Source: an uncultured Candidatus Altimarinota bacterium | GTDB lineage: Bacteria > Patescibacteriota > Gracilibacteria > BD1-5 > UBA2023 | Assembly: GCA_936941205.1 (NCBI GenBank) | Contig: CAKZJF010000080.1 | Span: forward strand, 1 to 34,358 | DNA length: 34,358 bases | Reading direction: 5' to 3' | Shown here: piece by piece, positions 1 to 34,358 of the stretch | Layout of the letters: each line of letters starts with the position of its first letter | Position numbering within the stretch: position 1 is the first letter of the stretch | Position numbers and translations under genes: made by a program | The notes under the pieces: model-generated | Told to the model about the DNA's origin: nothing | What the model saw: only the letters and a program-made list of their open reading frames with translations | Databases searched by the model: none

Positions 1-2
1 AA

Positions 3-110
3 AGTGTCGCTCAAGTACTGCCAGTTACAGTATGAGTAATGGGTAATAATTGCTGTGTTTGTATTGAATTTGAACATCCAGCAAAAAAGAAAGTAAAAAA
101 TGATAGATAG
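3..110 (+). CDS. C-terminal end of an unrecognised protein (5' truncated)
   Basis: An open frame enters from the left edge and stops at TAG (108-110). One in-frame TGA (33-35) is read as Gly. The 35 visible residues contain a Cys-rich stretch N-N-C-C-V-C and a basic tail (P-A-K-K-K-V-K-N-D-R). I do not recognise the family. It is one of only two genes here that use TAG rather than TAA, so the stop could also be a chance frame end. Confidence 0.4.
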
Positions 111-158
111 ACAACAATATTACGCATAGTTATTATAAATAATTATTAAATAGTGTTT

Positions 159-329
159 TTACTCTCTTTCCATATCTTTATTTTCTCAGTAAAATCAGGA
201 TGTTTTGAACTTTGAGAAAGTCCAATATCGTAAGGGAGAGAAGGGGATTACACGTCCAAGTTCGATCATAAAATTACATTCTCGTTTAATATTCGCACTA
301 TCGAAGTTATACATATCAGTGAATTCCAT
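159..329 (-). CDS. possible small protein, 56 aa, unrecognised
   Basis: With TGA as Gly, a minus-strand frame runs from ATG (329) to TAA (159-161). It has two TGA codons near its end, in T-S-G-F-Y-G-E-N. Codon choice resembles neighbouring genes. A TATAGT box lies just before the ATG on the minus strand, which would fit a nearly leaderless message. I see no family motif. It could be a chance frame or the remnant of a longer gene, since the frame stays open upstream to the inverted repeat at 363-417. Confidence 0.35.
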
Positions 330-362
330 TGTTACTATATATACTGAGATGGAATATCCAAA

Positions 363-417
363 TCTAATATTGTATAAAATATATTGCATTATGTATTATA
401 TTTTATACAATATTAGA
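363..417. promoter_or_regulatory. 21-bp perfect inverted repeat, candidate operator
   Basis: Arms at 363-383 and 397-417 are exact reverse complements and enclose a 13-base spacer. The outer ends read TCTAATATTG and CAATATTAGA. The right arm ends 23 bases before the ATG at 441, so it overlaps the likely promoter of the membrane/XRE pair. It could be an operator for the XRE protein at 871-1080 or a strong mRNA hairpin. It lacks a U-tract suited to a terminator for a plus-strand gene. Confidence 0.55.
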
Positions 418-440
418 GTTATATTCTATCTGTTTTATAT

Positions 441-869
441 ATGATTGCACAGAATCAATGGTTTTCTCGTAGAAAATATGGAGGATGGGGACTTACTCCA
501 AAAACATGGCAAGGTTGGGCATACATACTATGCGCAGTAGGAGTTTTATTGATTGTTCAGTTATTCCTTCCAGATACTCCAAAAATGCAAGCGATCAGTA
601 CAGGTATCTGGGTATTTCTCCTTCTTATCGATATTATACCTGTAATGATTACCCTCAAAAAAGACGAAAGAGAAATTCATGTGGAAGCTATTTCAGAGCG
701 AAATGCAGCTTGGTTTATGAGTATAGTATTGGTAACTGGAATTGTCTATGAAATAGTTCGAGCTGATCTTCTTTCTAAACAGATTGAATGGAATTATTTT
801 ATGATAGTAGCATTATTTTGATGAGCTCTTGTAAAATCAATTTCAAATTATATACTCGACAGAGAATAA
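441..869 (+). CDS. small integral membrane protein, DUF2178-like
   Basis: 142 aa with in-frame TGA pair at 820-825 read as Gly-Gly; without recoding the last helix would be lost. About four membrane helices are visible (residues ~25-44, 53-72, 90-107, 116-132). Between helices 2 and 3 is an acidic, charged stretch ([11 protein letters not shown]), typical of DUF2178-type proteins, which often pair with a short XRE regulator. That pairing is seen here: the next gene starts two bases after this stop. Function is unknown; a membrane partner or target of the regulator is an inference. An inverted repeat lies just upstream (363-417). Confidence 0.75.
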
Positions 870-870
870 T

Positions 871-1080
871 ATGCAAACCAGAATCAAAGAGCTTCGAGCT
901 CGAAAAAATCTTACTCAAGAAGAACTTGCTACCATGGTTGGTGTCACAAGAGTAACAATAGCCTTACTAGAAAAAGGGAGGTACAACCCTTCTCTCCGAT
1001 TGGCAAAACTTATATCGCTCTTCTTATGAGAAGACATAGATACTATATTCCTATGGGATGAGGATGATTTAAAAATATAA
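871..1080 (+). CDS. XRE-family transcriptional regulator, 69 aa
   Basis: Stand-alone helix-turn-helix protein. Residues ~4-58 form the Cro/C1 fold: [17 protein letters not shown] leads into the recognition helix ([14 protein letters not shown]) and ends with N-P-S-L-R-L-A-K. One TGA (1027-1029) reads as Gly in L-F-L-G-E-D. The C-terminus F-L-W-D-E-D-D is typical of the short XRE proteins encoded beside DUF2178-like membrane proteins. It is co-transcribed with the gene before it and followed by a terminator. It likely binds near its own operon; the inverted repeat at 363-417 is the obvious candidate site. Confidence 0.9.
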
Positions 1081-1106
1081 GCAGATAGAATTTTCTGCTT
1101 TTTTTG
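1080..1106 (+). terminator. rho-independent terminator after the XRE gene
   Basis: Stem AGCAGA / TCTGCT with an 8-base loop, then seven T. It begins at the last base of the XRE stop codon. Confidence 0.75.
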
Positions 1107-1167
1107 TCACCAAAATTCCATATACTCGTCTTAAGTTTTGAAAGCGCTTGTCACTTACTGATATTAT

Positions 1168-1731
1168 ATGATTTCTTCTTCTCTAGAAAGAGTGAAAAAT
1201 GGCGATCTAGAAGCCTTTTCTCCTCTCTATGACTTTTCGTATAATCGTGTGTATGCATCGATTTTTCATCGAACCCTCGATACAACCCTTACGGAAGATA
1301 TTATTTCAGAGGTATATATGAAGGCAATAAAAAGCATATCCTCTCTCAAGGCGAAAACTGAATGAGAATTCATGGCATGGATGCTTCGTATAGCCTATAC
1401 TCATCTCGTTGATACAATGCGGGCTCGTAAAGATACCAACTCTATTGATGAAATGATTCATGAGCCCTGATATGAGCTTTCTCATACACAAAATATTGAT
1501 AATAAAAGCATTCTTGAGGAAGTGCTTACTTTTATGGAAACCCTTCCGGAACGTGATCGCATGATTCTTACACTTCGAATATGGGATGATTGTTCTTATG
1601 AGGAGATAGCCCTTATTACATGAGAAAAATCAGATAATTGTAAAAAGATTGTTTCTCGGACTCTTGAAAAGATCAGTGCAAACGTATCATATATGTTTAT
1701 TTTTTCAATCATTCTTACCCATGTCATCTAA
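1168..1731 (+). CDS. ECF-type RNA polymerase sigma factor
   Basis: 187 aa; in-frame TGAs are read as Gly, for example at 1363-1365 and 1621-1623. Region 2 lies at residues ~1-80 (D-L-E-A-F-S-P-L-Y-D... T-L-T-E-D-I-I-S-E-V-Y-M-K-A). Region 4 lies at ~125-180 (L-P-E-R-D-R-M-I-L-T-L-R... S-Y-E-E-I-A, then the helix-turn-helix). It lacks region 3, as ECF sigmas do. It directs RNA polymerase to a small regulon, probably envelope-related. Its 3' end overlaps the next gene by 11 bases, a sign of translational coupling with a membrane-bound partner. Confidence in the family is high; the target genes are unknown. Confidence 0.88.
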
Positions 1732-3172
1732 TCATAAAGAAATCCTCGAAGAACTCTATATACTAGAACCCAAACTTCAACTCCAAGAGAAGAAAATCAT
1801 CACAATTATAGAAAAAATGCAGGCTTGAAAGCCAGATATAGTTATAAACGAAACATTTCGCGAGGAATTAAAAAGTACAGTAATGTCTACTCTCCTTCCT
1901 ACAAAAACTATCAAGACATCATGGAAATTTTGACTATTTGATTTTAAGATTCATATTGCCTCTTGAGCTCTTGCATGCGTATTTATTTGAATGTTTATTT
2001 CACAATCATACTTAGAAATATTTCACTCAAGTATATCTTCATTTGTTCCTCAGATTATTCAGATTGACACTCCTTTTTCTGGTGCAAAACTTCAATACAT
2101 CCCCTCCTCACCCCCTATTAATCCTGCTCTGACTTTCGTTGGGAATACTACAATGAAAATGGAAAATGATCGAATGATAGCTCCAGGAGAACAATTTCCT
2201 TATTATAACTTTACTTTCACTGGAGCAATTCCAGAATATACAGGTTCACTCGATGTTTTTAAAAGAAATGGTGGTACATTTAACCCTGGAGAACTTAGTT
2301 CTTTATTTACAAATTTTCAAATTGAAGGACTCAATTTTCAGGCTTTTGAAAAAATAAGTATCACAAACCTTACCCTAAGTGAAGCTAGGGATTTTGGATA
2401 TATTGTGAGTATTGATCTTCAAAATGGCACTATTACCTTGAATCAAAATTGGGCAAAATGGCCACAATCACATTGTACTGCAGATGGCTGTGATCTTCCT
2501 ACAAAACTAGAAGAAAGTGATATGTCATCAGATGATACAATTATTCAAATTGGGAACGATTTCTTAAAGAAATATGGATTGGATGAATATCACATGACTA
2601 CTCCACAATTGGATAAAAATTGGAAGATTTATTATGCTCAAGCAAAAAAAGAATCCCCTTCAACCGCACAAATTCCTGAACAAGTGACGCTCACATATCC
2701 TCAAACAATTCATGGAATACGGATATATGACGAATATGGAACCTATAAATGACTCTCTCTTGCTTTCGATGTTCGTAATAAGCAGATTGCATCGATGTTT
2801 GGTTTTGAAAAACAATCACTCATACAAGCAAAATATACCGAAATGACCGATACAGCAAATATTCAACAAATTATACGATATGGCTGACGCTATCAGACAC
2901 AATCATTCAGTGGACAGAAAATAAAAGAAGCTTCTCTCGCTTCTCCAAGCATAGGATACGTTCGTCTCTGGTGAGAAACATATGAAGCTGATGGGCGCGG
3001 AAGAGAATTCTATGTTCCAGCATATGTTTTCCCGATTCTCAGTGAAGAGGCTCGTAAAGAAACAGGGCGAGAAAATATTGTAGTTCCTTTAGTGAAAGAT
3101 TTCGCTGAATTTTATCCAATCGATTCATCTGTATCGTCCAATCCAATTCCAACCCCACTTATGGTTCAGTAA
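1721..3172 (+). CDS. single-pass membrane protein, putative anti-sigma factor
   Basis: 483 aa with several TGA-Gly codons. Residues ~1-75 are charged and cytoplasmic-like, ~76-95 form one membrane helix, and the remaining ~390 residues are predicted outside the membrane. The start ATG lies inside the end of the sigma-factor gene. The gene order, coupling and topology match ECF sigma/anti-sigma pairs. I see no recognisable zinc anti-sigma motif (HxxxCxxC), so the role is inferred from context. The outer part has segments resembling sensory or regulatory domains of YycH/YycI type, but I cannot assign it. Possible role: sensing envelope state and releasing the sigma factor. Confidence 0.6.
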
Positions 3173-3202
3173 GTCTGTATATTATCATGAGGAGAAGATA
3201 TA

Positions 3203-3230
3203 TTGACATAATAAACTAAATATATATAAA
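3203..3230 (+). promoter_or_regulatory. promoter of threonine synthase
   Basis: TTGACA (3203-3208), 16-base spacer, TATAAA (3225-3230). It lies 77 bases before the thrC ATG. Confidence 0.6.
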
Positions 3231-3306
3231 AGATATTATCCAATTCCTAGTAACTTTACCTGGGCGGATATGTTTCTTTTCATACACATACACAAGGAGT
3301 ATTTCC

Positions 3307-4788
3307 ATGCACTACATCAGCACTCGTGGTCAATCCCCACAAGCTCGTTTTTCCGATATTCTTTTGGCCGGACTCGCTCCAGATGGTGGTCTCTATCTTC
3401 CAGAGAATTATCCCAAGGTATCTCTCGAGAAAATGAAAGCATGGCGTCACCTCTCTTACGCAGATTTGGCCCATGCAATCCTTTCACTCTACATTGACGA
3501 TATCCCATCCGATGATCTTCTTGCTATTTGTCGCAAGACATACACGGCAGAAATTTTCAAACACATGGATGAAAGCCATGCGCCCTATTATCCGATTGAT
3601 GGTACCATGGCAGACATTACTCCACTCATATGGCTGGAACCAATGTTTTCTCGAAGTCAGGTAAAGCCAACTGGAGGTATTGCTCTTCTTGGGCTTTCCA
3701 ATGGTCCAACTCTTGCCTTCAAGGATGTAGCACTCCAACTTGTCGGCAATCTCTTTGAATATGTTCTCGAAAAACGTGGGGAAACCCTTACGATTCTTGG
3801 TGCAACTTCCGGAGATACCGGCCCTGCGGCAGAATATGCACTGCGTGGTAAGAAGGGGATTGAGGTATTCATGCTTTCTCCTCACAATGCTGGTATGTCC
3901 CCATTTCAAGCGGCGCAGATGTACAGTTTGCAAGACAGCAATATCCACAACATTGCCATTCATGGAATGTTTGATGATGCGCAAGATATCGTGAAAACGA
4001 TTTCAAGTGATGCTTCTTTTAAAGCCTGCTACAGAATCGGTGCTGTGAACTCAATTAACTGGGCACGTATTCTTGCACAAGTGGTGTATTACTTCAAGGC
4101 ATACTTTGCTGCCACTGAAAATGAAGAAAACAGCATTAACTTTGCCATTCCATCAGGAAACTTCGGCAACGCTTGTGCTGGGCATATAGCACGCATGATG
4201 GGACTTCCGATTGACAAACTCATCATCGCAACCAATGAAAACGATGTGCTTGCAGAATTTTTTGCCACTGGTGTATATCAGCCACGAAAAAAAGCTGAAA
4301 TCACCTCAAGTCCATCTATGGACATAACGAAGGCTTCGAATTTTGAACGCGTTGTCTTCGATATGGTTGGGAGAAATGGTTCACTTACCCGTGAACTATT
4401 CGAAAACCTCAGTACCACTGGGGAATTCCATCTTTCAGCAACCGTGGCAGAAGAGCAGTTTGGCTTTATTGCAACTTCGAGCAGTCATCAAGATCGGCTT
4501 GAGGCAATCGAATTCGTTCATGTGGAAAACAAAGTTTTTATCGATCCACATACGGCAGATGCATATATTGCAGTGGTTAACCTATTGGATGATATCCATG
4601 GTATTACGGTTATTCTCGAGACCGCTCAAGCCTGCAAGTTTGATCAGATTACTTGGGATTCAACCGGGATGGATGTTAAGCGCCCACCAGGCCTCGTAGG
4701 CATTGAAGAGCTTCCACAAAGGGTTGAAGTCATTTTTCCGGATCCGAATATCGTGAAGGCAATGATTGAAGCGGTTTACAAAATATAA
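3307..4788 (+). CDS. thrC: threonine synthase
   Basis: 493 aa, PLP-dependent enzyme that converts O-phosphohomoserine to threonine. The N-terminus (Y-I-S-T-R-G, then L-A-P-D-G-G-L-Y-L-P) is characteristic of the long bacterial/fungal ThrC type. N-G-P-T-L-A-F-K-D carries the PLP lysine K139, followed by G-A-T-S-G-D-T-G-P and I-P-S-G-N-F-G-N phosphate-binding motifs. It starts after a canonical AAGGAG, which is rare in this window. About 32 glycines are all encoded by GGN and none by TGA. It is clearly richer in G+C than its neighbours. No other threonine-pathway gene is present. Both points suggest recent acquisition from a standard-code donor. Confidence 0.96.
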   Translation: MHYISTRGQSPQARFSDILLAGLAPDGGLYLPENYPKVSLEKMKAWRHLSYADLAHAILSLYIDDIPSDDLLAICRKTYTAEIFKHMDESHAPYYPIDGTMADITPLIWLEPMFSRSQVKPTGGIALLGLSNGPTLAFKDVALQLVGNLFEYVLEKRGETLTILGATSGDTGPAAEYALRGKKGIEVFMLSPHNAGMSPFQAAQMYSLQDSNIHNIAIHGMFDDAQDIVKTISSDASFKACYRIGAVNSINWARILAQVVYYFKAYFAATENEENSINFAIPSGNFGNACAGHIARMMGLPIDKLIIATNENDVLAEFFATGVYQPRKKAEITSSPSMDITKASNFERVVFDMVGRNGSLTRELFENLSTTGEFHLSATVAEEQFGFIATSSSHQDRLEAIEFVHVENKVFIDPHTADAYIAVVNLLDDIHGITVILETAQACKFDQITWDSTGMDVKRPPGLVGIEELPQRVEVIFPDPNIVKAMIEAVYKI

Positions 4789-4860
4789 ATACACATATTC
4801 CTGAGAAAGGCAGGAATTATCGAGAATGGGAGGTTTTACTCTCTCTTTTCCGAATAACAG

Positions 4861-4890
4861 AAATAGGGCACAGTGTGCCCTATTTTTATT
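4861..4890. terminator. bidirectional terminator between thrC and the alkD operon
   Basis: Perfect 11-bp stem: AAATAGGGCAC, loop AGT, GTGCCCTATTT, followed by TT-ATT on the plus strand. It lies between two convergent genes and overlaps the end of the minus-strand gene's stop codon region. Confidence 0.8.
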
Positions 4891-5602
4891 TCCCAAGATT
4901 CATATAGTACTTTCTCTTTTCATCATCCAATCGCTCTATCGCATATCGAAGCATGGTTCGTGGCATCTTGAGAGTATATGTATTAAGGAAATCAATTAGT
5001 ACCAATTCATTGACTCTTTTTCATACTTCCCGAAGCATCCATCCACAGGCCTTATGCATGAGATCATGTGGGTGATTGAGGAATCGAGGAATGAGATAGA
5101 AGGTAAGTTTCTCATTTCATTTCTTTATCTGATGAAAACTGGCTATCACTATAATACGCTGTATCCACAGATTTTCACTCGTAATACACTTTTCTATAAA
5201 TAGTACACGCTCTTCATGAGAGAGCGATTCTTCAAGATATGGTCATATGATATCTGGAGCGGAAGTATCAACCAAGTCCCAATTATTAATATGATCCACA
5301 TATCTCATATAGAATTCTCCGAGTTCTTTGATTGGATATATTTTTTTCTTTGCAAAAATGACAAGAGTATGAAGTCATGCAAGTCGCTCTTCATGGTACT
5401 CTGAAGAAAGGAGCTTTTCTATATCCTGAAATGTTGTGGATAAGAGAAAACAGGTAACAATTTTTCTCGTATCTGGAACACTTACTCCGAGAAATGTATC
5501 TCATTCCCCGTATTCTCCAGGTCATGTTTTAAAAAATCGTAATGCTCATAATGCCTTTTCTTTTTGAGCTTTTTTTCTGAGTTCTGTTTGAATTGGGTGC
5601 AT
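4886..5602 (-). CDS. DNA alkylation repair protein, AlkD-like HEAT-repeat glycosylase
   Basis: 238 aa, close to the usual AlkD length. It carries the family hallmarks: F-F-K-T-G-P-G-E-Y near residue 30, F-L-G-V-S-V-P-D-T-R-K-I, N-N-W-D-L-V-D-T, and the C-terminal signature H-K-A-C-G-W-M-L-R-E-V-G-K. Several of these glycines are TGA. AlkD enzymes remove bulky or positively charged alkylated bases without flipping them. It is the last gene of a four-gene operon; its ATG begins three bases after the upstream hydrolase's stop codon. Specific substrate not determinable from sequence alone. Confidence 0.88.
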
Positions 5603-5604
5603 AT

Positions 5605-6381
5605 TTATTGATAGATAAAAGTATTCATTCCCTGGATAGATTCTGGATATTGAAGAATAGAATTATGATTTGCTCATCAAATCGTTGTAACTACTTTTTC
5701 AGATGGGATTTTTTTAAGAAGTTCTGCAGTATGAGAATAGGGAATTACGGTATCATTTTCTGCAACAAGAATAAGTGTTTTACCAGTATAATCCGAAATA
5801 TATTGAACCGTATTGAATGTATGTTTCAAGAGAAGTGATATAGGAAAGTATGGGTAATTTGCTTGAGCAAGAGACTTCATAGAATCGTATGGTGTTATTA
5901 GTACCAATTTCTCAATATTCTTTTTTACTGCAAGATAGGTTGCAACCCCTGTACCAAGACTTCTCCCGACAAGAGTAGTATTTTCTCTTGTGATCACACC
6001 AGAAGCAATAAGGGTATCATAGAGAAAGACTGCATCATGAAAAAGATTCTCTTCTGTTGGTTTTCATTCGCTTTTTCCATATCCTCGATAATTGATTGCA
6101 ATAAGATTTCCCGAGAAGATAGTATGCTCAAAAATTCCTGCAATATCTTCCGCATTTCCTCAAAAATAAAGAATAGTCATGCCACTTCCGGTTATTTTCT
6201 GATATCATGATAACCGAATTCCATCCGTTTCTACTTCAAAGGATTTCACTCATGAGAGTGAAAGAACTTCATGACGCTGAGTTCCAATGAATATAAGACT
6301 TTCTTGAGAGATAAAAAGAATAATACAGATGAAAATATAGAGTCCGGAAAGTATTCCAAGGAGAGTAAGAAAGTATTTCAT
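5605..6381 (-). CDS. alpha/beta hydrolase with N-terminal membrane helix
   Basis: 258 aa. Residues ~2-25 form a membrane helix or uncleaved signal. The hydrolase fold follows: oxyanion region F-G-G-N-A-E-D, Y-R-G-Y-G-K-S, nucleophile elbow G-R-S-L-G with S141, acid D210 in A-E-N-D-T-V-I-P, and H239 in G-G-A-N-H-N-S. The Gly-Gly before the catalytic His segment is TGA-TGA. It resembles the BEM46/YfhR/FrsA-like group. Substrate unknown. It sits between a lipoprotein gene (3-base gap) and alkD (2-base gap). Confidence 0.85.
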
Positions 6382-6384
6382 ATA

Positions 6385-7026
6385 TTATGATAATCAAAAT
6401 ATCCGACCAAACCATCGAATCAATACATCAATTATTCAATATCCTGTTGAGGATTGAACGGTATTATTTTTATAGACAGTATCTATACCTCCTGTGTGTC
6501 CTATATCCTGTTGAAAATGCTTTTCAAATGCTTTACAACTCGGATATTTATCTTCAAGTTTTTTCAACCAGACAGACTCATCTCATTCTATAAAAACATC
6601 GAGAAGGGATTTTGCCTGATATCCGCAACCGCTTCCTTTCTTCTTATTCCAACCCATAACCGTTCCATATCGTTTTCAGAGGATAAGGGAATCATCTTTA
6701 CAGGTTATAGTAGTAATATGAAAGATACTATAGCGATCAGGATATGAGCCATCTTGTGCGTCAGAAAGAGCAATAATCATACTTCCTGAAGAAATATTTG
6801 GATATTTTGTGTCAGAGTAATTCATCCACCTCCAAGTAGTTGGATGAACATAGGATTCATTCCGAAATGGAAAATCATATTTCTTAAAATCCAACCAAAC
6901 TCAGGATTGCGTTGTTGTAACAGAATCAATCCTTCCAATCATTACTTCCCATGGCGATGGTGGCATACAAGCAAATGAGAGAATTGGAAAAAGAAAAAAG
7001 AAAAGTCACAAGAGGGTACGAATCAT
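6385..7026 (-). CDS. predicted lipoprotein, unrecognised
   Basis: 213 aa. The N-terminus is a lipoprotein signal: M-I-R-T-L-L-G, a hydrophobic core, then lipobox L-S-F-A-C with C20 as lipidation site. The mature part has further cysteines (I-T-C-K-D, G-C-G-Y, P-S-C-K), possibly disulfide-bonded, and W-R-W-M-N. The C-terminus is again hydrophobic. TGA codons fall at plausible glycines. The start lies 2 bases after the mntP stop, so it is co-transcribed with the manganese exporter. Function not recognised. Confidence 0.75.
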
Positions 7027-7028
7027 AT

Positions 7029-7592
7029 TTAAAAATAGAGATGTTCTATAAGAATCTTCAATCCAATAATTACCAATATTCCTCATCCAATAATTTCAGC
7101 ATGTCCTCAGATATGCTTTCAGAATTTTTTTCCAAATTCAATCCCAATGAATGATGCTATAAAAGTAATAATTCCAATAATAATTGCTGGAAGTAATATT
7201 GAAGATTCCGTTGCTGTTAAAGATATACCAACAGCAAGTGCATCTATGCTTGTCGCTATTCAAAGAAACAAAAGAGATCGTAATCAAAAAATATTTGTTA
7301 CCTTATCTGATTCATTCGATTCTTTCGATCATTCATATATCATATTTCCACCAATATATGCAAGTAATATAAAGGCAATCCAATGATCATATCCAGAAAT
7401 AACTCATAAAAATAATGTCGCAAAATAGAAGCCAATTACAGGCATAATTGCCTGAAAAAAACCAAAACAAGCAGACATTGAGAAGGATTGATGGAATTTT
7501 ACTTTCTTTTCCTGAAGTCATGTGGTAATAGATACGGCAAATGCATCCGCTGACAAAGAGAAGGCTAATAGAAGTATCTGAAAAATATTCAT
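7029..7592 (-). CDS. mntP: manganese efflux pump MntP
   Basis: 187 aa, six membrane helices, full family length. Two copies of the helix motif with conserved acidic residue are visible: L-S-A-D-A-F-A-V-S-I near the start and S-I-D-A-L-A-V-G-I-S around residue 110. Also G-F-F-Q-A-I-M-P-V-I-G and the C-terminal I-G-L-K-I-L-I-E-H. Roughly nine glycines are TGA, including many in helices. MntP proteins export Mn2+ from the cytoplasm. First gene of an operon with a lipoprotein, a hydrolase and AlkD. In other bacteria mntP is often under a manganese riboswitch or MntR; I see neither here, as only 36 bases separate it from the terminator-like hairpin upstream. Confidence 0.92.
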
Positions 7593-7599
7593 ACAAATG

Positions 7600-7638
7600 A
7601 AAAGAGATATCCCTCAGTATAAGAAATATCTCTTTTTT
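7600..7638. terminator. hairpin between the 7649-8664 genes and mntP
   Basis: Stem of 11 bp (7600-7610 with 7626-7636) and a 15-base loop. The T-run is good on the plus strand and weak on the minus strand, where the upstream gene ends at 7649. It may terminate that operon partially. Confidence 0.5.
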
Positions 7639-7648
7639 AGAAAACAAA

Positions 7649-8200
7649 TTATTGAACTTGCACCAATTGTGGCTGTAACATACGACGGTGATACTCTTTG
7701 AGAACATTTCCACAAAGCTCTGCAGAAAGCAAGAGCACATCGCAAAACTCAACTTTCTCACGTATATTCATCTGTTTGGAAGATTCATAGTAGTAATGCT
7801 TCGCAAGCGAAATTGGATGGATTACATCTCTACGTTCTCATGTAACATGAAAGAGAAAGTGCTGATCAGCTGCTTCCATAAAACTTCTTTTTTCTGCATA
7901 ATTTACATTCGGATCAAAGGCATTTTCATCCACTATATACGATGAAAGGAGAAGGGAAAAATACTCTGCCGCGGTATAGAGTGAAAGGGGAATAGTATTT
8001 CCTTCATTTTTTCTCATAAATGCCTGAAAAATCTCATTCATCATTTCCAGTTGATAATCATCCATGGTCATGTCAGCTACTTCTTTTTCGAGCAGTGCTG
8101 TCAACCGAGCCTGAAAAGTATCAAGGAGTTTTTTGAACTGAATAGTTTGTGCTATTTGTGCATGTTCATCTGATGAACGAAGTGAGAGAATTTGAGACAT
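7649..8200 (-). CDS. unrecognised protein, 183 aa
   Basis: Soluble and mostly helical, with no signal or membrane segment. One TGA read as Gly (7838-7840, F-H-V-T-G-E-R-R-D-V). It is rich in Q, E and L (A-R-L-T-A-L-L-E-K-E-V-A-D-M-T-M-D-D-Y) and ends in Q-P-Q-L-V-Q-V-Q. Starts two bases after the stop of the gene at 8203-8664, so the two form an operon and probably act together. No family motif recognised. Confidence 0.7.
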
Positions 8201-8202
8201 AA

Positions 8203-8664
8203 TTATACTACGAAAGAAGGGGTAATGTGGAGGCTATTTACTTTTACATGGAGAAGATGGGGATTCTCCTCGTCTGGTCGGATACCAGCATTTTCAAGAG
8301 CAAACACCTTTTCAGTTCATGCTTCATCCAGTACCATACTCAGACGAGAGCCATCAAGATCACATAAAGAAATAATACCAAGAACTCGAGACTGAATAAG
8401 AAACATCGGAAATGTTGCCATAACTCACCATCCATGAAACCATTGAGTTTCTTGACTATTATAGAGTTTAAAGGTGAGAACTTTTCTCTCTTCGATACTA
8501 TAGAGTGCTGATGTATTGCTCGTTTTTGAACGAAGTACAAGAAATTGTTTCATACTACCATCAAGCTCTGGGATTCCTATACTATCAGTAATTTTCGCAT
8601 TATAGATTTCCTCGATGGTATTTGGCTGCCTTTTCTCATTTGTTCCCTCTTGTGATGATTCCAT
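8203..8664 (-). CDS. unrecognised protein, 153 aa
   Basis: The frame becomes 153 codons when TGA is Gly (for example H-G-W-G-V-M-A-T-F). The middle looks like a beta-rich domain (F-L-V-L-R-S-K-T-S-N-T-S, V-L-T-F-K-L-Y-N-S-Q-E-T). The first ~20 residues are polar (S-S-Q-E-G-T-N-E-K-R-Q-P). No signal peptide. It is the first gene of a two-gene unit with 7649-8200. Function unknown. Confidence 0.7.
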
Positions 8665-8728
8665 TATTGCATATTATAAAGTATGTAGTATAATAATATA
8701 TTTTATAGGAAATCAAGTGAAAAAATAA

Positions 8729-8752
8729 AAAGACCCCCATACGGGGGTCTTT
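8729..8752 (-). terminator. strong terminator after the 67-aa gene
   Basis: 10-bp stem AAAGACCCCC / GGGGGTCTTT with a four-base loop. On the minus strand it is followed by TTTATTTTTTC, so it ends transcription of 8769-8972. Confidence 0.85.
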
Positions 8753-8768
8753 CACTGTATATATCATG

Positions 8769-8972
8769 TTATCTTCCGCGTCCTGCAGCGCGTCCTGGGC
8801 GTTGTTTATTTGGAGGATTGAAGTTGGCTCATTTACCAAACTTACTCCCATTCTGAAAATTGGCGGCGCCAAACTTGGTTACCTTTTGTGCTACAGGAGG
8901 AATCTTATGAGCCTCTTCTTCAGATTGTTCTGGAGTTTCTAAATCTTCTTCGTTCTGTTCTGTTGATGTCAT
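8769..8972 (-). CDS. small protein with acidic head and basic tail, 67 aa
   Basis: Too short for ordinary gene calling, and broken by a TGA (G in F-G-K-G-A-N-F). Residues 1-22 are strongly acidic (N-E-E-D-L-E-T-P-E-Q-S-E-E-E). Residues 23-67 are basic and Gly/Asn/Phe-rich with near-repeats (K-F-G-A-A-N-F-Q, K-F-G-K-G-A-N-F-N) and end in R-P-G-R-A-A-G-R-G-R. The RG-rich tail suggests nucleic-acid binding, which is inference. A strong terminator follows directly, which supports a real gene. Confidence 0.7.
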
Positions 8973-9049
8973 AAAAATATTTTAAGGTAAAGTTGATTAT
9001 ATAGAGGGGGAGTACTTTTGCAAGTGGAGTTTAATGGTTTTTTTGTGGA

Positions 9050-9211
9050 TTATCCCTTTTTGTTAGCACGTTCGATACGACTCTTTGCCTTATGTCATCG
9101 AGCTCATCATTTTCCGTATTTACTTCTTCACTGTCGTGAGAGCTTTTTAAAACTCGGATTAAAGGTATTTTTCTTTTCCTCAGATTGAAGATGTGGTGGA
9201 AGGTTTACCAT
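9050..9211 (-). CDS. small basic Gly/Lys/Arg-rich protein, 53 aa
   Basis: Visible only with TGA as Gly: four TGA codons fall in the C-terminal half, giving R-Q-G-R-S-K-Y-G-K-G-G-A-R-G-H. ATG at 9211, TAA at 9050-9052. The sequence is highly basic, ending A-K-S-R-I-E-R-A-N-K-K-G, like a small ribosome- or nucleic-acid-binding protein. It starts five bases after the stop of the rhuM/fic frame, so it is probably in that transcription unit. No known family recognised. Confidence 0.6.
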
Positions 9212-9216
9212 ATATA

Positions 9217-10217
9217 TTATGTATTAATAAGGTTTATAATTAAGCGTATCATCATGTCTTTTTCCTTTGGATCCGATTGGGCAATCAGAAGAGCAAGAGT
9301 GGTCAATCCAGTATCATTGATCTTTACTTCGCCATTTTTCTTGAGACGGTGTTTATTTTTCTCAAGAAACCAGATGAAGAGGAAGGCTCCGATACGTTTG
9401 TTTCCATCAGTAAATGGATGATCCTTTATAATAAAATAAAGGAGATGTGCTGCCTGTTCTTCGATTGTGGAATACAGATATCTTCCATCAAATGTCGCAA
9501 TAATCGAAGAGAGGATTCCTATAAAACTTTCATCCTTTTCATTTCAAAAAATTTCATTTGCTTCATTCTGTTTCTTCAGTGTATTCTTGAGTTCAGTTAT
9601 TGCAACTTTTGCTTCACTATATTCGATAATATAGGTAATATCCTCACTTCCATATTCGGAAAGTCGTCCTGAATCATACTGATTCAAAAGGAGAAAACTC
9701 TCCGTATAACTTGCTATGATATCAAGAAGTCATCTCGCTTCATTGGTATCAATCTTTTTTCCAGTATCAGTTAGGAGTTTAATAGTACGACCAAGTTCAT
9801 CGAGACGAGATTGATTGATGGAATATCATTGAACCAAGTATTCTTTCAAGCGAGTGGTTGCCCACTGGCGGAACTTGATTGCTTTTACTGAGTTTGTTCG
9901 ATATCAGACAGCCAAGATAATATCAAGATTGTAAAATTTTACGGGTTTATCAGAATTTGCAAAGTGCATTTTTTGCACATTGCTATTTTCTTCTACTTCA
10001 TTATCTTATAAAATCTTTTTTGCACATTGCTTTCCTCATCGATTTCTCCAGACTTGCATATATTATTAATATGTCGTGTAGCCACTGTACGATCAATATC
10101 AAATAACTCAGCAATCTGCTCTTGCCGAGCCCAGACAGTATCTGATTTTTGATCTATCTGAATTTGGATTTCTCCATTTGATCCCTGATAAATAACAACA
10201 CTATTCTTATTTTCCAT
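9217..10217 (-). pseudogene. RhuM/Fic-domain protein, interrupted by a 47-bp insertion
   Basis: The first frame (10217 to TAG at 9993) gives the start of a RhuM-type protein: Q-I-D-Q-K-S-D-T-V-W-A-R-Q-E-Q-I-A-E-L-F, a DNA-binding-like RHINNI helix, then G-E-I-D-E-E-S-N-V-Q-K. It then derails. From about 9978 to TAA (9217-9219) another frame continues exactly where the family should: N-V-Q-K-M-H-F-A-N-S-D-K-P-V, then V-G-Y-R-T-N-S. It ends with a Fic/Doc domain carrying H-P-F-T-D-G-N-K-R. Removing one 47-bp unit between 16-bp direct repeats restores a 317-aa protein. Fic domains transfer AMP or similar groups to target proteins. It is broken as assembled, unless the repeat is variable. Confidence 0.85.
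9969..10031. repeat. 16-bp direct repeats, 47 bp apart, inside the rhuM/fic gene
   Basis: TTTTTTGCACATTGCT occurs at 9969-9984 and 10016-10031. Both copies encode S-N-V-Q-K on the minus strand, each preceded by a similar acidic stretch. The 47-bp period is not a multiple of three, which causes the frame break. Confidence 0.9.
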
Positions 10218-10305
10218 AGTTTAGAAGATGTAATACATACATTGTACAAATTGTATAATATTGCAAGTAAAATATCTAAATATCACGTAGTCTATACAGC
10301 CATAA

Positions 10306-11493
10306 TTATTTCGCCAATACTATCCTTTTTTCGAGTATTTTTGCTTTTACTGTTTCGAGTTGTAGCTTCTTGCTTGTAAGTATTGGTTTAATAATATTGA
10401 TGAGATAGTTTCTCTGTTCTTCAGTCAGATGAGATTGATTTACCTCAGTTTCCAGGGAATTGATCCTGTTCATAAAGATATCAAACACACTCGCGTAGAT
10501 AGTAATAATCTCATTAATCATAGAGATGAGAAAATATTGGAATTTTTCCTTTCATTCAAGGAGGTGTGCATTGTTCTCAATGAGAATATGGAGTGAACCA
10601 ATTTGTTCGATAGCAGATCAGAAATTCTCGGATAGAGTAGGGGATATGTTTCATTCGAGCATCAGATTGGTATCAATTTCGAGAGAGTTGATTGATTCTA
10701 TAAGCTTGTTCCCTGATCGATAGATATCCATATAGAGATCTCGTTCCTGATCTTCTCGTGAAAAATATCGAGGAAGCTTGTCAAAAAAGTAAAAATATAT
10801 CGAATAATACACGGCAAATCCGAGAAATATAAGCCTCTCAAAAACCCCAAATAAGATACATCAGATAATAATATCAAATATAATGAGATCCAAAAATGGA
10901 ATACCAGCAAAAAGATGAAGATGTCCGAATATAAATGGCTGACTAAAAAGATAGAAAAAAATCTTTCACCAAATACTATTTCCATCCATAGTTCATCCTC
11001 ATTTCTTTTTCCAGATCATTTTTTTGTGATTAAACGGAGCAAGTTCTAGGAATTCCTTATGTACGATATCTGCACTAGCCTTATCGATATTAAAAAAAAT
11101 CCGTGACTTCTTGTAGAGCTCTACCTTGTCTCTGATAATCTGAAATATGGGAAATATAGAAAATGATACCAATCCGATAAATACCGGTAAAAAAAGCCAA
11201 GTTAATCACAAAAAAGTGAGTAACATTCCCAAAAATAATCCTCCGAATATATAGGTATGTGGTATTGAGAGGATTGATTTGGTCTGTTCGAATGTATTGC
11301 GACTATTGAGGAATCCGAACTTGAGAGCATCATATACGCTCTTGGAATGGAGGAGAAAGAGTGAGAATCCGAAGACTTGTTTCTGTCTTGCAATGATATC
11401 ATCATCTATATTCTCATCAGTTCAAAAGAGTTCACGAAAATCATGAATATGAGTTGTTAATCCTGATTGTTGTTCTCGTGTAAATGTTTGCAT
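10306..11493 (-). CDS. integral membrane protein, 395 aa, unrecognised
   Basis: A single frame with several TGA-Gly codons. Two hydrophobic blocks are visible at ~90-130 and ~180-235, each long enough for two or more helices. They are separated by a basic loop (N-H-K-K-M-I-W-K-K-K-G-G). The C-terminal ~150 residues are hydrophilic and helical (S-L-E-I-D-T-N-L, S-L-E-T-E-V-N-Q-S) and may form coiled coils. The start is upstream of the first ATG seen under the standard code. It follows the DUF2130 gene on the same strand after 257 bases. No family recognised. Confidence 0.75.
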
Positions 11494-11750
11494 AGAAATA
11501 AGTGTATGAGAAATACATTATTTTTGAAAAAATAAAATTGATTGAATGGGACTATTGATTGTATAATAAAAAACGGCAGTTATTGCTTTTTTTATTATTG
11601 GGTTCTGTATTTTTTTCTAAAATGTTTGATAAATTAAGTAGATTGGAGGTCAAAAACTATTCTGAAAATCCAGAAATTATTCTTTTTTCTTGATATTTAA
11701 AGTACTCCGGAAAATCACCATCAAAAATGTTTTTTGGCAAAAATAGGATT
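11494..11750. other. AT-rich intergenic region
   Basis: No gene seen. It contains T-rich tracts and a weak short hairpin near 11659-11674. It probably holds the end of the DUF2130 transcript and the promoter of the membrane protein gene. Confidence 0.5.
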
Positions 11751-12935
11751 TTATAACCCACTCCCCAACTCCAAATACTCCACTTTTTCTAGCTTTCCGC
11801 CGAGCATCCCCCCAAGATCCCCATACATCCCCCCAGTATTCTTGATGACTTGTTCGAGAAGTTGCTCTCGTTTTTTCCATCTTGATTCGAATGCTCGACG
11901 CTCCTCAGCCACTTGATCCTGCATCTGACGGAATGCATCGATGATGTTCTCGACCTTATCCTTGAACTTCGCACTTGTGAGATAGTTATAGACCACTTCC
12001 ATCTTTTCATCCTTGGAGACGAGAGATGTACGGAGGTGTGCCATCGCTTCGATCTGTCCACGAAGCATCGTAGCTATGGGGAGGACATATGCCCACTCGA
12101 CAAGCCAAACCCCCTTGTAGAGACCGAATTTTTCAACATCTTTCGGGAGAACAGCGGTCACGAGAATCGAGATATCCGCATTTACACGGAGACGATCTTC
12201 CTTGAGTTTCTCTACCCAGCCATCACTCCATGCCTTTGTATTCTTGGATTCCCAGGCAATAATCCCAACCGATTGTCCGAATTCATTGCGAACTTCCTGA
12301 ATAATATCTGCTCACTTAATTCCTTTTTCTACATCGGTAATATTATCGATAGGGAAGTTGTGACCGAGAAGTTCCTTGAGTGCATCTTCTTGGATTTCTC
12401 ACTGGATTTGCATCGAACCTTGTTCCCCCTTACGTTTAGCATCTTCGATAGCTCGTTGCATCTGTGCAATCTGTTCATCTTTGGCTCGAAGTTTTTTCTC
12501 CGTTTCAAGATCTTGTTTTTCGAGTTCGAGCTTGAGCTTGTCTTGTGTCTGCTTCGCAAATTCTTCTTCGAGTTTTTTGCGTTCTTCAATACGAGCACGA
12601 TCCTTTTCGAGTTCAAGATTTTTCTTGAGCATCTCGAATTCATTCTGTTGACGGAGGAATTGTTCTTCTTTTTTTCTTGCTTCATCATCACGTTTTCGGA
12701 GCGACTCAAGTTCGATCGATTGCTTGCGAGCAGTCTCTTCAGATTCGAGTTTTGCCTTTGCGATTTGCTCTTGAGCCCAAGAAAGTGCTCGTTTATCTGA
12801 ATCTGCTTTAATCTCAGCTTGGAGCTTTTTTTCAAGCTCTATTTTCATCGCTTCAAGCTCGTGTTTCTGGGCATCATCGAGAGAAAAATCACGATGACAG
12901 TGTGGACAAGTGATAAGATTCTGATTTGTTGTCAT
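11751..12935 (-). CDS. DUF2130-family coiled-coil protein
   Basis: 394 aa. It opens with a CxxC pair (C-P-H-C) in a short zinc-ribbon-like start, then a long E/K/Q-rich coiled coil (~25-175). The globular DUF2130 domain follows: G-A-D-I-I-Q-E-V-R-N-E-F-G, I-A-W-E-S-K-N-T-K-A-W, and R-V-N-A-D-I-S-I-L-V-T-A. The E-S-K-x-T core resembles restriction-endonuclease-like folds, but function is not established for the family. Only two of about two dozen glycines are TGA, well below most neighbours. Overall codon use is more GC-rich, hinting at later acquisition. Confidence 0.85.
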
Positions 12936-12948
12936 AAAAATAGGGAAG

Positions 12949-13299
12949 TTATGGTTTTATAGTTTCTGGGGTACTTTCAAGAATACGTATCATCTTATGT
13001 ATAACATCATTTATTACATCAATATCTTTTCGAGTTGCAAATGCTTGCCAATTTCTTGATTCCATATATTCAAAGAAGGAATCAATCTCGGAATTTTCAG
13101 GAATGACTCATTTCCGTATCAGTATCATAATACGGAGGGAAACAGTGTTAAAAAAATTCGTTCGACATTTATAGAGACTGTAATTGGCACATCCTGGTAA
13201 CAATCGCCCCTCAGGAAGGTCATCAAGGTAGATATCTCGAAATTTCCTGAAATCATCAAGGTATGCAAGACGCTTTGTATCTTGTTCTTTCGTTAGCAT
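12949..13299 (-). CDS. unrecognised protein, 116 aa
   Basis: Helical soluble protein with an acidic segment (L-D-D-F-R-K-F-R-D-I-Y-L-D-D-L-P-E-G), then S-L-R-I-M-I-L-I-R-K-G where G is TGA, and E-S-R-N-W-Q-A-F-A-T-R. It lies 13 bases upstream of the DUF2130 gene on the same strand, so the two are probably co-transcribed. No family motif recognised. Confidence 0.65.
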
Positions 13300-13341
13300 T
13301 CTTAACTCGGTTGAGAATAGAAAATATTTCTGATTATAATC

Positions 13342-13377
13342 AAAATATCCCTATAGTCTAAGGATATTTCTTTTTTT
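13342..13377 (-). terminator. hairpin after the serine hydrolase gene
   Basis: Stem AAATATCC (13343-13350) with GGATATTT (13362-13369), 11-base loop. On the minus strand it ends in TTTTGATT. It lies next to the stop at 13376. Confidence 0.55.
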
Positions 13378-14395
13378 ATTCTGGAAAGGCCTTACTGATT
13401 TCTTCATGAATAATCTTTGCTGTTTGTCCAAGTACTTTTGAAAGTTCAGAAAAATTATTTCAACGTGTCATAATACAGAGAAGATAAGGATATTGTTTAT
13501 AATATACAATACCACAATCATGGAGTTGCTTTACCTCTTTTTTTGTTTTTTCATCAATATAACCACGCTCTCAGAATTTATGTGCTATGCTAACTTTTTC
13601 TGGAATTCATTGACGAATACCTTCCTTAAATTCACTTCGTGCAAGTACTGAGAGTGCATATTCTGATGAATCCCGCGATAAATATGCAGCATTATACAAG
13701 ATACGAAAGAGCGATGCATATTGCTGGATAGTTAAAAAGTCTCCAACATTCAAGTTTTCTGGTAAATGAATTCAAAGTTCGGTCAAAACTGTTTTGTTGA
13801 TATCTTCAGGCAAGGAAAAAAGAAGAGATTGCAAAGCAAGATTATCTGATTTTATAATCATCGACTCAAGTAAATCTTTAGGTTTATAACTTTTTCATAC
13901 CTGAACAGTATTTGATGCTGGATACATTGGTTCATAAGGGAGAATCAGTTCCGATGGAATAATATCCTGCTCTATGATTGCTGGATTTTTTTCCATCCAC
14001 TTCATATATGTTATAAAAATAGGAAGCTTCATAAGACTTGCTGGACTGAATGCCAAATTCTCATTAATTCCAAACCAAGGACCATTATTTAAACTTCGGA
14101 CATACAATGCAAGAGATACATCTGGATATTGGCTTTGTATTTCATTGCGTATTCGTACCTTGGACACTCATTCAAAAGGGACATACTTCGTATGATTGGA
14201 AATACTTGTAAGCTCACATTCCAATAATGGGCTTATATATTTATATACTGAAGATGTATCACGAACCATATAATCTTCTCATCACTTTATATCATCTTGA
14301 TGTGTTTGTGAAAGAAAAAATCAATAGTTCCCCAAAAAATATCCTATAACAAATATTCATCATCAAAATAAATATCTAACATTAAAACGATTCAT
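13376..14395 (-). CDS. class A beta-lactamase-like serine hydrolase, membrane-anchored
   Basis: 339 aa. The N-terminus has a membrane segment or signal (residues ~8-27) that includes three consecutive TGA-Gly codons. The penicillin-interacting fold carries S120-x-x-K123 (S-L-M-K), K-S-D-N for the SDN motif, and H-K-F-G near the end in place of K-T-G. These are the marks of class A beta-lactamases and related carboxypeptidase-like proteins. It probably acts outside the membrane on peptidoglycan or a beta-lactam. It lacks the usual E166 region that I could assign with certainty, so resistance is not implied. Transcribed divergently from the DUF4012 gene. Confidence 0.82.
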
Positions 14396-14479
14396 AAAAA
14401 AATGAGGTAATCTTGAGAACTGGAATTTTTTCCATATACTTAAAATTATAATAACTTCCCAAGAAATACAAGAAAAAAC

Positions 14480-16768
14480 ATGTTTTTATCTCATGAATCC
14501 AAACATAATGAATCGGATCATTATGGAGGAGCCGAAGAAGAACATCGCGAACCTACGAAGATAAATGACATCTTCCCAAAAAATACATTCGAACGAAGAG
14601 TTGATATTTCGTCGTATTTTCCAATTTCAAAATTTTCTATTGAGAATCAGGAAAACCGATTTGCAAACGAAGATATAGGAAGTAATCGATTTGAGTATAT
14701 CATTCTGAAAAAGCCATTAATTCTCTCTGTCAGTAAACTCAAGAAAATTGAGCTCCTTGATATTGCTGAATCCAGTCGTTATATTCCTTCTCTCTGGAAA
14801 ATGTTTTTCAGAGGAGAACGTATACGATGAAAAACGATTGATCTTACTCCACCTATTTCAGTACCATATGGTACGATAGACCTCCGTCCGATGCAACGAA
14901 TTCGGAAAGAAAAAACCCACCCAGATATCTACTCTCAGAAACTTCCTCTTTTTTATAAACTCAGGAGGACATACTACTACGTAAGTCAAAATACCTATCG
15001 ACTCGGAGTTGCTATTGCCATGTTTTTGGTATGTCTGGCATTTTTCTCGCTTCCTTTAAAATGGTTTCTTGAAAGCTCAGTTGTGAATGCATACATGAGT
15101 ATGAAATCCTTTCATTTTTCCTCTCCGAAACTCCTTGCAAAAGAAGCAATCGAAATCCGTGGTACTTTTGAAAAGGCACGACTGTATTTTTTCCCATTCA
15201 ATGTTCTCTTTAATAATCCACTCATACGTAACGAAAAAGTCCTCATGGCCAATGCTATGATAGCTTGATGACTCAAGATGAGTCATGCTATCGATATGTT
15301 TGCTCGATCACTTCCAACTGACCAAAAAGATGATTTTGCATTTCAAGTACCTGGTACTATTTTTCCATTTGAAAAAGTAGGAATTGAGAAACCCACTGAA
15401 TGGATGAAAGCAAACAAACAATATCTTCAAAGTATAGTTGAAGATATTGATATAGCACTTTTAGAATACAGTGCGATTGATTCTCTTGGTATCAAGAAAT
15501 ACGATGAGAAATTCCGACAAGTAAAGGCACTTCTTGCATATGGAGCAAAATATGGCCATTTTTTCATGGATCACTTTGATGAAATACTTATCATGCTCTG
15601 AGATCGAGAACCACAACGATATATTGTTCTCAATCAAAATCGTGATGAGATTCGAGCGAATGGAGGTTTTCCATGAACTGTTATAACGGTTAACGTTTAC
15701 AAATGAAATATTGTAGAATATAGAAAAGATGATGTGTACTACTATGATTGGCATTTATTCCCAAACAAAGAAACACCCCCTCCAGGACTTGATAAAATCG
15801 CAGATAACTTCTGAGTTCGAGATGTAAACTACTATCCAGAATTCAGAAAAACGGTTGAAAAGGCAAACTACTTCATGGAAAAAGCAGGAGCATCCAGTAT
15901 TACTACAATGATAGCAATCAATCAGGGTATCATTATGGATCTCCTTAAAAAGTACTGACCAGTTCGTTTGGATGAGATAGGACAAGACATCACATGAGAA
16001 GATTTTTCATTCCTCATGTCCGTTCTCGTAGAAGCAAAATTTGGAAAAATAGAACATCCAAAGGAGATTCTCTTCTCTTTTATTGATAACTTTATACAAA
16101 AACTGCTTGAAAAACAAGACTTTGCCTGATATGCTGAGATTCTCGAACGAAACTTTATGAGCTGAGAAATTCTTATTGCCTCAAGAAATGAACAGGTACA
16201 AAGTTTTATAGAAAGTTTTCACTTCTATGAACAATGGAAGGGGAATGGATGAAACTGGATTTACCCAGTATTTACCTCAATAAGTGGAAACAAATCTGAT
16301 AGATATGTCAATCGAACTTTTTCACTTTCCACGACACCAAGTGTTGCATGTACGGTAGAAAATACGATCCGAATAAATTCAACTCACACGTTTGATATAC
16401 GGGAAGAAAAAAGGGTACGCGGTATCCTCAAGGATCTCGATATTACTGATAAAAAACAAGTTGACGAGCTTGTTCGGATTCAATGAATGGGTGAAAATAG
16501 ACAGTATATTCGACTTTTAATTCCGCCAAGTTCACTTCTCACTACAACCTGAGCTGATATCTCTGTGGATTCGAAAAATTTTGCATATACCACTCTCTCA
16601 TTCTATCTTGATACTCCTGTAGGGAAAAGTGTAGAAAAGAGTATTTCATATCTTACAAAAATAGAAAATTGTAATGATAAGGATTTGACCCTTCAGTTTT
16701 TTCGACAACCATGACTGACCAATATAACCGTTCTTCATACAAATAATAACTCCTCCGATAAACCATAA
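14480..16768 (+). CDS. DUF4012 domain membrane protein
   Basis: 762 aa with many TGA-Gly codons. The first ~170 residues are cytoplasmic and charged, and a membrane helix follows at ~173-195. The DUF4012 core begins near residue 374, with the signature L-N-Q-N-R-D-E-I-R-A-N-G-G-F-P-G-T at 384-400; its last Gly is TGA. DUF4012 proteins are common in CPR bacteria and Actinobacteria, often near envelope polysaccharide genes; their activity is not established. ybeY follows 10 bases later. No signal peptide is seen; the long N-terminal cytoplasmic part is unusual for the family. Confidence 0.85.
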
Positions 16769-16778
16769 TTTCTTTCAT

Positions 16779-17231
16779 ATGTTTTCATTTTCTTTTATCA
16801 ATCAGGTAGATTCATTTGCTCCGGATATGCTTCGTGTGAATATGATTTTTGAGTTGATTCAAGAGTCAACAAAAATTCCTATGAAAGGAATTATTAATAT
16901 TGCTTTTTTAAGTGATAAAGAAATATGTGATTTGAATCGTGAATTCCGAGAAAAAGATAAAACAACGGATGTACTCTCGTTTCATTACTTTGATGAGTTT
17001 GATTCCCTAGAAGATGATACAGTTGCCGGAGAAATTGTTCTTTCCGAATCAAAGATACAAAGCCAATCAAAAGAGTACAAGCATTCACTCCAGGAAGAAT
17101 GTGAAATTCTCATTATCCATTCACTTCTCCACATCCTTGGTTTTGACCATGAAGAAGATGATGACTTTGAAGACATGTGGGAATATGAGTCTTTTATTCG
17201 TGAAAAAATGGGACTTTCAATAGAACGATAA
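16779..17231 (+). CDS. ybeY: endoribonuclease YbeY, 16S rRNA maturation
   Basis: 150 aa, family length. Metal-binding motif H114-x3-H118-x5-H124 is intact (H-S-L-L-H-I-L-G-F-D-H). Also present are T-D-V-L-S-F and G-E-I-V-L-S, both diagnostic of YbeY. The enzyme is a zinc-dependent RNase acting on rRNA 3' ends and in ribosome quality control. No TGA codon occurs, but only about four glycines are present. It follows the DUF4012 gene closely and precedes a tRNA gene. Confidence 0.95.
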   Translation: MFSFSFINQVDSFAPDMLRVNMIFELIQESTKIPMKGIINIAFLSDKEICDLNREFREKDKTTDVLSFHYFDEFDSLEDDTVAGEIVLSESKIQSQSKEYKHSLQEECEILIIHSLLHILGFDHEEDDDFEDMWEYESFIREKMGLSIER

Positions 17232-17293
17232 GAGAAACTCTGAAAAATATTTTGACTTTTATAAGAAGTTTCATACTATGCTCCCACACTCCT

Positions 17294-17368
17294 GGCGGGG
17301 TAGCTCAGTGGTAGAGCAGCGGCCTGAAAAGCCGTGTGTCGGCAGTTCAATTCTGCCCCTCGCCACCA
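17294..17368 (+). tRNA. tRNA-Phe (GAA)
   Basis: Full cloverleaf of 75 bases with encoded CCA. Acceptor GGCGGGG / CCTCGCC (one G-T pair), D stem GCTC/GAGC, anticodon stem GCGGC/GCCGT with loop CTGAAAA (anticodon GAA), and T stem GGCAG/CTGCC with loop TTCAATT. Discriminator A. Confidence 0.95.
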
Positions 17369-17380
17369 TTTGAAACAAAA

Positions 17381-17410
17381 AAATCACTCTCAGCAATGAG
17401 AGTGATTTTT
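17381..17410 (+). terminator. terminator after tRNA-Phe
   Basis: 12-bp perfect stem AAATCACTCTCA / TGAGAGTGATTT with loop GCAA, then TT. Confidence 0.85.
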
Positions 17411-17504
17411 GTAAAGACCATAGATTCAGGGAATAGTCAATTCATTTTTATAAAAAACCCTTATAAATCAGAGAAAACTCAGTATAAAAGCATTGTATTA
17501 TTTG

Positions 17505-19679
17505 ATGATTCCTATTTTCATGTCGATTTTTTTTCTTTCCACAGCCTCTTTTATACTCTTGCTTATGGTAGCAGCGGGAGTAAGTTACCTAGCAAAATAT
17601 TGGAAAATCCCATCCACTGCTGCACTTGTAGCTGCAGGAATGCTTATTGCCTTTGCAGCAAAAAATGGAATCATTCCATTTATAGATGATTTTGAGCTCA
17701 CTCCCGATATTCTCTTCTATGTATTTTTACCGATTCTCCTATTTGAGTCTGCATATACTATACGATATAAAGAATTACTCAGAAATATTCGATCTATCAG
17801 CGCATTAGCCGTCGTATCACTTATTATATCGGCCTTTTTTATTGCTTTTATACTCCAATATATACTTTGATGGCTTGGTTTTGATATTCCTTTTATTGTT
17901 ACTCTCTTATTTGGTACCTTAATTTCCTCTACAGATACAGCAGCTGCACTCAGTATTTTTAAAGAACTCTGAGTCCCCAGACGTTTAAATCTCATCTTTG
18001 AATGAGAAAGCCTCTTCAATGATGGAACGGCCATAGCTCTTTTTCTTGTTGTCCTTTCCGTTATAGAATCACGAGCAACTGGATGAGTTCCAACCATTCA
18101 TATTAATTTGTATGAGCATATAATCAATTCGTTTACATATACCGTGAATGCAGAATGGTTTCCAATTATAAAGGGGCTTCTTTCTCTGTTGAGTATGATT
18201 ATTTTTGGAATTATCATTTGAGCAAGTATTTGAATTATTTTCTCCAAAGTTATCCAAAAAATTAGAAATGATAGCTATCTTGAGATCACACTTTCCCTTG
18301 CCCTTGCGCATGCAACTTTCCTTATTGCTGAACTCATAAATCATACCATACTTCCAGTCTCTTGAATTATAGCAACCGTTGCAGCAGCAATGGTACTGTG
18401 AAATTATGGACGATACAAAATTAGTCCAAAAGTAGAAGAAGTTATGGAACGGTATTGGGGATTTTTCGCTTTTGTTACCAATAGTCTTGTATTTATTCTC
18501 GTGGGAATGATGCTTATCAATCTCAATGTGAATTGGAAGCCTCTCATACTTCCAATTCTGATCACCATTCCAATTGTTATTCTTGCACGCGCTGTTTCTG
18601 TTTACTCAGTATTCTGATTTCTCAATTTTCTTAAAAAAGAAGAACAAGTTCCACGCTCATGGCAACATGTTCTTTCTTGGTGAGCCCTCAGATGAGGACT
18701 CGCTGTTATGATGGTTCTCTTGATACCACCTGACATTATCCTTCCAGAATGGCACCTTCGATGAGTTCCTATTCGAGACTTTTTACTGTCGCTAACACTA
18801 GGTACGGTTGTTTTTAGTATTTTCGTAAAGACCATCACGATAGCTCCGTTGGTTCGCCATTTTAAGATTGATAAACTCCATGATATTGAGGAGTTTGAAT
18901 ATATTGAATGAAGAATTCTTATGGCTTCAGAAGCACTCACAAAAATACAAAAGATTCGTGAAGGTGGCTATATTGATGCAGACGAAGCGAATTCACTCAC
19001 AGCGAAATACCAAAAGACACTGAAAAAGGCAAGAGAAGATGCTGAGGAACTCATGAAAAAACATGGTGAAAATTTTTGAACACTCGTACGGCGGGTTGCA
19101 ACCCTTCATGCACTTTGAATTGAAAAATATTGGCTCCGAAATATGTATAAATCCAATGAGATTCCAGAAATTGTTTTTAAGAAAATTATGAAACGAGTCG
19201 TCCTTCAAATTCGACGTGTTGAACGCTGAGAAAGTCAGATATTAACGGTAAAAACAGGCGAAGTAAAGGCTGATATTTTTGAGCGCATAACTGAGTATAT
19301 TATTGACCGATTGGAACCGAAAATAGATCCTATCAAAAAACAATACCTAGAAATCCGTACAATCCATATTATTATCGAAAAATCACTTGCAGGATTAACG
19401 GATCTTGGAAAAATTGATTTTATCGGTCAAAGAGAAGAATTCAATGAAGTAATAGCACTGTATGAAGGGTTTCGAACCCAAGCAGAAAAAGAACGTCGTC
19501 TCTTATTTCGTACTCATAAAGACTTCCTAAGAAAATTGAGCGCCTCTCTTACTGAAAAATCCCTTTTATCTACGGAAGAATCGATCCTAGAAGATCTCGC
19601 AGCAAAAGAGATTATTTCTCCAAAACTCGTTCTCAGATTTGAAAACAATATCTGAGTCCGTATGGAGTGAAGAAGATAG
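17505..19679 (+). CDS. CPA1-family Na+/H+ antiporter (NhaP-like) with long cytoplasmic tail
   Basis: 724 aa from the ATG at 17505; a TTG at 17493 is less likely. About 12 membrane helices fill residues 1-~420. The CPA1 motif F-E-G-E-S-L-F-N-D-G-T-A lies around N172-D173, the usual ion-binding pair. Further S-S-T-D-T-A-A and G-A-L-R-G-G-L-A match. The remaining ~300 residues are charged and helical, like regulatory tails of NhaP/NHE proteins. Many TGA-Gly codons. It probably exchanges Na+ or K+ for H+ to control pH or salt; ion specificity cannot be read. It ends in TAG. Confidence 0.88.
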
Positions 19680-19753
19680 GATGGGAATATTTGTAGTTCA
19701 CATCCCGTGTATTCAATAACCTAGATTCTTTATTAAACATATTTATAATATAC

Positions 19754-19783
19754 TTGACAATTGGAAATTTAACATACTATATA
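19754..19783 (+). promoter_or_regulatory. promoter of the lipoprotein gene
   Basis: TTGACA (19754-19759), 18-base spacer, TATATA (19778-19783). A short inverted repeat AACATA / TATGTT (19771-19787) overlaps the -10 region and could bind a regulator. Confidence 0.5.
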
Positions 19784-19805
19784 TGTTACTATAAATTATA
19801 ACACT

Positions 19806-20771
19806 ATGTCTAAATCAATAAATACATCGGTAGTAGCACTTGCAATTTCTACTGGAATTTTAGTAGGTTGCGAAAATAATACTAAAGAACATACATGAGT
19901 AGAGAAATTAGGGGAACAAGTATGTAATCATTATTTAAATATTTTATCAAATGATCCTAAGAACCCAAATTCTCAAATATTTCATGCAAGATGATTACTT
20001 CATCCAATCGTCTTTGATTGTAGTACCACTATTCAATCTGAAGCAAAAACAACAGCAAAAATTAAATATGATCGTTCCGTAAGTCTTGCCAATCCAACAG
20101 CATGAAAAGTACTCTCAAGTACTGTTGAGCAATGAAAGAAACAAGTTACCGATTTTGCAAAAACAATAAATAAAGCTCCTCAGATTTGAGCAAATGTTAA
20201 ACCCTACTTTATTTCAAAAACGACACCAGTAATTACTATTATCAAGTGATCAGTTATTTGAAATGCATCAGCAGAGGGGAGAATAGAATGATGAGATAAG
20301 TCTTTAATTGAAAATAATGCAGTTTGAAATACGCAAATAGCAATGGAACGAGCAAATGCTATAAAAAATGGAATAATCTGAGCTCTTGAGCAAACATGAG
20401 CAAAAGTAAATGGCCAGGAGAGAATTATTCTATCAAGTAAAATTAATCCTCTCACTTCAAATGAACTTGGCGAACTTTATGCTGAATGACTCAAGATGAA
20501 TGGAAATTGAAAAAATATTGTTATGGATCGTATTGCAAAATACAATACCGAGTGAGTAAGTACTCCTTCGTTGGAGCAAATTATTTGAGAAAAAAGATTT
20601 GCTGAAGCGAGTATACAGTATACGGCAAGTGGTATTGATCGAGTAATCGATGTATCGAATTGGAACTTTGTCTACTGGCTATGAATTCTTAGTGCACTTT
20701 GATTAGCAGGACGGAATCTAACAAAAAGAGTTACAAAAAAACATTCTTCAAATACCCTATCATCCAATTAA
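19806..20771 (+). CDS. predicted lipoprotein with C-terminal membrane helix
   Basis: 321 aa, extremely rich in TGA. Signal with lipobox L-V-G-C (C22). A central part (~150-230) has G-N-T-Q-I-A-M-E-R-A-N-A-I-K-N, reminiscent of OmpA-like peptidoglycan-binding domains (RAxAVxxxL), preceded by V-I-G-N-A-S-A-E-G. Near the C-terminus a helix N-W-N-F-V-Y-W-L-G-I-L-S-A-L-G-L-A is followed by basic K-R-V-T-K-K-H. Lipid anchor at one end and helix at the other would make a loop on the cell surface. OmpA similarity is tentative; otherwise unrecognised. Confidence 0.7.
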
Positions 20772-20810
20772 GTGATGAAAACAAGACAAAGAAATAGAAG
20801 CAAATATGAA

Positions 20811-21611
20811 TTATCTTCTATACATCTTTGCTATCAATCATTTTTCAGTATCAAGAAAAACATCATTGCTGTCTATATGAAACATATGATATACGAGCGA
20901 GCGAATTTCATTTGTCATATCATTATCACTCACAACAACATATCAACCCGGCTTAAGAACGCGAATGATTTCATGTAAAAATGCAATTGGGTTTACAGTT
21001 TTTTTTGAAAGAACATAGTTTACAAAAATAGCATCTGCAGATTTTTCTGGAATTCACTCAAGATTTTCTCCGTAAGAAGGATTTCGAATAATATGTTCAT
21101 GCGTTCATATTGGGTCATATTCTTTCCACCACAGTAATTCTTGTAAAACTTGTTTAGATTCAGCCGTATTTTTCTCACGAATAGCTCGAAGTTCAGATGA
21201 AACAGTAGCATCATCTGGAAAATTCCTATGATTTGATAAGCGTTCAAGTCTCCCTACATCTTCCTGATAGAGAAATTCATAATCAGCCTCTCGAAATACT
21301 GGATCAACGACAGTAAGCTTCGAAACGGAATGCTCCAAAACAGAAGCAAGTCAGCCAAATCATCAACCAATATCAAGTATATTTTTTCACTGAAAATCAG
21401 GATAGATACCATTTCTATTCTTATAACCAAGATTTTTCAAGAGTGTTCGTACAGAATTTCCAGGAGCTACTCGTATTTTTTCACGAATCAATCATTGCCT
21501 CTCATCAATAGCTGAGTCAATTTTTCTATTGGATGCTTGTTGAAGAGCAAAGACGAGTCATTCTGGAATATTGGATGGTAGTCAGAGTTCTTCACGAGAA
21601 AGAAGAGTCAT
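20811..21611 (-). CDS. SAM-dependent methyltransferase
   Basis: 266 aa. Motif I I-L-D-I-G-G-G-F-G-G-L-A near residue 76 binds SAM; three of its glycines are TGA. V-V-D-P-V-F is the motif II acidic end of strand 2. Then K-S-A-D-A-I-F-V-N-Y-V-L-S and the class I post-motif R-V-L-K-P-G-G-Y, with G as TGA. Start at ATG 21611. Substrate unknown. It converges with the lipoprotein gene 39 bases away without an obvious terminator. Confidence 0.85.
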
Positions 21612-21720
21612 AATTGAATTTTATATGAACAGTATAGCAAATAAAATCACAATACACAAGAGAATACTTGTATTTTCATCCATCATATGGTAGAGTATTA
21701 CTATATATTACATTGATTTT

Positions 21721-21984
21721 ATGAAACATAGTATTTATGTGCTTGGAGTAATTATACTCATGGAACTTCTTTGATTTCTCCTCTATTTTAGTATAAATAT
21801 ACTCCTTGTACGGTATCATCTTGTAGATGTACTAGAATTTACGAATATATCACTATCACGAAATGCTATGTACACTAACTGAATATTCTGGAGTATTATT
21901 TGATATTTTCTGGGGCAATATTGGTGGAAAATGATATATATCGATAAACGATGGCCTTTCAAGAAAGATAAGAAAAACCAATAA
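21721..21984 (+). CDS. small membrane protein, 87 aa
   Basis: Broken by TGA under the standard code. Two hydrophobic segments: residues ~5-30 and ~55-70 (G-I-F-W-S-I-I-G-Y-F-L-G-Q-Y-W-W), then a basic tail K-K-D-K-K-N-Q. A good terminator follows at once. No family recognised. Confidence 0.65.
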
Positions 21985-22011
21985 GAAATTATTGGTTTTA
22001 TTTTTATTTTA
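21975..22011 (+). terminator. terminator after the 87-aa membrane protein
   Basis: AAAACCAATAA / TTATTGGTTTT with loop GAAA, followed by ATTTTTATTTT. The left arm overlaps the stop codon. Confidence 0.8.
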
Positions 22012-22035
22012 AGAGACTTATTATACAATAGAGGC

Positions 22036-22695
22036 ATGCAAATATACACTCTCATACGTACCAATAGAAGAACGCTCAGTCTACAAATATCAAAAGAATG
22101 ATTCCTCATTGCACGAGCACCACTCAAGCTTTCTCAAGAAAAGATAGAGCAATTTATTGAACTCAAATCTCAATGGATACAGAAAATGCAGGAGAAGGTT
22201 CTGAGTCAAAATAAATACGAAGATGAACCGAATGTTATGCATTATTTTGGAAAGAAATATACCATCAATTTCTCAAGTACATGCGAGAAAATGGGAATTC
22301 AAGAATCGACATGAACTTTCACCCTTCCATATAAATATAAGGAATTTCAAGATGAGAAAATAACATACTGGTATAAAATGCGCGCTAAAGAGTATCTTTC
22401 CCAAGAAACATATCGACTTGCAACCCTCTATAATTTCCGATATAAGAATATAAAGGTTACATCCGCAAAAACACGATGGGGATCTTGCAGTGCCTTGAAT
22501 GCCATTAATTATTCATATCGCCTTATAAAACAGTCAAAAGAAGCCATTGAGTATGTTATTATTCATGAACTGGTACATACAAAAATAAAAAATCACTGAG
22601 TACATTTTTGGAAAATGGTCGAATCTATTCTTCCAGATTATAAAAAAAGAGAATGAATCTTAAAATCTTCAGGTTCTCCTTCTTGAAATTTTTAA
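22036..22695 (+). CDS. YgjP-like (DUF45) zinc metallopeptidase
   Basis: 219 aa, the family's usual size. The zinc site H177-E178-x-x-H181-x5-H187 is seen in H-E-L-V-H-T-K-I-K-N-H-G-V-H-F-W. The conserved T-R-W-G-S-C-S stretch (~150-158) is diagnostic for YgjP/DUF45. TGA codons include the Gly right after H187, in N-H-G. GAGG lies a few bases before the ATG. Family members are often linked to restriction-modification or SprT-like roles; the substrate is unknown. Confidence 0.88.
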
Positions 22696-22701
22696 TATAT
22701 A

Positions 22702-22730
22702 TTGACATTAATATATTTATAATTTATAAT
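22702..22730 (+). promoter_or_regulatory. consensus sigma-70-type promoter
   Basis: TTGACA (22702-22707), 17-base spacer, TATAAT (22725-22730): a perfect match. It drives the gene at 22756. Confidence 0.8.
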
Positions 22731-22755
22731 ATATATTATATAACATTGTAAAAAA

Positions 22756-23346
22756 ATGGATAGCTGCAAAAATATACTCTATACTTTCTCAGATATACCA
22801 GAAACGCTAGAATGTAGAGAAATGAAACCTTCGAAACAGGCAGATAGAATGTTACAGGCACTCAAGAAAGAATTTCTCCCTCATTATGAACGCGAGTTTA
22901 ATGGGTATCTCCGTTCTTATTTCGAAACAGAAAATGAAAGTGACAAAGAACAAATACTCGCAAATATCAACTCAATTTATAGAAATTATCCCGACCATAT
23001 TCATTTTATCGAGATGATTGGATATTTTGCATGGAAGCGTTTTCGATTTGAACATGATTCAAGCTTACTCATATCAACTACACATAAAGTTCGAGAACTT
23101 ACCCAAAGAAAAGTTCCACGATGATGAGAATTTGTAGGGCTTCAAGATGATTTCTATGGATATCTCCGTATGGAGCTTGAGAAAGATCATTCACCTATTG
23201 ATTCTATACTCCCAAATATACTTATTATTTTATGAAATGATTTTAAGACTTGGCTAACACAGACAATTCGTATAGAGAAAAATTTGAATACAGAAAAAAA
23301 ACAAGCGATACTTTCCAGATATAATCTCTATAGAAACAAGAGTTAA
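22756..23346 (+). CDS. unrecognised protein, 196 aa
   Basis: Soluble, helical. TGA-TGA (Gly-Gly) at 23122-23127, and a further TGA in L-G-N-D-F. Features: H-Y-E-R-E-F-N-G-Y-L-R-S-Y, F-I-E-M-I-G-Y-F-A-W-K-R-F-R-F. No signal or membrane segment. The perfect promoter upstream suggests high or constitutive expression. Its TAA overlaps the stop of the convergent dehydrogenase. No family recognised. Confidence 0.7.
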
Positions 23347-23972
23347 CAATCAATTTCCCACTGTTTTATTTTTCATAGTATGATATCATCCACACACTGA
23401 ATGATATCATTTTTTTGGGTTTTTGGAAGATGAGGAGGAAGAGTTCCAGTTTTTGTATGTCGGAAAAAATTAGTATCTACAATATTTGGATGAAGCAAAA
23501 AAATACTTTTTTCTTTCCATTCTTTTCGAATCGATCCAATAAATCATCGTAATCACCATTTTGTTGCCTGATATGCAGCTCATCATGAATATAAATGTTT
23601 TCCTGCTTGTGAACCAATGGCTATAACCATTGCATTCTTTGTAAGATTTCCATGAGTAGAGAGGAGTGACAATAATGTTATATGTGCAAGAAGGTTGACT
23701 GAAATCATAGTTCTATTCTCTTGAATGGAGACTTCTTCTAATCCTCAAAAATATCAAACTCACGCATTTAAAATAACTAAATCATACACACGATTCATAG
23801 GAAATACTGATTGAATAGAATCTGTATCTGACAAATCAGCGGTCAATAATTCCCATCAGGCATTTCGAGATATTCGATCTATTCAAACTACACAATGCTC
23901 GCTATTATCAGAAAAATGAAGAGCAAGTGCTTCACCAATACCAGAAGATGTTCCTGTGATAAGAATATTCAT
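23343..23972 (-). CDS. short-chain dehydrogenase/reductase
   Basis: 209 aa classical SDR. The cofactor motif T-G-T-S-S-G-I-G lies at 6-13 and N-A-G at 69-71 (the G is TGA). The catalytic set is S121, Y134 and K138 (Y-Q-A-T-K). About half of its glycines are TGA, so it is invisible under the standard code. The acidic residue after strand 2 (I-D-R) points to NAD(H) preference, tentatively. It is the last gene of the rimO operon; substrate unknown. Its stop codon overlaps the convergent gene in the bases TTAA. Confidence 0.88.
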
Positions 23973-23975
23973 ATT

Positions 23976-24461
23976 TTACTTTTCACAAAAAATTCCAAGA
24001 GAATGATCTTTTACAACTGCATCGCCAGGAAATACCTTCCCATTCATGGTAACATAAACTCATGCAGGAAGAATCTGCACTGCAGTAAAGGCGCTTCAGA
24101 GATTAAAAAGCGCATCGGACCCAGGTCTATTGTATGGAATCATCGATCAGACAAGGACTATTGTTTTATTTCGAATAGTAGAAATCAATCGTTCTGCGGT
24201 AAGTTGCATCGTATCGGTTCCATGAGTAATAATAATTTTATCTTCTGATACTTGGTGACAAGTAGATTCAATAATACATCTATCTAAGTCATTGAGTAAA
24301 GCTGAATCTTTTAGAAAGAGCACGTTAAGTACGCTTTTTGTAGTAATTCTTGATTGCAGAAGCATCGTAGGTATGTGAGTCTCGGAAAACTCATATACCC
24401 CATCATCACGTATTCGAGAACAATCAATAGTTCATCCAGTAGCAAGAATTCGTATAGTCAT
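23976..24461 (-). CDS. one-domain L-asparaginase-like protein, 161 aa
   Basis: It carries the N-terminal asparaginase domain: L-A-T-G-G-T-I-D (catalytic Thr, the second Gly being TGA) and the H-G-T-D-T-M motif with second catalytic Thr-Asp. It ends after N-G-K-V-F-P-G-D-A-V-V-K-D-H, close to the domain border. The ~150-residue C-terminal domain of usual 320-340 aa enzymes is missing and no remnant follows, as the next gene starts 3 bases later. It could be a natural short form that dimerises. Asn or Asp-amide hydrolysis is the likely but unproven activity. Confidence 0.8.
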
Positions 24462-24471
24462 GTACATGCTA

Positions 24472-25857
24472 TTATAGAGAATAAGTAATTTTTGCACCAA
24501 TCTCTATATTCTCTCAATGAGAAATATTTTTTCTATCTACTATATCATACTCATCTACTTCCGGTGCCTGTATTTCACGACGAACTGTTATAGTATTTTT
24601 CTCTATATTCATAACAAATCCAACCTGTAATGATAATTTTGCTTTTTCAGAGTAAGATGCATAGATGGTATTGAGTAACTCTGAGATACGATGAATACGA
24701 TCTTTTGCAATACTATCATCAATCTTATAATCAAGTTTGGAACTTGCAGCCAAGGATTCATCATGGTATTGAAAAATACCAACTGACTCAAACTGATACT
24801 CCTGAATAAAATTATAAAGATCTTCAAAATCTTCATCAGTTTCACCTGGAAAGCCAATAATAAAACTCGTACGAATAAAAGAATTTGGGAATTCTTTTCG
24901 TATATAGTCAAGAAATGAGTTAATGTGATTCCTATCATAGTGTCTTCCCATTCGTTTCAATATATGTTCACTTGAGTGCTGGAAAGGAATATCAAAATAT
25001 GGAAGGAGTTTTTTGAGTTTTTTTAAACGAGTAAGATGATCAAGAGTAAGGATATCTGGATAGAGATAGTAGAGACGTATTTTAAAATCTCCAGAAATGG
25101 CATCAATTTTTTCAAGAAGATCAAATAAGCGAGCTTCTCCATATAGATCAGTACCATACCGAGTTGTATCCTGTGAAATAATCTGAATTTCTCGAATACC
25201 ATTACCTAACATACTTTGAACCTCCTTGAGAATATCCTCTATTTTTCGAGAAGTTTGTTTCCCACGAATCTGTGGAATAATACAAAATGTGCAACTATTA
25301 TCACAGCCTTCAGCAATTTTTAAATACTCATATCCAAACGGAGCATGAATATAAGCACGCACTTCATCTCATTTCCAAACAAAAGCCTGCTTTCCACGCT
25401 GATTTCATCCAATACTTCAGAGATAATCAGAAAGTTTCTTTTCTTTTGCTTGTTTTGCCGCAACTTTTGCACGTACCAGTGCACTCATATCGAGTTTTGA
25501 TTTTTTTCAAAATAAAAGTTCCTCAATAATAGAATAACTCACAAATGGAACAACCGAATGAAGGTGTTTCAATGAAGCTAAAAAAACATCATCCTTTACA
25601 CTCACATAACATCCCATAAGAAGCAGTTTCTTTCCAAGTGAATCATAATATCGTAGTGTTTCTTCTGATTCTTCGCGTGCAGAAGAAAGAAATCAGCACG
25701 TATTTACAATAACATACTCCACATCCTCATCTTCGGGATTGTCATAATATTCTATCGGTGTTCGATCAGAATATTTCAGAATCTCACCAATTGCAAACTC
25801 AAGGTCAACTAAATTTTTTGAACAACCGAGATTAATAGCAGAAAAAGAAAAAGCCAT
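24472..25857 (-). CDS. rimO: ribosomal protein S12 methylthiotransferase RimO
   Basis: 461 aa. The N-terminal UPF0004 domain has I-N-L-G-C-S-K-N and V-N-T-C-G-F-L-S-S-A (Gly = TGA). The radical-SAM cluster is C185-x3-C189-x2-C192 (C-D-N-S-C-T-F-C). A C-terminal TRAM-like domain follows. N-T-C-G-F and the spacing fit RimO better than MiaB. It thiomethylates Asp of uS12 using two Fe-S clusters. It is the first gene of an operon with a short asparaginase and an SDR. The preceding 462 bases hold no assigned gene and may include a leader. Confidence 0.92.
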
Positions 25858-26319
25858 ACCAAAAAAGTCTTAAAAGTTTTCGAATTATAGGGAAAAAAAT
25901 TATATAGGCAAACTAAAAAAGATGGCCTCTATGAACAAAAAAAGTATTCATATAAGAAATTCATTGTTCCAAGGATGTGTTTTTTCTATGAAGAAAACAT
26001 TATATTTCTATGATTTTTTATTAGAAGAAGAAGGGAAGACCTCTGGTAATTGGTTACACTTATGAGTTCGTCAAGAGATATAAAGCTTGTATTCTTACAA
26101 AATACTCTATACTTATTTTTGTAAGAAGCCTCTCTCTTCTCACGTGCATCTATTCGGTATTTTTCTCTACAAATTATACTGCTCTGTTCGTAGGCTGATA
26201 TTCTCTGTCATCGTACCGATAATACTCCTACCATAGGATACTTGGCATGCCCAATTATCTCACTAATGCACACAGGGATATAAATATGTTTTATAACGGT
26301 CAAGAGGGAAACTCTTCGA
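25858..26319. other. unassigned region upstream of rimO: possible RNA or small gene
   Basis: 462 bases without a confident gene. On the minus strand a TTG-start frame (26303-25986, 105 aa, one TGA) stays open, with a hydrophilic Cys-containing product. On the plus strand a 53-aa frame runs 25922-26083. A solid hairpin, 11 bp (26092-26102 with 26117-26127), lies in the middle. I looked for tmRNA, RNase P RNA and SRP RNA signatures on both strands and found none. It may be the rimO leader, an uncharacterised small RNA or an unusual gene. Confidence 0.4.
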
Positions 26320-26353
26320 AAAATATCCTCCGAGCAATCGGAGGATATTTTAT
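26320..26353 (-). terminator. strong terminator after the 500-aa membrane protein
   Basis: 14-bp perfect stem AAAATATCCTCCGA / TCGGAGGATATTTT with loop GCAA. On the minus strand it runs into TTTTT-CG and lies 12 bases after the gene's stop codon. It could act on both strands. Confidence 0.85.
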
Positions 26354-26365
26354 TATGTATTGAAA

Positions 26366-27868
26366 TTACTTATCAAGAGGGATGGTATGAATATTATTTC
26401 ATTGAAGAAAAGATGAGCCTTTTGATGCTATGGGAGTATCCTGGTTTGATGGAGCACTTTCAGGTTGATGGGAATTCTCATTTTCCTCTCAGACGAGAGA
26501 TGATATCACTGGTAATTCTTGAATTCAAGGTATTACATCCCCTGTATCTGATTGTATTCATAGAGTTGAAACAGAATCATTATTCTCATCTCTTTTTATT
26601 TCAGTCATTTTCTCTTCAGAATGAATTTCATACGTATATTTTTCATTATTCTTTGTAGCATTATACTCTACTAAAATTCCTTTTGTATGAAAGATTCAAA
26701 AAGTAATTGTATGAAAAAAGAGTACGCATGAATATACAATTGGGAGAGGGGATTGATTATGATCTTTGATAGCAATAAGACCTAAAAATACTGGAAAAAG
26801 GAGCAATGTTTGAAAAGGATTTCCAACACCAAAATACCATCCAAAGAAAATATGGAGCAGAGTAATAGTTATACCTTGTCCAATTGAAAAAAACCAAGGT
26901 GTATGTTTTCTCTGAAAAAATGTTGGAAGAAACAGAAGATTTATAATAGGTACATATATGAGCCAGACTGGAAGAAAAAGAGCATCAGATTGTATTTTTC
27001 ATGTTATTTCTTCACGGCGTTTTTTTTCATTTTCCAGATATGTTTGGAATAATAACTTTTTTTCTCGTCAAAAAATAATACGAATAAAATCGGAAATATA
27101 TACCATAAATGCTCGAAACATATCATCCGCCTCAAGAGAAGATGGAATCTTTTGAATTATTGGAAACTCAAGTACGCTTTCTAAAAGAAAAAGGGAAATA
27201 CCAATAAATACAACTCAGGCAATGTAGGAAATAAGAATTATCATGGAAAAAATATTTCCAATTCAGAAGAGAAGTTGAGTAAGTAGAAAAAGTATGAGTA
27301 CAATACTTCAAAGTTTTGCACCTGTTTTTGTATGAATGGAAGGATAATTTGCTGCATTAAAGAGACCAATAAATGGAAGATATGATGAAATGATAAGCCC
27401 TTTTTCTCGTTCATCAATAATAGAAGACACTTGACTTGTTGTATCAATCTGTTTCATGGTAATTCATAGATTCATGAACCAACTATTTTTGAGTCATACA
27501 TCTCACTCAACCTCCTTTCATTGGTACGCTCTATATGAACCAATAGTTATTTGAAATATAAGACTTCAGAAAAGTCCCCACATTACAATATCATGGGTAG
27601 AGACATTGAGAAATGGAATAATATTTAAAGACGTAGTATATCCAAATAGTGTTACTGAGGTTAAAAGCAGCGGCTTAATAAAAAACATATAAATTCCAAT
27701 GATTCATAAATGAACTCACTGGATGATAGTTGCCTTTTTAGCATGATTTCTAACAAAAGAATCCTGAAAATGCTCATTCGATGAAGAAAGAAGCATAATC
27801 CATCCGAGAAAGAAATACGAGATCATACCATTAATTTGTGCCTGTTGATTATTCATATCAGAAAACAT
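26366..27868 (-). CDS. integral membrane protein, 500 aa, unrecognised
   Basis: Many TGA-Gly codons break it up under the standard code. Eight or more hydrophobic segments are spread over residues ~12-400. A charged loop around 285 reads E-N-E-K-K-R-R-E-E. The last ~90 residues are hydrophilic and rich in E, S, N and Q, ending P-L-D-K. Parts resemble DUF4870-like helix pairs (I-S-S-Y-L-P-F-I-G-L-F), but the whole is not a known family. It is transcribed divergently from the flippase and both may be envelope-related. Confidence 0.72.
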
Positions 27869-27964
27869 AATACTATAAGTGTACCAAAAATAGATGGTTT
27901 CTCAAAATATTTCGTATTTTCATAGGTTTTTCATATACTTCGAATGAAAATATTGATTCACACT

Positions 27965-29461
27965 ATGTCTACTAAGAAAGTTTATACCAATACAATAGCT
28001 CAAATCGGAGGAAAGGTTATTACAGCGATTATATCTATCGGTCTCATCAAGATTCTTACGAATTATCTCGATATTTCTGGTTATGGACTCTATTCAAAAA
28101 TATATAATTATCTTTCTATTTTTGCTGTCATTGCTGATCTCTGACTCTACACCATAACCGTTCGAGAAATATCGCACCATAAAAATGACAAAAAGATGGT
28201 GGATACGATAATCGGAAATGTACTTACCCTTCGAACCATTTTTGGAGGAGGAATTATACTATTATCTTTGATTATAGCACTCGTATTACCTGGTTATAGT
28301 TCTCTTTCTGCACTAATTGGAATATTTATCGTATCATGGTTTACACTCTTCGGATTGATTAATAGCTCTATTATGAGTCTATTACAGGCTTACTTACAAA
28401 CTGAATTTAGTCTCATATCAACCACTATAGGAAAAATAACAACCTTCGGGCTTATTGCCTGAACAGCATATTGGTTTTTACCACATGATACCATGATGCA
28501 AAGTGAATCAGGGAAGATACTTGGATTTGCTCTTGTTATGCTGGCTGGATTGATGGGAAACATGATTATGACTCTCCTTACCTATATATATGCAAGTAAG
28601 ATACATTCTATTCGATTTCGATTCGATAAGGACTATATTCGTCATATTCTTTGGATATCACTCCCATATGGAATAGCACTATTTCTCAATGTTATATTTT
28701 TCAAGGTAGATATTATTCTTCTTTCCATTCTTGAGCCAAAAAATATAGCAGATACTTCTATCGCTCTCTACTCACTTCCTATGAAGATTGTAGAGGTAGG
28801 CATGATGTATGGAACTCTCTTTTTAAACTCGATGTTACCGCTCTTGACAGAAGCAATAAAGCAGAATTCAAATGAAAAAAACATTCTTGCAGAAAAGGCA
28901 TATCGGATACTGCTATTATTTGGATTTGGATTAGCCACCTATCTTTTTACGTATGCAGATGAGGTAATTCACTTGATTGCAAATAAAGAATATTTTACAA
29001 ATCCATTCTGAATATATACGAGTAAAGATGCCCTCCAGGTGGTTGTTTGGATTTTCTTTTTTTACTTTCTTTCATCACTCTTTACCTATATCCTTATAGC
29101 AGCAAATGAGCAACGAAAAATGATGTATATAAATTCTGGTATTGCAGGAGTAAATATCTTAGGAAATATACTTTTCATACCCATATATTCTTTTATTGGG
29201 TCAGCCTATGTTACGGTTATTACTCAGATACTTCTTCTTGTAATTACTTATTCTATTGCACGAAAATATATCCAAATTCGTATTATAACAGTATTTAGCT
29301 CACTCATTGTAAGTTGTTCATTGATTGCATATATATTGGGGACATATACTTCTGATTATTTCTGACAAAGCCCGCTCTCGCGAGCTATTATTGGCATCAT
29401 TATCTTTATACTCTGTTATGTTCCATGATTCTATGGAATCATTCTATCTCATAAAAAATAA
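27965..29461 (+). CDS. polysaccharide biosynthesis flippase (Wzx/MATE-like, MOP superfamily)
   Basis: 498 aa, about 14 membrane helices, the usual size for the MOP superfamily. The N-terminus Y-T-N-T-I-A-Q-I-G-G-K-V and L-D-I-S-G-Y-G-L-Y-S-K-I are typical of Wzx-type flippases. TGA-Gly is used in helices. Such proteins move lipid-linked sugars across the membrane. Start choice: ATG at 27965 follows TATACT (27934-27939) by about 25 bases; the ATG at 27944 would add an unlikely M-K-I-L-I-H-T. No glycosyltransferases are adjacent. Confidence 0.85.
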
Positions 29462-29465
29462 TTTT

Positions 29466-31805
29466 TTAGAGATCACTCATGAGTGATCTTGCAATTTTTG
29501 GTAAAATAGTATTATCAAAACCTGCTCGATTGGCAAGAATAATAATTCATATCTGAGGATTATTTTTCCAGATAATAAAAGATGAAAATCCTGGGGTCGC
29601 ACCAGTCTTGAGATATATAGGGGAATTTGTGTTTGCTCATTCAATAGTAAGTGCATAGCCAACCATCTTTGTATCATCAATTTTTACAAGAGGTTCCATC
29701 ATGAGTTGTACGGTTTTATTAAATCATTCCTGATTTAATCATATAAGTACTGATAAAAATTTTAATAAATCATTCGCTGTTGAAATAATTCAGCCTGCAG
29801 GAGACATATCGCCCATATCTGTATATGGTGTTGATACAAGAATACCATTATTCATGCCATAACCATTCATGGATCAAGAATTTATTTTCATAAGAAAATC
29901 AGGAGTACCTACTCCTGTATCTCACATATTTAAGGGAATAGTAATCCTTGATTGTATCATCTCATTGAAAGATGAAAATCCTAATGTATCTTGAAGAGTC
30001 ATTCCCAAGATGGCAATTCATAGATTGGAATAAGAATAGAATCAAATTTTATTTGGTTGAGGAATACATTTTCCGTTAAGTAAACAATTCATCAAGTCTA
30101 AACGACTATAATTCCTTGCTGGTGACCACCAAATATATCAATCCAATCAATTCTCACGATTGGTAGTGAGATTTTCTGGCATACTTTTTAGGCCTGATGT
30201 ATGCGTAACAAGATTTTTAAAAGTAAGAACTCATGGCAGTATTTCTTTTAAGTTTCATCGAATCAAGGTCTCAGTCGATTCATTCAAACGAAGATTTCAA
30301 CGAACAACTTCATCAGCAAGAATAAAACTTGTAAAAATCTTTGTAATTGAACCAATACTATATGGCGTATCCCCATCAGGTTGTTGTTTTGTTTCAATAT
30401 TTTTAGTGCCAAATCCAAAAGTTCCAGTAAAATCCTTGGTAATTATACCGACCACCATTCCTGGCACTTTATCCTTATCATTACCAGATTCATCAATAAA
30501 AGGTAAAACTTGACTAGATATTTTTTGTCTGAAAAGTTCAGAAGAATCTAACACAGGAGAAGTTACTCAGTATGGTACATGTGCTCATATAGGAAAATTG
30601 TTTTGTTCAATATTATCTACAGTATGGGCTATAGTATTCAAATTAAGAAAGCGACTAAGTAGAGGTTTTTCATTGGGATTCGTGCTTATATCGGATGAAT
30701 TATATAATATATTTTCGATATCCGCTGGTGTATATATAAGATTCTTTGATTTTAAAATTTGAATAATTCGTGATGCGGCTCCAGCAACCAATGGTCAGGC
30801 AAATGACGTTCCAGCAGAAAGTATATAGGGAAGATTATTTGGCGTTCTTCCAGCACTACTTATCACGATTCAAGGAGCTGAAATACCTATATACTTACTA
30901 CTATAATTAGAATATGGCGCAATTAAGCCATAATCATGAGCACCAACAGAAATTACTCAATCAATTGTAGAAAAACGAGTAGGATAAATCTCCTTAATAT
31001 CAACATCAAGTGCATAATTACCAGCTGCAAATATTACTAATATTCACTTGTTTATAGCTTGTTTAAGTAATTCTTCAAAACGTTTTTTAAGTTCCATAGA
31101 AGCAGAATCTCCCGGTGCTTTTCCAAGTGGCCAACTAATAGAGATAATATCTGGTTTCATATCAATAGCCACTTGAAGTGTCTTTATATATCATTCATCA
31201 TTATTTCCAGTTTTGTTACCTTGTGATATAAGTATTAATTGAGCACTTGGATTAATCCCTGTCACCCCCTGGCCAACAGTCCCACGACCAGCAATGACTC
31301 CACTGATTATCGTACCGTGATTGAGAGCATTGATATTATCACTCTTAACTTGTACATTGGCTGGAGGTAAAACATTCGAACACTCGGTTTTTTTAGAATC
31401 ATACGGATAACAATTCGGATCATTCAAGGAATATGTCTTATATACAGAAGCCTTTATATCAGGATGATTCGTATTAAAATACCCATCAATTATTGCTATC
31501 TTAACAGGAATAGAATCAAAATTTTTGAAATACTTCTGACTCTCCCAAAAATGAATCTGATCAAGTTGTGGATTACAATCCATTTTATTGAAAAACTTGT
31601 CTTTATTAGGCACACCCTTTACTTCATATTGCTTAGTACAATTTATATATTTTGTAATCGTATCTGGTACATAGCTAATATTTTTTACCTGACTTGAAAT
31701 TAATTGAAAACTATTCAAAAAATTTCCAATTTTATTATAAAAAATACATATTATTATAATAAAAAGCCCAAAAATCACTAAAAAGGATACATTCGTTTTT
31801 TTCAT
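29466..31805 (-). CDS. membrane-anchored subtilase (S8) fused to a beta-lactamase-family serine hydrolase
   Basis: 779 aa, one continuous TGA-Gly frame. Residues ~7-22 form a membrane helix. The S8 domain (~95-380) has D107 (A-I-I-D-G), H163 (N-H-G-T) and S334 (G-T-S-F-A-G-P). The second domain (~425-779) has S486-x-x-K489 (S-I-T-K), Y-S-N in F-Y-S-Y-S-N-L-G, and Y-L-K-T-G-A-T-P near the end. These mark the class C beta-lactamase/DD-peptidase group. Both active sites look complete. The enzyme probably works outside the membrane. Neither half has an obvious defect; the combination is unusual. Confidence 0.85.
29470..29489. terminator. 20-bp perfect palindrome at convergent gene ends
   Basis: AGATCACTCATGAGTGATCT lies between the flippase stop and the last codons of the fusion gene. 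The plus strand then reads TTGCAATTTTTGG, a weak U-tract. Confidence 0.5.
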
Positions 31806-32034
31806 AAAAAGTCCAATAAAGAAATGTGTTTAACTCTATATAGTATGGATAGTATAATTTGTAATTTCATAAAAACAATAAAAAATCCAGACTATCTCAA
31901 TCAAGGGATTATACTTTTATTATTATTTGAAAGAATTTGAATTTCAATATAATTTAAATTGATACCTATATTCTTTATCATCAGGAAGATAACGATTAAT
32001 TGAGGAGGAATATCCTAAAAATAATAATTTTTAT
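31806..32034. other. AT-rich divergent intergenic region
   Basis: No gene seen. It contains TATAGT/TATAAT-like boxes near 31834-31858 suited to the minus-strand fusion gene. GAGGAGG (32002-32008) lies about 26 bases before the polymerase ATG, too far for a normal ribosome site. Confidence 0.5.
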
Positions 32035-33414
32035 ATGACAACTTTTTACGATCTAAAGATAGCCCGAAACCTCAACGGATCAAGAATAAAATGAGATTTT
32101 GGTGAATACATTGAAAAGGAGCTTTGATATATCTGGAATCAAGATGAAATACAAAAAATTCAACTTCTCGAAGAACACGGATGATTCCCATATGAAGAAA
32201 ATCATCCAATTATGAAACTTGAAATGAACATTCTTCCTATCCTTGCAATGATGGAGCTGGAATGAGTCCACATCAATAAGTCAAAGCTTGTTGAAATCTG
32301 AAACGAACTCAGCGAAAAGATAACACAGCATGAATGAGAAATCTTTGAGCTCGTAGGGGAACGATTCAATATAAATTCTCCAAAGCAAATACAATATATT
32401 CTTTTTGAAAAACTGAACATTCCTCATGCCAAGAAAAATAAAACAGGATATTCTGTTGATAATGAGGTACTAGAATATATTGCAGAAAAATACGATATTG
32501 CCCGAATTATACTAGAATATCGATCTCTTTCCAAGTTGAAATCTACATACATAGAATGACTTCTAAAATCGATTCATCCGAGTACAGGAAAGATACATAC
32601 CAACTATCAACAAACTGGAACGAGCACAGGACGAGTATCAAGCGATAATCCAAATCTTCAAAATATCCCCACAGGACAATGATACGGAGAAAGAATAAAA
32701 TCATGTTTCCTTCCTTCTCCAGGTAATATTTTCATAGTAGCCGATTATTCCCAGATAGAACTTCGAATTCTTGCTCATCTTTCAAAAGATATAAATCTTG
32801 TAGATGCTTTCATACAATGAGAAGATATTCATACAAGAACTGCTCGATTTATTTTTGGAGAATCTACCATTACAAGTGAAATGCGAAGAGTTGCAAAAAG
32901 TGTCAACTTCTGAGTTATCTATGGAATTACCGGTTTTTGATTATCAAAAACCATTGGAAGAAGCCCAACAGAAGCAAATGCATATATAGACACATTTTAT
33001 AAAACGTATCCTTGAGTTCGTTCATACTATGACAACATCCTAGAATGAGCCCATTCCAATGGATATGTAGAAACCCTCTTTCAAAGAAGAAGATATATCC
33101 CTGGAATTAATGATGCTAATAAGCTTATTAGACAATGAGCCGAGAGAGAGGCTATGAATATGCCAATTCAATGAACCGCTGCGGATGTTTTGAAATACGC
33201 TATGATTGCTATAGAAAAACAGTTTAAAGAGAAAAAGCTCCTCTCAAAGATGATCCTCCAAGTACATGATGAATTAGTTTTTGATGTACCAAAAGAAGAA
33301 AAAACCACGGTAGAAACGATAATTCGAAATTGTATGCAATGAGTACTCACAGGAGATGTTCCAATTCTTGTCGATATCCATCATGGAGATAATTGGCAAG
33401 ATGCAAAAGGATAA
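32035..33414 (+). CDS. polA: family A DNA polymerase, polymerase domain only
   Basis: 459 aa. All three polymerase motifs are intact: A, D237-Y-S-Q-I-E-L-R; B, R-R-V-A-K-S-V-N-F-G-V-I-Y-G; C, V-H-D412-E-L. In motif B two conserved glycines are TGA (N-F-G and F-G-L-S). Further T-G-R-V-S-S-D-N-P-N-L-Q-N-I-P is the template-binding signature. The 5'-nuclease and 3'-exonuclease domains of a ~900-aa PolA are absent; only ~70 residues precede the thumb. An in-frame TAA stands upstream, so the start is real. It presumably fills gaps in repair and lagging-strand synthesis, without proofreading. Confidence 0.93.
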
Positions 33415-33511
33415 AAAATATCAAAGCTATAATTATAAATAAAGAATTCAAGAGGAAGCAACTTGTATAGTCAGAAAAAAAATATATACTCACACTATAT
33501 CACGTCTTGTC

Positions 33512-34306
33512 ATGAATACTTTTGAACAGCATTTCTTTGCTCGATATATTCGAGATAATGAGAAACTCATCAATGTTTTTCATAAACACTATATTCTTAT
33601 AATAGAAGATATTATTGTTTGGCTTTTCTTTGGACTCACCATTCCCACTTTTCTCTATTATTCAAATTCTTTTGAGTTACAGATGCTCCAGCTTCAATAC
33701 ATATGGGGATATTTATTTCTCATATACGGCATTATCATCTATAAACTCTTTGATTGGTATAATGATGTATGGATAGCAACCGATGTAGGATTGATCGATA
33801 TCGATTGGGGACTTTTTAGTGAAAATGTGGTATATGTAGAGTATGAAAAAATAGAAGGAATAGAACTCAGAACACGGACATTTTTCGATGCAATCTTATG
33901 AGTATCAGATGTCAATATTCGTCTAGCCAGTGGAGGACAATTCATACTTCATGCCGCTTATAAATCAAAAGAAATTGTTCATTTTATTCAATGAATTCAA
34001 AAATGAGGAGGTCATCATGCGGAAAAATCAAGTCATTGATCAAAGGATGATGCTCTCTCATTTGAGATATTGATGGAAACGCTTTCAGAAGTAGTCAAAA
34101 AACATATGCACCGAAGAGGAAAAGATGATTTAACTGAAGAATATATTGATAAACTTACGGTAGTTTCCCATGACACTGGTACGGTTGATCTCCGAAGTGA
34201 AGGAGATAAAATCTGGGTGGAAGACTGGAAAAAGAAATTCATAAAAGAACAAAAAAAACATCACAGTGATGATGGGGAAGATGAAGAAGATTTTCACCAT
34301 ACATAA
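33512..34306 (+). CDS. membrane PH-domain protein (YdbS/DUF304-like)
   Basis: 264 aa. Two helices (~27-51 and ~60-82) are followed by a bacterial PH domain: W-I-A-T-D-V-G-L-I-D-I-D-W-G, then E-Y-E-K-I-E-G-I-E-L-R-T. TGA codons at 33899-33901 and further on join it to a hydrophilic tail that ends H-H-S-D-D-G-E-D-E-E-D-F-H-H-T. The tail carries H-G-S-K-D-D-A and M-H-R-R-G-K-D-D-L. Function of such proteins is unknown; membrane-associated scaffolding is the common guess. TATACT lies ~23 bases before the ATG. Confidence 0.78.
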
Positions 34307-34340
34307 ATATAATCCCTCAGATATCTGAGGGATTATATTT
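34305..34340. terminator. 36-bp perfect palindrome, terminator at the window end
   Basis: Arms 34305-34322 and 34323-34340 are exact reverse complements, overlapping the PH-gene stop. It could end transcription in either direction. Confidence 0.7.
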
Positions 34341-34358
34341 ATGTATTTACATCATTAT

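Follow-up and report, generated by a model that had tools for sequence, protein, structure and literature searches.

A threonine synthase gene without UGA codons in a code-25 gracilibacterium, probably an old transfer from a betaproteobacterium

The window, the whole 34,358-nucleotide stretch of DNA analysed here, carries a threonine synthase gene (thrC) placed between two native genes. The nearest sequence to its product, at 73% identity, comes from a second Gracilibacterium of the same genus (SSGK01000038, loci L009 and L145, genome G353), referred to below as the sister species. The elements of the locus are as follows.

1649..3172, forward strand: upstream native gene, function not assigned; TGA at 7 of 31 glycines; syntenic in G353, 55% identity
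3203..3208, forward strand: -35 element of thrC, TTGACA; the unit TTGACA-N16-TATAAA also occurs in L145
3225..3230, forward strand: putative -10 element of thrC, TATAAA; same spacing in L145
3277..3306, forward strand: 5' leader with the AAGGAG ribosome site at 3294-3299; CACATACACAAGGAGTATTTCC is identical in both species
3307..4788, forward strand: thrC, threonine synthase, 493 amino acids; TIGR00260, E=1e-70; PF14821, E=7e-29; PLP lysine K139 kept
4797..4817, forward strand: hairpin just 3' of the thrC stop; ATTCCTG..CAGGAAT in the window, TTCCTG..CAGGAA in L145
4861..4885, no strand assigned: strong terminator hairpin common to thrC and the convergent gene; at this position L145 also has a terminator, with another sequence
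4886..5602, reverse strand: downstream native gene, DNA alkylation repair family (PF08713); TGA at 7 of 13 glycines; syntenic in G353, 78% identity

The open reading frame runs from an ATG to a TAA with no in-frame TGA. An earlier reading made from the letters of the DNA (the sequence-only reading) had assigned the interval 3203-4788, which begins at the promoter; the gene itself starts at 3307. The same reading had proposed a promoter and a canonical ribosome site belonging to thrC, and both are present: TTGACA-N16-TATAAA is conserved in the sister species, and AAGGAG lies 7 nt upstream of the ATG. The promoter call rests on this conservation, since a generic consensus scan, which demands a T at the last -10 base where thrC has an A, did not list it. 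The 22 nt of leader up to the ATG are identical between the species, even though 65% of the 4-fold sites of the gene differ. A conserved 5' attenuator was considered and rejected, as a strong hairpin is confined to G353 (z=-5.5; window 0.05); there, a 14-bp hairpin with a T-run follows directly on the thrC -10 element (L145 2338-2380) and is degenerate in the window. Elsewhere in the window, a beta-lactamase-fold protein (13376-14395, reverse strand; PF13354, 2.5e-29) is conserved in G353.

Assignment of the product to ThrC is clear. It scores 238.5 bits against TIGR00260, for which the curated cut-off is 167.1, carries the Thr_synth_N domain PF14821 (100 bits) and matches the solved relative 3v7n with 535 bits in phmmer. 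The catalytic lysine K139 is intact, as are 134 of the 143 near-invariant ThrC columns in both the window and the G353 copies, 9 being changed in one or the other. One of these nine changes, the odd substitution S173P just after the GDTG motif, is seen in the window copy and not in that of G353. As judged from the comparison of the two copies (dN 0.20, dS saturated), thrC is under strong purifying selection and hence in use, and its product is predicted to be a working threonine synthase.

The enzyme appears to work without its usual partners, as the sequence-only reading had noted for the window; the genome-wide search extends that to the whole of this 99%-complete genome. Neither a homoserine dehydrogenase (Homoserine_dh) nor a ThrB of either type was found, apart from one sub-threshold 18-bit ThrB fragment with an internal TAG. 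Only two AA_kinase proteins occur, in frames of 233-242 aa, which by their length would be too short for aspartokinase. A threonine-to-glycine route was rejected, as no member of the threonine aldolase family was found in this genome. Because no way to make homoserine or its phosphate was found, the most likely role of ThrC would be to produce threonine from O-phosphohomoserine taken from other cells. Gracilibacteria and Absconditabacteria are regarded as feeding on material from hosts or prey. Scavenging would match the dependence on hosts and the predation that have been reported for related bacteria (PMC8080830, PMC6851277). Promiscuous action of the enzyme on another substrate is possible.

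The reading of UGA as glycine (code 25) is established in these bacteria (PMC6851277, PMC8080830) and is supported here by the sister species, where the residue opposite a TGA is glycine in 97 of 142 non-TGA partners. All 32 glycines of thrC are nevertheless encoded by GGN, with no TGA, while the flanking genes use TGA for 23-54% of their glycines and the pooled genome sample for 31% (2278/7442 = 0.306; binomial p = 8e-6 for 0/32). These genome statistics come from about 418 kb of sampled stretches, a few of which read as N. The gene also has a higher GC content than the whole window (0.448 vs 0.344) and a higher GC4 than its window neighbours (0.383 vs ~0.32). Both the absence of TGA and the raised GC were thus correctly described by the sequence-only reading. 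GGA, the sole GGN codon one step from TGA, accounts for 6 of the 32 glycines in the window copy and 3 of 32 in the G353 copy.

Phylogenetic analysis places the origin of thrC outside the Gracilibacteria. After the sister species, the next-nearest matches are betaproteobacteria, nearly all Rhodocyclales, at ~60% identity, in a search whose exact 8-residue seeds bias the sampling. In a 71-row ThrC tree, the window and G353 copies pair with full support (100/100) and nest in a set of 34 rows (support 98/92), nearly all the rest of which are betaproteobacterial. A clade of the window ThrC with the UGA-bearing ThrC of recoded relatives is rejected by the AU test (p=3.7e-6). The test was run on a smaller tree, which did not fix the exact place relative to Rhodocyclales but in which a joint clade with them is not rejected (p=0.31). 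Within the class (353 genomes), this ThrC is confined to the two genomes of this genus, and no ThrC match of any kind was found among the 20 other family members listed. With supported nesting in a distant donor clade and absence from close relatives, we regard transfer from a betaproteobacterial lineage as established on phylogenetic grounds. Grouping with another Gracilibacterium ThrC goes against the expectation of the sequence-only reading, but the position of the pair inside Betaproteobacteria agrees with it.

Several vehicles and artefacts were considered. Contamination or misassembly is unlikely, as the gene order on either side of thrC recurs in an independent assembly (G353). Plasmid carriage was set aside, the best eight plasmid matches being 48-54% identical and a close source not being among them. 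Phage carriage was likewise set aside, as no thrC relative was matched in viral contigs, although a search needing exact 8-residue matches makes this weak evidence. A record labelled Paceibacterota (L078) holds a Rhodocyclales-type ThrC (58%), by misbinning or by another transfer into a candidate phylum.

The sister species allows the transfer to be dated relative to the species split. In G353, thrC occupies the same locus: the genes to either side correspond, as do the promoter, leader, hairpin after the stop and terminator position. Its identity to the window copy falls within the range of the neighbours (54-81%), and the proportion of differing 4-fold sites is close to theirs (65% against 60%). 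Because of this shared locus, the 73% identity and the near-saturated synonymous sites, we place the acquisition before the split of the two species. The gene is neither absent from the sister species nor near-identical to a donor: it is syntenic in G353, and the best donor-side identity is 60%. At columns that are conserved across Rhodocyclales, the two copies have 33 derived residues in common, and both are shifted to AT-coded amino acids (FYMINK/GARP 1.14 and 1.04 vs a reference median of 0.79), which supports a single acquisition and a subsequent common history in the host. The common stem of the pair is also long (0.73 vs 0.26 for the tips).

The G353 gene is TGA-free across the enzyme part as well. 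Its frame passes one TGA beyond the enzyme and continues to a TAG (L145 3883-3969), adding ~27 residues; speculatively, this TGA could be a relic of the donor stop codon. As the acquisition predates the species split, the absence of UGA is not a clock. Of the claim that thrC is newly acquired, the horizontal origin from a standard-code bacterium stands (tree, AU test) and the recency does not, given the syntenic G353 copy at 73% identity. The further suggestion that the gene is not yet adapted to the recoded genome finds no support, as thrC has been UGA-free in both species through a long divergence.

Taken together, the position in the tree, the locus, promoter, leader and 3' layout common to both species, the strong purifying selection and the lack of detected pathway partners lead us to favour (probability about 0.8) an old transfer from a betaproteobacterium near Rhodocyclales, before the split of the two known species of the genus. 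Mechanistically, the gene would have been inserted between two native genes, and purifying selection would since have kept ThrC active on O-phosphohomoserine obtained from other cells. It would have arrived UGA-free, with glycine codons that are still mostly not GGA, and a bias against UGA in the well-expressed genes of this genome may have helped to exclude the codon. With arrival without UGA, few GGA codons and UGA disfavoured, UGA-freedom would be a lasting mark of foreign origin and not of youth.

One observation speaks against a single old transfer: both copies keep a GC4 above the median (0.38; 0.51-0.52) despite near-complete turnover of other 4-fold sites since the split, which would also fit a later re-acquisition. 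Related donors could have repeatedly supplied fresh UGA-free copies that displaced the thrC coding sequence, a reading for which the sister family offers a precedent. In its genus g279, where UGA encodes 72% of the glycines of one sampled genome, a different ThrC lies between recJ and a recX-like gene (loci L163, L164 and L165) and has UGA at 0/29, 0/21 and 1/29 glycines in three species, the single TGA being near the C-terminus. Between two of these genomes, G405 and G406, thrC forms a sharp block of 56% amino acid identity between neighbours that are 84-98% identical, so that repeated displacement at that one locus appears a real possibility. In the genus of the window, the neighbours of thrC are too diverged to reveal such an abrupt step. 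Against displacement here stand the identity of thrC within the neighbour range, the identical leader, and the shared derived residues and long common stem, which point to a shared history; we consider it unlikely.

Alternatively, thrC could be so highly expressed that it avoids UGA as EF-Tu does, its origin being irrelevant. Native genes do show such avoidance, with UGA at 0/39 glycines in EF-Tu, 0/19 in EF-Ts, 1/32 in L2 and 5/97 in RpoB, so the idea that vertically inherited genes would not shun TGA equally holds only in part. UGA takes 8% of glycines in the high-expression set against 32% elsewhere, its share decreases as an expression-like codon score rises (rho=-0.53) with no effect of GC4, and the promoter and ribosome site of thrC look strong. 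However, thrC has a moderate codon score, no higher than the 83rd percentile, from which 23% UGA would be predicted (P(0/32) = 3e-4), the gene keeps GGG, GGC and GC-ending codons that are largely missing from EF-Tu, and the ThrC tree shows a foreign origin. Translational selection as the sole cause is therefore quite unlikely.

The remaining question is how much UGA should have entered by now. From the glycine columns of neighbour orthologues, 6-9 UGA codons are expected over the two thrC lineages since the species split (P(0) = 4e-5 to 2e-3), and 3.3 at ribosomal-operon rates (P=0.035). If UGA arises through GGA alone, only one or two gains are expected; as GGA is rare in both copies and is the sole one-step source, a lag may suffice for thrC taken alone. 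That thrC is recent and has had no time to gain UGA, as the missing UGA, the higher GC and the rare GGA could suggest, is very unlikely: the locus, leader and terminator position are common to a diverged sister species with synonymous sites near saturation, the neighbour-based rates make zero UGA improbable, and the sister copy already contradicts it unless two separate acquisitions occurred.

Other UGA-free genes were found in the order. IlvC in two species (L223 8333-9820 and L165 3587-5074, both reverse strand) has UGA at 0/38 and 0/47 glycines amid genes with 70-95% UGA. Its sequence is of the plant type, scoring 596 bits with spinach and 586 with rice, against 181 for the next match. The pair is 82% identical with a 4-fold difference of 0.32, like its neighbours, so that it has been vertically inherited since the two species split; about 11 UGA would be expected (P(0)=1e-5). 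A dihydroorotate-dehydrogenase-like gene of the window's genome (L136 8026-9018, reverse strand; UGA 0/35) is patchy, with five matches, each UGA-free, among the 77 genomes of the order. By contrast, UGA is abundant in the other ThrC lineages and the bacterial-type IlvC of recoded relatives. Genome G406 has further UGA-free genes on the reverse strand, DapD-like (L174 649-1797) and for an Na+/H+ exchanger family protein (L186 12999-14312), and on the forward strand one for a 904-aa protein without known domain (L173 4798-7512).

A GC-rich, UGA-poor DUF2130 gene of the window (11751-12935, reverse strand; 2 UGA, GC4 0.45) was rejected as a second foreign gene, as it is widespread in the order and contains UGA in most genomes. 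It is 97% identical to its counterpart in G344, of another genus, and 58% to that of G353, a pattern that suggests exchange between recoded Gracilibacteria.

Our reading is that acquired standard-code genes stay UGA-free long after their base composition has converged, through slow entry of the codon and some selection. A stronger version, in which decoding of UGA as glycine is selected against and UGA absence becomes a durable fossil of transfer far beyond compositional amelioration, is tentative and perhaps the less probable option; its clearest case would be the plant-type IlvC. In either form, the lack of a reassigned codon cannot be read as youth; it can still flag a foreign gene whose base composition has already converged, with the reservation that native highly expressed genes have the same trait. 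Were this general, UGA content would offer a simple way, independent of composition, to follow genes flowing into recoded, host-dependent bacteria, and would hint at a cost of decoding UGA as glycine. A limited search of partial literature found no report of persistent UGA-freedom in acquired chromosomal genes.

Compared with known systems, the enzyme resembles betaproteobacterial ThrC (Rhodocyclales, 3v7n) over its full length, in identity, catalytic lysine and near-invariant positions, and differs in that thrC stands alone, neither homoserine dehydrogenase nor homoserine kinase having been found in this genome, and in its AT-shifted composition. With the ThrC of other recoded Gracilibacteria it shares the enzyme family and the genetic code, but those are different lineages, 36-45% identical by tblastn, with UGA at 11-16 of 33-45 glycines (G378, G383 and G379) or 23-29 of 32-34 (G365, G367 and G412). 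The 126 transferred genes reported for Vampirococcus (Absconditabacteria; PMC8080830) are likewise of foreign origin, with various donors, in a host-dependent lineage that uses code 25; that paper gives counts, and no use of UGA content as a marker was found in it. Finally, like the code-11-compatible, UGA-free phages described for code-25 Gracilibacteria (PMC10746230), thrC can be read in both codes; those phage genomes are under host-range pressure, whereas thrC is a chromosomal enzyme gene.
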